DNA of 64,000 nucleotides from Brevibacillus massiliensis (GTDB lineage: Bacteria; Bacillota; Bacilli; Brevibacillales; Brevibacillaceae). Both the position numbers and the translations under genes were made by a program. The stretch spans positions 380,046 to 444,045 of the forward strand of contig NZ_HE978536.1 of NCBI RefSeq assembly GCF_000311785.1. Direction: 5' to 3'. Within the stretch, counting starts at the first letter, position 1. Every line of letters starts with the position of its first letter. The notes under the pieces were generated by a model, which saw only the letters and a list, made by a program, of their open reading frames with translations, was not told where the DNA came from and did not search any database. This document shows, piece by piece, positions 1 through 64,000 of the stretch.

Positions 1-9
1 AAGAAAAAA

Positions 10-35
10 GCGGTTCTCCCCTTGGGGACAACCGC
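10..35 (-). terminator. Intrinsic terminator after pheA
   Basis: A GC-rich inverted repeat (GCGGTT... / ...AACCGC) lies just beyond the pheA stop codon. On the minus strand it is followed by a run of six T. It most likely ends the pheB-hom-thrC-thrB-pheA transcript. Confidence 0.75.
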
Positions 36-57
36 ATTTCCGTCATATGAGATGCGC

Positions 58-933
58 CTAGCATGTTTCCTTGACAGTGTGCTGCTGAAGATAAGACGGG
101 TACGTGCCAAGCTGACGCACCTGGCAGCCCAGTGCCTCAATTTCGGCGAAGGCTCCGGGCATCAGCACCTCATCCATGCGCTGCTCGATGTCGATGACAA
201 AATGGTAGCTGCCGAGGCCCTTCTTCGTCGGCCGCGACTCGATTCGCGAGAGGTTGATTTTACGCCAGGCAAAAACGGCCAGAACCTGGTACAGCGCTCC
301 CGGGAAATCCTCCGGCAGCGTGACCTGCACGGTCGTCTTCTCCCGCTCCGAGGGCGGCAATTCGATCGGCTGTTTGCCGACGAGCACAAACCGGGTGAAG
401 TTATTCTGAAAATCCTCGATGTTTTGGCGGGCAAACACCAGCGGGTAGATCTCTGTCGTCAACCGGGGTCCGATCGCCGCAAGCGGTTCTTCCGGGTGGG
501 CGCTCACGTACTGGGCCGCTGTCGCCGTGCTGTTCATGTACTCGATTTCGGCGTGCGGCAGGTGTTCCTGCAAAAAATTGCGGCATTGCGCAATCGCTTG
601 GGGATGTGAGACGACCTTTTTGATTTCGGCGAACGAAAGGGGCTGCTCACGCCGGGCAACTACCAAATGTTGGGAAATGGGCATGGCCAACTCGGCTAAA
701 ATCGGCAGCTCTACCTCATGGAGCAGCCAATCGAGTGTAGAGGTGACAGAGCCTTCGATCGAATTTTCCAGGGGAACGACGCCGTATTCAATCTCGTCTT
801 TGGAGACTGCAGCCAGTACGTCTACGATGCTGGGAAACGTCTTCAAGTGGTATTCCTGCTGAAAGGGAAAGGAACGGGCGGCCTCTTCCGTAAACGTCCC
901 AAGCGGCCCTAATATCGCTATCTGCTTTGCCAT
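58..933 (-). CDS. pheA: Prephenate dehydratase
   Basis: Converts prephenate to phenylpyruvate, the committed step to phenylalanine; cytoplasmic. The 291-residue length is that of a monofunctional PDT with no chorismate mutase domain. The N-terminal catalytic domain starts ILGPLGTFTEEAA and carries the NNFTRF motif near residue 180, whose Thr-Arg-Phe belongs to the active site. A C-terminal ACT domain follows, with the ESRP motif (around residue 235) that binds phenylalanine for feedback inhibition. The ATG follows an AGGAGA Shine-Dalgarno sequence. It is the last gene of the operon, 19 bp after thrB. In B. subtilis pheA directly follows pheB; here three threonine genes separate them. Confidence 0.96.
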   Translation of the reverse strand: MAKQIAILGPLGTFTEEAARSFPFQQEYHLKTFPSIVDVLAAVSKDEIEYGVVPLENSIEGSVTSTLDWLLHEVELPILAELAMPISQHLVVARREQPLSFAEIKKVVSHPQAIAQCRNFLQEHLPHAEIEYMNSTATAAQYVSAHPEEPLAAIGPRLTTEIYPLVFARQNIEDFQNNFTRFVLVGKQPIELPPSEREKTTVQVTLPEDFPGALYQVLAVFAWRKINLSRIESRPTKKGLGSYHFVIDIEQRMDEVLMPGAFAEIEALGCQVRQLGTYPSYLQQHTVKETC

Positions 934-952
934 GGTTCTCTCCTAACCGGTG

Positions 953-1897
953 CTATCTTGACAGATCCAGCACCTCTATCTCTGTACCTGACTGATCGGG
1001 CGCAAGCACCATTGTCCGGTAAGAGATGCCGTTATCAGCCATCGTCCGGGCGACAAACCGGAGCAGCGATTCGCGAGCAGATTCACCTGAGAAGAAAAAC
1101 AGGGTCGTCGGTCCTGCTCCGCTGAGCGCCGCCCCGAGTGCTCCATGTTCGGAAGCATCAGCCAGCATCTCCGCAAGACCTGGAACCAGCGCTGACCGGT
1201 ACGGCTGATGCAGGCGGTCGCGCATCGCCTCCGCCAGCAAATCCAAGCGGCCCTGCGCCAGCGCCGCCACCAGCAAGCTGCTGTGTCCGACGGCGTAGAC
1301 CGCGTCCCGGCGCTCGTATTTGTCCGGCAGGGCCGAGCGGGCTTTTTCCGTGGAGAGCCAAAAATCGGGGATGACGACCAGCGTCTCCAACCCCTCGGGC
1401 ACAGCCAGCCGGATATAAGGCACGGCCGCGTCTGCTTGCTCCGGCATCGCAGCTACCACGATGCCGCCGAACAGGGACGCACCGACGTTGTCGGGATGTC
1501 CCTCGCGGCGGCTTGCCATGGCGAACAGCTGCTCACGGCTGAAAGGTTCTCCGGCAAGCGCATTGGCGGCTGTCAATGCGGCGACGATCGCCGCTGCACT
1601 GCTTCCCAATCCCCGCGTCAACGGCACCTCTGTGCTTACAGTCAGATGCAGTTCAGGTACGCCGAGACCTGCTTGCTCAAACAGGTCTGCCGCTACTATA
1701 TATAATAAGTTGCTTTTGTCTGCGGGTAAAGCCGTCAGTTCATCTCCGACCAGATGAATTTCCGTCTGCTCCGCCAGCCGCATCTCCAACGTGGTATACA
1801 ATTGAAACGCCATCCCGATCGCGTCAAAGCCCGGACCCAGATTGGCCGTGCTCGCCGGTACTTTGACCCGTACCAACTTGTTCTTCACCGTATTCAC
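953..1897 (-). CDS. thrB: Homoserine kinase
   Basis: Phosphorylates homoserine to O-phosphohomoserine, the step before threonine synthase. A 314-residue GHMP-family kinase. The N-terminal [13 protein letters not shown] motif and the glycine/serine-rich ATP loop GLGSSAA (around residue 95) are both visible. The GHMP C-terminal motif appears as [10 protein letters not shown]. The annotated GTG at 1897 overlaps the thrC stop (GTGA). A second GTG at 1888 lies at a better distance from AGGTGA, so the true start could be three codons later. The overlap implies translational coupling with thrC. Confidence 0.95.
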
Positions 1898-2976
1898 CTG
1901 CTTTTTTGAATCAGAGCCAGAACGGCTTCTCGGGTCGCAGGAACCGCACTCGGCTCAGCTGCCACTGTTTTCATCGCGATATTGGGATCCTTCAGCCCAT
2001 TTCCGGTAAGGACGCAGGCGATGGTCAAGTTGTCCGCCAATTTGCCGGCGCGGCGCAGCTTGATGATGCCGGCCAGGGAAGCCGCAGATGCCGGTTCGCA
2101 GAAGATGCCTTCCGAACGGGCCAGCATCTTGTACGCTTCCAGGATTTCGTCGTCGGTAACCGCTTCGATCTGCCCGTCCGACTCGCGCAGTGCACCCAGC
2201 GCACCCTCCTTGCTGGCCGGATTGCCGATCCGAATGGCGGTAGCGATCGTCTCCGGATTGGGCACCGGCTCGCCATGCACCAGCGGAGCGGCTCCAGCCG
2301 CCTGGAATCCAAACATCCGGGGCAGCGCTTCGATGCGGCCCGCCTGTTTATACTCCTTAAACCCTTTCCAGTAAGCGGTGATGTTTCCGGCATTGCCCAC
2401 CGGGATCGCCAGGATATCCGGCGCCTGTCCAAGCGCATCGCAAATTTCAAAAGCGGCCGTCTTCTGCCCTTCGATCCGGTACGGATTGACCGAGTTGACC
2501 AGCGTGATCGGCTCGCGCTCGGTAATCTCCCTGACGATGTTCAGGGCTTCGTCGAAGTTGCCGTCGATGGCGATGACCTCTGCTCCGTACGCGATCGCCT
2601 GGGCGAGCTTGCCGAGCGCAATGTTGCCGCTTGGTATCAGTACGATGCAGCGCAGGCCGGACCGTGCCGCATAAGCGGCGGCAGCGGCCGAGGTGTTGCC
2701 GGTCGATGCGCACATGATCGTCGTGCTGCCCTCTTCCATCGCCTTCGCTACCGCCATCACCATACCGCGGTCCTTGAAGGAACCGGTTGGATTCAAACCT
2801 TCATATTTAAAATGGAGCTGCACGCCCCACTCTTTGGACAAATTGGGAGCGTAGATCAACGGAGTGCTGCCTTCATGCAGGCTTAGCTCGGGGGTCCGGT
2901 CCGTTACCGGCAAAAATTCCCGGTAACGGCTGATGATGCCTGATTGACGCTGTACGCTGGAATTGAATTGGCTCAT
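1894..2976 (-). CDS. thrC: Threonine synthase
   Basis: PLP-dependent enzyme that turns O-phosphohomoserine into threonine. At 360 residues it is the short class typical of Bacillus. The PLP lysine lies in [11 protein letters not shown] near residue 65. The phosphate-binding glycine loop appears as VGNAGN around residue 193. Its ATG overlaps the hom stop codon (ATGA), and its stop overlaps the start of thrB, so hom, thrC and thrB are one tightly coupled unit. Confidence 0.96.
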
Positions 2977-4277
2977 TCTACGCTTCCTCCTTCTACGCGG
3001 TAACAGCTCTTCACTTCTGTTATCACCGACAGGTCGCTGAACGTGCCGATTACTTGGTCAAGCGAGCTCTTCGCTGCTACATGCGTCACCATGATGATCT
3101 CCGCCTGCTTTCCGCCGTTGTACGGCTGCTGCAGGACTTGTTCCAGGCTGATGTCCGCATCAGCCAGTATTTTGGTAATCTGGGCAAGCACCCCGCGTTC
3201 GTCGGCGACGATCAGACGCAGGAAGTATTTCGAAAGTTTTTTATCGTCGGTTTTCAATTTTTTCTCTTTGTAGGGAGCTACCATACCGCGTCCGTTCACT
3301 CCTAACTTCTTGTTTTTCACCACCGTCACCAGATCGGAGACGACCGCCGTCGCAGTGGGAAGTTCACCGGCGCCAGGCCCGTAGAACATCGTCTCGCCTA
3401 CTGCTTCACCGTGTACGTAGACAGCGTTGAACACGCCGTTGACCGATGCCAGCGGATGCTCCTTGGGAATCATCGTCGGCTGAACGCTCACTTCGATTTC
3501 ATCGTCGTCACGGCGGGCAAGCCCGAGCAGCTTGACGACGTAACCCAGTTTCTTTCCGTAAGCGATGTCTTCCTTGGTCACGCTGCTGATCCCTTTGACG
3601 TCTACTTCCGCCAATTCGACCGAAGCCCTGAATCCAAGCGTCGCAAGGATCGCCATCTTGCGGGCGGCATCCAGCCCTTCTACGTCAGAGGTGGGATCCG
3701 CTTCCGCGTAGCCGAGCTCTTGTGCTTCCTTCAGCACCTCGGCATAGTCAGCGCCTTCCTGGGTCATCTTCGTCAATATGTAGTTCGTCGTACCATTGAC
3801 GATGCCCATCATTTTGGTGATCCGATCAGAGGAGAAGCCCTCTACCAGCGCCCGCAAAATCGGAATTCCGCCGGCAACGCTGGCTTCGTAAAAGACGTCA
3901 CAGCCTCTCTCCTGAGCCTTTTGCAGGATTTCTGCGCCGTGCAGCGCCATCAAATCCTTGTTGGCGGTAACCACGTGCTTGCCGTGTTCAAGCGCCTGCA
4001 GAATGTATTCCTTGGCGGGCGAGATGCCGCCGATGACTTCTACGATCACGTCGATCTCCGGATCGGACAAAAGTTCATTTGCATCCGTCGTAATCCGATC
4101 TGACACCGTATCGATCGAGCGAGGCTTATCCTTGTCCTGTACGAGGATCTTGTGTATGTGAATGCCGAGCCCTGTCTGCTTCTGCAGATCTTCCTGATGG
4201 CCTTGAACTATGCGAACGACACCCGTTCCTACCGTTCCAAGCCCCAATAATCCCACATTGACTGTCTGTTTTTCCAT
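2973..4277 (-). CDS. hom: Homoserine dehydrogenase
   Basis: Reduces aspartate semialdehyde to homoserine, the branch point to threonine and methionine. The 434-residue protein starts [14 protein letters not shown] with the NAD(P) fold [10 protein letters not shown]. It continues with the catalytic domain ([11 protein letters not shown], then [16 protein letters not shown]) and ends with an ACT domain that should sense threonine. The open frame extends 20 codons upstream, but the ATG at 4277 has AGGAGG seven bases before it and matches family starts. Located 25 bp after pheB. Because it also feeds methionine synthesis, it is the plausible target of the S-box riboswitch upstream. Confidence 0.96.
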
Positions 4278-4302
4278 CCCTTTTCCTCCTATCCTCATCC
4301 CA

Positions 4303-4749
4303 TCAACCGCGGCCGATGATCGCCGCTTTGCGGACACCGTCCAAACGATGCAAGTTTTCCAAAAACTCGGTACTGGGAACCTTCAGTTTCGCCATATCGA
4401 CCGACATGGAGACGCTGGCGATTCCTTGCAGGGGGATGGTCTGATTGATCGTCAGGATGCTCCCCCCGTTTTCTGCAACACATTGAAGCACTTTGGACAG
4501 GACGCCTGAGCGATCATCCAGCGTAAGGTGAATCGTCATAATCTGTTCGCTCATCAAGGCGTTAAACGGAAATATGCCATCCTTGTATTTGTAAAAGGCG
4601 CTGCGGCTGAGGCCGACTCGCTCAACCGCCTCGTTTACCGTATCCGCTTCACCTGAATCCAAAAGCTTCTTCACTTCAATCGTCTTTGCGATGGATTCGG
4701 GCAGGATGTCCGCACGGATCAAATAAAACTTTTCTTCCCGTTTACTCAT
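4303..4749 (-). CDS. pheB: ACT-domain protein PheB
   Basis: A 148-residue regulatory ACT protein of the PheB/UPF0735 family. The N-terminal part (FYLIRADILPESIAKTIEVK) contains a helix-turn-helix-like stretch (VERVGLSRSAFYKYKDGIF). The C-terminal ACT domain begins TIHLTLDDRSGVLSKVLQ. In Bacillus it sits next to pheA, and it is presumed to sense an amino acid; its exact role is not settled. The start at 4749 (MSKREEKF) has GGAGG six bases upstream and fits family starts better than the longer open frame. First gene of the operon, with its own sigma-A promoter at 4790-4818. Confidence 0.9.
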   Translation of the reverse strand: MSKREEKFYLIRADILPESIAKTIEVKKLLDSGEADTVNEAVERVGLSRSAFYKYKDGIFPFNALMSEQIMTIHLTLDDRSGVLSKVLQCVAENGGSILTINQTIPLQGIASVSMSVDMAKLKVPSTEFLENLHRLDGVRKAAIIGRG

Positions 4750-4789
4750 TTGTCCTCCATGTGAATACATTTGTTTTTCTATAGAGGAC

Positions 4790-4818
4790 ATTATAACCAA
4801 CTCCTTTCCCGGTGACAA
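4790..4818 (-). promoter_or_regulatory. Sigma-A promoter of pheB-hom-thrCB-pheA
   Basis: On the minus strand TTGTCA (4813-4818) and a perfect TATAAT (4790-4795) are separated by 17 bp. Transcription would begin near 4783, about 34 bases before the pheB start codon. This promoter lies downstream of the S-box riboswitch and would bypass it. Confidence 0.7.
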
Positions 4819-4932
4819 CCCCAAATTGTGAAAACATGCGAAAATGGGCCCTGCCCGCTTTTCCCGCCCCTACATGACTGCGACAGGTTCTGCGCAGACT
4901 AAAAGCCAGTACGAGAAAGCGAGGTGAATCAG

Positions 4933-5085
4933 ATGGGCGGACGAGGCAAGTACGACAAATCGGAGCGCCGCAATAACCACCCCCCAGCCAAACCAAGCGA
5001 TCTCGATCAGTTTGGCGGCGATATCAGGGGCAAGCGCATGTCGGCTTCATCCCGCGTCACGGAAGGCAACGAGCGCGGAGGCTGA
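4933..5085 (+). CDS. Small hydrophilic protein of unknown function
   Basis: A 50-codon plus-strand frame with ATG at 4933 and a GAGGTGA Shine-Dalgarno sequence six bases upstream. The product is charged and rich in Gly, Arg, Asn and Ser (MGGRGKYDKSERRN...). It has no membrane segment and no cysteine. It lies alone between two minus-strand operons, exactly antisense to the stretch between the S-box terminator and the pheB promoter. I do not recognise a family; short hydrophilic proteins of this kind are common in Bacillales spores, but that is only an analogy. Confidence 0.5.
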   Translation: MGGRGKYDKSERRNNHPPAKPSDLDQFGGDIRGKRMSASSRVTEGNERGG

Positions 5086-5093
5086 ACGGATAG

Positions 5094-5128
5094 AGAAAAA
5101 AGCCTTCTTCGGCAGTCGAAGAAGGCTT
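5094..5128 (-). terminator. S-box expression-platform terminator
   Basis: A perfect 12-bp stem (AAGCCTTCTTCG / CGAAGAAGGCTT, 5100-5128) with a 5-base loop is followed on the minus strand by six T. It lies about 20 bases after the S-box aptamer, as expected for the SAM-bound off state. Confidence 0.85.
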
Positions 5129-5265
5129 GGTTACATCCCGTAAGTCAAATCCTCTCATCTCTCAAAGCCGCCGCTTTGCAGGAATTGGCACCGTATCGCA
5201 GCTGACGGAAGCGATCGGTTGCCGGGCATCATCGGGCCAGTCCCTCCGCCTCTCTTGATAAGAAG
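5129..5265 (-). promoter_or_regulatory. SAM-I riboswitch (S-box) aptamer
   Basis: Read on the minus strand the segment shows conserved S-box blocks in the right order. CTTATCAAGAG (5262-5252) is the 5' side of P1. It is followed by GGAGGGACTGGCCCGATGA and CCCGGCAACC, which form the kink-turn and pseudoknot region. GTGCCAATTCCTGC is the P3 region, and GAGAGATGAGAGG (around 5150-5163) closes P1. A terminator hairpin follows. The family binds S-adenosylmethionine and shuts off methionine-related genes. The next minus-strand genes are pheB, hom, thrC, thrB and pheA, about 345 bp away, so hom is the likely target. Confidence 0.92.
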
Positions 5266-5300
5266 TCGTATGAAATTGCCATTGTCTTGAAATTGACCTT

Positions 5301-5329
5301 ATCTTACCCGGATTTTATCCGTTTGTCAA
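5301..5329 (-). promoter_or_regulatory. Sigma-A promoter of the S-box leader
   Basis: On the minus strand a perfect TTGACA (5324-5329) and TAAGAT (5301-5306) are separated by 17 bp. It starts a transcript about 30 bases before the S-box aptamer, so the riboswitch has its own promoter just after obg. Confidence 0.8.
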
Positions 5330-5350
5330 TCACTTCAGGAAACAAAGCTC

Positions 5351-6637
<1,287 letters not shown>

Positions 6638-6640
6638 TCA

Positions 6641-7228
6641 TTACGTCTGGCAGGGGAAAAGAAATTCCGCTACCCATTCCGCTTCACTATGTATCGATGT
6701 GATTACAGAGGCACCCAATCCGTTCACCCTGCCGATGATTGGTTGGATGTCCGGCTTTGCCGACTGGGGCAAGCCTTCAGCCAGGTCAAAGCGAAGTTGT
6801 ACCGCCGTTTCCTTGGCAGCCTGAAAAGAGACGAGCAAGCTCGCCGGCTCTGCCAGATCCTCTCTGACATGCTTCATCACGGCAAATACGAGATCGCTGA
6901 CGAAGTGGAACAGGTCGTTTGCATCCACCCGCAGCCGAGCCAGATTTACCTTGTGATCTGCCTCTACTTCAAGCTGCAGCTTGCTGTGCAACGCATTGAA
7001 CGTCAAGAAAAAAACAGACAGGAGGGGGGAATTGATTCTGGCTATTCCGCTTTCAAGGTGGGTCTTCTCGGTGATGCGGCGCAAGTAAGCCGTCCCCTCT
7101 TCCACTCTTCCCAATTGGAGCAGACAGAGCAGCACCTGGATATGGTTTAACCAGTCGTGTCGCTGCTGGTTCAGCACTGTTAACAACAGATCGGCCTGCC
7201 GGGTGAAAACCTTTTGCTGTTCGTTCAT
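6641..7228 (-). CDS. spo0B: Sporulation initiation phosphotransferase Spo0B
   Basis: Relays phosphate from Spo0F to Spo0A in the sporulation phosphorelay. The product is 195 residues. The phospho-accepting histidine is clear in the first helix as RHDWLNHIQ (His24). A weakly conserved ATPase-like C-terminal domain follows. The open frame extends to 7384, but the ATG at 7228 has GGTGGGG upstream and places the histidine where Spo0B proteins have it. Its position between rpmA and obg matches B. subtilis and supports the call, since Spo0B sequences diverge quickly. Confidence 0.88.
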   Translation of the reverse strand: MNEQQKVFTRQADLLLTVLNQQRHDWLNHIQVLLCLLQLGRVEEGTAYLRRITEKTHLESGIARINSPLLSVFFLTFNALHSKLQLEVEADHKVNLARLRVDANDLFHFVSDLVFAVMKHVREDLAEPASLLVSFQAAKETAVQLRFDLAEGLPQSAKPDIQPIIGRVNGLGASVITSIHSEAEWVAEFLFPCQT

Positions 7229-7423
7229 TTTTCCCCACCAAACACTCGTATTTTCTACCGTATCAGCAAGGTTATACTTGGCTGACTTGTCTTTCTCGCA
7301 CGGTATGACGCAGTTCCTCGGCGTTCGCATCAGATGTGGCACGACTCTTCGATACCGCTTCTGCTGAAGATGACTCGAATCCATCGATTCTCTATTCTAA
7401 CACAAGATGGTCCGCGCAAAAAG

Positions 7424-7449
7424 AAAACCCAGCGTCTAGGCTGGGTTTT
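7424..7449 (-). terminator. Terminator after rpmA
   Basis: A 10-bp perfect stem (AAAACCCAGC / GCTGGGTTTT) is followed on the minus strand by CTTTTTG. It lies 18 bp beyond the rpmA stop and separates the ribosomal-protein transcript from spo0B-obg. Confidence 0.85.
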
Positions 7450-7466
7450 TCTTGATCGTCACGATT

Positions 7467-7766
7467 TTAGGCTTCAACCGCTACGGGTTCGATCACAACT
7501 TGTTTACGATCGCGGCCCAGGCGCTTAAAGCGAACCACACCATCCACTTTGGCAAACAGTGTGTCGTCGCCGCCGATGCCTACGTTCGCACCAGGGTAGA
7601 TTTTCGTTCCGCGTTGGCGAACGAGGATGTTGCCTGCCAGCACAAATTGACCGTCACCGCGTTTGGTACCCAGTCGTTTCGCGATCGAATCGCGACCGTT
7701 CTTCGTGGAACCTACCCCTTTTTTCGAGGCGAAATACTGCAGATCAACAGTAAAAAGCATGTTCAT
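7467..7766 (-). CDS. rpmA: Ribosomal protein L27
   Basis: Large-subunit protein whose N-terminus reaches the peptidyl-transferase centre. The 99-residue precursor carries the Firmicutes N-terminal extension [12 protein letters not shown], directly followed by [15 protein letters not shown]. Family knowledge says the extension is removed by the protease Prp, encoded just upstream. Cleavage is predicted between Phe12 and Ala13. The ATG at 7766 is nine bases after AGGAGG and overlaps the prp stop (ATGA). A second ATG at 7760 is less well spaced. Confidence 0.97.
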
Positions 7767-8119
7767 GTTGTAGCACCTCCTTGCCATTTGGTATCGTGTA
7801 CAGTAAGAAACGTTCCGTACTGCTGAGACACGCTGTATAAAGAGACGACCAAACTTTCGGCCAGCAGTTGCTGTTTCTCATGGACCGCCTGGTCGGCAGT
7901 GCGCTCCAGACGCCAGCGGAGAAACCCGCCTTCCCGTTCCGCCTGCTCTACTTGCGGAGTAATCCCCAGCAAGGCGTGGACGGCGTTCAAGGTGCCAAAG
8001 CTGATCGCTGATACAGCGGAACAGACGATATCTTTCCCATACTCGGCTGCATGAGCATGTCCCGAGATGGTAATTTCTTCAATATCCCCACCATCTCGCT
8101 TAACCGTTGCCAGAATCAT
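7763..8119 (-). CDS. prp: Ribosomal-processing cysteine protease Prp
   Basis: Cleaves the N-terminal extension of L27, needed for ribosome function in Firmicutes. 118 residues. The catalytic pair appears in [19 protein letters not shown], with a histidine at 21 or 23 and the nucleophile Cys33. The open frame starts at 8152, but the ATG at 8119 (MILATVKRD) has GGTGGG upstream and fits family length. It sits between rplU and rpmA, the invariant Firmicutes order, and its stop overlaps the start of its substrate gene. Older name ysxB. Confidence 0.94.
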
Positions 8120-8132
8120 CTTCCCACCAAAA

Positions 8133-8444
8133 TTACGCGTTGATTTTTTCAATCACGACTTTGGAGTACGGTTGACGATGGCCTTGTTTGCGGCGGTAGT
8201 TCTTTTTGGCTTTGTATTTAAACACCGTGATTTTCTCACCTTTGCCGTGTTTTTCTACTTTGCCTGTAACCGTCGCCCCTGCTACAGTAGGAGTACCAGC
8301 TGCTACCTTGCCGTCTTTGCTGACCAGCAGCACTTTGTCGAAAGTGACAGTCTCTCCTTCGCCGGAAGCCAGCTTCTCGATGAAGAGTACGCTGCCTTCT
8401 TCCACTTTGTACTGTTTGCCGCCAGTTTCAATGATTGCGTACAT
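8133..8444 (-). CDS. rplU: Ribosomal protein L21
   Basis: 50S ribosomal protein that binds 23S rRNA. Full-length at 103 residues, with the start [17 protein letters not shown] and the C-terminal signature [15 protein letters not shown] with a GGAGG ribosome-binding site. First gene of rplU-prp-rpmA. It is preceded by a 125-base structured leader and a sigma-A promoter, so it is probably controlled by binding of a ribosomal protein to the leader. Confidence 0.98.
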
Positions 8445-8570
8445 TCTCTTTGCACCTCCCTATACCAAGACTCGCCTCATTCAGGTGTGATTTCCCGAAG
8501 AAAATCAACTTGGCAGACCCGTTTCGTGCGGTTACAGCATGCTTGAGGTGTCAAGCATCCTTGTATAACA
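8445..8570 (-). promoter_or_regulatory. L21-type ribosomal protein leader
   Basis: The transcribed region before rplU contains two good hairpins. One is a perfect 8-bp stem with loop CACC on the minus strand (8539-8558). The other is an 8-bp stem closed by a UUCG tetraloop (8488-8507), followed by CACCTGAATGAGGCGAG. Position and hairpin-plus-conserved-tail layout fit the L21 leader family of Firmicutes, in which a ribosomal protein represses its own operon. The family name is from memory. Confidence 0.6.
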
Positions 8571-8576
8571 AACAAT

Positions 8577-8605
8577 AGGATATCACAGGCGAATGCTTTC
8601 GTCAA
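8577..8605 (-). promoter_or_regulatory. Sigma-A promoter of rplU-prp-rpmA
   Basis: On the minus strand TTGACG (8600-8605) and TATCCT (8577-8582) are separated by 17 bp, about 130 bases before the rplU start. Confidence 0.75.
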
Positions 8606-8619
8606 GGATCTTGTCCCGT

Positions 8620-10557
8620 TTACACTTCAAACTTGTTGATTACCGACTGCAGGTCATTTGCCATCTGGTTCAACTGGTGCACAGCAGAAGATATTTCCTC
8701 GATATAGGCCAGCTGCTCCTCCGTGGTGGCAGCGACACCCTGGGTGTTAGCGGAGGATTCCCTGGCGATCCGGGCCAGCTCCTCGACCGAAGCGGCCACT
8801 TGCTGCGAACTGGCCGAGAGATTTTCCGTCACGGCAGAGACCTGCTGGATTTGCGAAGCGACATTCTGGATCGAGGCGTAGATCCGCTGGAATGCTTCAC
8901 CAGCTTCGTTGATAATTCCCATGCCCAGATCTACCTCTTGCGTGCCTTTGTTCATCGCTTCCACGGCCCGGTTGGTGTCTGTCTGGATTTCTGTGATCAT
9001 ACTCGTGATCTGGCGGGCCGATTCACCTGTCTGTTCGGCCAGCTTGCGGACTTCGTCAGCGACGACGGCAAATCCTCTGCCGTGTTCCCCGGCCCGTGCC
9101 GCTTCGATGGTGGCGTTAAGCGCCAGCAGGTTGGTTTGCGCTGAGATGTCCGTGATCGTGCCTACGATCTTGCCGATGTCGCGGGAGCGCTCGTTCAGCG
9201 CCTTGATCATGGCAGCCGTGTCTCCCACAGAGGATTTGATCGCCCCCATCTGGCTGACGGCCCGCTGCAGCGAATCGTTCCCCTGCTCGGCTTCTCTGGC
9301 CGTCTCCTGCGAGGCTTCTGCTACCTGTGAAGAGGATTCGCTGATGTTCATGATGCCGCTGACCATCTCGTTGATGGCTTGCTTGCTTTCCTCCACGCCC
9401 TGCACCTGTGCATCGGCGCCCGACGCTACTTCTTCAATCATCTCGGCGATCTGGTTGATTGCCACTTTCGTCTGTTCCGTACTTTGCGACAGTTCATCCG
9501 ATGAAGTGGTCACTTTCCCGCTGGCATGCTGCACCTGAATGATCAGAGCCCGGATGTTCGCAGCCATCTGGTTGAAGGAGACGGCCAACATCCCCACTTC
9601 GTCCATGCTCTTGACTTCAATCTGCTGGTTGAGCTTGCCGCGGGCGATTTCCTGGGCGGCCGTGCCGACAAGCCGCAGCGGACCCAGAATCGATCTGGTC
9701 ACCATCCCACCGACCACCACTGTCAACACGGCAGCGACGATCGCGAGAGAAATTTGCACGATGTAGATTTTTTGCTGCAGCGCCTGTGCTTCCTGGTAGT
9801 TTTCCTCTGCCATGCTGCTGTTGCTCGCGACCACATCTTGCAGGTATTTCGTCAGCGCGCTGATTTTCGCTGCAAGGTTGGTGTTGTAGGTGCTGATGGC
9901 GATGCTCATGCCTGTGCCGCTCCCTACTGCCTCATTGCCTTTCTGGATCCAGTCGAGAATCTTGTTCAAATCGCTTTCGTAACCATTCCAGATGATGTTG
10001 AAGGTATCCAGGTCATCCTTGCTAATCCCGTAAATGTCCTGCTTGTGCTTCAACAGTTCAATTTCCTGCTTGACGTTATCTCGGATCCCCTGTATCGGCT
10101 TGACCTGACCCGCAGCCAACGCGGGCTGCAGCAGCAGCGCGGAGGCGATCGTTCCGTTTAACTTCTCGAAATCGGAAGAGAGGTGCATCATTTCGGATAC
10201 GGAAATCAAGCGGTTTTGATACATGTCCTCGATTACTTGCAGCGATTTTGTGCCGGAGTACAAACCTGTCCCGCCAACCGCAAGCAAAATGCACAGGATC
10301 AAGGCGTATGATCCGTACAGCCTGAAGATCAGCTTCATGCCCTTCCTGGGCTTCTTGGTCGCACTGCCTTGTCCTCCTGACGGCCCGTCCGCTGCCAGGG
10401 CGGCCGCAGCGCTTGTGCTTTCACCCGGCTGCTCAGGCATTAGCTGCTTATCTTTTTGCCTGCCGATGAGTTTGCCAACCGAAAAATAGCTTTTTCTTGG
10501 AGCTTTTGGCAGCTTCCATTTTGACTTTTTTGTCAGTTTACGAAATAAGTCCTTCAA
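8620..10557 (-). CDS. Methyl-accepting chemotaxis protein
   Basis: Membrane chemoreceptor that signals to CheA/CheW. 645 residues from a TTG start at 10557, nine bases after AAGGAGG. Order: a basic, Ser/Ala/Gly-rich cytoplasmic stretch of about 75 residues; TM1 ([17 protein letters not shown]); an extracytoplasmic four-helix-like sensor; TM2 near residue 285 ([15 protein letters not shown]); HAMP; then the signalling domain. The signalling tip reads [33 protein letters not shown]. The long segment before TM1 is unusual; an internal ATG at KGMKLIFRL would give a conventional start but has a poorer ribosome-binding site. The ligand is unknown. It lies between rng and rplU, not a usual place. 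Confidence 0.93.
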
Positions 10558-10619
10558 TCCGGTTAACCTCCTTGGTACGATGCGACAACCTAAAACTACT
10601 ACCATTTCTATTACCTTTC

Positions 10620-10634
10620 TTTCGACTGTCGAAA
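10620..10634. repeat. 15-bp perfect palindrome upstream of the chemoreceptor gene
   Basis: TTTCGAC-T-GTCGAAA lies 63 bp upstream of the TTG start of the chemoreceptor. One arm contains TGTCGAA, the core of a Spo0A box. The symmetry suggests binding by a dimeric regulator. Confidence 0.4.
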
Positions 10635-10697
10635 CCTGATTATTTTTGACTTTTTGAAAACAGGCATGAGAACGATGTCTTTTCCTGCAAAAAAATT

Positions 10698-10714
10698 CCC
10701 CGCAAAGCGCGGGG
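10698..10714 (-). terminator. Terminator after rng
   Basis: A six-bp GC stem (CCCCGC / GCGGGG) is followed on the minus strand by AATTTTTTT, 11 bp beyond the rng stop. It separates rng from the chemoreceptor gene. Confidence 0.8.
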
Positions 10715-10724
10715 AGGGGGGGAG

Positions 10725-12278
10725 CTATACTTGATGCCGGCTTGAATCGCCAATGAATTTTGCCTCGCCTGCCTCCAAAGCAAGCAGTCTGTCTGCCTCC
10801 TGCTTTGTTCCTGTGTAGCGCACCCGGTAGGCGTGTACGGGCAGCCTTGCTTCGGGCAGCAGGTGAAGCCGGATCTGCAAGTCTTGTTCGACGCGCTGAC
10901 TCCGTGCTGTGCCGTCAACCGGTTCCTGCCAGTGGCGGGCAAGCTCGGCTGACAGTTCGACCACGACAGCTTCGGCCTCGCCTGTCTTTACCAGGGCGCG
11001 TATCTCCCGCTCCAGCCTGCGACTGACTTCAGCAAGGGACAGCACCCTGCCTTTTCCGCCGCAGGTCGGACACGGACTGGTCAGCGCTTCGGACAGGCTC
11101 TGCCGGACCTTTTTGCGCGTCAATTCCACCAGCCCCAGTTTGGTCAGGCCAAGCACGCTGGTGACTGTCCGGTCCCTCGCCAGTTCGCTTTCCAGCTCGG
11201 CGAGCAGGCGCGCTTGATTGGCGCTCGACTTCATGTCGATAAAGTCGATGATGACAATTCCGCCGATGTCTCTCAGCCGCAACTGGCGGGCAATCTCCCT
11301 GGCCGCCTCCAGATTGGTCCGGGTGACCAGCTCCTCCAATTGCATCGAAGCGCCTCCGGTGAACTTGCCGGTGTTGACATCGATCACGGTCATCGCTTCC
11401 GTCCGGTCGATCACGATGGAACCGCCGCTTTTCAACCACACTTGGCGCCGCAGCGCCTTGTCGATTTCCGCCTCCACCGCATACTGCTCAAACAGCGGCA
11501 GCTTCCCTTGGTAAAGCGACAAGCGGTCGGCCAAATCGGGATAAAAAGAGAGCAGCATTTGTTTTACTCGCTGAAATGTAGGCCCGTGATCGACGATCAA
11601 CTCGTCCACATCCGCAGAAAACAAGTCCCTTACCGCACGCGTGATCAGGTCGTCCCCCGGATGCACCAGCACAGGCAGTTTTTTGGCAGCCGCCGCGGCA
11701 AGTGCCTCGCTCCAGACGGATCTCAGATAGCACAGCTCATCGGCGATCCGCTGCTCGTCGGCTCCCTCTGCCTGCGTCCGAAAAATGACTCCCTCCGAAC
11801 CCGTGAGCAGCCGGGCGGCCGTTTGCTCCAGCCGTTTCCGCTCCGCCGGGGCCTGAATGCGCCGGGAAATGGAAATGCGGGCTGAATCGGGAAGATAGAC
11901 AAGCATTCGGCCCGGTATGCTGATCTCCGTCGTCACCCGGGCCGCTTTTGTCCCCTGCGCTTCCTTCATCACCTGGACCAGCCGCTCTTCCCCGACTTGC
12001 ACCAGATGGCGAATGTTGGGCTTCTCCTTGCCCTGCCGATTTGCCTTCTGCCCGGGAGGTATGGCATCGTCTATGTACATGTAGGCGTTTTTATCCGCGC
12101 CGATGTCGAGAAACGCCGACTGTGCCGAAGGCAGCACATTGACGACACGGGCGCGGTAGATGTTGCCGACAAGCTGGTCTGTTTTGCCCGTCTCCACATG
12201 CAAGTCTTCCAGCCGTCCCTGTACGAGGACGGCGATTCGCGACAGGTTTTTTTCGCTGCTGATCAGTATCTGCTTCAA
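10725..12278 (-). CDS. rng: Ribonuclease E/G family endoribonuclease
   Basis: Single-strand-specific endoribonuclease for rRNA and mRNA processing. 517 residues, the size of RNase G. An N-terminal S1-like RNA-binding region (about 35-100, [24 protein letters not shown]) is followed by the catalytic DNase I-like domain. The two metal-binding aspartates lie in [10 protein letters not shown] and [12 protein letters not shown]. The Zn-link appears as CPTCGGKG (around residue 410). The TTG start at 12278 has AAGGAGG eight bases upstream. B. subtilis has no RNase E/G, so this separates the organism from that species; many other Bacillales have it here before rplU. Confidence 0.93.
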
Positions 12279-12347
12279 AAGAAACCTCCTTCGTCATATC
12301 CCTTCCTCTATCATACCATGGCGCGAGGAAAGAGAACAAAACGGCAC

Positions 12348-13112
12348 CTAACCGCGGATGCGCAGCAGCGAAAGCATCAGGGCAAGCTGCAGTCCAGAGG
12401 CTACGAAGTCGTAAGCGATCAGCAAGATCAAAAACGGCAGCGGAAACCAAAGTCCATTGATCAGCAGGGCGAATACGGCCGCGCAGGCGATAATGGCGAT
12501 GATGATGAAGGCGGTATCGGGCAGCCGGCGGCGAAAGTAGTGCCTCGCCTGCCCAAACGAAGCCGCAAGTGACAGGTCGTCTGTCACGATGGTAAATTCC
12601 AGGTAGACGAACAGAATCCGCAGCCATAGGAATACCACCAGGAAAAGCAGTCCGCCAACCAGCCCCAGCGTAATCAAAAACAGGCCCCCCGCAGCGAGAA
12701 AGACAAGCATGATGAGCAGCTGCAAAACAAAAAAACGCGCAAAGTAATGAACCGCTCCCCTGAAGAAATGCTCGAGCGATATCCGGCGGTCTTCCGCCGC
12801 TTTTTGCAGCAAGGAGATAAATCCCCCTTGAAAGAAGGCACTCAGCATCATGAACAAGACAAATAACAATATGGCCGCAAACGGAGCCGCTTCGCTAAAG
12901 TTAAATTGGATGCCGCCGGGCATAAATTGTCTGTCCAGCAGAGAACTGACGGATGGCAGCCCGATGTTGAGGGTCAATTTGAGCGTCAGTTTCGAACCCC
13001 CGGAAAAACCGTAGACAGCCAACCCCACCAAAAAACCGAACAGATCCAAAACAATCGGAACGAGCGCCAGCAAAAGCTGCCGCCGCAGCTTGAAAAAAGC
13101 GTCTGAAATCAT
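12348..13112 (-). CDS. Polytopic membrane protein of unknown function
   Basis: 254 residues with about six hydrophobic segments (near 14-36, 75-95, 123-150, 150-175, 200-222, 225-248). The starting ATG has AAGGAGGG before it. The loop FFQGGFISLLQKAAEDRRISLEHFFRGAVHYFARFF and the general layout recall membrane domains related to glycerophosphodiester phosphodiesterase membrane regions. No catalytic motif is visible, so I assign no function. It lies between spoIVFB and rng, 69 bp before rng, and probably belongs to the spoIVFAB transcription unit. Confidence 0.75.
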   Translation of the reverse strand: MISDAFFKLRRQLLLALVPIVLDLFGFLVGLAVYGFSGGSKLTLKLTLNIGLPSVSSLLDRQFMPGGIQFNFSEAAPFAAILLFVLFMMLSAFFQGGFISLLQKAAEDRRISLEHFFRGAVHYFARFFVLQLLIMLVFLAAGGLFLITLGLVGGLLFLVVFLWLRILFVYLEFTIVTDDLSLAASFGQARHYFRRRLPDTAFIIIAIIACAAVFALLINGLWFPLPFLILLIAYDFVASGLQLALMLSLLRIRG

Positions 13113-13187
13113 CGAATCCCTCCTTGCTCCCGTGTGTCGTTCACCTACACATTAGACACATCAGGAAGAAAAAGGTTTCGATCGCAG

Positions 13188-14030
13188 TCAGATCAACTTG
13201 CTTAAGGGGGCGTGGTGCTTTTGTTCAAACAGCAGGGCATTCAGCAGCTGCTCCTCCCACAGCAGGGCGCCATTTCCTCCCTCGATGAAAAACAGGTGGT
13301 AATAGCCCCGCTTCAAATGGTGGGACGCTTCCATCACAGTAACGGTCGGAGCCAGCGAAACGGAGCGCAGATTGGACAGTTCCGGATTGATTGCGTGCTT
13401 CCCCATGAGAAAGCGGAGAAACTGATAGGGAAAGCGGACGAAGGCCTGCGCGTTGACGACAGTCAGGTACACAGCGACAGCCATGAGGTTGAGATGCCAG
13501 TAGAGAAAACCGAGCCCGAACAGCGCTGCGGCAAACAGGACGCTTGCCCCGATCGACAGCAGTCCCGCCTTTCTGTATGGCAAGCGGTAACAGAGCAGCG
13601 CCTGGAGAATCCTCCCTCCGTCGAGGGGCCAGATCGGCAGCAGATTGAAGCCGGCGATCATCAGATTGCTGTTGATAAAAAAAACGGTCCAGGCCTCGGA
13701 CCAAATCCCCATCCACCAGAACATGAGCGAGCAAAAAATCATTGCGACATTCATAAATGGGCCGGCCAGGGCAATGACAATCTCTTCAAGCGGGTCAGCG
13801 GCAAGGTCCTCCTCCATCGTCGCCACCCCGCCGAAGGGCAGCAGTTGGATCTCTGCCACCCGCCACCCCAGTTCGCGGGCTGCGGCAACATGGCCCAGTT
13901 CGTGAATGATCACGATCACGAACAACGTCAATGTCTCCATGAAGTATCCGGCTGCCAGGGAAATGCCGATCACTGCCCAAAACAGCAGATGGATGCGGAT
14001 GACGACACCGAAGCATCTCCACTCAGTCAA
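13188..14030 (-). CDS. spoIVFB: Stage IV sporulation protein FB, site-2 metalloprotease
   Basis: Intramembrane zinc protease that, in Bacillus, cleaves pro-sigma-K in the outer forespore membrane. 280 residues. The zinc motif HELGH (around 43-47) sits in the second hydrophobic segment, and the third ligand is in LLPIWPLDGGR (around 145). Several membrane segments follow, then a C-terminal cytoplasmic domain of roughly 75 residues, probably a reduced CBS domain. The TTG start overlaps the end of spoIVFA by 8 bp, which suggests translational coupling of inhibitor and protease. Confidence 0.93.
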   Translation of the reverse strand: MTEWRCFGVVIRIHLLFWAVIGISLAAGYFMETLTLFVIVIIHELGHVAAARELGWRVAEIQLLPFGGVATMEEDLAADPLEEIVIALAGPFMNVAMIFCSLMFWWMGIWSEAWTVFFINSNLMIAGFNLLPIWPLDGGRILQALLCYRLPYRKAGLLSIGASVLFAAALFGLGFLYWHLNLMAVAVYLTVVNAQAFVRFPYQFLRFLMGKHAINPELSNLRSVSLAPTVTVMEASHHLKRGYYHLFFIEGGNGALLWEEQLLNALLFEQKHHAPLSKLI

Positions 14031-14793
14031 CCGCGATCACGTCCAGCGGATTGACAAAAGTATCTCTCTCCTTCAGAGCGACAAATAGGTAGCTCGACGA
14101 TTCGTCGACTGTTTTGATTGCGCCCAGCAGGTCCCCCTGCTTGACCCAGTCATTGACAGCGACGTGCACCTGGGCAAAATTGCCGTACCAGACTTCACGC
14201 CCTCTGCCGTACTGCACGATGACCGTTTCACCCATGCCCGATTTCTCGCCGATGAACGTGACCCAACCAGGCTCTTTATTGATGACATCGCTCTCTGACC
14301 CGAGGTCAAACACGACGTGTACGCTTGTCGGATCAAACGGCTTGACCAGCCTCCACTCATGCGGCATCTGCCAGAGGGCCACTTTTGCAGGAGTCGGCGC
14401 AGCCGCCGTTTTGGACGATTGCAGCGCGGGCAAGACGCTTGGCGACAAGCCCAATTTTGACTGAAGCCAGGCTGCCGAGCCCTCAAAATTAAAATCCCGC
14501 TGCATGACATCACGAGCTGCCGTCTTCCAGGTCTCCGGCAGGGGCAGTGATGTTTTGAAGATGACAAAGGCGACGCCCATGAGCAGCAGGGAAACAGCCA
14601 CCTGAATGCTAAACCTCTCTCGTGGAGGCATCTCCTTGCGGGAACGGAATTCAGCCGGACCCGCTGTGAACGGCTCCTCGGCAGGATCGCTCAGCTCGTG
14701 CAGATAGGGAGGCAGGCTGTCCCTCATCTGCAGTCTGATCCGCTCCATTCGTTCATGCCGCCGTTCTTTTACGCGGTCCACTTCTCCAAACAT
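14023..14793 (-). CDS. spoIVFA: Stage IV sporulation protein FA
   Basis: Membrane-anchored partner that stabilises and holds inactive the protease SpoIVFB. 256 residues: a charged cytoplasmic N-terminus (1-63), one membrane segment (about 64-82, VAVSLLLMGVAFVIF), then an extracytoplasmic part ending in a degenerate LytM/M23 fold. The HxxxD and HxH zinc residues of active M23 peptidases are not seen (ETVIVQYGRGREVWYGN replaces the usual motif), so it is probably non-catalytic, as in B. subtilis SpoIVFA. The ATG has AAGGGGGG upstream. Gene order with spoIVFB supports the call. Confidence 0.9.
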   Translation of the reverse strand: MFGEVDRVKERRHERMERIRLQMRDSLPPYLHELSDPAEEPFTAGPAEFRSRKEMPPRERFSIQVAVSLLLMGVAFVIFKTSLPLPETWKTAARDVMQRDFNFEGSAAWLQSKLGLSPSVLPALQSSKTAAAPTPAKVALWQMPHEWRLVKPFDPTSVHVVFDLGSESDVINKEPGWVTFIGEKSGMGETVIVQYGRGREVWYGNFAQVHVAVNDWVKQGDLLGAIKTVDESSSYLFVALKERDTFVNPLDVIAVD

Positions 14794-14898
14794 CAGGCAT
14801 CCCCCCTTAAGGCCGAGCTTTGTACATCATATGACTTGTCTACCTGCTTTATGCTGTAAGGAGGGGACAAGGTGCCGCCTTCGCATCAATGTGAACCA

Positions 14899-14931
14899 AA
14901 AAAGCAGTCCCTCCGAAGAGAGACTGCTTTT
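14899..14931 (-). terminator. Terminator after the cold-shock gene
   Basis: A long stem (AAAAGCAGTCTCTC / GAGGGACTGCTTTT) with a TTCG loop and a T run on the minus strand, 17 bp beyond the csp stop. Confidence 0.85.
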
Positions 14932-14947
14932 ACTTGTCGTGTTTGGC

Positions 14948-15148
14948 TTACAGTTTTACAACGTTAGCCGCTTGCGGTCCACGGCTTCCTTGAACGATTT
15001 CAAATTCGACTTTTTGGCCTTCTTCCAAGGTTTTGAAGCCTTGGCTTTGGATTGCGCTGTAGTGGACGAATACATCTTCGCCGCCTTCTACTTGAATGAA
15101 ACCAAAACCTTTTTCTGCGTTAAACCATTTTACAGTACCTTGTTGCAT
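14948..15148 (-). CDS. Cold-shock protein, CspA family
   Basis: 66-residue single-stranded nucleic-acid-binding protein that keeps mRNA unfolded. The RNP1 motif KGFGFIQV and RNP2 motif VFVHYSAI are intact, and the length is typical. The ATG at 15148 ([14 protein letters not shown]) has GGGAGG upstream; the longer open frame upstream is the 5' leader, not protein. It has its own promoter (15349-15377), a leader of about 195 bases with a strong terminator-like hairpin, and its own terminator, so it forms a monocistronic unit between rodA and spoIVFA. Numbering among Csp paralogues cannot be given. Confidence 0.97.
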
Positions 15149-15233
15149 GGAAAAACCTCCCAAAAATGTTCGCCCAGATCCGGACGAGAAATGCGTTAAC
15201 CTTTTTACCAGATGTTCTTTCATGTATGGAAAA

Positions 15234-15291
15234 AAGCCGCCCTAAAAGAGATTTGATCACATGGTGACGTATCTCTTAACAGGTACGGCTT
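15234..15291 (-). promoter_or_regulatory. Terminator-like structured element in the csp leader
   Basis: On the minus strand nested pairings AAGCCG/CGGCTT, CC/GG, AAGAGAT/ATCTCTT and TCAC/GTGA form one interrupted hairpin, followed by TTTTTT. It lies inside the 5' leader of the cold-shock gene. It could end rodA readthrough, or act as an attenuator for csp. Confidence 0.65.
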
Positions 15292-15348
15292 ATCAACCAA
15301 TCCATCAAATCACTTGTATTAGTAAGTAAAATGGTTAACTTACTCCTG

Positions 15349-15377
15349 ATGATAGCATACTTCTACGCTTTTGTCAC
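15349..15377 (-). promoter_or_regulatory. Sigma-A promoter of the cold-shock gene
   Basis: On the minus strand GTGACA (15372-15377) and TATCAT (15349-15354) are separated by 17 bp, immediately after the rodA stop codon. The predicted transcript has a leader of about 195 bases. Confidence 0.65.
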
Positions 15378-15383
15378 GCGCCA

Positions 15384-16517
15384 TTAATCAAACATCAGCG
15401 CCTTTTTTCGCATCCCGATGTTCAGGACAATCCCCATGATGAAAAAGTTGGTGACTATCGAACTGCCGCCGTAACTGATAAACGGCAGCGGGATTCCGGT
15501 GATCGGCATCAGCTGTATGGTCATGCCGATGTTTTCAAACACTTGGAATGTCAGCATCCCTACTACCCCTGCCACGATGTAGGTCCCGAACGGATCCCGC
15601 GCCTCCATCGCGATCCGGATCAGGCGATAGATCAGCAGGAAGAACAGGATCATCAACAACCCGCCGCCGATAAATCCCATCTTTTCCCCGAGTACGGTAA
15701 AAATAAAGTCGCTTTCACCTACAGGCACCCAGCCGTAGCTCGCCTGGGTGGCAGTCGTGAACCCCTTGCCCGACAGCTGTCCCGATCCGATGGCGATCAG
15801 TGACTGAATCAACTGAAATCCGAATCCTTTGGCATCCTCATAGGGGTCAATCCAGTAGACGATCCGGTTCCACTGATACTGTTTGATGATTTTAAAAAAC
15901 AAGTTCTGATCGTACTCATACAACAGCGCCATCGCGGCGAAAAACAGACCGACGCAGCAGCCGATCATCGCCACATGCCGCAGCCGAATCCCGCCGACGA
16001 TCAGCATCGTCGCCAGAAATCCGGCATACACCATCGCCGTCCCCAAATCAGACTGCTTCAAAATGAGCAGCATCGGCACCCCGACCACCAAGCAGACGGA
16101 AAGAAGCTGCGGAAGGGTCTGAATTGGTTTCAGATGATTCTCCTGCTGTTTGGCCATCATCCGGGCCACCGCGACAATGACAAACAATTTCATCGGTTCC
16201 GAGGGTTGGAACAAAATCGGCCCCAGCTTGTACCAGCTGTGTGCGCCGTAGATCGGTTCGGTAAACAGCACCCCGATCAACAGGACAATTCCAATTCCGT
16301 ACGCGAAATACGCCAATCCCTGGTACACGCGGTAATCAAACAGGAGTGTCACAAACAAGATGACAAAACCGAGGACATACCAGATAATCTGCTTCACTGC
16401 GACTTCGGGTGCCGTGCCTGACCCTGAGATCCCGAGGTAACTGAATACGCCGAGGCAGAGCAAGATGACAAGTATCACCCAATCAAGTTCCTTGAGGTAG
16501 CGTTTTTCCAAACCCAT
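15384..16517 (-). CDS. rodA: SEDS peptidoglycan polymerase RodA
   Basis: Polytopic glycosyltransferase that polymerises lipid II during side-wall growth, working with PBP2 and MreBCD. 377 residues with about ten membrane segments. Diagnostic SEDS motifs are LFQPSEPMK (around residue 105), VGESDFIFTVLGEKMGF (around 270) and the C-terminal GIPLPFISYGGSS. RodA rather than FtsW is inferred from company with mre, mrdA and min genes. A short inverted repeat and T run (around 16530-16558) between minD and rodA may act as a weak terminator. Confidence 0.93.
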   Translation of the reverse strand: MGLEKRYLKELDWVILVILLCLGVFSYLGISGSGTAPEVAVKQIIWYVLGFVILFVTLLFDYRVYQGLAYFAYGIGIVLLIGVLFTEPIYGAHSWYKLGPILFQPSEPMKLFVIVAVARMMAKQQENHLKPIQTLPQLLSVCLVVGVPMLLILKQSDLGTAMVYAGFLATMLIVGGIRLRHVAMIGCCVGLFFAAMALLYEYDQNLFFKIIKQYQWNRIVYWIDPYEDAKGFGFQLIQSLIAIGSGQLSGKGFTTATQASYGWVPVGESDFIFTVLGEKMGFIGGGLLMILFFLLIYRLIRIAMEARDPFGTYIVAGVVGMLTFQVFENIGMTIQLMPITGIPLPFISYGGSSIVTNFFIMGIVLNIGMRKKALMFD

Positions 16518-16574
16518 TCGTTCTCCTCCAAAAAAAGAAACAGGAGGCCTCCCCTGTCCCGTTTTCCCTCAGTC

Positions 16575-17369
16575 CTATTTAAATCCGAAGAACTTGCGCA
16601 TTTTGGTGAACACGCCTTTTTTCTCTTCGAGAGGAAGCAGAGGAACCGATTCACCCAGCAGCCGTCTCGCTATGTTGCGGTAAGCAATCGAAGCGCGGGC
16701 CTCGTGGTTCATCACTGCCGGTTCACCCGAGTTGGCGGACTTGATGATAAAATCATCATCGGGTACAACGCCAATCAAGTCAATGGCTAAAACAGCCAAT
16801 ATATCTTCCACATCCAGCATATCCCCACTTTTTACCATATGCGAGCGAACACGGTTGATGATTAGTTTCGGCATCCCGACGCGCTCCCGCTCCAACAAGC
16901 CGATGATCCGGTCCGCATCCCGAACGGCAGCTTTTTCCGGTGTGGTAACGACGATCGCCTGATCTGCCCCGGCGACGGCATTACGGAAGCCCTGCTCGAT
17001 ACCGGCCGGACAATCGACGATGACATAGTCGAATTCGCGCTTCAATTGGGTGACAATCTCACTCATCTGTTCCGGGGTAATCGCGTTTTTATCCCTGGTC
17101 TGGGCGGCAGGCAAAAGGGCCAAACTCTCAAAGCGTTTGTCTGCAATCAGCGCCTTCTGCAGCGCGCACGTTCCTTCCGCTACATCGATCAAGTCAAACA
17201 GTATGCGGTTTTCAAGTCCCATTACTACGTCTAAATTGCGTAAACCAATATCCGTGTCTACCAAACACACTTTTTGTCCATTCAGCGCCAAAGCACTTCC
17301 AATATTTGCCGAGGTGGTGGTCTTTCCCACTCCCCCCTTGCCAGAAGTTACGACAATTGCGATACCCAC
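16575..17369 (-). CDS. minD: Septum-site determining ATPase MinD
   Basis: Membrane-associated ATPase that recruits MinC and restricts division to midcell. 264 residues. The deviant Walker A motif is SGKGGVGKTTT near the N-terminus, with DTDIGLRNLDVVMGLE after it and VIVDCPAGIEQGF as Walker B. The C-terminal amphipathic helix (VFTKMRKFFGFK) is the membrane-targeting sequence. The open frame runs to 17399, but the GTG at 17369 has GAGGGGGAA upstream and gives the family N-terminus. Located 26 bp after minC. Confidence 0.96.
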   Translation of the reverse strand: MGIAIVVTSGKGGVGKTTTSANIGSALALNGQKVCLVDTDIGLRNLDVVMGLENRILFDLIDVAEGTCALQKALIADKRFESLALLPAAQTRDKNAITPEQMSEIVTQLKREFDYVIVDCPAGIEQGFRNAVAGADQAIVVTTPEKAAVRDADRIIGLLERERVGMPKLIINRVRSHMVKSGDMLDVEDILAVLAIDLIGVVPDDDFIIKSANSGEPAVMNHEARASIAYRNIARRLLGESVPLLPLEEKKGVFTKMRKFFGFK

Positions 17370-17395
17370 TTTGTCTTCCCCCTCTTCATGCCGCC

Positions 17396-18067
17396 TCAAG
17401 CTTTCTTTCTCCCCAGGTCGGGCCGAACACGGTGCAAGTAATTCATCTTGGCCACCAACATCTTGTCATCCTCCAGGTAGGCAAACTCTGCGCTTCCCGT
17501 CGTTTTGGCCCACTCTTCTCCAGGCCGGCTGATGACTTCTCCAATCCGCAGTTGGGTCGGATTCATCACAGATGCTGCTATGATCGCCTCTCTGTCTCCG
17601 CTGCATCCGGCGTGGGCAACCCCGCGCAGGCTGCCCAGCACAAAGATGCTGCCTGTGCACTTGACTACGCCGCTGGGATTTACATCGCCGAGCAGCAAAA
17701 TATCACCGTCAAACTCCAGTACCTGGCCGGACCGAACCGTCCGGGTCTCTATTGTAAAGGTGGATTTCAACCGCTCTGCAAACGCCTCTTCCTTCGAGAT
17801 GACGTCGGCATCTATCAGATGGATCACCAGATTTCCCCGCTGCCGGATAATCTGCGTCAACAGCTCCTGCTCCTCCGGCGTGCAGTACCGCTTGCCCAGC
17901 TTGACCGTCACGCGTATCAGCGGTCCGCTGAGGATCTGCTGGTGACTGTGCTCAATTTTTTCGCGCAAATCGGCGACCAGCTCTTCAAAGGAACAGGTAT
18001 CGTCCATAAAAAAGACAAGCCCGTTTTTCGTGCCTTTTATCGTCACCTTGCTTTTTGTTATCGTCAT
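17396..18067 (-). CDS. minC: Septum-site determining protein MinC
   Basis: Inhibits FtsZ assembly away from midcell together with MinD. 223 residues. The N-terminal FtsZ-binding domain (about 1-100) starts TKSKVTIKGTKNGLVF. The C-terminal beta-helix domain begins TRTVRSGQVLEFDGDILLLGDVNPSG and contains the repeated glycine turns that bind MinD. The ATG at 18067 follows GAGGTGA. It lies between mrdA and minD; in B. subtilis minC follows mreD, so mrdA is an added gene here. Confidence 0.95.
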   Translation of the reverse strand: MTITKSKVTIKGTKNGLVFFMDDTCSFEELVADLREKIEHSHQQILSGPLIRVTVKLGKRYCTPEEQELLTQIIRQRGNLVIHLIDADVISKEEAFAERLKSTFTIETRTVRSGQVLEFDGDILLLGDVNPSGVVKCTGSIFVLGSLRGVAHAGCSGDREAIIAASVMNPTQLRIGEVISRPGEEWAKTTGSAEFAYLEDDKMLVAKMNYLHRVRPDLGRKKA

Positions 18068-18168
18068 GGTCCCGATTCACCTCGACCGTTACCATTCGCC
18101 ACGGAAAGGAAGAATTCCTGCCAAACGGGAAAAATTTGCCGGATGGTGTCGCCCGTGTGATCGATCCA

Positions 18169-20589
18169 TTATTTAGCTGGCTGTTTTTCCATATAGAACG
18201 ATTGATAAGCCTCCAGGATCTTGCGGGCGATCGCACCTGACGTGTCAGCACTGTGGAATCCGTCTCTCAGGGACTTCGGAACGACGACCGCGAATGCGAT
18301 CTGCGGGTTTTCATAGGGGGCAAATCCGATCATGATCGCGTTGTCGGCGCCGGTTCCGGTCTGGGCAGTCCCTGTCTTGGCCGCCACGTGAAACGGCAGA
18401 CCGGCAAACGTCCGGGAGGCCGTACCGTCTCCCTGCGTTACCATGAACATCCCTTCCTGAACGAGCTTGATCCACTTCGGGTCGACGTTGACCCGGTTGA
18501 GCACCTCCGGTTCGATGGTACTCAGTACCCGCCCGGGTTGTTTGGGATCGACCGTTCCTTCGCGAATCTCTTCGACCAGGTGAGGGCGCAGGCGGTAACC
18601 GCCGTTGGCTATCGTCGCGGCGTACTGGGCCAGCTGCATAGGCGTAAACGAGTTGTACTGGCCGATAAACGCGTCCGCCAGGTTCCCGATCTCCTGGTAC
18701 TGCGAGAACCAACCGGTCAGCTCGCCCGGCAAATCAATCCCTGTCGTCACACCGAGGCCGAACTGGGCGTTGTAAAAGTCAACGACGGAAAACATCGGCT
18801 TGTAGCTGCCGTATTTTTTATATCCCACATCGGCAAGGCGCATCGCCATCGCGTACATGTACGTGTTGTTTGATACCTGCAAGGCGCGTCTGGCGTTGAC
18901 GTAGCCGTGGCCGCTGCGCCTCCAGTTGTACTTCTTGGTGTCCCGCCCGACGATCCAGTAGCCGGGGTCGTAGATCGTCTCGTTCGGCGTGACCAGACCT
19001 TCCTGCAAGGACAGCATGACAGACAGCGGCTTCGCCGTCGACCCGGGCGGCCACGCTCCGCGAATCAGCTTGTTTTCCTCTACGTTCCGGATCAAGGTAT
19101 CGTAGTTCTCGTTAAATGCCTTGCGATCGTAATGCAGGTTCAAGTCGTAATCGGGATAGCTTGCCATCGCGAGAACTCCGCCCGTATTGACGTCCATGAC
19201 GACCGCATGGGCTTCCGTCGCTTCCTTGGGCACCTTCGGATCCTTTTTCATCTCTTCCACTTTCTGCTTGAGCGCAGCTTCGACTGCGCTCTGGAAGCGC
19301 CAGTCGAGAGCGAGAACGAGGTCATTCCCCGGTTCGGCCGGCCGTTTCAAGCTCTTCTCCACCATCTGGCTGTTCTTGTTGATCTGGACCTCCATCGCCC
19401 CGTCTTTGCCTCTCAACTGCCGCTCGTAATAGCCCTCCAACCCGGATACGCCAACGCGGTCTGTCTGTTTGTAGCCTTGCGCCAGGTATTCGTTCAGGCG
19501 GCTTTCGCTGATCGTGTTGGTGTAGCCGAGGATATGGGTGGCAAAAGGCGTGCCGTCAGGATCCGGCCTGATCTGGCGGATCGGCTCGGAGATGACGCTG
19601 ATTCCCGGCAGCTCAGACAAGCGCTCTTCGATTTTGGCGTCTTCTTCCGGGGTGATGTTGACTTTAATCCGCCGCGGGATGTAGCTGGCAATCCCGTAGG
19701 AGCGAATTTCGTTCAGAATCGCCATTTTGCGCCACTGATACTGACGCTGTGCGTCGTTGAACGGAAGTTTGACCTCGATGTCAAATCGGGACGCCAGACG
19801 GAGCAGCTCCATATCATCCTGCTTGGGCAGGTCCGCCGCGTCCGGAAGCAGGCGCAGCTCCTCCTTGAGGTTCTTTCTCAGGTTTTTCCGGTCGTCGTCG
19901 GCAAAGGACAACGAAAAAGACAGGTTATTGGCCACTGCGTATTTCAACAGATCGGCATTGGACATGTTGTTCCACTTCTCATCGGTAAGCACCGGCTTGA
20001 CAAGCGGTTTGAGCTGTTTGATCAGCTTGTCTTGGGTCGCCTTGTCGAGGGAGGCATTGACCCGCATCCCCGTCTGGATCGCCGCCTTGGCCAATACAGG
20101 ATCGGAAAATTGATCCACCTGATCCACTTTCGGCAAGCTGCTCAGCTTGGGAGCGATTTTGGCGATCAGGGCGTTCGTCTCGTCTGGCTTGAACGAAACC
20201 GGCAGGGTTGCGTGCAGTTCGACGACTTTTTTCAGCAGCTCTGAGTCCGTCCCCGGCTCTACGTCATCCATCTTCAAGATCTGGGCAAGCTTGTCTGCGA
20301 GCTGCTCTTCGTCGATATCCTGTCCCTGTTCTTTCACGTACGTCACAGTAAAGACCGGCTTGTTGTCGACGAGCACTTCGCCATTGCGGTCGACGATTCG
20401 CCCCCGCGGAGCGGGAATGGACAGCTCGCGCGTGCTGTACTTCTCAAGATCGTGCATGTACTGTTCTCCCTCTACCAGCTGCACGTAAGCGAGTCGAAGG
20501 ATAATCGCCGCAAAAAACAAAAAGACGAGCAAAAACAAGATATTTAATCTCGTTGGAATATGGGACTTCTCTTTTTCCTGCTCTCCCAC
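18169..20589 (-). CDS. mrdA: Class B penicillin-binding protein 2 (elongasome transpeptidase)
   Basis: Membrane-anchored DD-transpeptidase that crosslinks peptidoglycan with RodA. 806 residues, longer than most. Order: short cytoplasmic tail; TM (about 17-38, LNILFLLVFLFFAAIILRLAY); pedestal/dimerisation region from PAPRGRIVDRNGEVLV, extended by a helical insert of about 190 residues; transpeptidase domain from about 440. Catalytic motifs: GSTAKP (Ser of SxxK), SNN in QVSNNTYMY, and KTG in AAKTGTAQTG. The second GTG (20589), after GGAGGTGG, is preferred to the one at 20598, which lies inside the ribosome-binding site. Confidence 0.94.
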   Translation of the reverse strand: MGEQEKEKSHIPTRLNILFLLVFLFFAAIILRLAYVQLVEGEQYMHDLEKYSTRELSIPAPRGRIVDRNGEVLVDNKPVFTVTYVKEQGQDIDEEQLADKLAQILKMDDVEPGTDSELLKKVVELHATLPVSFKPDETNALIAKIAPKLSSLPKVDQVDQFSDPVLAKAAIQTGMRVNASLDKATQDKLIKQLKPLVKPVLTDEKWNNMSNADLLKYAVANNLSFSLSFADDDRKNLRKNLKEELRLLPDAADLPKQDDMELLRLASRFDIEVKLPFNDAQRQYQWRKMAILNEIRSYGIASYIPRRIKVNITPEEDAKIEERLSELPGISVISEPIRQIRPDPDGTPFATHILGYTNTISESRLNEYLAQGYKQTDRVGVSGLEGYYERQLRGKDGAMEVQINKNSQMVEKSLKRPAEPGNDLVLALDWRFQSAVEAALKQKVEEMKKDPKVPKEATEAHAVVMDVNTGGVLAMASYPDYDLNLHYDRKAFNENYDTLIRNVEENKLIRGAWPPGSTAKPLSVMLSLQEGLVTPNETIYDPGYWIVGRDTKKYNWRRSGHGYVNARRALQVSNNTYMYAMAMRLADVGYKKYGSYKPMFSVVDFYNAQFGLGVTTGIDLPGELTGWFSQYQEIGNLADAFIGQYNSFTPMQLAQYAATIANGGYRLRPHLVEEIREGTVDPKQPGRVLSTIEPEVLNRVNVDPKWIKLVQEGMFMVTQGDGTASRTFAGLPFHVAAKTGTAQTGTGADNAIMIGFAPYENPQIAFAVVVPKSLRDGFHSADTSGAIARKILEAYQSFYMEKQPAK

Positions 20590-20616
20590 AGGCCCCACCT
20601 CCGATTACCACAGGGG

Positions 20617-21141
20617 TTAATCATGCTGTCTGTCCTTGCGCGCCAGCACCGATTCGCACATTTTTGTCATCGGCAGGTAGATGAGCAAGGCAAACACAAG
20701 GTTCAAACCGACACTGGGTAAAATTCTCTCCGTCAACATCCATTGTACATCAACTGCCGTTCCGGAAAACAATCGGAATAAACTGTACAACAGCCATTCG
20801 TGTCCGAACAGGATCACGGCCGCAGTCGCGACCACCACGGCGAGGCTGCGGTGAAACAACAGCAGCACGAGTCCGGCAAAGTAGCCGGCAACCATCATGG
20901 ACAGCGTGTAAACGCCAATGACCTGCCCGTACAGCACGTCCTGCAAAAAACCGAAACACATGCCGTAGAGGAGGCCTTCCCGCCGCCCGAGGAAGAGGGC
21001 TACCATGATGATGCTAACCAGCGCGAAGCGGGGAACGGTCACCACCGATAGGCCCCAGGCGGTCGGCGAGAGCAGCTGCAGGACCGTCCCCTCCAGCAAG
21101 AACAGGATCAGAATGGTAAGTGTCAGAACAAACCGGGGCAT
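20617..21141 (-). CDS. mreD: Rod shape-determining protein MreD
   Basis: Small polytopic membrane protein of the elongasome. 174 residues with about five hydrophobic segments, starting MPRFVLTLTILILFLLEGTVLQ. It contains the family pattern around LLYGMCFGFLQDVLYG. The ATG at 21141 shares a base with the mreC stop (TGATG), so it is probably translated by coupling. Confidence rests on gene order as much as on sequence, since MreD is poorly conserved. Confidence 0.9.
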   Translation of the reverse strand: MPRFVLTLTILILFLLEGTVLQLLSPTAWGLSVVTVPRFALVSIIMVALFLGRREGLLYGMCFGFLQDVLYGQVIGVYTLSMMVAGYFAGLVLLLFHRSLAVVVATAAVILFGHEWLLYSLFRLFSGTAVDVQWMLTERILPSVGLNLVFALLIYLPMTKMCESVLARKDRQHD

Positions 21142-22091
21142 CAACGGCCTCCCCCCAGACTTCCCGAAGTGCTGCCCGCGCCGGTGCCGGCATCAGCTGG
21201 AGTGGTTTGTCCCGATACATTCACTTGCGAGGAGGGGACGAGCTCTCCGCTCCCGGTCGTCACAAACGCCCGCTCCACTACCAAGACCTCGTTCAACTGG
21301 GAGAAGTCGGCGCTGGGCTTGATGTAGGCGGTCTGCGTCAACCCGTAGTCGCCCGGCTCTACTCTGACGACCTCTCCGATCAAGAGCCCCTTGGGAGTCA
21401 CCCCGCCGAGCCCGGAAGTGACCACCTGCGACTTTTCCTGGATTTTGGGACCGAGCGGAATTTTCCGCATGATCAGAAGGTGTTCACGGGGATCGTACTC
21501 GTCTATAATCCCGTTTAGCTCCGGTTTGCCGAGAATCAAGGCGGAGATGTGATTGCTTCGGTTGGCCGCAGTCAACAGTTCGACCGTCGAGGAAAAGTTC
21601 GCGACGCTCTTCACCCGGCCGACCAGTCCGGATGAGGAAATCACGGCCATGTCTTTCTTGATACCGTTCTTGCTTCCCTTGTCGATGGTAATGACATCGT
21701 TCCACTGTTCCATGTTGCGGGCGACTACCTCGGCGACGCGAAACTCGTAGTTCTTCAACTGCGATTTGGCCTGAAGCAGCGATCGCAGGCGTTCATTTTC
21801 CGTCTCCAGCAGTTTAAGCTGGGCCGACATTTCCGCAAACTGGTCCAGGCTGGCTTTTAACTGGCGGTTTTCCTCGTAAACGTTGTACGCATCTTCTACC
21901 TCTTTTAAAAAACCAGAAAAAGCCTGGGCAGGGCGATAGAAAAAACCCTGCACCACGCTAAATGTATCCTTTAAAAATTTCTCTGGCCAAGTCAGGCTGG
22001 CCCGTTCCCGAGAGGTAAATCCGATCACCGAGATGAGCAGCACCAACCCGACGAGAAGGATAATGAGTCGCTTATTTCCGAAGAACGACAT
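21141..22091 (-). CDS. mreC: Rod shape-determining protein MreC
   Basis: Bitopic protein that links MreB to PBP2 outside the membrane. 316 residues: TM at about 9-26 (LIILLVGLVLLISVIGF); a coiled coil at about 65-110 (YEENRQLKASLDQFAEMSA...); then the double beta-barrel domain with VVARNMEQWNDVITIDKGSKNGI and SSSGLVGRV. The C-terminus is a disordered Gly/Ser/Thr tail. Located 19 bp after mreB and overlapping mreD. Confidence 0.95.
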   Translation of the reverse strand: MSFFGNKRLIILLVGLVLLISVIGFTSRERASLTWPEKFLKDTFSVVQGFFYRPAQAFSGFLKEVEDAYNVYEENRQLKASLDQFAEMSAQLKLLETENERLRSLLQAKSQLKNYEFRVAEVVARNMEQWNDVITIDKGSKNGIKKDMAVISSSGLVGRVKSVANFSSTVELLTAANRSNHISALILGKPELNGIIDEYDPREHLLIMRKIPLGPKIQEKSQVVTSGLGGVTPKGLLIGEVVRVEPGDYGLTQTAYIKPSADFSQLNEVLVVERAFVTTGSGELVPSSQVNVSGQTTPADAGTGAGSTSGSLGGGR

Positions 22092-22110
22092 TCTTTCTGA
22101 TCTCCTGTTA

Positions 22111-23154
22111 TTATCTTCCCCGCTTGATGCGAGACGAGGTTATTCCGTGTTTTGACTTGAAGAGGTGGATGTTTTCCAAGGCGCGCCCCGTCCCGATCGC
22201 GACGCAGTCGAGCGCATTTTCCGCGACGTGAACAGGCATTCCCGTCTCTTTGCTGAGCAGCCGGTCTATATTGCGCAGCAGGGCGCCGCCGCCGGTCAGC
22301 ACAATGCCGCGATCCATGATATCGGCGGCCAATTCGGGCGGACTCTTCTCCAGCGTGATCTTCACCGCATCCACGATCGCCACCACGGTTTCTGAAAGGG
22401 CTTCGGCGATCTCCGTGCTGGTGACGGAAATCGTCTTCGGCAGTCCGGTGACGAGGTCACGGCCGCGAATTTCCACGGATTCCGGCTCATCCGGAGCCAT
22501 TGCCGAGCCGATCTCCATCTTGAGCCATTCGGATGTGCGCTCCCCGATCATCAGGTTGTAGCGGCGCTTGATGTACTGAATGATCGCTTGGTCCATCTCG
22601 TCCCCGGCCACGCGAATCGAGCGGCTGGTAACGATCCCCCCGAGGGAGATGATCGCCACTTCCGTGGTCCCCCCGCCGATGTCGACGACCATGCTTCCCG
22701 TCGGCTCCCAGACCGGCAGATCGGCACCGATCGCTGCGGCGAACGGCTCCTCGATGGTGAATGCCTCCTTGGCGCCAGCTTGTTTCGTCGCATCCTCCAC
22801 AGCCCGCTTTTCCACCGCCGTAATCCCCGACGGCACGCAGACCATCACGCTGGGACGCCGCGAGAACATGCCCTGATTTTTTTGCGCCTGGCGAATAAAA
22901 TACCGCATCATCGTAGCGGTCGTGTCAAAATCGGCAATGACCCCGTCTTTCATCGGGCGAAGGGCCACGATGTTGCCCGGCGTCCGGCCAATCATGCTCT
23001 TCGCCGCATTGCCGACGGCTTCAATCGTATTGGTATCCGTGCGAATCGCCACCACTGAGGGCTCGCGAACGACGATTCCTTTTCCTTTCACATATACGAG
23101 GGTGTTAGCGGTGCCGAGGTCAATCCCCAGATCACGCGAAAAACCGCCTATCAT
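22111..23154 (-). CDS. mreB: Rod shape-determining actin homologue MreB
   Basis: Bacterial actin that organises side-wall synthesis under the membrane. 347 residues. The phosphate 1 motif is [15 protein letters not shown], phosphate 2 is [18 protein letters not shown], and the adenosine motif is [11 protein letters not shown]. The ATG at 23154 ([10 protein letters not shown]) follows AAGGAG; the 12-codon extension in the longer frame lacks family support. Paralogues Mbl and MreBH cannot be excluded by sequence alone, but the mreBCD order favours MreB. Confidence 0.96.
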
Positions 23155-23237
23155 AAGAAAACTCCTTCCGTATTTGAAAACTTGGCCCATGCCAAAACCT
23201 CTGGCAAAGCATTGCTGCTTGCTCGCGGCCAGTTGTT

Positions 23238-23942
23238 CTATGAATGAAAATATCCTTGTTCCTTCAGGCTGACATAACGCCCGTCACCGATGATGACGTG
23301 ATCCAGCAGGGCGATGCCGATCAGATCGCCGACTTCCCGCAAGGTCCGGGTGACCGCGATATCCTCGCGGCTCGGCGTCGGGTCGCCGCTGGGATGGTTA
23401 TGTAGGCAAATAATAGAAGCGCTGCTGCGCTTGATCGCTTCCTTGAAAACTTCCCGAGGATGTACGATAGAGGCATCAAGACTTCCGACAAACACGGTTT
23501 GCTTGCCGATGACTTGATTTTTGGTGTTGAGGTAGAGGCAGACAAAATGCTCCTGTGTCAAATGCTGCATTTCGGGCATCATCAATTCTGCAACGTCACG
23601 GGGCAGACGAATCGCGACGCGCCTCTTTTGGGGGCGCTGAACCAGCCTCCGCCCCAACTCGAATGCGGCGTGCAATTCAACCGCTTTTACCGGGCCGATC
23701 CCTTTGATCCGTCTCAATTCTTCATGCGACGCCTGCACGATCCCTTGCAAATCTCCGAACACGGAGAGCAGCCGTTGGGCAAGCTCAAATGCCGTCTCCT
23801 TCTCCGAACCGGTCCGCAGCAGAATGGCGAGCAGTTCGGCATCGGCAAGCTGGCCTGCCCCTTTGTGCAGCAGCCGTTCCCGCGGACGTTCATAAATTGG
23901 GACGTTTTTCATGCTCCATTTGTTGCAGGAAATAATTTCCAT
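23238..23942 (-). CDS. radC: RadC/JAMM-domain protein
   Basis: Member of the RadC (YsxA) family, once thought to be DNA repair proteins; the true role is unclear. 234 residues. An N-terminal helix-hairpin-helix region ([15 protein letters not shown]..., [24 protein letters not shown]) is followed by an MPN/JAMM metalloprotease-like domain with the zinc motif [14 protein letters not shown] near the C-terminus. ATG at 23942 with GGAG upstream; ATG at 23912 is an alternative that would remove ten residues. The position between maf and mreB is conserved in Bacillus. Confidence 0.92.
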
Positions 23943-24015
23943 ACAATCTCCGCTCCCTGTTATCATCATAACGGCATGTCAAATGAGAACCGTCTAGGAT
24001 GCGGGTATCTGCCGC

Positions 24016-24606
24016 TTACAGAAGGCTTACGCCAAACCTGGCCAACAGCCGCGCCGTGAGATGCAAAGGCAACCCGACGACGGCAAAATAATCTCCGACA
24101 ATTCCCTCAACAATCGTAGAGCCGATGCCCTGAATGGCATATGATCCTGCTTTGTCCATGGGCTCGCCGGTAGCGATATAAGCGCGAATCTCCTCGTCTG
24201 TCATCGGACGAATGTTTACATTTGCAGCGCTGTGCGATACCTCTGTGCGCCCTGTATCCGCCTCGACGACGGCAACTCCGCTGTAAACCGTATGCTGCCT
24301 GCCCTGCAGTGACTGCAGCATGGCGAACGCATGCTCTTCATCGCGAGGCTTTCCCAGGATTTCGCCGTCCAGAAAAACGATGGTATCCGAACCGATGACC
24401 AGTCCGGAGGCACTTTTCCCGGCAACTTCCCGGGCCTTTTTCAATGCGAGGTACTCTACCGCCTGGTCAGGCTTCATTTCAGGAGGCACGGTTTCATCGA
24501 CATTGCTGGCGATCACCGTAAATGGCAGCCCGATCGCTTGCAAGAGTTCCTTGCGCCTGGGTGATGTCGAGGCCAAAATGATCGCTGCCGAACCCTGCTT
24601 CTGCAT
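24016..24606 (-). CDS. maf: Maf-like nucleoside triphosphate pyrophosphatase
   Basis: House-cleaning enzyme that hydrolyses non-canonical dTTP/UTP-type nucleotides; linked to septum inhibition in Bacillus. 196 residues from the ATG at 24606, which lies ten bases after AGGA. A GTG at 24615 is also possible. The substrate motif LASTSPRRKELL is at the N-terminus, VIGSDTIVFLDG and KPRDEEHAFAML in the middle, and GSYAIQGIGSTIVEGIVGDYFAVVGLPL at the C-terminus. It lies 12 bp after the DUF4321-like gene. Confidence 0.95.
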   Translation of the reverse strand: MQKQGSAAIILASTSPRRKELLQAIGLPFTVIASNVDETVPPEMKPDQAVEYLALKKAREVAGKSASGLVIGSDTIVFLDGEILGKPRDEEHAFAMLQSLQGRQHTVYSGVAVVEADTGRTEVSHSAANVNIRPMTDEEIRAYIATGEPMDKAGSYAIQGIGSTIVEGIVGDYFAVVGLPLHLTARLLARFGVSLL

Positions 24607-24618
24607 TTCGTTCACATC

Positions 24619-24861
24619 CTACTTCAATCTGCGATATGCCCAAAAACCAAGGGCCAGTCCCAACAATCTCGCTAAACTTAGTTTTACCTGAAAGTGTAAA
24701 TCATACTGCAAAACAACCAAGTCCGCTGCCGGCGACCACGTAATCACCTCGGTTACGTTCAAAAACGGCAAGTACGGTCCCAGCACTTCCCCCAAAATGT
24801 TGCCCAGGATCGTGCCCAAAACGAGCAGAATCAGGAGCTTCAGCGTCTCTTTTCCCTTCAT
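24619..24861 (-). CDS. DUF4321-type small membrane protein
   Basis: 80-residue protein with two hydrophobic segments (about 8-28 and 60-76) and a glycine-rich first helix (LLILLVLGTILGNILGEVLGPYLPFL). The pattern and length fit the DUF4321 family found next to maf in Firmicutes; its function is unknown. The ATG follows AAGAGGAGAATG. It is probably cotranscribed with maf and radC. Confidence 0.8.
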   Translation of the reverse strand: MKGKETLKLLILLVLGTILGNILGEVLGPYLPFLNVTEVITWSPAADLVVLQYDLHFQVKLSLARLLGLALGFWAYRRLK

Positions 24862-24971
24862 TCTCCTCTTCCTTCAATTCCTCAGCAAAAGGTTGGTAGT
24901 GTAGCTCAAGTAACCAACACTTAGTGTAGCAAATGGAGGTGGGGAGGACAATCCTATACTACAAAAAGACA

Positions 24972-25002
24972 GACCCTCCTGCAATGTTTCTGCGAGAGGG
25001 TC
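24972..25002 (-). terminator. Terminator after spoIIB
   Basis: The stem GACCCTC / GAGGGTC, extended by CGCAG/CTGC pairing, is followed by T runs on both strands (TGTCTTTTTG on the minus strand). It ends the spoIIB transcript and may work in both directions. Confidence 0.75.
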
Positions 25003-25016
25003 TTTTTGCCAAAAAG

Positions 25017-26288
25017 CTATCCAAGCTGCCGGGTAAAATTCATGTAATTTTCATAATAGCGGAGGATCCCGCCCTGGGCCTGCCAGGCATAGGGCTGCGC
25101 GTTGTCCGTCTTCGCCTTTGTCATAGCCGTAAATGCCTGATTGATGCCGTTTACCATCTCCGTGACAAACGGCTTCCACTGCTCGGGAATCACCGCCTCA
25201 CAAGCCCTGCTCTCCTCGAGGAACCTCAAGTGCAGTTCCTTTGCGCTTGCTTCTTCCTCCTGGGGGATCCGTTTTTGGCCCTGGCTGTCGTTTGCGACGC
25301 GGCTTGAGAGGATCGACAGACTCCGGGCCAATTCGCTTCCCGTTGCAAAAAACCGCTCCAAGGGATCGATCACAGAACCTCCCGCCGAAGCCCCGGCCGC
25401 CTGGTTCGATCCTAGCTGCTTGTCACCGGCGGGGAAGACTAATTCCCTGACATGCACTTCCATCTGCTTATTTTTTAGCACCGACCCGAGTCCAAGAATG
25501 TCGTCGCGTGTTGGAGCTGTCGCCACAAAGACGTAGTGGTCTCCCTGATGTTCGTACAGGAAATGAGGCAATCCCTGCTTCTGCAGGCTATCGACCGCCG
25601 ATTGCGCATTCGCCTTGTCCTTGAATACGCCTACTTGTGCCATGTAGACCGAAAGCTGCGGCAGGTGAAGGCTGGCGGGTGCACCGGCTGGATCTTCCGC
25701 GGCAGGCGTTGCGCTCGCCGGAACGGTTGAGTCGTTCCCCGCTGTCTTTGCGCCGGATGGCGTGCCGGCCGGATTTGCGGCTGTCAAGGTCTGGAAGGTC
25801 CCGTCCAATACCGTCTGGTACGTTTTTGTCACCTGCTCCTGCTGAAACACGGACATCGCTCCAAAGCCGAAGAGAAGCCCCAGCGAAACGGCGCTTGCTG
25901 CAGCCAGGAGCAGCGAGAACGGCGGTTTTCGGGACGGCCGCCAGCCTTCCCAGGAAAAATGCGGGGGATCATCTGCCGCCTGCCCGCTGTAAGTCTCTTT
26001 CCCTTCATCGCTGCTTTCGTCCAAAAGGACGTACTCCCGCGGCTCTGAAGCCGGGACTTCCAGCTGCAGCCTTCTGAGGCGGGTAAATGCGTCCTCCCCC
26101 TTCGGGAGCCCGGGCTGTGACCCGGTAAAATCGCCGCCCCGGTCCACTGCAGGAAACGTCCACCGTTTTGGCTCCGGGGCTGCAGGTGCATGAGCGGGAG
26201 CGGCCTGCCCCGCCGTTTGCTTTTGCCGCTCGGTAATATCCGCGCCATTCAATTTAATCGAAATCCGTCCGGTCCGTTTTGGCTCCAA
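25017..26288 (-). CDS. spoIIB: SPOR-domain membrane protein, SpoIIB by position
   Basis: Bitopic protein predicted to help septal peptidoglycan dissolution during engulfment. 423 residues: a cytoplasmic Pro/Ala-rich N-terminus (about 1-140), one membrane segment (about 143-164, FSLLLAAASAVSLGLLFGFGAM), a Pro/Ala/Thr linker, then a SPOR-like domain (about 210-290, LSVYMAQVGVFKDKANAQSAVDSL). A helical C-terminal region follows. Start: the TTG at 26288 is eight bases after AGGAGG; the TTG at 26294 is too close. Identification as SpoIIB relies on its place between comC and maf and on the domain layout. Confidence 0.82.
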   Translation of the reverse strand: MEPKRTGRISIKLNGADITERQKQTAGQAAPAHAPAAPEPKRWTFPAVDRGGDFTGSQPGLPKGEDAFTRLRRLQLEVPASEPREYVLLDESSDEGKETYSGQAADDPPHFSWEGWRPSRKPPFSLLLAAASAVSLGLLFGFGAMSVFQQEQVTKTYQTVLDGTFQTLTAANPAGTPSGAKTAGNDSTVPASATPAAEDPAGAPASLHLPQLSVYMAQVGVFKDKANAQSAVDSLQKQGLPHFLYEHQGDHYVFVATAPTRDDILGLGSVLKNKQMEVHVRELVFPAGDKQLGSNQAAGASAGGSVIDPLERFFATGSELARSLSILSSRVANDSQGQKRIPQEEEASAKELHLRFLEESRACEAVIPEQWKPFVTEMVNGINQAFTAMTKAKTDNAQPYAWQAQGGILRYYENYMNFTRQLG

Positions 26289-26348
26289 TCCCAAAACCTC
26301 CTCGCCTTAGAGCTCTAGTAGTACTAGCATACGAGGACAGACAGGAGG

Positions 26349-27023
26349 TTATGCCAACAACGAGGACAAAAAGTGCGGCAGCCGAGCCGCGAGGGAGGGG
26401 CCGCCAAGGTAAACGGCGAGCGAGCCTGCGGCGATGAAAGGGGCCATCGGCACTTCTACTCTTTTTCCTCTCCCTTTGATCGCACAGAGGCTAAGCCCGT
26501 ACAGGCAGCCAAGCCCGGCGGACAGCAAGGCGGCGCATGCAAACTTCGGCATACCCAGAAAGAGGGCGACAACAGCGTACAGCTTTACATCCCCGCCTCC
26601 TATCCCGCCTGCAGGCAGCCGTGCCAGCAGAAGCAGCAGAGCAAAACTCGCAGCCATCGCCATCAGGTGCGGGCCGACGGTGCGATCAGCCGGAAAAAGG
26701 CAGCGCAGGAGAAAGAATGCCGCCCCAAAAGGAACGATCACCCGATTCGGGATCAGGCGAAAACGCACATCGGTGACGCTGACGGTTGCCAGCATCGCGG
26801 CAAACAAAGCCCCCATCAACGACTCCCGGCCAGTGCCGTATACGACGCCGGTCCACGCAAAGACGCCCCCGGCGGCCAGCGCTGTCAGCATCATGAAAAA
26901 TACGCCCGCCCTGGCATGCTTTTTTTCGCCATCGCCTCCCGAGCGCATCCCCAGGCAGAAGCAGGAGGCGCCGGCGAGCAGGCCCAGCAGAAAGAACCCG
27001 AGCAGAAAACTGAAAGCCGGCAT
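26349..27023 (-). CDS. comC: A24 prepilin peptidase, ComC by position
   Basis: Membrane aspartyl protease that processes type IV pilin-like proteins such as competence pseudopilins. 224 residues and about seven hydrophobic segments. The two catalytic aspartates are in SVTDVRFRLIPN and GGGDVKLYA (GxGD). The usual N-terminal cytoplasmic domain with paired CxxC motifs is missing; only a short charged loop (RSGGDGEKKHARAG) joins the first two helices. It may therefore cleave without N-methylation or be a TadV/CpaA-like enzyme. It occupies the comC position between spoIIB and folC/murC. Confidence 0.85.
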   Translation of the reverse strand: MPAFSFLLGFFLLGLLAGASCFCLGMRSGGDGEKKHARAGVFFMMLTALAAGGVFAWTGVVYGTGRESLMGALFAAMLATVSVTDVRFRLIPNRVIVPFGAAFFLLRCLFPADRTVGPHLMAMAASFALLLLLARLPAGGIGGGDVKLYAVVALFLGMPKFACAALLSAGLGCLYGLSLCAIKGRGKRVEVPMAPFIAAGSLAVYLGGPSLAARLPHFLSSLLA

Positions 27024-27196
27024 GCCATCCCCCCTTTTTTGACTGTATCAGGAAAAACTTCCGTGAACCAGTATCCTGATACAGCTAGAAAAGCATCCGC
27101 TAAAGAAGAACCAGCTTCTCCGAAAGGGCATCTTTAGACGCTTTTCTTACTGCAGACCGCGGAGACATTATAGCCTTGCCGATGGCACAAAAAAAA

Positions 27197-27222
27197 CCGT
27201 GCAGCTTTCACTTCTGCACGGT
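27197..27222 (-). terminator. Terminator after murC
   Basis: A perfect 9-bp stem (ACCGTGCAG / CTGCACGGT) is followed on the minus strand by eight T. It lies just after the murC stop. Confidence 0.88.
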
Positions 27223-27230
27223 CTCCTCCA

Positions 27231-28616
27231 TTATGCGAGTTTGTCTAATTGTTCCACAAACCAATAGGCTGACTTCCAGATGTCGCCCGCCCCCATCGTA
27301 ATCACCAGATCACCCGGGCGAAGATGCCGGAGCAGATGTTCCTGCACTTCTTCTTTTGTCGGGATGTACAGGGCGCCCGGATGGCTGTTTGCGCGAATCT
27401 TCTCTACCAGTACTTGCGAATTGACGCCGTCAATTCTTTTTTCGCCGGCTGGAGAGTATATGTCCGTAATAATCACTTCATCCGCTTCCCGGAAAGCGCG
27501 GCTGAATTCTTCCATGAGAAAATAGGTTCGGGTATATCGCTGGGGCTGGAATACGCAGATGACCCGCCGGCCGGAAGCACGCGCACCTCCCAGCGTCGCC
27601 ATGATCTCGGTCGGATGGTGGGCGTAGTCGTCCACCACCAGGACACCGCTCGCTTCGCCGATGACCTGAAACCGGCGCTTCGCTCCGCGGAACGTCTCCA
27701 GTGCTTTGGCGATCTGGGCAAAGGACAGGCCTGTCTGCATGCAGACGATGATCGCGGCCAGCGCATTGGCCACGTTGTGTTTGCCCGGGATATGCAGGAC
27801 AAGCTCGCCCAAGCAGTCCTCTCCCGCCCACACCTTGCAAGCGGTTCGCCGGTCGCCGCAGACGATATCCGTGGCCGTGTAGTCGGCTTTGAACCTGTCA
27901 GGGTGAATCGCGTACGTCAGCGCCTTGCTCCCCAGTTGCGGTATGAGCTCGCGAACGTGTGGGTCATCCACGCACAAGACCGCCAAGCCGTCCGGTTTCA
28001 GATGGCTCAAAAACTTTACATAGGCCGCTTTCAGATTGGCGAATTGACCGTCAAAATGCTCGAGGTGATCTGCTTCGATATTCGTCACAACGGCAATCTG
28101 GGGACGGTATTCCAGAAACGACCCGTCACTCTCATCCGCTTCGGCGATGACGTACTCGCTTTTTCCCGCCTTTGCGTTCGTCCCGGCGTTCATTAATTCG
28201 CCGCCGATGATATACGTGGGATCCACGCCGCACACATCCAAAACGTGGGCAATCATCGAGGTCGTGGTGGTCTTGCCATGCGCTCCGGCGACAGCCACCC
28301 CGGTTTTTTCATTCAACATCTTTGCCAGCATTTGTGAACGGTGCAATAGGGGAATCCCTTTTGCCTGTGCTTCAATCACTTCTGGGTTGTCTTTCGGGAT
28401 ACTAGTGGAATAGACCACGAGATCGGCACCATTGACATTGGCTGGATCGTGACCCACCGTAATAAAGGCTCCCCTCGCTTGCAATTTTTGGGCTAAGTCG
28501 TTCAAGGCGACGTCGGAGCCGGTCACTTTAAAGCCAAGGTCAATCAGGACGCGGGCGATGGCGCTCATGCCATAGCCGCCGATGCCTACAAAGTGGACGT
28601 GATTTGTCTGATCCAC
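27231..28616 (-). CDS. murC: UDP-N-acetylmuramate-L-alanine ligase
   Basis: Adds the first amino acid of the peptidoglycan stem peptide. 461 residues from the GTG at 28616, which lies one base after the folC stop and follows AGGTGAATAGG. The UDP-binding start [18 protein letters not shown], the ATP loop [13 protein letters not shown] (around 110) and the C-terminal [10 protein letters not shown] are visible. The open frame runs 36 codons further upstream, but that part overlaps folC and lacks family similarity. In B. subtilis murC lies elsewhere; here it is coupled to folC. Confidence 0.96.
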
Positions 28617-28617
28617 C

Positions 28618-29985
28618 CTATTCACCTGCCTCTTCAATGGGAATGGGGAAGAAAGAGCGCACTTGTGCAATAAAGTAAAGCGATCCGCAGACGATGAACA
28701 CATCATCCGGATGCTCTGTCTCATGCTGCCAATTGCGGAGCAAGGGGCGCCAATCGAGCACCTCTGTCACTCGATCGGCGGCAATCCCTGCCGTTATAAA
28801 GGCATCTGTCAGCATCTTTGGGGGAGCGGCGCGGTGAAACTCAAAGGATGTGACGTACACCCGCTCCAGACGGCTGTCCAGCTGCTTCCAGGCAGCCGCC
28901 ATGTCAGCGAGTGGCTTATCGGCCAGCGCGGCAACCAGCAGATGCAGCCTGGCCTCCTCAGGCAGCAGTGCCGATACGCTTCGGACCAAGGCCGTCATGC
29001 CCTCTTTGTTGTGTGCACCGTCCAACAGAATCAACGGGTGTTTTGCAACGACTTCTAGACGTCCCGGCCACCGAGTTTGTTGCAGTCCGCTCGAAATTTC
29101 TTCTTCTTCGATAAGGTAAGCGAAAAACTGGCGCAGCAAATCCAGCACCATTAAGGCAACGGCGGCATTTTTCAGTTGATGCAGACCAGGCAGGTGAAGG
29201 ACGTACTCGGACTCACCCCGCCGATGGAAGCTGCAGTAGCGAAAGGACTGTTCCTCCAACCCTTCGATCCGCTCCACCTGCACGTGAAAATCCCGGCCCA
29301 GCTGATACAGGGTCGCACGCTTTTCCTGTGCGATTCGTTCGATCTCTGCCAGGGCCACTGTCCCCGCTTCACCGACCACGACGGGAACTCCCGGCTTGAT
29401 AATCCCGCCTTTTTCCCGGGCAATGTCCGAAATCGTCGGACCGAGGACATCCGCGTGGTCAGTCCCCACATTGGTAATCACCGAGACCAGCGGGTGGACG
29501 ACATTGGTCGAGTCCATCCGCCCGCCCAGGCCAGTTTCCCAAATCACCACCGCCGGACGCGTCATATTGGCAAAGTAGAGCAGGGCCATGACGGTAATCA
29601 CTTCAAATTCCGTCGGCGATCCGTACTCCGTTTCGACGCAGCACCGGTCGACGAGAGGTTTTATTTGATTGGCTAACGCAAGCAAATCCTGTTCCGAAAT
29701 CATCTCGTTGTTATAACGGATCCGCTCGCGAAAATCAAGCACGTACGGTGAAGTAAACATCCCAACGGTGTAGTTGGCTTCCCGCAGCACCTGGGATAGC
29801 ATCGCGCACGTGGATCCTTTGCCATTGGTCCCGGCAACGTGGACAAACGCCAGGCGCCGCTCGGGATGCGAAAGCTGCTCCAGCATCCATTCCATTCGCT
29901 CCAAGCCCGGTTTCTGTCCAAATCGAAGCAGGCTGTGAATCCACTCTAGCGCTTCGTCATAGCTGGAAAACAATTGATGCCCCAT
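28618..29985 (-). CDS. folC: Folylpolyglutamate / dihydrofolate synthase
   Basis: Adds glutamate to folates, and in bacteria often also forms dihydrofolate from dihydropteroate. 455 residues, normal for FolC. The P-loop is [18 protein letters not shown] (around residue 50). [17 protein letters not shown] is the omega-loop region, [15 protein letters not shown] lies in the N-terminal domain, and [11 protein letters not shown] in the C-terminal domain. ATG with GGAG upstream. Position after valS is conserved; its end is fused in phase to the start of murC. Confidence 0.96.
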
Positions 29986-30035
29986 TGTAAGTTAACTCCA
30001 TTCTCATAAATATGAACGTACATCCAGGTTCATAC

Positions 30036-32702
30036 CTAAGCCTCTAGTTCGGCCAGTCGCGCAACCACTTTGTCCCGTTTATCGATATAATCCGCCATTT
30101 TTACTTTCTCTTCTTCAATCACTTTTGCCGGAGCTTTCGCGATAAAACCGGGATTGTTCAGCTTTTTCTCGATGCGCTCTACTTCCGCGCGCAGGGTGGC
30201 AAGCTCTTTTTCCAGCCGCTTCCGCTCCTGGTCGAGGTCGATCAAGCCGGCCAGCGGGAGGAACAGCTCCGCTCCAGTCACGACAGCAGACATCGCCTTT
30301 TCCGGTGCGTCAAGCTCCTGCTCGATCACCAGTTTTTCCGGGTTGCAGAAGCGGACGAGGAACTCCTCTCCGCGCTTCAACCGCTCCAGTGACACGGTAT
30401 CGCCCGCTTTGATCAACAGCTCGATTTTCTTGGACATTGGCACGTTCACTTCCGCGCGGATGTTGCGGACGCTGCGGATGACATCCATCAGCAGGGTCAT
30501 CTCCGCTTCTGCCTCAGGGAAGCTTCGTCCCTCATCCGCTTTCGGCCACGGAGCGACCGTGATGCTGTCGCCTTCGTGCGGCAGCGCCTGCCAAATTTCC
30601 TCGGTAATGAACGGCATGAACGGGTGCAGCAGGCGCAGCGTCTGGTCGAGGACCGTGACCAGCACGGATTGCGTCGTCCGCTTGGCCGCCACGTCGGTGC
30701 CGTAGAGCGGCAGCTTCGCCATTTCGATATACCAGTCGCACAAATCATCCCAGATGAAGTTGTACAAGACCCGGCCCGCCTCGCCGAACTCATAAGCGTC
30801 CATCAGGCGGGTAACATCGCTGATCGTCGCTTGCAGCCGGGTAAGAATCCACTTGTCGGGTGTGGACAGCTCTCCCGACAAATCGATATCCTGGTGGGCA
30901 AAGCCTTGCAGATTCATCAGCGCAAAGCGCGAAGCGTTCCAAATCTTATTGGCGAAGTTGCGGTTGGACTCCACCTTCTCCCAGTAAAAGCGCTGGTCAT
31001 TTCCCGGGGAGTTGCCGGTCGCCAGCGTAAAGCGCAGCGCGTCAGCCCCGTATTTTTCGATCACTTCCATCGGATCGACGCCATTGCCGAGCGACTTGGA
31101 CATCTTGCGGCCCTCCGAATCGCGGATGATGCCGTGAATCAGCACCGTGTCAAACGGCTTTTGCCCGGTAAATTCCAGGCCGCTGAAGATCATTCTCGCC
31201 ACCCAGAAAAAGATGATATCGTAGCCGGTGACCAGCACATTGGTAGGATAAAAGTACTTCAGGTCCTCCGTCTCGTCCGGCCAGCCAAGCGTCGAGAACG
31301 GCCAAAGCGCCGAGCTGAACCAGGTGTCCAAAACGTCTTCATCCTGTTTCAGGTCGTGCCCGTGACAGTTCGGACACTCACTGACGTCCGTTCGCGACAC
31401 GATCTCGCTGCCGCAGTCGCCGCAGTACCAGGCAGGAATCCGGTGGCCCCACCAAAGCTGCCGGGAGATGCACCAGTCGCGGATGTTTTCGATCCAGCGC
31501 AGGTAGGTATTCTTGAAGCGTTCGGGTACGAACTTGACGCTCTCGTCGCTGGCAGCGTTGGCTAAAGCAGCGTCGGCCAGCGGCTGCATTTTGACAAACC
31601 ACTGGGTGGACAGGTACGGCTCTACGACCGCATCGCTGCGTTCGCTGTGTCCGACCTGGTGGATGTGTTCTTCAATCTTGAACATCACGCCCTGCTCGGT
31701 CAGATCGCGAATGATCTGCTTGCGGCAGGCAAAGCGGTCAAGTCCCTGGTAAACTCCGGCGTTTTCATTCATCGTGCCCGTCTCATCCATGACGATGATC
31801 TGCGGGAGATTGTGGCGCAGGCCCAGCTCAAAGTCGTTCGGATCGTGGGCCGGCGTAATCTTTACGGCACCGGAGCCGAATTCGGGATCGACGTAGTCGT
31901 CCGCCACAATCGGAATTTCCCTGCCGACAATCGGTAGGATGACCGTCTTGCCGACGAGGTGCCGGTAGCGCTCGTCGTCCGGGTGCACAGCGACAGCGGT
32001 ATCACCCAGCATCGTCTCCGGACGGGTGGTGGCCACCTCGATGTAGCCGATGCCGTCCGAGAGCGGATAGCGCATGTGGTGCAGGGCGCCTTTTACTTCT
32101 TTGTAGATCACTTCGATGTCGGACAGGGCCGTGCGGGCTACCGGATCCCAGTTGATAATCCGCTTTCCGCGGTAGATCAGCCCTTTTTCGTACAGGCGGA
32201 CAAACACTTCGCGAACCGCGCGGGAAAGCCCCTCGTCCATGGTAAACCGCTCGCGGGAATAATCGAGCGCCAGTCCCAGTTTTTCCCATTGTTCGCGAAT
32301 GTGCTGGGCGTAGACGTGTTTCCACTCCCAGACCTTCTCCAGGAATTTTTCGCGTCCCAGGTCGTGGCGGGAAATCCCCTCTTCCCGCAGGTTGGCTTCC
32401 ACTTTCGCCTGAGTGGCAATGCCGGCGTGGTCCATCCCCGGCAAAAAGAGCGCACTGTAGCCCTGCATGCGCTTCGCCCGGGTGATGATGTCCTGCAAGG
32501 TCGTGTCAAGAGCGTGTCCAAGGTGCAGCTTTCCCGTCACGTTGGGAGGCGGGATTACAATCGTAAACGGACGTTTGTCCGGGTCGCGTTCAGCCTGAAA
32601 AAAGAGATTCCGGATCCAGTACGGATACCATTTCGCCTCGGCCGCCTTGGGATCGTAGTTTTTTGGAAGCTGCTGGTCATGTGAGTCAGATTGCGCTTGC
32701 AT
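30036..32702 (-). CDS. valS: Valyl-tRNA synthetase
   Basis: Charges tRNA-Val. Class I synthetase of 888 residues, the usual size. The HIGH motif is [12 protein letters not shown] (around residue 53), KMSKS is in [11 protein letters not shown] (around 530), the CP1 editing domain lies between, and a C-terminal coiled coil (about 815-888) closes the protein. A zinc-finger-like CGDCGSEI...CPNCHGH is present in the catalytic region. The ATG has AAAGGAGG upstream. Expression is governed by the T-box leader just upstream. Confidence 0.98.
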
Positions 32703-32724
32703 AACGTTCCTCCTTTGCCAAAAT

Positions 32725-33003
32725 AAAAACCCCTCTCATCCAAAGGACGAAAGGAGTTATTCCGCGGTACCACCTTTGTTAGCGCAGCAGGCAGCCGAAG
32801 AACCCCGGCCTTGTTGCGCTCACTTTTACCTGATAACGGCTGTCCACCGACCCCGGCTACTTGTGGGTTCGCCGGAGCTGCTCACAGGCGACCTTCGACT
32901 CGTCACGCCTTAGAGAATCTCGCAGCAATTGATTCTCCCTCTCTGACAAGGGTAAAAAGTCTACTCTTCCCGTTCATCGCATCTCTTCTATGCATCGCTT
33001 TCT
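32725..33003 (-). promoter_or_regulatory. T-box leader of valS
   Basis: On the minus strand the canonical T-box AAGGTGGTACCGCGG is at 32762-32776. It is followed by the terminator hairpin (CTCCTTTCGTCC / GGATGAGAGGGG) and GTTTTTATTTT. Stem I elements lie upstream (GAACGGGAAGAGTAG, AGAGAGGGAG). A GTC triplet in GAAGGTCGCC, on the 3' side of stem I, is the likely valine specifier. Uncharged tRNA-Val should stabilise the antiterminator and allow valS transcription. Confidence 0.93.
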
Positions 33004-33010
33004 CAACGAT

Positions 33011-33039
33011 ATTATAAGCGACACTCCCGGCTTCGTCAA
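33011..33039 (-). promoter_or_regulatory. Sigma-A promoter of valS
   Basis: On the minus strand TTGACG (33034-33039) and a perfect TATAAT (33011-33016) are separated by 17 bp. It lies four bases after the stop of the upstream STAS gene. Confidence 0.85.
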
Positions 33040-33042
33040 TTT

Positions 33043-33366
33043 TTACCGCTCATATCCGCAGGTGCTTACTTTGACTCCGAGCGCTTCGACAAAGCCAAGC
33101 ACCCGCAATATATCAAGAATGTCCTCCTGGACATTCACGATCTCCACGTGCTTTCCGCTGGCGAGCAGCTCTTTGGTGGTGTAAAACAGATTGCCGATCC
33201 CCGACGAATCTACGAACGTCACCCCGTGGAAATCGAGGATGACAGATTGTTTCCGCTGGCCTACCTCGCGGATCAGATTGCCCAGTTTCTCGCCGACAGC
33301 CATGTCCAGTTCCCCTTTAATTGTCACCAATGCCTGCTTTTCCATCTCCTGCACTTGATAGTTCAT
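33043..33366 (-). CDS. STAS-domain anti-anti-sigma factor
   Basis: Anti-sigma factor antagonist of the SpoIIAA/RsbV type. 107 residues, a single STAS domain. The phosphorylation motif FVDSSGIG places the conserved serine at 54 or 55. In partner switching the unphosphorylated form binds the kinase and frees a sigma factor or other target. The ATG at 33366 (MNYQVQEM) follows AAGGAG; a six-codon longer frame is less likely. Kinase (33553) and phosphatase (34775) genes lie directly upstream in the same direction, so the three form one module. SpoIIAA itself is unlikely, because spoIIAB and sigF do not follow. Confidence 0.92.
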   Translation of the reverse strand: MNYQVQEMEKQALVTIKGELDMAVGEKLGNLIREVGQRKQSVILDFHGVTFVDSSGIGNLFYTTKELLASGKHVEIVNVQEDILDILRVLGFVEALGVKVSTCGYER

Positions 33367-33552
33367 CACTTGATCTCCTTTCACCTCAACTTACATTAGC
33401 TGATCTCTTTTTCTGCGTCTTTCAAAATTGTGTGTATCAAGTTTCTGAACAATCCAAAGTAACACTTTTAACCTGATGTATAGTTCAATTCCCCGAAAAG
33501 AGGTTGTTAAAACGTTCCCCTCCGTTCGGCTGCGATGTGTTCAATCCGGAGT

Positions 33553-34788
33553 TTACGCCAGGTGTAACTCCAAGACGAGTTTTGTCCCTTGCGGGGTCGA
33601 GTTTATCATTAATTTGTCCGCGTATTGCAGCATGACGTGAAACCCGGCACCAAGCGATGCCCGGGTGGAAAAACCGTGAACCAGAGCGGCTTTTGGCAGA
33701 TCGGCGAGAGAAATGCCCTGTCCCTTGTCAAAAACGACCACGCGGCACACCTGCTCCACTTCATTGACGTAAATCTCCACACTTCCGCTTTGTCCGTGTG
33801 TCAACGTATTGGTCGCCGCCTCATTGACCGCCACCACATAATGGAGCAGCCTTTTCGACGGGAGCCCAAACGGACCAAGCAGCTCGCGCAGTACTTTCCG
33901 CAAGTGAGCCAGATCCGCCGGGTGCTGCATATGAACGGTGCCGTACTTCTTGCTGGAGCGAATCAGCTCATACAGCTGCTCGTCCTGCAAAAGCATCAGC
34001 TTCTCGCCAGTGACGACAGACAGGATGTCTTTGTAAAGCTGCCATTCCTGCTGCTTTCGTATGCGTTCAGCGAGAATCGCCTCCGTCACATCGATGATCG
34101 CTATGCCGCAGGAGCGGTCTGACATCGGCACGATATGGGTATCGAACACCTTGTTCAACTGTTCGGAAAACAGCTGTTCCCGGATCGGGTTTCCGCTGGC
34201 TACGGAATCTTTGCAGAGGCGTTTCAGCTGGTCCCAATTGGCGCCGCCGAGCGGGATGTCGCCCAGTGAACGAAACTGCCCCTTGTCCCAGACAAACATG
34301 TAGATGTCGTGAATTTGCCGAAGGATCGACAGTTTGTCCAATTCCCGTTTGACCGCTTCCAGCTGTTTTTTGTTCAGCCCAGACGCCCGCTCCAGTATGG
34401 CCGCCGGCTCCAGTTCATGGGTCAGGTGCCAGTGTTGAAACTCTTCCAGCAAAAGCCGCTCTAAAACCTCTTCCTTGCGCAGTACCTTTTCGATATCGAG
34501 AACCATGTAACGGGAATCGCGCGGAGCGGAAACGGTCGAGCCAATAATGCGAAAATCGGTGGCCAAATCCACTTCGTAACGGTCGCTCACAAGCGGCTCT
34601 TTTGACGCGATGCCAATGGCCAGACGGCTGACTGCCCTCAATTCGCCCGAAACGCGCTCTCCCGTCGACAGTCGAAGCAGTGAAACAGGCCGAGGAGGAA
34701 GCACTTTGTATGCCATTTCCCCACAGTTAAGAAGAGCCAAGCATCTGCGGCAGGACGGATGAGCGGGACATTGATCACACAGAAACAT
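33553..34788 (-). CDS. Cys-rich N-terminal, RsbW-like C-terminal HATPase kinase
   Basis: 411 residues. The N-terminus has a cluster of five cysteines within 20 residues (Cys4, 7, 13, 16, 22: CDQCPAHPSCRRCLALLNC), which could hold zinc or an iron-sulfur centre. The middle (about 60-270) looks like two PAS-like sensory folds joined by helices. The last 120 residues are a GHKL ATPase of the RsbW/SpoIIAB class: N-box NEAATNTLTHG, G1 DKGQGI, G2 GAGFHVM. It is predicted to phosphorylate the STAS protein encoded downstream, with the PP2C protein as its antagonist. It overlaps the PP2C gene by 14 bp. No histidine-kinase H-box is visible. Confidence 0.82.
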   Translation of the reverse strand: MFLCDQCPAHPSCRRCLALLNCGEMAYKVLPPRPVSLLRLSTGERVSGELRAVSRLAIGIASKEPLVSDRYEVDLATDFRIIGSTVSAPRDSRYMVLDIEKVLRKEEVLERLLLEEFQHWHLTHELEPAAILERASGLNKKQLEAVKRELDKLSILRQIHDIYMFVWDKGQFRSLGDIPLGGANWDQLKRLCKDSVASGNPIREQLFSEQLNKVFDTHIVPMSDRSCGIAIIDVTEAILAERIRKQQEWQLYKDILSVVTGEKLMLLQDEQLYELIRSSKKYGTVHMQHPADLAHLRKVLRELLGPFGLPSKRLLHYVVAVNEAATNTLTHGQSGSVEIYVNEVEQVCRVVVFDKGQGISLADLPKAALVHGFSTRASLGAGFHVMLQYADKLMINSTPQGTKLVLELHLA

Positions 34789-36850
34789 CCTCGATTCCTC
34801 CTCTCTCTCCCTTTCCAGGGGCCTTCACATCAAGGATCAGAACCGAGATATCGTCATTCTGCTGCTGCTGTCTGGTCTTTTTCCAGATCTCACGCTCGAG
34901 CAGAGCGATTCGGTCCTTCTCCCTGGCTTGATCTGCCTTTATCACTCGTCCCAGCAGCTTCAGCCACTTTTCGGAGTCGGGTATCTGTCTCCCCCGTCCA
35001 AGATTGATCAATCCATCCGTGTACAAGAGCAAGGTAAAATCTTCCTCCACCTTCCATTCATCCAGTGGATACTCTGCCGCAAGCGACAGACCCAGCCCCA
35101 TTCCCCTGGCACAGGTGAGGTGTATCTGCTTTGTGCCCGACAGGTAAAACGGGGCCGGGTGACCGGCACGGCTTATCCGCAGCACCATTTCCTGATGATC
35201 GAAAACCGCAATCAACATCGTGATGTAGGAGCGTGTTTCCGACAAATCTTCGTACAACAGGTGATTCAGCCTGACCAGCATCTCGTCAGGCGATGTACAC
35301 ATCTGCACCACGGCCCGAAAGGAATTGCGGATACCCGTCGTCAGCAGGCTGGCGGGGATGCCGTGTCCCGAGATGTCGGCGATGAGAAAACAGGTGTAGC
35401 GCTCGTTTATGGAAAAGTAGTCTACGTAATCGCCGCCGATGTAAGCAGCGGGGATGTAGACCGCCTTCGCCTGCACGTCTGGCAAAACCAGCCGGTTTTT
35501 GGGGATCAGGGAAAACTGAATGCGCGAAGCCAGCTCCATCTCTTGTTCCATCAGGCGCAGCCCCAGGGACTGCTGCTCCTGAAGACAGCGCATGATCAGG
35601 CGGCTGACGTAAATCGCCAACAGTTGATAGAACGATCTGACTTCCTCCGTCGATTCGTCCGTCAGTGCCTCCACCGCCACATATCGGGGAGACAGCGGGG
35701 TGTCGCGCTCCTTGTCGACGATCAGGCGAACCAGCACATACCCCTCTTTATACCGCTCGGGCTGTGAACCGCGTTCCGTCTGATAGTATATTTCCCCCCG
35801 TTCGGATTGCAGTGAAACCCGTAAAAATCTCATTCCGATCATAGTCATATACCAAACGTCCACGATCTGCTCGATCTTTTGATGCAGGTTTTCATAGCTG
35901 ATCGGCTGCATGGTATGTTCATTGCTTTTCATCAGCAGTTCCTCATAGCTCTGTTTCAGCTTCAACACCCGGGACAAATCTTCATTTTTCTTGCGAATTT
36001 GCGCCAAATTTGTCTCGAAGTGCCGTTCCAGATTTCGGGTGAATTGGAACGACTGCTCCAGAACTCCTCGCTTTTCATGTTGTAAAATCAGCCATCGAAA
36101 CGTCAGTAAAACAGTGTACAAACCCAACCCCCAATTCCGGATGGCGTCAGGCGGATAGACAAGCACGCCAAATACAGCTATCGCAGAATAGAAAAAGACC
36201 AATCCCTGATAGTGGCTGTAGACGAGGATCTGTTCATGGGTATGCCGGGATACGTCACACCCGCACTCCTGCCCGGGCTGGGCAGACTGTTTCCCAAGGC
36301 CCGCACAGACGGCGACGAGTGAGGCAGCCCCGAGGAAAAACAGAAGCGGGCCGGGTAGCCAAGGTCCCTGCGCCAGGATCAACCAGAACAAAATCGTCCC
36401 CGCTAATGAAAGCAGGCTGTACTCTCTAAGTCCGTGTTTCCGGCGGGCAAAAACCAGGACGGCAATACCCGAGACGGCAAGGAACAAACGGGGAAGGACG
36501 TCATCGCCAAAAGCAAAGTGCAGGAGAATCAGCAAACCGACATCGCACGCACTTTTCCAGCGATCAAAGTAGGAGGACGGCAGCAGTGGGTACCTGCGCA
36601 AAGCCAGCAAGGCAAATGCGTAGGCCAGGCCGTTCGAGAGAAAGGGTACGATCATGCGGGAGGAGGGGCTGTCCGGCGATAAGAGCCCGCCAAGACCCCA
36701 GAAGAAAAACGCTCCTCCCAGCAAAAATCCATAGCCATACCGGCAGCTGCCCGCACCTGTCAAACGGGATGCCAGCAAAACATAAAGCGAAACAAACAGG
36801 CTGAAGGCATACAACATTGTCTGCCAAACCACTACTTCAACCCCTTCCAT
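34775..36850 (-). CDS. Membrane-bound PP2C (SpoIIE/RsbU-type) phosphatase
   Basis: 691 residues. The first 230 contain about seven or eight hydrophobic segments, followed by a coiled coil (about 240-300, FTRNLERHFETNLAQIRKKNEDL) and a GAF-like region. A SpoIIE-type PP2C domain comes last: GGDYVDYF, LIADISGHG and LLYTDGLINLG hold metal-binding aspartates, and NDDISVLIL is near the end. It should dephosphorylate the STAS protein in response to a membrane signal. The start at 36850 (MEGVEVVVW) has only a weak GGGA site; a GTG 18 bases later is possible. Confidence 0.88.
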   Translation of the reverse strand: MEGVEVVVWQTMLYAFSLFVSLYVLLASRLTGAGSCRYGYGFLLGGAFFFWGLGGLLSPDSPSSRMIVPFLSNGLAYAFALLALRRYPLLPSSYFDRWKSACDVGLLILLHFAFGDDVLPRLFLAVSGIAVLVFARRKHGLREYSLLSLAGTILFWLILAQGPWLPGPLLFFLGAASLVAVCAGLGKQSAQPGQECGCDVSRHTHEQILVYSHYQGLVFFYSAIAVFGVLVYPPDAIRNWGLGLYTVLLTFRWLILQHEKRGVLEQSFQFTRNLERHFETNLAQIRKKNEDLSRVLKLKQSYEELLMKSNEHTMQPISYENLHQKIEQIVDVWYMTMIGMRFLRVSLQSERGEIYYQTERGSQPERYKEGYVLVRLIVDKERDTPLSPRYVAVEALTDESTEEVRSFYQLLAIYVSRLIMRCLQEQQSLGLRLMEQEMELASRIQFSLIPKNRLVLPDVQAKAVYIPAAYIGGDYVDYFSINERYTCFLIADISGHGIPASLLTTGIRNSFRAVVQMCTSPDEMLVRLNHLLYEDLSETRSYITMLIAVFDHQEMVLRISRAGHPAPFYLSGTKQIHLTCARGMGLGLSLAAEYPLDEWKVEEDFTLLLYTDGLINLGRGRQIPDSEKWLKLLGRVIKADQAREKDRIALLEREIWKKTRQQQQNDDISVLILDVKAPGKGERGGIEDVSV

Positions 36851-36921
36851 ACGGTCCCTTTGGGCTGCAGCGGATGGCTGCTCCGCTTCCAAGCGACATA
36901 ACATCCTTTAATTTGACAGAT

Positions 36922-37809
36922 TTAGTGGATATCCTTCTTTTTAAAACGGCCCCCTTTTACGTCGTGAATGTTTCCGATCGCCAGAAACGCGTTGGGATCG
37001 GCATCCTCCACGATCGTTTTCAGCTTCGCTTCTTCCAGGCGGGTGATGACGCAAAATACGACCTTCTTGTCATCTCCCGAGTATCCGCCTTCGCCGTGAA
37101 GGTAGGTGACCCCCCGGCCGAGACGGGCCAGCAGCGTATCGCCGATCTCCTGAAATTTATCGCTGATAATCCAGACAGACTTGGACTGATCAAGCCCCGC
37201 GATGGTGACGTCGATCATCTTATAGGCGATAAAATAGGCGATCAGCGAGTACATCGCGCTGTTCCACGAAAAGACAAAGCCGGCGCTGCCGAGGATGAAC
37301 AGGTTTAAAAACATGACGATCTCGCCGACGGAAAACGGGGTCTTTTTGTTGAATAAGATCGCGATGATCTCCGTCCCGTCAAGCGAGCCGCCGTTGCGGA
37401 TGACCAACCCGATGCCGATCCCCATGATAACTCCGCCGAACACCGCCGCCAAGAGGGGATCCTCCGTAAAGGCGGTTACCGGGCCAAGCAGGTAGGTTCC
37501 TACCGACATGACCGCGACCCCGAACAGGGTGGATATCGCAAACGTCTTGCCGATCTGTTTATATCCAATGATCAAAAAAGGAAGGTTGATCACGAACAGG
37601 AACATTCCCAATTGCAGGTGCGTAAAGTGCGACAGGATGATGGAAATACCGGTGATCCCGCCATCAATAATGTTGTTGGGAACCAGGAAAACTTCCAAGC
37701 TGACTGAGTACAAGATTGCGCCAATTACAATAAAAACCGCTCGTCTGATAATTGAGGCAAGCGAATGCGGGTGATGTTTTTTTAAGTCTCTAACACCATT
37801 TTCTGACAT
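36922..37809 (-). CDS. YitT-family membrane protein
   Basis: 295 residues of the YitT/DUF161 family with a C-terminal DUF2179 domain. Five hydrophobic segments occupy residues 20-200, with the family pattern NNIIDGGITGISIIL and GVIMGIGIGLVIRNGGSLDGTEI. The C-terminal soluble domain starts around 210 (IISDKFQEIGDTLLARLGRGVTYLHGEGGY). Function is unknown; transport or signalling has been suggested for the family. The Shine-Dalgarno GGAGG is 13 bases from the ATG, rather far. It lies 71 bp upstream of the PP2C gene and may share its transcript. Confidence 0.92.
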   Translation of the reverse strand: MSENGVRDLKKHHPHSLASIIRRAVFIVIGAILYSVSLEVFLVPNNIIDGGITGISIILSHFTHLQLGMFLFVINLPFLIIGYKQIGKTFAISTLFGVAVMSVGTYLLGPVTAFTEDPLLAAVFGGVIMGIGIGLVIRNGGSLDGTEIIAILFNKKTPFSVGEIVMFLNLFILGSAGFVFSWNSAMYSLIAYFIAYKMIDVTIAGLDQSKSVWIISDKFQEIGDTLLARLGRGVTYLHGEGGYSGDDKKVVFCVITRLEEAKLKTIVEDADPNAFLAIGNIHDVKGGRFKKKDIH

Positions 37810-37959
37810 TTATACAGACACTCCTCCTACTCCAAATTACATTTGACTATTATACCGTATTTTTCCGCCGAGCGCTAAACCTGAACTCTCCGCAAGGCAA
37901 ATTCCGCACAAAGGTACCGGTATCCGTACGCTTGCATAAGCTGAAATGAGGTGATGACC

Positions 37960-38142
37960 GTGAATCAACGTTGGAGGTTTAACCACCATTTGTACCGCAT
38001 CAAGAACGTTTGCCGCCAGATTATCGTACCTCTGATCATCTTCCAATTCGTGCGCACCATCATCGTCCCCAGCACATTTGACGTTATCATTCTCGGCCTG
38101 CTGGCGGCGGTTCATTTAGCCATTACCTTTGACTGGATATGA
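37960..38142 (+). CDS. Small membrane protein of unknown function
   Basis: 60 residues from the GTG at 37960, which follows GAGGTGA by five bases. Basic N-terminus (VNQRWRFNHHLYRIKNVCRQ), then two hydrophobic stretches (about 21-35 and 40-58). The basic-in pattern suggests a hairpin membrane protein with the N-terminus in the cytoplasm. Transcribed alone on the plus strand, divergent from the YitT gene. I do not recognise the family. Confidence 0.6.
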   Translation: MNQRWRFNHHLYRIKNVCRQIIVPLIIFQFVRTIIVPSTFDVIILGLLAAVHLAITFDWI

Positions 38143-38157
38143 ACGTAAGCGCAAAAA

Positions 38158-38211
38158 ATCCCCCTTCCATCTCCTGCTGCCGGAACGCAGCGCACGCCTT
38201 TGAAGGGGGAT
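38158..38211 (-). terminator. Terminator after the spoVID-ysxE group
   Basis: A 10-bp perfect stem (ATCCCCCTTC / GAAGGGGGAT) encloses a 34-base loop with internal pairing. On the minus strand it is followed by a T run. It lies just beyond the small frame 38214-38291 and could also serve the plus-strand gene 37960-38142. Confidence 0.75.
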
Positions 38212-38213
38212 AT

Positions 38214-38291
38214 TTACTTCCAGTATGAAAAGCTTCGATTGAAGCCTCCGCCAAGAAGTTGTCGAGTCCTTCTTTTGAGGAAGCTTTTCAT
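38214..38291 (-). CDS. Possible 25-residue basic peptide in an inverted repeat
   Basis: ATG at 38291, stop at 38214; product MKSFLKRRTRQLLGGG... ending in SYWK. It is basic and weakly amphipathic with a Gly-Gly-Gly core. The ribosome-binding site is poor: GAGGG lies 14 bases away. The first twelve bases of the frame (38280-38291) are the exact reverse complement of 38225-38236 near its end, so the mRNA would hide its own start codon. It follows the CotS-like gene by 45 bp and precedes the operon terminator. It may be a real tiny sporulation peptide or merely an RNA hairpin. Confidence 0.3.
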   Translation of the reverse strand: MKSFLKRRTRQLLGGGFNRSFSYWK

Positions 38292-38336
38292 GCAGGATGG
38301 GGAAGCCCTCTCAAGAAGTTATACTTTCTTATCCTG

Positions 38337-39332
38337 TCAAAAAGCTTGCTGCATCCACCGCTGCATCCGCATGTAGCGGTCCAGATCTTTTTCCAGGCGG
38401 CGAACGGCATACAGTTCAGACCATTCCCTGGCGTGCCGGTAATACAGTTCGAGGTCGCCCATGATTCGTTCGGGAAAAGAGAGGAAGACCATCAACAGAT
38501 TCACTTCCTCCGGCCGCCAGGGGAAAACCGCCTGATACGCTGAAAACAGTTCGGACGCTGTCGTCCCTTCCCCTCCCAAGTGAAAATACGCCCGGTAAAA
38601 CTTGCTGACGTCACGGGCTGGGGTATCGAAAACAGCACGGTCAAAATTGATGAACTGAACATTTCCGGAAGAATCAAGCAGCGTGTGGGCCGGATATGGC
38701 GCCCCGTGAACCAGGCTCAAGCGAAAGTGGGCATACGTGCGGTGCTGCTCCCCCCACCGACGCAAGGAGGAGATCGCTGTGGTCGCGGCTTCCGTGAGAT
38801 ACGCCTGGTTCGCCAGGAAGACGGTGTCGAAGGGGGAAGGGTAGCTGCGGGCCCTGGCAATCGCGGCGTTCTTCTCCATCAGCCCGAGCCATTTTTCCCA
38901 GCGGGCCAGCAAGGAATCTACCAACGGATCTACTTGACGGGGATCGTCGAAGCGATAATTTTGCGTCAAATGGTGAAGTTCAGCTAAACGAACCAGGGTG
39001 GCCCTCCCCCAGACGGGGATTTGCTCTTCGCCAATCGCCGCGGATGGCCGCCACCCGGTAAGGTAGTAGTACTGTTCGTCTCTTTGGACGTACGGTTCGT
39101 CGTACTTGGTGTACGCAAGCGGAACAGCTCCGTCCCATCCGCGCTGCTGCAAGTTGCGCAGCAGCCCTGCGACAAACGCCAAACGTCCCGGCGAAGCCGA
39201 GGTTCGCTTGCATACGTACGATCCGTACGGAGTCATCACTTTGTACACATTGGGCGCCTTTAACACGTCGATCGTCTGGGCGAACATGTCGTATTCAGGA
39301 AACAAGGGGTAGATATCGTCAAATCGGCTCAT
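38337..39332 (-). CDS. CotS-family spore coat protein, degenerate kinase fold
   Basis: 331 residues of the CotS/YutH/YsxE family, related to aminoglycoside and choline kinases. The fold markers are present: an N-lobe lysine in YGSYVCKRT, then LRNLQQRGW and LAELHHLT. The catalytic loop reads LVHGAPYPAHTLL where active kinases have HGDxxxxN: the aspartate is Ala and the asparagine is His. The metal-binding segment reads FINFDRA. It is therefore probably a non-catalytic coat or morphogenesis protein. Its ATG overlaps the ysxE stop (ATGA), so the two are coupled. Confidence 0.85.
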   Translation of the reverse strand: MSRFDDIYPLFPEYDMFAQTIDVLKAPNVYKVMTPYGSYVCKRTSASPGRLAFVAGLLRNLQQRGWDGAVPLAYTKYDEPYVQRDEQYYYLTGWRPSAAIGEEQIPVWGRATLVRLAELHHLTQNYRFDDPRQVDPLVDSLLARWEKWLGLMEKNAAIARARSYPSPFDTVFLANQAYLTEAATTAISSLRRWGEQHRTYAHFRLSLVHGAPYPAHTLLDSSGNVQFINFDRAVFDTPARDVSKFYRAYFHLGGEGTTASELFSAYQAVFPWRPEEVNLLMVFLSFPERIMGDLELYYRHAREWSELYAVRRLEKDLDRYMRMQRWMQQAF

Positions 39333-40336
39333 ACGCCACGACCTCTTCGCGCGTCTTCCGCTCGCCGGGCGATGTGGGCAAGCAGTTCATCGACGGATTG
39401 CTGCTGCCGGATGGACTCGGCTATCAGGGCTATGTCGCAATCCTCCCGCTGCCCTGCCGAAGCGGCATGGACATACTGGTGCAATGCCTGCCACAGCTCT
39501 TGCGGCGGAACCATGAACGCGAGCAGCAATCGGTAATCGGAGTACGTGAGCGGCTTTACCGCCTCATATCCGTCCAAAAAGGCGTCAATCCGGTCCCGTT
39601 CTGCCCCCTCCCCGCCAAGCAGCAAATCTCGCAAAAAATGTGCCGTATCCCGCTGCTGAACCGAGAGAGAGGGACTGTAAAAGCCGCGCAGAAAAACGCG
39701 CTCCTTCATGATCCCGAGGTTCCCCCGATCCATGAAACGGTGTGACACTGCCAGTTCCGTCTCGTCGAACGATTCCGGCGAGAGCAGCCTTACGCCGCGT
39801 CCCATCCTCTCCAAAAGCGGTCTGAATTGGCTGGCAACCCATTTGTCTTCGGGCTGCCACAACCGGGAACGGCTGGTAAAGGAATCGTGAAGGTTGCGAA
39901 CCCGCTCTGTTTCGGCCGCAATCAGGGCCTGTTCCCGGTTTAACAGGTCTACTGCAGCCGGGGAAGATTGGCTGCTCTGCGCCAGATGCATCGAAGCGAC
40001 CAACTGTCCGCAAAGTTTCGCCTGCTCCACCGTCGGCGTCAGCGGGGTCCAGGAGCGTACATGATCGGTCAAGGTGTATCCCTTTCTGCCAGATACGACA
40101 TACGGTTTGGCGTCGCGGGTTCGAATAAATCGTTCCACATCGCGAAATCCCTGCCTGGCAAGCTGCTCCCTCCACATAAAGGACCAGCGCAGCACATCCA
40201 CCCGCGGCCAAACCCGCAGTTCCTTCGGGCCGCGATTGGTTTCCAACAGATAGAAATCCTCCTGCGGCTGGATGCGGATCACCCGCATGCGGTATCGCTG
40301 GCAAATCCGGTTCAACTCTCTTTCGTCACGTAGCAC
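39329..40336 (-). CDS. ysxE: YsxE-like spore coat protein
   Basis: 335 residues, CotS-like kinase fold. In B. subtilis ysxE follows spoVID directly, as here, and the family belongs to the spore coat. The N-terminal part carries RGPKELRVWPR in the place of the ATP-binding lysine strand. The would-be catalytic loop is SHRFMDRGNLGIM, also changed from the HGD...N pattern. The GTG at 40336 follows GGAG by nine bases. It lies 17 bp after spoVID and overlaps the second CotS-like gene by 4 bp. Confidence 0.85.
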   Translation of the reverse strand: MLRDERELNRICQRYRMRVIRIQPQEDFYLLETNRGPKELRVWPRVDVLRWSFMWREQLARQGFRDVERFIRTRDAKPYVVSGRKGYTLTDHVRSWTPLTPTVEQAKLCGQLVASMHLAQSSQSSPAAVDLLNREQALIAAETERVRNLHDSFTSRSRLWQPEDKWVASQFRPLLERMGRGVRLLSPESFDETELAVSHRFMDRGNLGIMKERVFLRGFYSPSLSVQQRDTAHFLRDLLLGGEGAERDRIDAFLDGYEAVKPLTYSDYRLLLAFMVPPQELWQALHQYVHAASAGQREDCDIALIAESIRQQQSVDELLAHIARRAEDARRGRGV

Positions 40337-40353
40337 TTGTCTTCACTCCCCCC

Positions 40354-41766
40354 TCATTGGGGAATGTATAGAACTTGCCCCTCCGTGATGCGGTCTGATT
40401 CGAGGCTGTTGGCCTCCATCAAACGGGAGATGGGCACAGAATAACGCTCGGAAATGGACTGCAGGGTCTCTTCGCGTTGAATGATACACATCTTCAGCCG
40501 GCTGAACGGCTGCTCTTCTTCACGGACGAACGAGCTTAGACTGCCGACCGCGGTCAATGTGCTGCTTGCCGTCTCGCCGTCGGGCATGTCGGTTTGGTAG
40601 GCCTGTTCGGTCGCCTCGGGCGGCGGTGCGGACTGGCGTTTTGACTGAGTGAAGATCGAGGTCAAATTAAGCTCCTCTTCGCTCTCCTTGGCCGGTTTGC
40701 CGCTGATCGCAACCCGCAGTTCCGTCTCTTGAGGGACGTCCGGTTGTGCCATGACCTCTTCGGCGCCGACTTCTTCCGCTGCCGCCTCCGCTTCCACTGC
40801 CGCTTCGGCTGCGTCCTGATGATCAGGCTCTCCCTCGGCCATCTCCTGTGTCTCAGACTCCGCTGCATTCTCTGCCAGTACCTCTTTTGCCGGCTCCTCT
40901 TCGCGGACGGCTGTTTGCTCCGCCTCTGACTGTTCATCCGGCTCGTCATAGGCCAGCTCCGACTCCGCATCGCCAGCGGAGCGGCCCGCTGCGGATGCGG
41001 CGGCTTCCGCCTGCTCGTCTGGCTCTTCCGATTCTGCCTGAGCGTAACCGCCGGAAACAGGGCGAACGTCAGTAGATTCGATCGCATTCAACTGTTCCCA
41101 TACGGGCAGGAAAGGAGGAGCTGGAGGTTGGATCGGCTCCGGCTGCCGTTCCTCGTCCGCTTCTACCGCCCGTTCCAGCGCTTCCAGTTTCTGTTCGATT
41201 TCATCCAGGGAAGAGGATGGAACATCCTGCCCGCCCCGATCATCCACTTCGTGGGCGACATGGACAAACTCCCACTCTTCCCCGGCTTTCCTCGCAGTCT
41301 CCGGTTCAAACAAGGTGATTCCGGTAAGCTTTAGTTCGGCTTCGATCTGAAGCTGGTTGTTCGCTTTTAACTCGTAGTCCAATCCGTCCACAACCGCAAA
41401 AATTTCCCCGACTTCCGCGACGCGGGACAAGGGGATGGTAATATTGAGCGGAATTCTGTGGGTCAGCTCCTGTTCGGTGTCATAGAGAAACGGCGGCTCC
41501 GGTCCGGTATTCAGATGGAAGGGGGGAAATTTCATCGCTGACAGCAAGGAGTCCCCTTCGCCCTCTGTTTCCTGGCCTTCCTTCGCCACCAGATACTTTC
41601 CCTGAAGATGCAGGCAGCCTGTAATGGAGATATCCTGGGTATTTTCTATAATTTCCACATCGGGAAGCAGTTCCAATTCTTTCAACTCCCCGATGCCTGC
41701 TTTATCTGCTGAGAGGAAGATGGTCTCCTTAATGCGAAACGTCAACATGCCATCTTGTAACGACAC
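40354..41766 (-). CDS. spoVID: Stage VI sporulation protein D (coat morphogenesis)
   Basis: Promotes encasement of the spore by coat layers. 470 residues. The N-terminal region (about 1-160) has the SpoVID beta-rich fold, starting LTFRIKETIFLSADKAGIGELKELEL and including LHLQGKYLVAKEG. The middle (about 170-410) is highly acidic and low in complexity, rich in Glu and Ala. The C-terminal 45 residues are a LysM domain (IIQREETLQSISERYSVPISRLMEANSL). The GTG at 41766 follows AGGAGG by seven bases. A sigma-E-like promoter is present upstream. First gene of the coat group. Confidence 0.93.
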   Translation of the reverse strand: MSLQDGMLTFRIKETIFLSADKAGIGELKELELLPDVEIIENTQDISITGCLHLQGKYLVAKEGQETEGEGDSLLSAMKFPPFHLNTGPEPPFLYDTEQELTHRIPLNITIPLSRVAEVGEIFAVVDGLDYELKANNQLQIEAELKLTGITLFEPETARKAGEEWEFVHVAHEVDDRGGQDVPSSSLDEIEQKLEALERAVEADEERQPEPIQPPAPPFLPVWEQLNAIESTDVRPVSGGYAQAESEEPDEQAEAAASAAGRSAGDAESELAYDEPDEQSEAEQTAVREEEPAKEVLAENAAESETQEMAEGEPDHQDAAEAAVEAEAAAEEVGAEEVMAQPDVPQETELRVAISGKPAKESEEELNLTSIFTQSKRQSAPPPEATEQAYQTDMPDGETASSTLTAVGSLSSFVREEEQPFSRLKMCIIQREETLQSISERYSVPISRLMEANSLESDRITEGQVLYIPQ

Positions 41767-41803
41767 ACTTGCTCCTCCTTTCAGGTAAAAACATTTCCCT
41801 ATT

Positions 41804-41832
41804 ACTATATGGACAGAAGGAAGTGTTTAGAC
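41804..41832 (-). promoter_or_regulatory. Candidate sigma-E promoter of spoVID
   Basis: On the minus strand CATATAGT (41804-41811) resembles the sigma-E -10 element, and GTCTAAA (41826-41832) lies 14 bp upstream as a loose -35. Known biology places spoVID under sigma-E in the mother cell; the match here is moderate. Confidence 0.4.
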
Positions 41833-42019
41833 CATTGGCCCAATCGCTTGCGCCCGGAGCACCAACGGCAAAACGGCAGGCTGCCTGCGTTCGATCGGAT
41901 CTACAGAGACCACGCGGAGGCGCTGCACTACCTCCTGTCCGTAACCGATGCGCGAGGCGGATTTGCAGATGGAGGACGTAATCGGCAGTTGTTGGAAACT
42001 TTACAAAGGAGGAGTTAAC

Positions 42020-43279
42020 TTGGGCAGTACTTCTGTCAATGTCGCGGTCGTCGGGCTCGGTTTTGTCGGGCTGCCGCTCGCCGTGCACATGGCCCGGCAC
42101 AACTGTGTCGTCCTCGGCATTGACAACGAGCAGTTCGGAAACAGTTACATCCCTGACGTTCCGTCAGACAGTGTAAAAGAGGTGATGCAAGCGAAACGCT
42201 TTTCCGCCCGACTGCCATTCGGACAAGTGGGCAAAGCCGATTACGTCATCGTTACCGTGCCCACGCCAATGGATAAGCAGAACAACGAACCCGATCTCAG
42301 AGCGCTGGTATCGGCCGCCGAGTATATCGCCGGACACTTGCGGCGGGGTCAGACTGTGGTATTTGAAAGTTCCACCTATCCGGGAACGCTGGAGGAAGTG
42401 ATCCTGCCGATTCTCGCCACGTCAGGCCTGCAGGCGGGAAAGGATTTTTTCCTGGGTTATTCGCCGGAGAGGATCGATCCCGGCAACAGGCAGTTTGGCA
42501 TCAGACAGATTCCGAAAGTCATCAGCGGACTAACACCTGCCTGCTGCAAGAAGGTGCAGGAGCTGTACGGCAGGCTGTTCGACACCGTTGTCCCCGTCAG
42601 TTCGCCCAAGGTGGCCGAGATGTGCAAGCTGTTTGAGAACATCTACCGCTTCATCAACATCTCGCTCGTCAATGAAATGCTGATTTTGTGCCGGAAGATG
42701 AACATCAGCTTCCACGAGACGCTGCAAGCCGCGGCAACGAAGCCGTTCGGATTTACGCCGTTCAAACCGGGGCCAGGCATCGGCGGCCACTGTATCCCTG
42801 TCGACCCGCTTTACTTCCAATGGCGGGCAGCCCAGTTCGGATTGACGAGCCGCATGATTGAGGCAGCCAGGACGGTAAACGAGGAAATGCCCAAGGAGAT
42901 CGCCTCGCTTGTCACTGACCTGCTGAAGCGGCCAGATGCGCCGAACAGCCAACCGTCTGTTCTGCTCCTCGGCGTCGCCTATAAAAAGGACGTGAGCGAT
43001 CTTCGCGAATCACCCGCATTCGAGATTTTTGCCCTGCTTCAGGAAGCAGGCTTTCAGGTAACCTACCACGATCCCCTCATCCCCGAAATGGAGCTGGCTG
43101 GCCGGAAGCACACCTCCATTCCGCTTACCGCAGAGCGGCTCGGGGCGGCGGATCTGGTCGTCGTCATCACGGATCATTCTTCCTTTCATTGGGATTTTAT
43201 CAGTCGGCACTCCCGGTTTATCCTGGATACGCGCGGAATTTATCCGGAATCACACGATAAGGTGGTTCGATGGGCATGA
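42020..43279 (+). CDS. Nucleotide-sugar dehydrogenase (UDP-HexNAc type)
   Basis: Oxidises C6 of a UDP-sugar to a uronic acid using two NAD+. 419 residues from the TTG at 42020, seven bases after AGGAGG. Three-domain UDPGDH layout: N-terminal NAD fold VAVVGLGFVGLPLAVHMA; central domain with the active-site cysteine in GPGIGGHCIPVDPLY (around 255); C-terminal UDP domain with LLGVAYKKDVSDLRESPAFEI. The GIGGHCIPVDP form is typical of UDP-ManNAc/GlcNAc dehydrogenases (WecC/WbpA-like) rather than UDP-glucose enzymes. First gene of the polysaccharide cassette. Confidence 0.9.
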   Translation: MGSTSVNVAVVGLGFVGLPLAVHMARHNCVVLGIDNEQFGNSYIPDVPSDSVKEVMQAKRFSARLPFGQVGKADYVIVTVPTPMDKQNNEPDLRALVSAAEYIAGHLRRGQTVVFESSTYPGTLEEVILPILATSGLQAGKDFFLGYSPERIDPGNRQFGIRQIPKVISGLTPACCKKVQELYGRLFDTVVPVSSPKVAEMCKLFENIYRFINISLVNEMLILCRKMNISFHETLQAAATKPFGFTPFKPGPGIGGHCIPVDPLYFQWRAAQFGLTSRMIEAARTVNEEMPKEIASLVTDLLKRPDAPNSQPSVLLLGVAYKKDVSDLRESPAFEIFALLQEAGFQVTYHDPLIPEMELAGRKHTSIPLTAERLGAADLVVVITDHSSFHWDFISRHSRFILDTRGIYPESHDKVVRWA

Positions 43280-44250
43280 ACCGGAAACGCTGTTTGGTGA
43301 CCGGAGGTGCCGGATTTATCGGATCTCATCTCGCGGAGCGTCTGCTGGACCTCGGCCATGAGGTGGCCATCGTAGACAACTTTTACCGCGAAGCGCTTTG
43401 CGATCGGCCCAAGCTGCCGGGGCCGTTACCGTTGATAAAAGGAAGTACGGCAGATAAACAGCTCATGGACGCGATCATCCCTGAGTTTGACGTCGTCTTT
43501 CACCTGGCGGCGATCTTGGGTGTGAAGACGACCATGACACGGCCTGTCGAAATGATTGAAGCCAATGTTGAAGGCACCCGCAACGTATTGGCGGCGGCGT
43601 ACCGTTCCGGCTGCAAGGTCGTATTCGCATCCAGCTCAGAGGTCTACGGAAAGGGAACTCCTCCCTTTGCCGAAGAGAATGACCGGGTCTATGGCGCGAC
43701 TGCCAAACTGCGCTGGATCTACGCTGTTGCGAAAACCCTGGAGGAAACACTATGCCTGGGGTATGGTGACAAGGGGCTTCCCGTCACCATCCTGCGGTAT
43801 TTTAACATATACGGGCCGCGGGCCAAGGAAGGCCCTTATGCCGGAGTGATTCCCCGGTTCATCCGCGCGGCCCTTGCGGGAAACGACTTGCTGGTCTACG
43901 GAGACGGTACGCAAACGAGATGCTTTACCTACGTCAGCGATGCCGTCGAAGCGACGGCCAGGGCTGTGGATCCCAAGGCCGATCAGGAAATCCTCAACGT
44001 CGGCTCCGCCCATCAAACCAGCATCGGGGCGTTGGCCGTGTTAGTCAAACGCCTGACGGGATCGTCATCGCGGATTGTCAATGTGCCGTTTGAACAGGTG
44101 TATTCATTTGGCTTTGAAGAGATCCCCAACCGGTTCCCGGATATGCGAAAGACAAAGCGAATACTCGATTTTTCTGCACGGATCGGCTTGGAAGAAGGCT
44201 TGGCCCGGACAATCGACTGGTACCGGGCACGTGGAGGGGAGCGCGGTTGA
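43270..44250 (+). CDS. NAD-dependent nucleotide-sugar epimerase/dehydratase
   Basis: Extended SDR enzyme, 326 residues. NAD-binding start CLVTGGAGFIGSHLAERLL; catalytic Ser in VVFASSSEVYG; YxxxK as YAVAK (around 155); RYFNIYGPRAKEG in the substrate region. Best fit is a UDP-glucose or UDP-GlcNAc 4-epimerase or UDP-glucuronate decarboxylase relative; the exact sugar cannot be told. The ATG at 43270 follows AAGGTGG and overlaps the dehydrogenase by 10 bp. Its stop overlaps the start of the glycosyltransferase frame. Confidence 0.9.
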   Translation: MGMNRKRCLVTGGAGFIGSHLAERLLDLGHEVAIVDNFYREALCDRPKLPGPLPLIKGSTADKQLMDAIIPEFDVVFHLAAILGVKTTMTRPVEMIEANVEGTRNVLAAAYRSGCKVVFASSSEVYGKGTPPFAEENDRVYGATAKLRWIYAVAKTLEETLCLGYGDKGLPVTILRYFNIYGPRAKEGPYAGVIPRFIRAALAGNDLLVYGDGTQTRCFTYVSDAVEATARAVDPKADQEILNVGSAHQTSIGALAVLVKRLTGSSSRIVNVPFEQVYSFGFEEIPNRFPDMRKTKRILDFSARIGLEEGLARTIDWYRARGGERG

Positions 44251-45808
44251 TCTCCGTCGTTGTTCCTGCCTGCAATGAAGCGGCTACCATCGCCGAAGTG
44301 ATTCACTCCTGCAAACAGCTGGTCCCCATGAGATCATCGTCGTCGCAAACGGCTGTACCGACGAGACTGCAGAGATCGCCCGCCAGAGCGGCGGATGCAT
44401 CGTGATCGAAGAAGAGAAGCCGCTCGGAAACGACGTGGGGCGGGCCGTCGGCGCGGCAGCTGCCACCGGTGACATCCTGCTCTTTATCGATGCCGATTTT
44501 GCGATTGCCCCCAAAAGTTTGCAGCGTTTTCTGGAACCGATCCGGTACGGTCACGCCGATGTGGTGCTAAATGATCTGGATGCCCTCTTCACCGCCAACC
44601 AGCGGCCGCACTCCGCCACCGTCTGGCGACAGGTGTTGAACGAACTGATCGGACGCAGTGATCTAAAGATCGATTCTGTGCTGTCAGTTCCCCATGCGAT
44701 CACCAGAAAGGCGGTTCGAACAATAGGCGTAGAGGCCCTGGCTGATCCGATCGTCGCCCATCTGCGGCTGGTCCAAGCGGGATTTCGCATCGCCCACGGC
44801 TATGCGATCGACGTGATCACCCCGAATCGGTTTCGCCCCGATGAGCACGGCCGGTGTGATCACACCCTGCCGCGCGCCGAGAAGCGGATGGCGGGCGATC
44901 ACCTGGCGGCGCTGGCGGAATTTTTAACCACACCGCGCGGAGGATTCACCGACGGTAACAGGCAAAGAGACATCATCCAGCAGATTGACACAGGCAGCCG
45001 GCCTATTCCGGTTGCATCGCCTGGTTGGGGTGTTCAGTCGTCTCTGTACGGCGGGCAGGACCTGTCCGTGATCATCCCCGCGCAAAACGAAGCAGCCGCC
45101 ATTGGAGAAGTGATCCGCCAAGCGCGAAAAATCGAGCCGAAAGAAATCGTCGTCGTGGTCAACGGCTCCGGGGATGCGACAGCTCGGATTGCCGCAGAGC
45201 TCGGGGCAAAAACGATTCTGTTTGAAGAAGCCTTGGGCAACGACGTGGGCCGGGCCGTCGGCGCAAAGGCGGCGGTTGGCGATATTTTGCTCTTCATCGA
45301 CGGGGACTTCGCGATCCCTCCAGCCGATCTCTACCCGTTTGCCGCTTTTGTCGCCCAAGGAGTGGATGTCGCTTTGAACGACTTGAACTACTACCTGGAC
45401 CTGCGCTTCCCGCTGCATATCGTGACAGCGTGCAAGTACGCGGTAAACCTGGCTCTGGATCGCCAGGATGTCGGGGCCGGCTCGATGATTGCCGTACCTC
45501 ATGCAATCAGCCGCCGCGCTCTTCGGCACATCGGCTGGGAGATGCTGCTCTCGCCCGTTGCGGCACAGGTCATGGCCGCCTTGTCCGGATGCTCTGTTCG
45601 CTGTGTTCATCGCGTCGAGGCGGATCGGCTCAACCGCATTCGTCCAGACCAGCACTTTGCAGCCGTGGGCTACCCCCCTGCCGTAGAGCGGATCCTTGGC
45701 GATCACCTGGAAGGGCTGTACTGCCTGCTGCAGGCGAGGGGGCCAAGAGGCGGTCTGTACGACGGCAATCGGGCCAGGAACAAATTGAAAGGGCTGAACC
45801 TGAAGTAG
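44247..45808 (+). pseudogene. Tandem family 2 glycosyltransferase, frameshifted near the start
   Basis: Two homologous GT2-like domains in one reading unit. The first (44247 to about 45010) starts at a TTG overlapping the epimerase stop, after GGAGGGG: LISVVVPACNEAATIAEVI. At the C4 run 44324-44327 one base is missing. Adding one C restores PHEIIVVANGCTDETAEIA without a gap against the second domain, PKEIVVVVNGSGDATARIA. After the shift the frame is open to 45808. Both domains share LGNDVGRAVGA and DILLFIDxDFAI. As read, the first part is cut off and translation could restart at GTG 44402. It may be a sequencing error, a real mutation or programmed slippage. Confidence 0.75.
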
Positions 45809-45842
45809 AAGATTTTCTGCTTCAGGATTCAGCCCTTTTTTC
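45791..45842 (+). terminator. Terminator shared by the glycosyltransferase gene and hemL
   Basis: A long imperfect stem (GGGCTGAACCTGAAG / CTTCAGGATTCAGCCC) is followed by six T on the plus strand. It overlaps the last codons of the glycosyltransferase and ends right at the hemL stop. It may serve both convergent genes. Confidence 0.8.
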
Positions 45843-47144
45843 CTACGATCTGTTGACCGCCTTTTCCATCGCCTTGTAGCTGGCGTCAATCGTCCGCTCA
45901 ATATCCTCCTCTGTATGGGCGAGCGAGACAAACATTCCCTCAAACTGGGACGGCGGCAGCATGATGCCTTCTGCCAGCATGTTGTGGAAGTAAGCGGAGA
46001 ACAGCTTTACATCCGCCTTTTTTGCCGTTTCGTAGTTGATCACCGGCGTGTCGGTAAAGAAGAGACAGACCATCGAACCGACGCGGTTTACCGTATGGGC
46101 GATCCCCAGTTTGCGGGCATTGTCGCCAAGCCCTTCGGCCAGGCGGGCAGAGCGCGCTTCCAGCTGTTCGTAAGCGCCGGGTTTGCCGAGCTCCTGCAGC
46201 GTGGCAAGTCCGGCCGCCATCGCCAAGGGATTCCCGGAAAGCGTTCCCGCTTGGTAGATCGGGCCTGCCGGAGCGATTTGCTCCATGATCTCCCGCCTGC
46301 CGCCGTACGCTCCAACCGGCAAGCCGCCGCCGATCACTTTTCCCATCGTCGTCAAGTCCGGCTTGATCCCGTACAGCTCCTGCGCTCCGCCGCGGGCGAC
46401 GCGGAAACCGGTCATCACTTCGTCAAAGATCAGCAGTGCGCCGTAGGACTGGGTGATTTCCCTGAGCCCCGGCAAAAACTCCGGAAGCGGAGGAACGACG
46501 CCCATGTTGCCGCCGACCGGTTCGACGATCACGGCAGCGATTTCCCGGCCGAACTGTTCAAATGCCAGCCGCACGCTGTCGAGATCGTTGTACGGCACCG
46601 TTATCGTGTTCTCTGCCGTTTTCTGCGGGACACCGGGGCTGTCCGGCAGTCCCAGCGTAGCCACGCCGGAACCCGCCTTGATCAAAAGACTGTCGGCGTG
46701 GCCGTGGTAGCAGCCCTCAAACTTCATGATTTTGTCCCGCTTGGTATACCCGCGGGCCAGCCGCAGCGCGCTCATCGTCGCCTCCGTACCGGAGTTGACC
46801 ATGCGGACTACTTCGACTGACGGCACGATTTCACAGACCAGCTTTGCCATTTCCGTCTCCCGCTCCGTCGGCGCTCCAAAGCTGGTTCCAAGCACAGCCG
46901 CCTCCTGGATCGCAGCCAAAACGCGCGGGTGCGAGTGCCCGAGGATCAGCGGGCCCCAGGAGCCGATGTAATCGATATACGTATTTCCGTCGACATCCGT
47001 CATCCTGGAGCCTTCCCCTTTGTGAATAAACACAGGCGTTCCGCCGACGCTGCCAAACGCGCGGACGGGACTGTTTACTCCACCCGGTATGTACTGCCTT
47101 GCTTCGGCAAAAAGCCGCTTCGAATTCTCTACATTGGTATTCAT
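45843..47144 (-). CDS. hemL: Glutamate-1-semialdehyde 2,1-aminomutase
   Basis: PLP enzyme that forms 5-aminolevulinate from glutamate-1-semialdehyde. 433 residues. [32 protein letters not shown] near the N-terminus; [15 protein letters not shown]; the aspartate that holds the PLP ring nitrogen in [12 protein letters not shown]; and the PLP lysine in [18 protein letters not shown] (around 265). The ATG at 47144 ([10 protein letters not shown]) follows GAGGTGG; the 28-codon longer frame runs into the terminator. It is separated from the rest of the hem operon by a strong terminator at 47201-47234. Confidence 0.97.
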
Positions 47145-47200
47145 CCCTGACCACCTCAAAAAAGTATGATCGACAATCCTAAAACTTCCATATTGGAAAA

Positions 47201-47234
47201 AAGCGCCTGTTTGACCATTTCCAAACAAGCGCTT
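47201..47234 (-). terminator. Terminator between the siroheme decarboxylase-like gene and hemL
   Basis: On the minus strand a 13-bp nearly perfect stem (AAGCGCTTGTTTG / CAAACAGGCGCTT) with an 8-base loop is followed by at least six T. It should stop most hem operon transcripts before hemL. Confidence 0.85.
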
Positions 47235-47246
47235 TGCACTTCTCCC

Positions 47247-48299
47247 TTACAAGCCGAGGCGCTCTGCCACTTCTGCTTCCCACTCGTAGATTTCCGGCGT
47301 GAAGTAAGAGACGCGGGTCTTTTTGTATTCCTTGGTCGAGTACAAGGTAATCCGATCGGTAATACCCGTCTCGTCTTCGATCGCCTGCAGAATCGATTCG
47401 CACTCTTCCAGATCCCGTCCGTGCACCATCGTAAAGATGTTGTACTTCCAATCCGGATAGGTCGGGCGCAGATAGCAGTGGCTGACAGCGCGGAACGACC
47501 CCATCTTCAGGCCGATTTCGTCCGTTTTCTCCGCCGGTACGTTCCAGACGCCCATTCCGTTGGCCCTGAAACCTGCTTTGCGATGGTTCAGCACGGCAGA
47601 GAAGCGGCGCATTTTTCCGGCGTCAATCAGTTTTTGGGCGTGGGCAAACAGCTCGTCAGGAGTCATGTTGATGTTCTCTGCCCACGCGTCAAACGGCCGC
47701 TTGATAAACGGCAGGTCCTTTTGCAATTCGAGGATGACGGCAATATCCTGATCGGTTACGGGAATCTGCATCGCCGCCTGGCGCATCTCCTCGCTGTAGG
47801 TCGGAGCCGCTTTGTCGGCTGCTGCCGCTTCTTTTTTCACATCGAGCTGGACGCCGATTTTAAACAGTTTCAAGGTGGGCAGTATGCGGATCGATTCCAC
47901 TTCCGCCAGCTCGCCGAGGATGTCTACCGTCTTTTCCAAGCCGTACCGGCTGTTCGGAGGGACGGCGATTGTAAACCAGAGGTTAAAGTCGTGGTTGCGT
48001 TTGTAGTTGTGGGTGATGCCGGGATGCTGGTTGAACACCTTCGCCCGTTCATCAAGCTTCTCCGGTGCGATGCGGGCGGCAACCAGGCTGGATTTGTAAC
48101 CGAGCGCCTTGGTGTCAAAGATCGCCGATGTCTGCCGGATCGTGTCTCCCTTCATTTTGCGCAGACGTTCAAGCAAAATGTCCTCCGTCGTGCCGATCTG
48201 TTCGGCGATCACCTTGAACGGCTCGGCGACAAGCGGAATCTCTCTCTGTACCACATCGAGAATCTCACGATCCAACGCATCCATTACATCAACTGACAT
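47247..48299 (-). CDS. Fused AhbA/AhbB-type siroheme decarboxylase (Lrp/AsnC-like)
   Basis: 350 residues made of two homologous halves, about 1-155 and 170-350, each a winged-helix segment plus an Lrp-like ligand domain. Half 1: LDREILDVVQREIPLV and RNHDFNLWFTIAVP. Half 2: MRRFSAVLNHRKAGFRANGMGVW and YPDWKYNIFTMVHGR. These are the signatures of AhbA/AhbB and NirDLGH, which remove two acetate carboxyls from siroheme on the way to heme d1 or heme by the alternative path. Often mislabelled as an AsnC regulator. It lies 1 bp after hemB in an operon that also has SUMT and a precorrin-2 dehydrogenase. Activity is inferred from family and context. Confidence 0.82.
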   Translation of the reverse strand: MSVDVMDALDREILDVVQREIPLVAEPFKVIAEQIGTTEDILLERLRKMKGDTIRQTSAIFDTKALGYKSSLVAARIAPEKLDERAKVFNQHPGITHNYKRNHDFNLWFTIAVPPNSRYGLEKTVDILGELAEVESIRILPTLKLFKIGVQLDVKKEAAAADKAAPTYSEEMRQAAMQIPVTDQDIAVILELQKDLPFIKRPFDAWAENINMTPDELFAHAQKLIDAGKMRRFSAVLNHRKAGFRANGMGVWNVPAEKTDEIGLKMGSFRAVSHCYLRPTYPDWKYNIFTMVHGRDLEECESILQAIEDETGITDRITLYSTKEYKKTRVSYFTPEIYEWEAEVAERLGL

Positions 48300-48300
48300 C

Positions 48301-49284
48301 TTACTTCCCTCCTTGCAGCCAACCGGCCACGTCTTTGGCGTGATACGTAATGATGATATCCGCTCCGGCCCGCTTAAAGCCCGTCATCATTTCCATCACA
48401 ATCTTCTCTTCGTCGATCCAGCCCTTTTCGGCGGCTGCTTTGACCATCGAGTACTCGCCGCTGACGTTGTAGACGACGAGCGGCAGGTCAAAGCTTTCCT
48501 TCAGACGGTGCACCATGTCGAGGTAAGCGAGCCCCGGTTTTACCATCAGGAAGTCGGCCCCCTCCATGACGTCTGACGCCGCCTCGCGCAGCCCTTCGCG
48601 GGCATTGGCCGGATCCATCTGATACGTCTTGCGGTCCCCCGACTTCGGCGACGAATGGGCGGCATCGCGGAACGGTCCGTAGAACGAGGAAGCGTACTTC
48701 ACGGCGTACGACATGATCGGAACATGAACCATTCCGGCCTCGTCCAGCGCTTCGCGGATCGCTGCCACGAAGCCGTCCATCATGTTGGACGGCGCAATGA
48801 TATCAGCACCGGCCTTGGCCTGGGAGACAGCCGTCTTCGCGAGCAGGGTCAAGGATTCGTCGTTGTCGATCTGACCGTCTTCTGTCAGCACGCCGCAGTG
48901 GCCGTGGTCGGTAAACTGGCACAAGCAGTTGTCGGCGGCAACGATCATATCCGGATAGTCGGCTTTGATCTGGCGAATCGCCCGCTGCACGATCCCCGTG
49001 TCAGAGTACGCCTCCGACCCGCAGGCGTCTTTGTGGCCAGGGACGCCAAACAGCATCACAGACGGAATGCCAAGAGCGGCCACCTCCGCCATTTCGTCTT
49101 TCAGCCGATCCAGCGAGAAGTGGAAGACTCCCGGCATCGACGGGATCTCCTCCTTGATGTTCTCCCCTTCGACGACGAATAGCGGATACATCAAATCTTC
49201 CGTCCGTACATAGTGCTCGCGGACGAGACTTCGCATTCCCTGACTGGTGCGCAGCCGGCGATGGCGATCAAACTGTATAGCCAT
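48301..49284 (-). CDS. hemB: Delta-aminolevulinic acid dehydratase
   Basis: Condenses two 5-aminolevulinate molecules to porphobilinogen. 327 residues from the ATG at 49284 ([12 protein letters not shown]), after GGGGGGAG. The zinc cluster [14 protein letters not shown] is intact, so the enzyme is of the zinc-dependent class. The two active-site lysines lie in [21 protein letters not shown] and [12 protein letters not shown]. The frame extends far upstream but overlaps the cobA-hemD start region without family support. Located 19 bp after cobA-hemD. Confidence 0.97.
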
Positions 49285-49303
49285 ATTCTCTCCCCCCAAA
49301 CGG

Positions 49304-50830
49304 TTAACAGGTTGTTTCTTCTCGGTTTTGCAGGACAGCGTCAAGCAGTCCTTGAATCGTGTACTCCTTGGCGATGACGTGTACAGGCAGGCCCAAATCT
49401 TTTGCCGTCCCCGCCGTGATCGGACCGATGCAAGCGATTTGAACCCCTTCAAGCAGTCGGGTCAGGTCGTGTCCGGCCATGGCCTGCACAAAGTTTTTCA
49501 CTGTGGACGAACTGGTGAAAGTGATCAGCTGGATCGCCTTCTCTTCCAGCAGTTGCGCCGTTTCCGCTGCATTCTCCGCATCTATCACTGTATCATAAGT
49601 ATCGGCTTCCGTCACTTCCAGCCCCAGCTTCCGCAGCTCGCGCGGCAGCGTCTCGCGAGCGATGTCTGCACGCGGCAGCAGCACCTTTTCGCCCGGTTTC
49701 AACTCGCCCTGCAGACTCTCCAGCAGTCCTTCGGCGGTAAAATCGCCCGGCAGCACGGCGACTGTCAGTCCCCGCTCGCGGAGCGCTTCCGCCGTCTTGG
49801 GACCGACCGCCGCCAATTTTCCCGAAAGCGTGCGAATGTCGATGCCCAGCTCGCGCATCCTTTGGAAGAAAAAGGATACTCCGTTCACGCTGGTAAACAT
49901 CACCCAGTCGTACGATCCCAGGTTGGACAGTGCCTCGTCAAGCGGCCTGCTCTCTTTGGGCGACACCATTTTAATCAGCGGAAACTCGTACGCCTCTCCG
50001 CCCAGCTCGACGATCTTTTCGCTCAATTCACTCGCTTGGCTGCGGGCGCGCGTCACCAGCACACGCTTGCCGAACAGCGGCTTTTTCTCAAACCACTGCA
50101 GCTTGTCGCGCAAGCGGACGACCTCGCCGACGATGATGATCGCCGGATTCGTCAGATTGGCCGCTTCGCGCTTCTCGACGATGTCCTCCAGGGTGCCGAC
50201 CAGCGTCTCCTGATCGACAGTCGTGCCCCAGCGGATCAGGGCCACAGGAGTCTTCGGCGAGCGGCCGTACTTGATCAGCTGCTCCCGGATGAACGGCAGG
50301 TTGCCGACGCCCATGTAAAAAATAATCGTCTCGACAGCGGTAGCCAGTTTCTCCCAATTGATGCTCGACTCCGTCTTGTCCGGCCGCTCATGGCCGGTGA
50401 CGATGGCGAAAGAAGAATTGAAATCGCGGTGGGTGACGGGAATCCCGGCGTACGCCGGGGCGGCGATTCCGGAAGTAATCCCCGGCACGATCTCATAGGG
50501 GATGTCGTGTTTGACCAGTTCTTCCGCCTCTTCGCCGACACGGCCGAAGACGGACGGGTCGCCCCCTTTTAGCCGCGTCACCACTTTTCCTTCCCGGGCT
50601 TTCTCGACCAGTACCCGGTTGATCTCTTCCTGTGTCAAGGTGTGCCGGTCGGGAAGCTTGCCGCAGTAGATCAGTTCAACGTCCGGCTTGGCATGGGAGA
50701 GCAGCTGGGGACTAGCCAACCGGTCGTAAACGATACAGTCAGCCATCCGAATTGCTTCCAATCCGCGAACCGTGATCAACTTGGGATCCCCGGGACCGGC
50801 TCCGACCAAAAATACTTTGCTTCTGCTCAT
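49304..50830 (-). CDS. cobA-hemD: Uroporphyrinogen-III C-methyltransferase / uroporphyrinogen-III synthase fusion
   Basis: 508 residues with two enzymes. Residues 1-245 are a SUMT methylase ([63 protein letters not shown]), which makes precorrin-2. Residues 255-505 are HemD ([54 protein letters not shown]), which closes hydroxymethylbilane to uroporphyrinogen III. One chain thus makes the last common precursor and diverts it to siroheme. It overlaps hemC by 4 bp. Fusion of these two genes is known in Firmicutes and others. Confidence 0.95.
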
Positions 50831-51774
50831 CGCTGATTCTCCTCCCTCACCTTTGCCAGCACGTCGCCTGCACCGCTTGCCAGCAGCCGCTCGGCCACCT
50901 GCGATCCCAATGCCGCCGGGTCGCTGCCGGCCAGCGTCTCTTTGTATACCTGCCTGCCTGAGGGATCGGCCACCAGGCCGGTCAAGCGGATCAGCGGCCC
51001 GCCGCCCTCGGCATGCCCCTCTTCCACTGTCGCGTACCCGCCGATTGGCACCTGGCAGCTGCCCTGCAGCTTATTCAGCAGCTCTCTCTCCGCGGTCACT
51101 GCCAGCCGGGTGGGCTCGTGATCAAGGCGGGACAACAGCGCCAGCAGTTCTTCGTCGTCCTCGCGGCATTCAATGGCAAGCGCCCCCTGGCCAACGGCGG
51201 GGAGACTGATCTCGACCGGGAGGAACTGATCGACCGTCCCTTCCCAGCTGACCCGCGCCAGTCCGGCGGCTGCCAGCACGATGGCGTCAAAATTGCCTTC
51301 CCGCAGCTTTCGCATGCGGGTGTCGATGTTGCCGCGAATCGGCTCGATGGAGAGGTCCGGACGGTAAGCGAGCAGCTGGGCGGCCCGCCGCAAACTGCTT
51401 GTCCCGACCAGCGCCCCCTGCGGCAATTCGTCCAGCGTTTTGCCTTCCTTGGACAGAAGCACGTCCCTGGGGTCGACACGCACCGGAACGGCCCCGATCA
51501 CAAGTCCGGGCGGCAGTTCCGACGGCATGTCTTTCATGCTGTGGACAGCCATGTCGGTTGCTTTATCCAGCAGCGACTGTTCGATTTCCTTTACGAACAA
51601 ACCCTTGCCGCCTACCTTGGACAACGTGACGTCCAGGATGACATCCCCTTTGGTCACGATCTCATGTATCTCAAAAGAATAGCCAGGCTCAAGCTTCCTT
51701 AGCTGATCGATCACCCAGTTGGTCTGGGTCAATGCCAGCATGCTTTTACGCGAACCTACTTTCCACTGTCTCAT
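50827..51774 (-). CDS. hemC: Porphobilinogen deaminase (hydroxymethylbilane synthase)
   Basis: Polymerises four porphobilinogens. 315 residues. N-terminus [21 protein letters not shown]; catalytic aspartate in [13 protein letters not shown]; the cofactor-attachment cysteine in [14 protein letters not shown] (around 245). The ATG at 51774 follows GGGAGG and lies inside the 3' end of sirC (29-bp overlap), so translation is probably coupled. The longer open frame upstream is sirC out of phase. Confidence 0.97.
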
Positions 51775-52423
51775 CGTTGCCTCCCTGCGCCCCGCCCGTC
51801 TTGCGCCGCTCGAGCAAGGCTTCTGCCATCTGATTTTGTTGTTCCTCGGACGCGTGTAAAAACGCGTCGTCAAGCAGCTGTTGAAAAAGCTGCCTTCTCT
51901 CTTCGGGATTCTCCACCTCTGCGAGCACCCGCTGTCTCATCTGTGCGAGAAAGTCGAGATACCGCTCGTACTCCGGGCCAAACTCCTGCTCGATCTTCTG
52001 CTTGATCTTTCTTGCCAGGGCGGGACTGGCTCCCGATGTAGAAACGGAGATGACCAGCTTCCCGCGATGCACCGAAGACGGGACGATAAAGTTGCACAAG
52101 TCGGGCCGATCGACGATGTTGATCCAGCCCCGGTTGGCTGCCACTGCCTGGTAGACGGCCAGATTCACCTCCGGTTGATCGGTCGCCGCCACAACCAGGT
52201 CATAGCCGCTTACATCGTGGCCGCCAAAAGGCTCCTTGCGCCAACGGACCTTACCGCAAGCAACCATGTCCGCAAGGCCGGGATGCACCTCGGGCGCGAT
52301 CAGGGTGACATTCGCGCCCGCCGCAGCCAGCGAACCTGCTTTGCGCAGGGCAACTCCACCGCCGCCGACCACCAGGCAGTCCCGCCCTGTCAGATCGATC
52401 ATCAAAGGATACTGATTTTTCAT
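51746..52423 (-). CDS. Precorrin-2 dehydrogenase / siroheme synthase N-domain protein
   Basis: 225 residues of the SirC/Met8 family: oxidises precorrin-2 to sirohydrochlorin with NAD+, and in some members also inserts iron. The NAD motif is [15 protein letters not shown] near the N-terminus; [40 protein letters not shown] carries the catalytic aspartate region. The helical C-terminal part is present, so it could be bifunctional. It sits between hemX and hemC, which ties siroheme synthesis to the main hem operon. Confidence 0.93.
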
Positions 52424-52437
52424 AGCTGCTCACCTCT

Positions 52438-53259
52438 TCAATACATCCAGCGGTGGAAGTTGGAAAAGACATCGGTAAAAACAAAATTTAAGAGTAGAAT
52501 AACAAATGCGACGAGATTTCCCCAAGCCAGTTTGCGTCCCAGCCAGTCCTCGGTAAACCGTCTGTACAGCAAAACGGAGTAGGCAAGCAGCACCAGGAGC
52601 GACATCCAGACTTTTGCGTCCGTCCAGAACCCCCCTGTTTCCACCAACTGGGCCCAAATCGCCCCCAGCAGCAGCGCCAGCAAGAGGAGCGGCACCCCGA
52701 CCATATTGGTGAAGTACGAGAAGAGCTCCAGCTTATCCAAGCTGGGCAGCCGCCTGAGGAGAGGCGTCCAGCGCTTCTGCTTCAGCAGCTTGTTTTGCAG
52801 GAGGTACAGCACCGACAGAATCATCGACAGCGCGAAAGCGGCGTAGCTGAACATGGCCAGCGTGACGTGGATAAACAGCAGCTCGGAAATCACTTTGGAA
52901 TGGGCAGCGCTCGACGTTTCCGGAAAGAACATGGATGCTGTCAATACGACAAAGCCAATCACATTGAGAAAAAATATCAGCAAATCGACGCGGAAAAAGT
53001 AATTGATTGCCAAGGAAACGGTTACCAGTATCCACGAATAAAAAAAGAGCGTCTCAAACAGGGTCAGCACCGGAAAGTAAGGTTTCGCCGCCATTTGCGA
53101 AACAAAGAACACGGTTTGCAGCGCCCAAACGACAGCAAGCAACCCGAAAGCGATGCGGTTCGCTTTCCGGTTGCTCAGCAAGAAGTCGTTAAAGTAGAAG
53201 AGAACGCTCGCTGCGTAGAGAAAGATCGTCAGATCGTAGATCCATCTCGCTTCCGCCAT
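52438..53259 (-). CDS. hemX: HemX-like CcsA-type membrane protein
   Basis: 273 residues with about eight membrane segments. Belongs to the cytochrome c assembly (CcsA/CcmC) fold; in B. subtilis HemX lowers the amount of glutamyl-tRNA reductase. The pattern FSYAAFALSMILSVLYLLQ matches the family core, but the tryptophan-rich WWD motif of true CcsA/CcmC proteins is not visible, so heme export is doubtful. ATG following AGGAGG. It lies directly after hemA (22 bp), the conserved Bacillus order. Confidence 0.9.
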   Translation of the reverse strand: MAEARWIYDLTIFLYAASVLFYFNDFLLSNRKANRIAFGLLAVVWALQTVFFVSQMAAKPYFPVLTLFETLFFYSWILVTVSLAINYFFRVDLLIFFLNVIGFVVLTASMFFPETSSAAHSKVISELLFIHVTLAMFSYAAFALSMILSVLYLLQNKLLKQKRWTPLLRRLPSLDKLELFSYFTNMVGVPLLLLALLLGAIWAQLVETGGFWTDAKVWMSLLVLLAYSVLLYRRFTEDWLGRKLAWGNLVAFVILLLNFVFTDVFSNFHRWMY

Positions 53260-53281
53260 CGCACCCTCCTCCTTGTATCAC

Positions 53282-54646
53282 CTAAAACTGTTTGCCCGTT
53301 TGCGTCGCCAACCCATTTTCACGCCCTGCAGCTTGTTTTTTTCTCTCTTCCCATGCCGCCTCTTGTTCACGGCGTTCCATAATCTCTTCCAGCGCAAAAA
53401 TCGAGGAGAAAATCTCGAAGACCTCGTCTGCGCGTTTTTGAACCGCCAGTTCCTTCAGGCGAACCATCGGCGAATGCAGCAGCTGGTTGATGATGCCCCG
53501 AGTGTGTTTGCGAATGATGTGAAGCTCCTGCTCGGTCAAGCCGGGAAGCTTATTCTCGATTTTGCGCATCGCATCGCTGTGAATGTCCAACGCCTTTTCC
53601 CGCAGCGCCGAGATCAGCGGCACTACACCCAGCGTCTGGAACCAGCTCTTGAAGGCGACCATTTCCTCGCCGATCATCGCTTCAATCCGCACCGCCTCCT
53701 TGGACCGCTCCTCCAGGTTGCTGGCGACGATGCCTTCCAAATCGTCGATGTCGTAGAGGAAAACGTTGTCCAGTTCGTGCAGTCCCGGGTCCAAGTCCCG
53801 CGGCACGGCGATGTCGATCATAAACAGCGGGCGCTGCTTCCGCTGCTTCATAATCGGCTTCAACTGTTCCTTGGTCACAACGTAACCGCTGGCCCCGGTA
53901 GAGCTGATCACGATATCGGCCGACAGGAGCAAATCCGGCAGTTGATCCAGCCTGCACGCCTGTCCGTGGAATTTCTCCGCCAGCTGGGCAGCCCGCTCCA
54001 GCGTCCGATTGGCGACGCGGACACGCGACACGCCGTTGCTGTGCAGATGTTTGGCTGCCAGCTCGCTCATCTTGCCGGCGCCAATGATCAGGACTTCCTT
54101 GCCCTGGAAGGACCCGAAAATCTTTTTGCCGAGTTCAATCGCTGCGTAGCTGACAGATACCGCGTTTTGGCCGATCGCCGTCTCGGTGTGGGCGCGTTTG
54201 GCCAGGGTGACGGCCTGTTTAAACAGCGTGTTGAACACGGTTCCGGTCGTGCCGTTCTGCTGGGCCAGAAGAAAAGCGTCTCGCACCTGCCCCAAAATTT
54301 GCGTCTCGCCCATCACCATGGAGTCGAGTCCGCAGGTAACCCGGAACAGATGCTCTATCGCTTCATCGTTTTCCTTTATATACAAATGCGGCTGGATTGC
54401 TTCTTTGTCGACGCCAAACCATTCCGCCAAAAAATTGCGCGTGTAAAAACGGCCTGTGTGCAGCTGATCGCAGATAACGTAAATTTCCGTGCGATTACAG
54501 GTGCCGAGAATGACACTTTCCACCACGCTTTTCGTCTGGGAGAGGAGATGCAAAGCCCGTGGTGTACTGTCGTCATTGAAGGTAAATTTTTCCCGAATTT
54601 CAACAGGCGCCGTTTTGTAGTTAAGGCCTAAGAGCAGAATTTCCAT
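53282..54646 (-). CDS. hemA: Glutamyl-tRNA reductase
   Basis: First committed enzyme of the C5 pathway to tetrapyrroles. 454 residues. The catalytic cysteine lies in LGTCNRTEIYVI (around residue 50); the NADPH fold is VLIIGAGKMSELAAKHL; ISSTGASGYVV and FMIDIAVPRDLDP follow; the helical dimerisation domain is C-terminal. The ATG at 54646 (MEILLLGLNYKTAP) has GGGAGG seven bases upstream; the 101-codon extension is out of family and spans the promoter. First gene of the hem operon. Its level is probably limited by HemX and by heme. Confidence 0.97.
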   Translation of the reverse strand: MEILLLGLNYKTAPVEIREKFTFNDDSTPRALHLLSQTKSVVESVILGTCNRTEIYVICDQLHTGRFYTRNFLAEWFGVDKEAIQPHLYIKENDEAIEHLFRVTCGLDSMVMGETQILGQVRDAFLLAQQNGTTGTVFNTLFKQAVTLAKRAHTETAIGQNAVSVSYAAIELGKKIFGSFQGKEVLIIGAGKMSELAAKHLHSNGVSRVRVANRTLERAAQLAEKFHGQACRLDQLPDLLLSADIVISSTGASGYVVTKEQLKPIMKQRKQRPLFMIDIAVPRDLDPGLHELDNVFLYDIDDLEGIVASNLEERSKEAVRIEAMIGEEMVAFKSWFQTLGVVPLISALREKALDIHSDAMRKIENKLPGLTEQELHIIRKHTRGIINQLLHSPMVRLKELAVQKRADEVFEIFSSIFALEEIMERREQEAAWEERKKQAAGRENGLATQTGKQF

Positions 54647-54695
54647 AGCTTCCTCCCAGATTTCCATGCGTTTTCTTCTTGTAAAATGCACTCTT

Positions 54696-54701
54696 ATTAT
54701 A
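54696..54701 (-). promoter_or_regulatory. Probable -10 element of the hem operon
   Basis: A perfect TATAAT lies 50 bases before the hemA start on the minus strand, in the AT-rich stretch CATAATGTTATAATAAG. No -35 at 16-18 bp is good. TTGAAA lies 23 bp upstream and would fit a different -10 (TAATGT) better. The AT-rich stretch resembles half of a PerR box; in B. subtilis hemA is PerR-controlled. Confidence 0.4.
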
Positions 54702-54871
54702 ACATTATGTCCCGATAAGGCCACTTTCAAATGTGAAAAGTTTATTAAGCTTGCAAGGCTGGGATTGTCAAGCCCTCCAGCTCGCCCCGGCACCAGAAAA
54801 AAGGGAGTAACCATTCTGGCAAAAAAGTGATAAAATGGCTCTATTATCTGTGGAACATGGGGTGCGAAGCG

Positions 54872-55810
54872 TTGAAAAATTCGATACTTGCTGACATCAT
54901 TCTGGGGTTGGTCGTCCTCGTTTGGGGCGCGACTTTTGTGGTCGTGCAAAACGCCATCGGACTTTTGCCTCCCAATACCTTTAATGCCGTTCGCTTTATG
55001 GTTGCCTCTTTGTTTTTGATCGTCATCATGACCTTGTTTTTCCGCAATGCCTGGTCAACCATCTCGTGGCGGCTTATCGGTGCAGGCGCATTTCTCGGCG
55101 TTTGGCTGTTCGGCGGCTACGCGTTTCAAACCGTCGGCCTGCTCTACACGACCCCGTCAAAAGCCGGGTTTATCACGGGGTTGTCCGTTGTGCTCGTCCC
55201 GCTGCTGGCTTTTCTGCTTCTCAAGCAGAGGGTAAAGCTGCCGGCGGTGTTCGGAGTGGTGCTGGCGGCGTGCGGTTTGTACCTCTTGACGCTGAAGGGC
55301 GCGCTGACGATCAACCTGGGCGATCTGCTGGTCTTTGGCTGCACGATCTGTTTTGCCCTGCAGATCGTCTTTACCGGCAAGTACGCACCGCACTATTCGG
55401 CGTTTCTGTTGGCGATTGTGCAGCTTCTGACCGTTTCCGTGCTCAGCTTTAGCTACGCTTTCTGCTTTGAAAACTGGCATCTGGCCTTTGACATCGGCAC
55501 CATGGCGAAACCGGAAGTAGCCTGGGGATTGTTCGTCACCGCCATTCCAGGTACGGCCTTGGCTTTTTTGGCGCAGACGACGCTGCAAAAAAAGACGTCC
55601 CCGACCCGTGTTGCGCTGATCTATTCTTTGGAGCCGGTGTTTGCGGCGCTCACCTCTTATCTGTGGATCAACGAAATTCTTACGGGGCCTCAATTGGTCG
55701 GCTGTGCGCTTATCCTGAGTGGAATGATTTTGGCTGAGCTGCCGATCAACGCTTGGGTTAAGCAGTGGAAAGGGCCGCGGACGGGGAGGCCGGAAAAGAG
55801 GTCGGCATAG
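54872..55810 (+). CDS. EamA/DMT-family transporter
   Basis: 312 residues with ten hydrophobic segments arranged as two EamA repeats (about 1-137 and 145-290). Start of repeat 1: ADIILGLVVLVWGATFVVVQNAI; GYAFQTVGLLYTTPSKAGFITGLSVVLVPLL is the typical end of the first half. Repeat 2 has GTALAFLAQTTLQKKTSPTRVALIYSLEPVFAAL. The TTG at 54872 has GGGGTG seven bases upstream; ATG 54857 and GTG 54827 have no good site. Substrate unknown (amino acids or metabolites in the family). It is transcribed away from hemA and is not part of the conserved block. Confidence 0.88.
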   Translation: MKNSILADIILGLVVLVWGATFVVVQNAIGLLPPNTFNAVRFMVASLFLIVIMTLFFRNAWSTISWRLIGAGAFLGVWLFGGYAFQTVGLLYTTPSKAGFITGLSVVLVPLLAFLLLKQRVKLPAVFGVVLAACGLYLLTLKGALTINLGDLLVFGCTICFALQIVFTGKYAPHYSAFLLAIVQLLTVSVLSFSYAFCFENWHLAFDIGTMAKPEVAWGLFVTAIPGTALAFLAQTTLQKKTSPTRVALIYSLEPVFAALTSYLWINEILTGPQLVGCALILSGMILAELPINAWVKQWKGPRTGRPEKRSA

Positions 55811-55811
55811 G

Positions 55812-55848
55812 AAAACGCGAGGTGCAAATCAAAGCGCCTCGCGTTTTT
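55812..55848 (+). terminator. Terminator after the EamA transporter gene
   Basis: Stem AACGCGAGG / CCTCGCGTT with a 16-base loop followed by TTTT on the plus strand, right after the stop codon. Confidence 0.88.
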
Positions 55849-55863
55849 TGCTTTGGTGAATAT

Positions 55864-56088
55864 AGGCCGTGGAGACCGAGAAAAATGGGCTCGCTTCGTT
55901 CGTGGCACGCCAGCGGGGAAGCTGGACTGGCCGTCTTCACTCCAAAAAACGGCATGTCGACTAAAAATCACCATGAGTAACTCAACGTAGAATTTGGTCG
56001 ACAAGCGTGTGCCGTTTTTTTCCGTTCCGACTGGGTGGGCGCTGCCAAGGCCTCAGCTCGCTCCATTTTTCCCGGTCTCAACGAGGCT
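55864..56088. mobile_element. MITE-like imperfect inverted-repeat element
   Basis: About 225 bp with matching ends. GGAGACCGAGAAAAATGG (left) pairs with the reverse complement of the right end, TGAGACCGGGAAAAATGG. Closer to the middle, CCAAAAAACGGCA...GTCGAC on the left faces GTCGAC...TGCCGTTTTTTTCCG on the right. No open frame is contained. The shape fits a non-autonomous miniature element or an intergenic hairpin repeat. No target-site duplication was identified. It lies between the EamA gene and the AT-rich gene, which are both foreign to the conserved order. Confidence 0.45.
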
Positions 56089-56290
56089 TTTCTTCTCTAA
56101 GTCAGAAAGTCCGTGGTCTTGTATTCCTACCGGGGCAGCCCTATTTCATACTCCTAATACATACTCGCCTGCCATACTCACATTCCTACGGGTGTTTGTC
56201 TCAAATGAACTTGAAAAAAGGGCTGGTAATGAAAGGTAGGTTGATTAAACTGTAGAAATCGTCGTAACTTCGGTGTATTTGCATCAATCA
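56089..56290. other. Intergenic stretch without a recognisable gene
   Basis: Base composition falls from GC-rich to AT-rich along this stretch. I see no frame with a ribosome-binding site and no clear promoter. It marks the border of the AT-rich segment. Confidence 0.5.
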
Positions 56291-56334
56291 TTAAACAAAC
56301 TCCCTTGCTTCCTTTGTCAAGGGAGTTTGTTTAA
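56291..56334 (-). terminator. 17-bp perfect hairpin, probable terminator of the AT-rich gene
   Basis: TTAAACAAACTCCCTTG pairs perfectly with CAAGGGAGTTTGTTTAA across a 10-base loop, 70 bp beyond the stop of the AT-rich gene. The T-rich 3' arm can serve as the release signal in either direction. Confidence 0.7.
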
Positions 56335-56403
56335 AAATCTAAAACCACTAAATTTCAAGTGAATCATTATGGAATGTATGTTGTTAAAGATTACTAACGA
56401 CCT

Positions 56404-57684
56404 TTAATAATCGTATCGCACAGTAATAGAGTGATCGGCATCGGCCTCAACATCTATCCCCGAGTAAAAATTTACAGTGTGGTCAATATCAATTGCAGCA
56501 TATGAACCGGTGGATGCCCACGCAGTAACGAACTCATAATCGTACTGATCAGACTCCAATTGGTTGTCTCTAACTATCCATTTAGCATAATCATAGGTCT
56601 TATTTAATGTAAGATCAATATCAGGTTCTGAATCAAGTGTATAGGTATACGATATATTAAATGGGAAACTTAAACTAATACTATAAGGGTTAGAGGATGT
56701 GTCATTTGGAGAAGCATCATCAAGTTGGTCACCATCAAAGGGAAGATCGTGTTTGACACTGAATCTTTCTGCATCCCAACTCCATGAATACGTTTCGATT
56801 GTGCTTGTATCTTTAACATAGAAGAAATCGTAGTCGGAATCAGATTCATCGGTAACTTTATAAAGTTTCCACTGTGAATTTATCGATCCTACTTTGTCGT
56901 TTAAATAATATGCATTGGCTATGATATCATATTCGCTATCAACAATTTTGGCTGAGGCCAATGACATATTTGACTTTTCAATATCTTTGTTTTCATGTTC
57001 TAAGATTTCCTTCAAATAAATTTCATCGGTTAAATCGATCTTTCCCTTATCATCGTAATTATTAATATCAGAAATAAACACTTTATAGGAAGCATCTTTA
57101 TCTAGAGTGTAACCAATGATTTCATGTATATTATCGCTAATATTGTATGATCCTTCCTTCTCTTTCAATTTCTTTTTTTCTTTCTTACTGTCATGGAAGG
57201 AAACTTTAATCGTTTCTTTTGAATCACTGCTTTCTATTTTAGAATATATGTTTTCTATTCCTAATAGTTCACAGTATTCTTCAACAGTAAGACCACCATA
57301 TAAGAATACCTTTTTACCATCAGAAAGAGCGGTTTGTAGAGATTCTTGTAATTTTTTGTCTCCTTTAACATCTTTATAGTTATAGGCGATTGAATTAAAT
57401 TCAGATACATCTTCTTTTTCCTCAGGATGAATAGATTTTATTATGATTTTTTTATCTTTTAATGCCTGTTTAACATTATCAAATGCACCATTATCGGACC
57501 AGAAATCTAAATTTTCTAAATTATTCCGGGATGCAAATAGCAGTTCCTTGGATTCGGATTTTGCAAGTACACTTTTTGACTGTAAATTAATGGAGTAAGG
57601 AGAAAGTGTAATTGCTGACGTAAGTATTCCAACCAATGCCACTCGACAAATGTTTTGCTCGAAAAATGAAAATTTTTTGAGCAT
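56404..57684 (-). CDS. Secreted protein of unknown function, AT-rich gene
   Basis: 426 residues. Signal peptide at about 1-41 (NICRVALVGILTSAITLSPYS, with cleavage likely after VLAKS or nearby). Then a Lys/Asp/Glu-rich region (about 45-240) and a beta-rich, Asp/Ser/Tyr-rich C-terminal domain (about 290-426) with alternating patterns such as YSISLSFPFNISYTYTLD and HSITVRYDY. One internal cysteine (VEEYCELLG); no catalytic motif recognised. The gene is far richer in A and T than its neighbours, with AAA/GAT/TTT-type codons, so recent transfer is likely. Good AAGGAGG before the ATG, and a TTTACA-17-TATATT promoter. Host-interaction or bacteriocin-like roles are only guesses. Confidence 0.85.
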   Translation of the reverse strand: MLKKFSFFEQNICRVALVGILTSAITLSPYSINLQSKSVLAKSESKELLFASRNNLENLDFWSDNGAFDNVKQALKDKKIIIKSIHPEEKEDVSEFNSIAYNYKDVKGDKKLQESLQTALSDGKKVFLYGGLTVEEYCELLGIENIYSKIESSDSKETIKVSFHDSKKEKKKLKEKEGSYNISDNIHEIIGYTLDKDASYKVFISDINNYDDKGKIDLTDEIYLKEILEHENKDIEKSNMSLASAKIVDSEYDIIANAYYLNDKVGSINSQWKLYKVTDESDSDYDFFYVKDTSTIETYSWSWDAERFSVKHDLPFDGDQLDDASPNDTSSNPYSISLSFPFNISYTYTLDSEPDIDLTLNKTYDYAKWIVRDNQLESDQYDYEFVTAWASTGSYAAIDIDHTVNFYSGIDVEADADHSITVRYDY

Positions 57685-57736
57685 TTTTGCCTCCTTATTT
57701 TTTACTCTTATGGTAGAGTTTATGATTTAAAAATCT

Positions 57737-57765
57737 AATATAACACAGTAGGAGTGAGATGTAAA
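57737..57765 (-). promoter_or_regulatory. Sigma-A promoter of the AT-rich gene
   Basis: On the minus strand TTTACA (57760-57765) and TATATT (57737-57742) are separated by 17 bp, about 50 bases before the start codon. Confidence 0.65.
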
Positions 57766-58150
57766 CTGAAAAATGTAAAAATGTGTTATTGTTTTGTAGA
57801 ATAATGGAAATAACTATATCTTATCATCTTCCATATGGCAAATTAGAATTCTGTCAAGATTAATGGTTTTTTTATAGCCTATGTGCCTGTGATGACATAG
57901 AAGAATTCGGTAATTGTTTTCATGTTTATTCATTTCAGGAGGAATTAAATTCAAACAACCTAATCCTGATACTAACAGGCTTAGGTTGTTTAAATTTTAT
58001 CTTTGTAGGTTTTGAAAATCCGTATAAAGGAGTAAATAAAGCGACGAATATAGATCACTATGCTATTTCGATACGGAAAAATGTAAACCGAACACTGATA
58101 TATTCAAAAAAGATTCGATAGACTTATTATTGATCAAATCGGCGAGTCGC
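57766..58150. other. AT-rich intergenic region, possible gene remnant
   Basis: About 385 bp of AT-rich sequence with no complete gene. It contains the hairpin at 57954-57992. Before it, the plus strand reads ...FIHFRRN-stop, which could be the tail of a decayed gene. Composition returns to normal abruptly at the engB end, near 58140. Confidence 0.5.
57954..57992 (+). terminator. Hairpin in the AT-rich region
   Basis: AAACAACCTAATCCTG pairs with CAGGCTTAGGTTGTTT with one mismatch across a 7-base loop, followed on the plus strand by AAATTTTATCTTT. No intact gene precedes it, so it may be the leftover terminator of a lost gene. Confidence 0.55.
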
Positions 58151-58777
58151 TTACGGCGACTTCGGCGCAGTCGCAGCCTGCGGATCGCCAGCCTCGTTCA
58201 AGCGGCGGTTGATTTCAGCCCAGAGTTCGTCCTTGCCTTGGCCGGTCTCGGAGGAGAAGACGATCAGCGTATCGGACGGCCGCATGTTCAGCGTATTGCG
58301 GATCACCTTCAGGTGCTGCTGCCACCTTCCGCGGGCGATCTTGTCTCCCTTGGTCGCGACGACGACGGTGTCCAGGCCGATCTGCTTGCAGTACTCGTAC
58401 ATGGCCACATCGTCTTTGCTGGGAGCGTGGCGGATGTCGACGAGCTGGATGATGAACTTCAGCTCTTTGCGGCTGGTCAAATAGGTGTCGATCATCCCGC
58501 CCCATTGGCTCTTGAGCGATTTGGACACTTTGGCGTAGCCGTAGCCGGGAAAGTCGACAAAGTAGAGTGATTTGTTCACGAGAAAGTAGTTGAGCGTCTG
58601 CGTCTTGCCCGGCCTGGAGCTCGTCCTCGCCAAGGCTTTGCGGTTTAGCATTTTGTTGATGAGAGACGACTTCCCGACATTGGAGCGACCTGCCAGGGCG
58701 ATCTCCGGCAGGCCTTCCGTCGGGTACTGTTTCGGGGAAACAGCGCTGATGATAAATTCGGCAGAAGTAACCTTCAT
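58151..58777 (-). CDS. engB: Ribosome biogenesis GTPase EngB (YsxC)
   Basis: Essential GTPase for late 50S subunit assembly. 208 residues. P-loop [15 protein letters not shown] (around 30), switch region [15 protein letters not shown]3 [13 protein letters not shown]4 ATKGDKIAR, and [13 protein letters not shown] near the C-terminus. ATG 1 bp after the lonA stop, with its ribosome-binding site (GGTGA) inside the lonA end, so it is translationally linked. The lonA-engB order is conserved; in B. subtilis hemA follows directly, whereas here about 3.5 kb separate them. Confidence 0.97.
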
Positions 58778-58778
58778 C

Positions 58779-61118
58779 TTACTTCACCAAATCATTCTTG
58801 ACCAAGGCATGGATAAGGACGTCATTCAAGTGATCCACAGGGATAAACCGCAGCTCCTTGCGTACGCTCTCCGGAATGTCGTCAATGTCTTTTTCATTCT
58901 CCTTGGGAATGATAACCTCCTGCAATCCGGCCCGGTGAGCGGACAGCGCCTTTTCCTTCAAACCGCCAATCGGCAGCACCCGCCCCCGCAGGGTAATCTC
59001 GCCTGTCATTCCCACTTCCTTGCGAACGGCAATGCCCGTCAGCGCAGACACCAAAGCGGTCGCCATCGTAATCCCGGCAGAAGGGCCGTCTTTGGGAATC
59101 GCTCCCTCCGGGACGTGGATGTGAATGTCGTTTTTCTCGTAAAACTCGGGGTCGATCTTCCACTCATTGGCACGGGAGCGGATGTAGCTGAACGCCGCCT
59201 GCGCAGATTCCTTCATCACGTCGCCGAGCTGCCCGGTCAAGGTGAGCTTTCCTTTCCCCGGCAGCACGCTTACCTCTACATTGAGCGTATCTCCGCCCGT
59301 CTCCGTCCAAGCCAGCCCGGTAACCGAACCGACCTGATCCTCCCGCTCGGCCAAGCCGAAGCGGTAGCGGGGCTTGCCCAGCAGCGTCTCCACAGTGTTC
59401 GGCGTCACGACCACCCGCTTTTTCTCGCCGCTGACGATCAGCTTGGCCGCTTTTCGGCAGATGTTGGCCGCCTCCCGGTTCAAATTGCGCACGCCTGCCT
59501 CCCTGGTGTACTGGCGGATCACCTTTAGCATCGCCTCTTCGTTGACCTGCAGTTTATCTTTGCCAAGCCCGTGTTCTTGCATTTGCTTGGGCAGCAGGTA
59601 ACCCTGCATGATCTTCAGCTTCTCCACTTCGGTATAACCGGAGATGTAGATCGTCTCCATCCGGTCAAGCAAGGGACGAGGGATGGTGTGCAGCGTATTG
59701 GCCGTCGTGATGAACATCACCTGTGACAAGTCGTACGTCTCTTCTATGTAGTGGTCGCTGAACTTGTCGTTCTGATTGGGGTCCAGGACTTCCAGCAGGG
59801 CGGAAGCGGGGTCGCCGCGGAAGTCGGATGCCAGCTTGTCGATTTCGTCCAACAGAAAGACGGGATTGACTGTCCCCGCCGACTTCATCCCTTGGATAAT
59901 CCGCCCCGGCATGGCGCCGACATACGTGCGGCGATGGCCGCGAATTTCCGCTTCATCGCGAACCCCGCCGAGCGAGATGCGGACAAATTCGCGCTCCAGC
60001 GCACGGGCAATCGAGCGGGCCAGCGATGTTTTCCCCACGCCGGGCGGACCGACGAGGCAGAGAATCGGACCGCGCATGTGGTTGACCAGCTTTTGCACGG
60101 CCAGGTATTCCAGCACCCGTTCCTTTGGCTTCTCCAGCCCGTAGTGGTCTTCGTTCAGCACCTTTTCGGCATGCGCGATATCGAGGTTGTCGATCGTCTT
60201 GCGCGTCCACGGCAGAGCGAGCAGAGTGTCAACATACGTGCGGATGACACTTCCCTCGGCAGATGTGGACGGCATCTTTTCCAGACGTTCCAGTTCCTTC
60301 TTGATCTTGCTCCTGATCCGGTCCGGAACATCCGACTTGTCCAACTGCTCCAGCAGTTCGTCCACTTCTCCGGCGCGCCCTTCCTTTTCCCCGAGCTCCT
60401 TTTGGATCGCCTTCATCTGTTCGCGCAAGTAGTACTCTTTTTGCGTCTTTTCCATCTGTTTTTTCACACGCTGCCCGATCTTGCGTTCCAACTCGAGAAT
60501 ATCCCGTTCGTTGTTGAGGATTTTGAGCAGGATTTCCAGCCGCTCTTGAATGTCGACGGTCTCCAGAATCTGCTGTTTATCCTGCATCTTCAAGGGCAGG
60601 TGGGAAGCGATAACGTCGGCAAGCCTTCCCGGCTCTTCGATGTCGCTTACGGATGAGAAGGTTTCCGGGGAGATTTTTTTCGACAGCTTGATGTACTGCT
60701 CAAAGTGATTCAACACGGAGCGCATCAATGCTTCTACTTCGTTCTCCTTTCCCGGATTCTCTTCCAGGTATGTAATGATTACTTGGAAATAATCGTCTTC
60801 GCGGGTAAATTCTTCAATTTTCGCCCGCTGCAGCCCCTCAACCAGGACGCGTATCGTACCGTTGGGCAGCTTCAGCATCTGCTTGACGCGGGCAACCGTC
60901 CCCACTTGAAAAATTTGGGCGGCTCCCGGGTCTTCCACTTGAACTTCTTCTTGTGTAGCCAACAAAATTTTATTGTCATCCACCATGGCTCGTTCCAAGG
61001 CCTTGATTGATTTTTCCCGACCTACGTCCAGGTGGAGAACCATGCTAGGATACACCAGCAACCCGCGGAGCGGTAACAATGGAATCTCTCTTTTTCCACT
61101 CGTATCTTCCATGGCCAT
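58779..61118 (-). CDS. lonA: ATP-dependent protease LonA
   Basis: Cytosolic AAA+ serine protease degrading misfolded and regulatory proteins. 779 residues. N-terminal substrate domain from [27 protein letters not shown]; coiled coil; AAA module with Walker [16 protein letters not shown] and Walker [12 protein letters not shown]; protease domain with the catalytic serine in [14 protein letters not shown] and the lysine in [14 protein letters not shown]. The ATG at 61118 follows GGGGGAG and AGGAGG; ATG 61112 is also possible. Located downstream of lonB. Confidence 0.97.
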
Positions 61119-61274
61119 GCTCCCCCAATCCTCCTGTAAACTCATGCTCTTCTTGGATTTGTAGCGTTTTTGTTCCATTTTATCGTAAACCGGAGACAAT
61201 GTCTAATCTGCCGGACAGTTGCCGGCGTTTTCCGGGCAAACGAAGGGCAGCCCAGACCCCAAACAGCCGGGCTG

Positions 61275-62978
61275 TTACATCGGCAGGCTGGACGAGGCCA
61301 AGCCGTCTGCCTGGATCGGCACGGAAAACGGCGCAGCCGCCGGTTCGCTCACCTCTTCGGTTTCTTCCACCAGAGACAGGCGAATGGCCTCTTCTACCGT
61401 CGACACAGGGATGATCTGAATCTCCTTCATCTCCTCGAAGATCGACTGCCAATTCTCCGCCGGAATCAAGACGCGTGTCGCCCCCGCAAGTTTGGCTGCC
61501 TCCACCTTGGCGACCACGCCGCCGACCGGCTTTACTTTGCCGTGAATGCTCACTTCGCCGGTCAGCGCTACCCGGTTGTCGATCGGCTTTTCCTTGATCG
61601 CCGAGTAGATCGCGGCGGCAATCGTAATCCCTGCAGAAGGGCCGTCGATCGGGATGCCGCCGGGGAAGTTGATGTGCAGGTCGTAATCGCAGGGGCAGAG
61701 GCCCATCCGCTGAAGGACGGTCAGGACATTTTCGATCGAACCTTTGGCCATCGACTTGCGGCGGATCGTCCGGCTGCGGCCGCCCATTTCTTCCTCCTCC
61801 ACCAACCCGGTCATCGTCACCCGTCCGCTGCCGGGGACCAGGGCGGGAGAGGCGGTCACTTCCAGCTCCATGACGGTGCCCATGTTGGGTCCGTACACAG
61901 CCAAACCGTTGACGAGGCCGACCTGCGGCTGCTCGTGCACCTGTTTCTCCTGGCGCGGGGATTTTTGGCTGCTGTGCACGACCCATTCCACATCGGATGC
62001 CCGAATCTCCTGTCTGCCTTCGGTAAGTGCAATGCCGGCAGCGATTTGCAGCGTGTTGATCGCTTCCCGCCCGTTCGTCGCGTACAGCTGAATCACTTCA
62101 GCTGCTTCCTGCGAGACTTCCATCTCCATCTTTTGCGAAGCCGTCCTGACGATACTGCCAATCTCCTGCGGCTTCAACGGGCGGAAGAATATTTCCAGGC
62201 AGCGCGAACGCAGGGCCGGAGGGATGTCCTCCGGTGTGCGGGTGGTCGCCCCTACCAAACGGAAGTCCGCCGGCAGCCCGTACTGAAAGATGTCGTGAAT
62301 GTGCTGGGGAATTTGCGTATTTTCTTCGCTGTAGTAAGCGCTCTCCAGGATCACCCGCCGGTCCTCCAGCACTTTGAGCAGCTTGTTCATTTGAATGGGA
62401 TGAAGCTCGCCGATTTCGTCGAGAAACAAAACCCCGCCATGCGCTTTGGTAACGGCACCCGGTTTAGGCTGCGGGATTCCCGCTTGCCCAAGCGAACCGG
62501 CTCCTTGATAGATCGGATCGTGCACCGAGCCAATCAGCGGGTCGGCGATTCCCCGTTCGTCAAAGCGGGCAATCGTCGCGTCAATCTCGACAAACTTGGC
62601 ATCCTGCTTAAACGGCGAGTGGGCCGTCTTCTTCGCCTCTTCAAGCACCACGCGGGCAGCGGCAGTCTTGCCGACGCCGGGGGGACCGTAGATGATCACA
62701 TGCTGCGGATTGGGCCCGCACAGTGCGGCCCGCAGCGCCCGCAGTCCGTCTTCCTGACCGACGATCTCACTCAGTGAAGCGGGGCGAGTCTTTTCCGAGA
62801 GCGGTTCCGTAAGGGCGACCATGCGCAGCTTGCGCAATTGATCCACTTCTTTTCGCGACTCGCGGTCAACGGACGTCTTCGAGTTCCTTTGGGTTTTGAG
62901 CAGATTCCAAAAATAAGCGCCGATGATGACACCGACGACTACTTCAATGCTGGCGATGACTAGAGTCGTATACTCCAT
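61275..62978 (-). CDS. lonB: ATP-dependent protease LonB (sporulation-associated)
   Basis: Lon paralogue of spore formers; in B. subtilis it acts in the forespore under sigma-F. 567 residues. It starts with a membrane-like segment (MEYTTLVIASIEVVVGVIIGAYFWNLL) in place of the long N-terminal Lon domain. The AAA part has [19 protein letters not shown] and VLFLDEIGELHPIQ; the protease part has [16 protein letters not shown] and GVVAKVEAAKLAGA. The ATG at 62978 follows GGGAGGG; the upstream ATG at 62996 lies at the ribosome-binding site. It lies between clpX and lonA, as in B. subtilis. Confidence 0.95.
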   Translation of the reverse strand: MEYTTLVIASIEVVVGVIIGAYFWNLLKTQRNSKTSVDRESRKEVDQLRKLRMVALTEPLSEKTRPASLSEIVGQEDGLRALRAALCGPNPQHVIIYGPPGVGKTAAARVVLEEAKKTAHSPFKQDAKFVEIDATIARFDERGIADPLIGSVHDPIYQGAGSLGQAGIPQPKPGAVTKAHGGVLFLDEIGELHPIQMNKLLKVLEDRRVILESAYYSEENTQIPQHIHDIFQYGLPADFRLVGATTRTPEDIPPALRSRCLEIFFRPLKPQEIGSIVRTASQKMEMEVSQEAAEVIQLYATNGREAINTLQIAAGIALTEGRQEIRASDVEWVVHSSQKSPRQEKQVHEQPQVGLVNGLAVYGPNMGTVMELEVTASPALVPGSGRVTMTGLVEEEEMGGRSRTIRRKSMAKGSIENVLTVLQRMGLCPCDYDLHINFPGGIPIDGPSAGITIAAAIYSAIKEKPIDNRVALTGEVSIHGKVKPVGGVVAKVEAAKLAGATRVLIPAENWQSIFEEMKEIQIIPVSTVEEAIRLSLVEETEEVSEPAAAPFSVPIQADGLASSSLPM

Positions 62979-63076
62979 CTTGGTATTCCCTCCCATGAAA
63001 TCCGTGTATGCGAGGACACGTCCGCAAAACTATATAGAGTAGTATTGCCCGCAGAGAGGGGGAGTAAACGAAAAAA

Positions 63077-63101
63077 GCCGCCCTTCGGTGAAAAGGGTGG
63101 C
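63077..63101 (-). terminator. Terminator after clpX
   Basis: Stem GCCACCCTT / AAGGGCGGC with one mismatch, followed by TTTTTT on the minus strand, 10 bp after the clpX stop. Confidence 0.85.
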
Positions 63102-63110
63102 AGAAGTTCT

Positions 63111-64000
63111 TTATGCCGATTCGCTTCGGACGATATCTCCTTCTTTATTCGTCAAGAGCGGCTTCGCTTTTTCGCGAACGGTCTCTTCCGTGATGCGGCA
63201 CTTCTCGACATCTTCGCGGGACGGCAATTCGTACATCATGTCAAGCATGATCTGTTCGATGATCGCCCGCAGACCGCGCGCCCCGGTGTTGCGCTTGATC
63301 GCTTCCAGAGCGATCTGCCGCAGCGCTCCTTCCTCGAATTCCAGTTCGACACCGTCGAGGCTGAGCAGTTTTTGGTACTGTTTGATCAGCGCGTTTTTCG
63401 GCTCGGTCAAGATCCGGATCAGCGTTTCCTCATCGAGCGGCTCCAGTGTAGCCATCACCGGCAAACGGCCGACAAATTCCGGGATCAGCCCGAACTTCAG
63501 CAAGTCTTCCGGCAAGACGTACTTCAGGTACTCCCCTGCCTTCAGATCGCCCGAGATCCCTTCCGCCGTATCCGCGCCAAAGCCGATGACTTTCTTGCCG
63601 ATCCGCCGTTTGATGATCTGTTCAATGCCGTCAAAGGCACCGCCGCAGATAAACAGGATGTTGGAGGTATCAATCTGGATAAACTCCTGATGCGGGTGTT
63701 TGCGGCCGCCTTGTGGCGGAACGCTGGCCACCGTGCCTTCAAGGATTTTCAGCAGCGCCTGCTGTACGCCCTCGCCCGACACGTCGCGGGTGATGGACGG
63801 ATTTTCCGATTTGCGGGCCACCTTGTCAATCTCGTCGATGTAAATAATGCCTTTTTCCGCTTTTTCCACGTCGTAATCGGCCGCCTGGATCAGCTTCAAC
63901 AGGATGTTCTCAACGTCTTCTCCGACGTAGCCGGCCTCGGTGAGCGAGGTGGCGTCAGCGATCGCAAACGGCACGTTCAGAATGCGGGCGAGCGTCTGCG
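63111..64000 (-). CDS. clpX: ClpX ATPase subunit, C-terminal part (cut by window edge)
   Basis: Unfoldase of the ClpXP protease. Only about the last 296 residues are in the window; the gene continues past 64000 on the minus strand. Visible are [33 protein letters not shown]; Walker [14 protein letters not shown]; pore loop YVGED; sensor and lid motifs ([20 protein letters not shown]); and the C-terminal [25 protein letters not shown]. The end SESA is short, as in Bacillales. The N-terminal zinc-binding domain and Walker A motif lie outside the window. Gene order with lonB agrees. Confidence 0.97.

What the first reader, a model, noticed from the sequence alone, without database searches (positions are those of the whole stretch)
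47247..48299. Two-domain siroheme decarboxylase-like protein inside the main hem operon
Directly seen: the 350-residue product has two homologous Lrp-like halves with AhbA/AhbB signatures (RNHDFNLWFT in half 1; RRFSAVLNHRKAGFRANGMGVW and YPDWKYNIFTMVHG in half 2). It sits 1 bp after hemB. The same operon encodes uroporphyrinogen-III methyltransferase (fused to HemD) and precorrin-2 dehydrogenase. Together they could run uroporphyrinogen III to siroheme to didecarboxysiroheme in a Gram-positive spore former. Known biology: AhbA/AhbB and NirDLGH feed the alternative heme path or heme d1. Inference: the organism may make heme d1, use a siroheme-derived heme route, or control heme flow with a catalytically reduced relative.
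Basis: partly seen in the sequence, partly recalled or inferred. Interest (0 to 1): 0.8.

Follow-up and report, generated by a model that had tools for sequence, protein, structure and literature searches.

The report
Siroheme decarboxylase in aerobic heme pathway
This Brevibacillus-like bacterium lacks the usual late heme-making enzymes and appears to build heme from siroheme instead, and genome comparisons point to an uncharacterised aldo/keto-reductase-like protein as the oxygen-tolerant enzyme for the one step that has no known gene.

Summary
Minus-strand ORF 47247-48299 (350 aa, 1 bp after hemB) is a fused AhbA-AhbB siroheme decarboxylase with both HXYXR active-site motifs intact. Its nearest solved structure, by sequence and fold, is siroheme decarboxylase NirDL (4ch7). 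It lies in a hemA-hemX-sirC-hemC-cobA/hemD-hemB-AHB-hemL operon.

The surprise is the rest of the genome. It has SirB/CbiX-like proteins and coproheme decarboxylase ChdC, but no HemE, no ferrochelatase HemH, and no AhbC, AhbD or NirJ. Best reading: heme is made uroporphyrinogen III -> siroheme -> didecarboxysiroheme -> coproheme -> heme, with ChdC replacing AhbD and no known enzyme for the AhbC step. The same gap occurs in Shimazuella, Hazenella, Solirubrobacter and Nitrosopumilales.

A candidate emerged. A distinct aldo/keto-reductase (AKR) subfamily sits next to AHB in Nitrosopumilales (AHB-AKR-ChdC) and Chloroflexi. In 300 Bacilli genomes it occurs in 28, all AHB+, and in none of 268 AHB- genomes. 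All 15 AHB+ genomes lacking HemE and AhbC have it; all four AHB+ genomes without it have an AhbC/NirJ-like protein.

The siroheme route is well supported. The AKR assignment is an inference testable in E. coli. Heme d1 and a degenerate regulator are disfavoured.

The parts
47247..48299 (-). Fused AhbA-AhbB siroheme decarboxylase (AHB), 350 aa; HXYXR motifs at residues 97-101 (HNYKR) and 274-278 (HCYLR)
   Evidence: NCBIfam NF040708 263.9 bits and NF040707 243.7 bits; Pfam PF17805 and PF22451, two stretches each; PDB 4ch7 E 2.5e-78; fold match to 4ch7 E 3.5e-32; motifs
48301..49284 (-). hemB, porphobilinogen synthase (ORF 48301-49452; likely start 49284)
   Evidence: NF006762 506.8 bits; start position
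49304..50830 (-). cobA-hemD fusion (uroporphyrinogen-III C-methyltransferase plus uroporphyrinogen-III synthase)
   Evidence: TIGR01469 318.4 bits; Pfam TP_methylase and HEM4
50827..51873 (-). hemC, hydroxymethylbilane synthase (mechanical ORF; true start probably near 51774)
   Evidence: TIGR00212 358.5 bits
51746..52423 (-). sirC, precorrin-2 dehydrogenase
   Evidence: TIGR01470 171.3 bits, cut-off 62.3
52438..53259 (-). hemX, cytochrome-assembly-like membrane protein
   Evidence: PF01578 99.9 bits
53282..54646 (-). hemA, glutamyl-tRNA reductase (ORF to 54949; likely start 54646)
   Evidence: TIGR01035 493.7 bits; start position
45843..47144 (-). hemL, glutamate-1-semialdehyde aminomutase (ORF to 47228; likely start 47144)
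   Evidence: TIGR00713 659 bits; start position

Best explanation
AHB is an active siroheme decarboxylase in a siroheme-dependent, oxygen-compatible heme pathway. CobA and SirC (operon) and SirB/CbiX (elsewhere) make siroheme. AHB removes the C12 and C18 acetate carboxyls to give 12,18-didecarboxysiroheme. The C2 and C7 acetates must then be lost to give Fe-coproporphyrin III (coproheme), and ChdC, rather than radical-SAM AhbD, turns coproheme into heme with peroxide. Iron enters at the sirohydrochlorin stage, so HemE, CgoX and HemH are not needed. The radical-SAM AhbC that normally removes the C2/C7 acetates is absent. The best candidate replacement is a distinct AKR-fold protein, two copies in this genome (G000 C3:279794-280825 and C1:540740-541762). 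Shown: gene content, homology, motifs, co-occurrence. Inferred: all enzymatic activities in this organism, and the AKR's role (about 0.58 on its own; the confidence below is for the siroheme route).
For: Family, fold and active site of AHB; HXYXR is the active-site motif in D. desulfuricans AhbA/B (PMC4145669). Own genome, 98.7% complete: no HemE, no ferrochelatase, best AhbC-model hit only 64 bits, a MoaA; ChdC present (NF008913 391 bits); CbiX-like tandem proteins at C1:411122 and C6:194249. Among 30 AHB+ genomes, over-cut-off HemE and HemH occur in the same two only. AKR: adjacent to AHB and ChdC in two Nitrosopumilales loci, to AHB in a Chloroflexi contig, to cobA-hemD in HR19, and to heme-copper oxidase genes in two Bacilli families. 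In 300 Bacilli: 28 AKR+ all AHB+, 0 of 268 AHB- genomes (Fisher p 2e-35, not corrected for relatedness); all 15 AHB+ genomes without HemE and AhbC have AKR; the 4 AHB+ genomes without AKR have an AhbC/NirJ-like protein.
Against: No enzymatic data. The AKR is not near heme genes in this genome. G113 (= G004) and G003 have AKR and AHB besides HemE and HemH, so AKR is not strictly tied to HemE loss. Twelve AKR+ genomes also have an AhbC-like protein. Solirubrobacter and relatives carry only a very divergent AKR homologue that lacks the redox lysine. No precedent is known to me for an AKR cutting a C-C bond in a tetrapyrrole. Fisher p values ignore phylogeny; clean within-family contrasts exist only in f1, f8 and f17.
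Confidence: 0.8

Rival explanations
1. AHB feeds heme d1 synthesis for a cytochrome cd1 nitrite reductase, as NirDLGH do in denitrifiers.
For: AHB homologues do serve such clusters: in G051 AHB lies beside a NirJ/AhbC-like radical SAM protein and a cytochrome-D1-type propeller, in a genome that also has HemE.
Against: The window's genome has no NirJ-type radical SAM protein; AHB is in the main hem operon; HemE and HemH are absent, which d1 synthesis would not explain.
Confidence: 0.04
2. AHB is a heme- or siroheme-sensing regulator of the operon, with reduced or no catalysis.
For: Lrp/AsnC fold with an HTH in each half. PMC4145669 reports heme binding by some AhbA/B and discusses a possible DNA-binding state.
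Against: Both HXYXR motifs are intact here and conserved in most homologues; AHB scores as AhbA and AhbB far above cut-off and only weakly as LrpA/AsnC; HemE/HemH loss tracks AHB presence. A regulatory side role is not excluded.
Confidence: 0.06
3. Heme comes from the coproporphyrin pathway with unrecognised, non-orthologous replacements of HemE and HemH, and AHB does something else.
For: ChdC, the last coproporphyrin-pathway enzyme, is present.
Against: Needs at least two unknown enzymes in several phyla and leaves AHB unexplained; the siroheme route needs one. HemE and HemH are missing together, as expected if iron is inserted by SirB.
Confidence: 0.07
4. The siroheme route is right, but the AhbC step is done by another protein (or by ChdC itself), and the AKR has an accessory role such as cofactor reduction, substrate carriage or protection.
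For: AKRs normally do NAD(P)H redox; didecarboxysiroheme to coproheme is formally loss of two acetic acids with no net redox change (C4H8O4); no whole-genome scan for other co-occurring families was possible.
Against: AKR presence complements AhbC among the AHB+ Bacilli tested; a purely accessory role would not predict that. ChdC is also present in Haloferax, which keeps AhbC (PMC5746218).
Confidence: 0.3

Closest known systems
Siroheme decarboxylase NirDL of Hydrogenobacter thermophilus (PDB 4ch7, 4czc)
   Same: Single-chain fusion of two Lrp-like halves; best sequence and fold match
   Different: Named for the nir/heme d1 group; here the gene is in the hem operon of an organism without NirJ
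Alternative heme biosynthesis (Ahb) pathway of Desulfovibrio and Methanosarcina (AhbA-D; PMC3942049, PMC4145669)
   Same: Siroheme to didecarboxysiroheme to Fe-coproporphyrin III to heme; AhbA/AhbB homology
   Different: AhbC and AhbD, both radical SAM proteins, are absent here; ChdC takes the last step and the AhbC step has no known enzyme
Haloferax volcanii Ahb/ChdC hybrid (PMC5746218)
   Same: Siroheme route with ChdC as the aerobic last step and AhbD as the anaerobic alternative
   Different: Haloferax keeps AhbC; this genome does not
Nitrosopumilus maritimus ahb genes without nirJ1/nirJ2 (Storbeck 2010, PMC3004389)
   Same: AhbA/B homologue without AhbC/AhbD, reported in 2010 with heme synthesis called questionable
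   Different: The present work adds ChdC, shows the same pattern across Bacilli, Thermoleophilia and Chloroflexi, and proposes a candidate for the missing step
Coproporphyrin-dependent (CPD) pathway of most Bacillota
   Same: ChdC as last enzyme; hem operon of the hemAXCDBL kind
   Different: HemE and HemH are absent; related genus g2 of the same family has HemE but neither AHB nor AKR

Membership tests
Siroheme decarboxylase (AhbA/AhbB, NirDL-type fusion) | Two Lrp-like halves scoring above the AhbA and AhbB curated cut-offs | tested here: met
   263.9 vs 140 bits and 243.7 vs 125 bits
Siroheme decarboxylase (AhbA/AhbB, NirDL-type fusion) | HXYXR active-site motif in both halves | tested here: met
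   HNYKR 97-101 and HCYLR 274-278; motif role from PMC4145669
Siroheme decarboxylase (AhbA/AhbB, NirDL-type fusion) | Fold matches a solved siroheme decarboxylase over the full length | tested here: met
   4ch7 E 3.5e-32, TMt 0.81, model pLDDT 95
Siroheme decarboxylase (AhbA/AhbB, NirDL-type fusion) | Decarboxylates siroheme | not testable with these tools
   needs an enzyme assay
Complete Ahb heme pathway | Siroheme synthesis genes (CobA, SirC, SirB/CbiX) | tested here: met
Complete Ahb heme pathway | Radical-SAM AhbC and AhbD | tested here: not met
   no match beyond MoaA and other unrelated radical SAM proteins
Coproporphyrin-dependent pathway | HemE and ferrochelatase present | tested here: not met
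   absent; B. subtilis control positive in both
Coproporphyrin-dependent pathway | ChdC present | tested here: met
   NF008913 391 bits vs cut-off 253
Heme d1 pathway | NirJ-type radical SAM protein | tested here: not met
Heme d1 pathway | NirF/NirN/NirS cytochrome-D1-type proteins | not tested
AKR subfamily as AhbC replacement | Present in every AHB+ genome that lacks AhbC and HemE | tested here: met
   15 of 15 Bacilli; also Nitrosopumilales, Chloroflexi G015 and HR19; divergent homologue in Thermoleophilia, but no strong hit in one Thermoleophilia MAG, G018
AKR subfamily as AhbC replacement | Converts didecarboxysiroheme to Fe-coproporphyrin III | not testable with these tools
   needs an assay

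The most novel reading that the evidence does not exclude
An uncharacterised AKR-fold family (motifs WWG, K-x-G-Y-D, A[LM]GP[DA]xGW in place of GVSN, RVP[HD]ASG, DHRxxR) is the oxygen-tolerant, non-radical replacement of AhbC. It eliminates two acetates from 12,18-didecarboxysiroheme to give coproheme. With ChdC it makes a complete aerobic siroheme-to-heme pathway, used by Brevibacillus-group and Shimazuella/Hazenella-type Bacilli and by ammonia-oxidising archaea, and in divergent form by Thermoleophilia.
Probability: 0.58. Interest if true: 0.92.

Novelty: new variant of a known kind. Interest (0 to 1): 0.82.

Why it matters
The siroheme route to heme is described as anaerobic because its last two enzymes are radical SAM proteins. 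Finding AHB plus ChdC, without HemE, HemH, AhbC or AhbD, in Brevibacillus-type Bacilli, Thermoleophilia and ammonia-oxidising archaea means these groups probably run that route in air. It also bears on a gap noted in 2010, when Nitrosopumilus was said to have the decarboxylase but no next enzyme (PMC3004389). If the AKR-fold protein is the missing enzyme, it would be a new kind of carbon-carbon bond cleavage in tetrapyrrole chemistry by an enzyme family known for carbonyl reduction, and it is directly testable in a published E. coli assay.

Tried and rejected
Other NirDL-HTH hits in the genome (C4, C11) are ordinary Lrp/AsnC-type regulators, 163 and 188 aa. Weak AhbC-model hits are MoaA, a SPASM-type protein and another radical SAM protein. 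AlphaFold of the Nitrosopumilales AKR with only three sequences was poor (pLDDT 57.6), so no fold search was made with it. Promoter and terminator scans of the operon gave no more than chance. No copy of the AKR was found in 72,556 plasmids; AHB relatives on plasmids (27-36% identity) are annotated only as AsnC/Lrp regulators and were not followed. Literature searches in the CC-licensed library found no paper linking an AKR to siroheme or heme synthesis; subscription papers were not searchable, so priority is not proven. G231's HemE match (1.2e-79) was treated as below the curated cut-off: the tally says two of 244 matches are below it, and the two weakest E-values listed are G231 and G034.

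Full report
What was claimed and what is there. The 350-residue product is encoded on the minus strand at 47247-48299. Residues 10-154 match the curated AhbA model and 188-332 the AhbB model, both far above cut-off. The two halves are homologous to each other, and each keeps the HXYXR motif, HNYKR at 97 and HCYLR at 274. In D. desulfuricans AhbA/B the same motif lines the active site: AhbA His115 coordinates iron and AhbB Arg102 is proposed to be catalytic (PMC4145669). The closest solved structure is the single-chain siroheme decarboxylase NirDL, by sequence and by predicted fold. Most homologues keep both motifs.

The operon. Reading the minus strand: hemA, hemX, sirC, hemC, cobA-hemD fusion, hemB, AHB, hemL. 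The order is conserved in all Brevibacillus loci fetched. In Shimazuella, Hazenella and Tepidibacillus the order hemA to AHB is kept, with hemL close by or a few kb further. In Solirubrobacter and other Thermoleophilia the gene is again between hemB and hemL, followed by Rieske and cytochrome b genes.

The rest of the genome. The window lies in a 5.06-Mb genome in 37 contigs, 98.7% complete, with Brevibacillus as the closest relatives. Its AhbC-model hits are MoaA and other unrelated radical SAM proteins, at most 64 bits. It has ChdC (NF008913 391 bits). It has neither HemE nor a ferrochelatase, although both searches found the B. subtilis control. It has two tandem CbiX-domain proteins, so siroheme can be made. 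The gene set therefore fits one continuous route only if heme comes from siroheme: iron goes in at sirohydrochlorin, AHB makes didecarboxysiroheme, and ChdC finishes from coproheme. The Haloferax precedent shows ChdC can end a siroheme route (PMC5746218). The step between, removal of the C2 and C7 acetates, is done by radical-SAM AhbC in known systems (PMC3942049, PMC7242693), and AhbC is absent.

The gap is widespread. Of 30 genomes carrying AHB, HemE above cut-off and HemH occur in the same two only. Twenty-four have ChdC. G023 and G025-G029, Dehalococcoidia- and Halanaerobia-type genomes that I take to be anaerobes, instead have AhbC-like proteins and no ChdC. Storbeck et al. noted in 2010 that Nitrosopumilus maritimus, Sulfolobus acidocaldarius and Haloquadratum have ahbA/B homologues but not the radical SAM genes, and called heme synthesis in these species questionable (PMC3004389).

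A candidate for the missing enzyme. In two Nitrosopumilales loci the genes run AHB, an AKR-fold gene, then ChdC. In a Chloroflexi contig the same kind of AKR lies directly upstream of AHB. A profile from these three found strong homologues in Brevibacillus, Shimazuella, Hazenella, Tepidibacillus, a Chloroflexi genome and HR19, and none above the limit in the three AhbC-bearing, ChdC-less genomes tested. In HR19 the AKR is next to a cobA-hemD fusion. In two other Bacilli families it is next to heme-copper oxidase genes. In this genome its two copies are not near heme genes.

Co-occurrence test. In 300 Bacilli genomes the AKR subfamily gives a clean gap, 507 bits and above versus 261 and below. 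It is present in 28 genomes, AHB in 32. All 28 are AHB+; none of 268 AHB- genomes has it (Fisher p 2e-35; genus level 16 of 20 versus 0 of 97, p 2e-16). These p values ignore relatedness; within-family contrasts in f1, f8 and f17 all agree. HemE above cut-off is in only one of the 28. An AhbC-like protein is in 16 of the 32 AHB+ genomes, including all four that lack the AKR. Counting: AKR only 15, AKR plus AhbC 12, AhbC only 3, AKR plus HemE 1, AhbC-like plus HemE 1. The last, G051, has AHB in a cluster with a NirJ/AhbC-like radical SAM protein and a cytochrome-D1-type propeller, so it probably makes heme d1. So every AHB+ Bacilli genome tested has the AKR, an AhbC-like protein, or both.

The AKR family. 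It scores as Aldo_ket_red in Pfam but below every NCBIfam cut-off; the best PDB match is 89 bits. The subfamily keeps Tyr58, Lys83 and His132, with Asp53 (Glu in Nitrosopumilales), and replaces the usual GVSN stretch by A[LM]GP[DA]xGW; it also has an invariant DHRxxR. Thermoleophilia have a divergent homologue (hhalign probability 99.95, E 1.2e-38) with GPANGF, NPxEPWPGE and DHRxFRPAGW, in which the redox lysine is lost. That fits a chemistry that may not be ordinary NAD(P)H reduction: the reaction needed is loss of two acetic acids, C4H8O4, with no net redox change (from standard formulae). This is inference.

Judgement. AHB as an active siroheme decarboxylase in a siroheme-to-heme route ending in ChdC: about 0.8. 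The AKR as the AhbC replacement: about 0.58. The evidence for the AKR is adjacency in three lineages and near-perfect complementarity in one class; there is no biochemistry, and other families could not be scanned. Novelty is a new variant of a known pathway with a possible new enzyme; the literature search covered only CC-licensed papers.

Noticed in passing
L136 1240-2439, L137 1237-2379, L138 1483-2619, L139 1228-2613, L182 6791-7921: Divergent AKR-fold family of Thermoleophilia with conserved GPANGF, NPxEPWPGE and DHRxFRPAGW motifs and no catalytic lysine.
   Followed up: partly
L161 12364-13497; L162 7052-8146: TIGR04053-family radical SAM/SPASM proteins (function unknown, AhbD-like) lie just beyond a hemE-hemH-hemY-like run in G004 and beside the AhbC/NirJ1-like gene in B. 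laterosporus; possible anaerobic heme synthases.
   Followed up: partly
L195 8352-12111: G051 has a cluster of D1-type propeller, NirJ/AhbC-like radical SAM protein, ABM-domain protein and AHB apart from its HemE pathway: probable heme d1 synthesis in a Bacilli genome.
   Followed up: partly
window 44402-45808 (+): A 468-aa protein convergent with hemL holds two glycosyltransferase-2-like halves that repeat the GNDVGRAVGA motif: an internal duplication.
   Followed up: no
L045 8979-15809: Thermoleophilia place hemB-AHB-hemL directly before a ~146-aa protein without Pfam match, then Rieske, cytochrome b and UbiE genes: heme synthesis next to the cytochrome bc complex.
   Followed up: partly
window 56404-57684 (-), 38337-39332 (-), 39329-40336 (-): Three sizeable ORFs of this region without any Pfam match at 0.001; the last two lie next to spoVID.
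   Followed up: no
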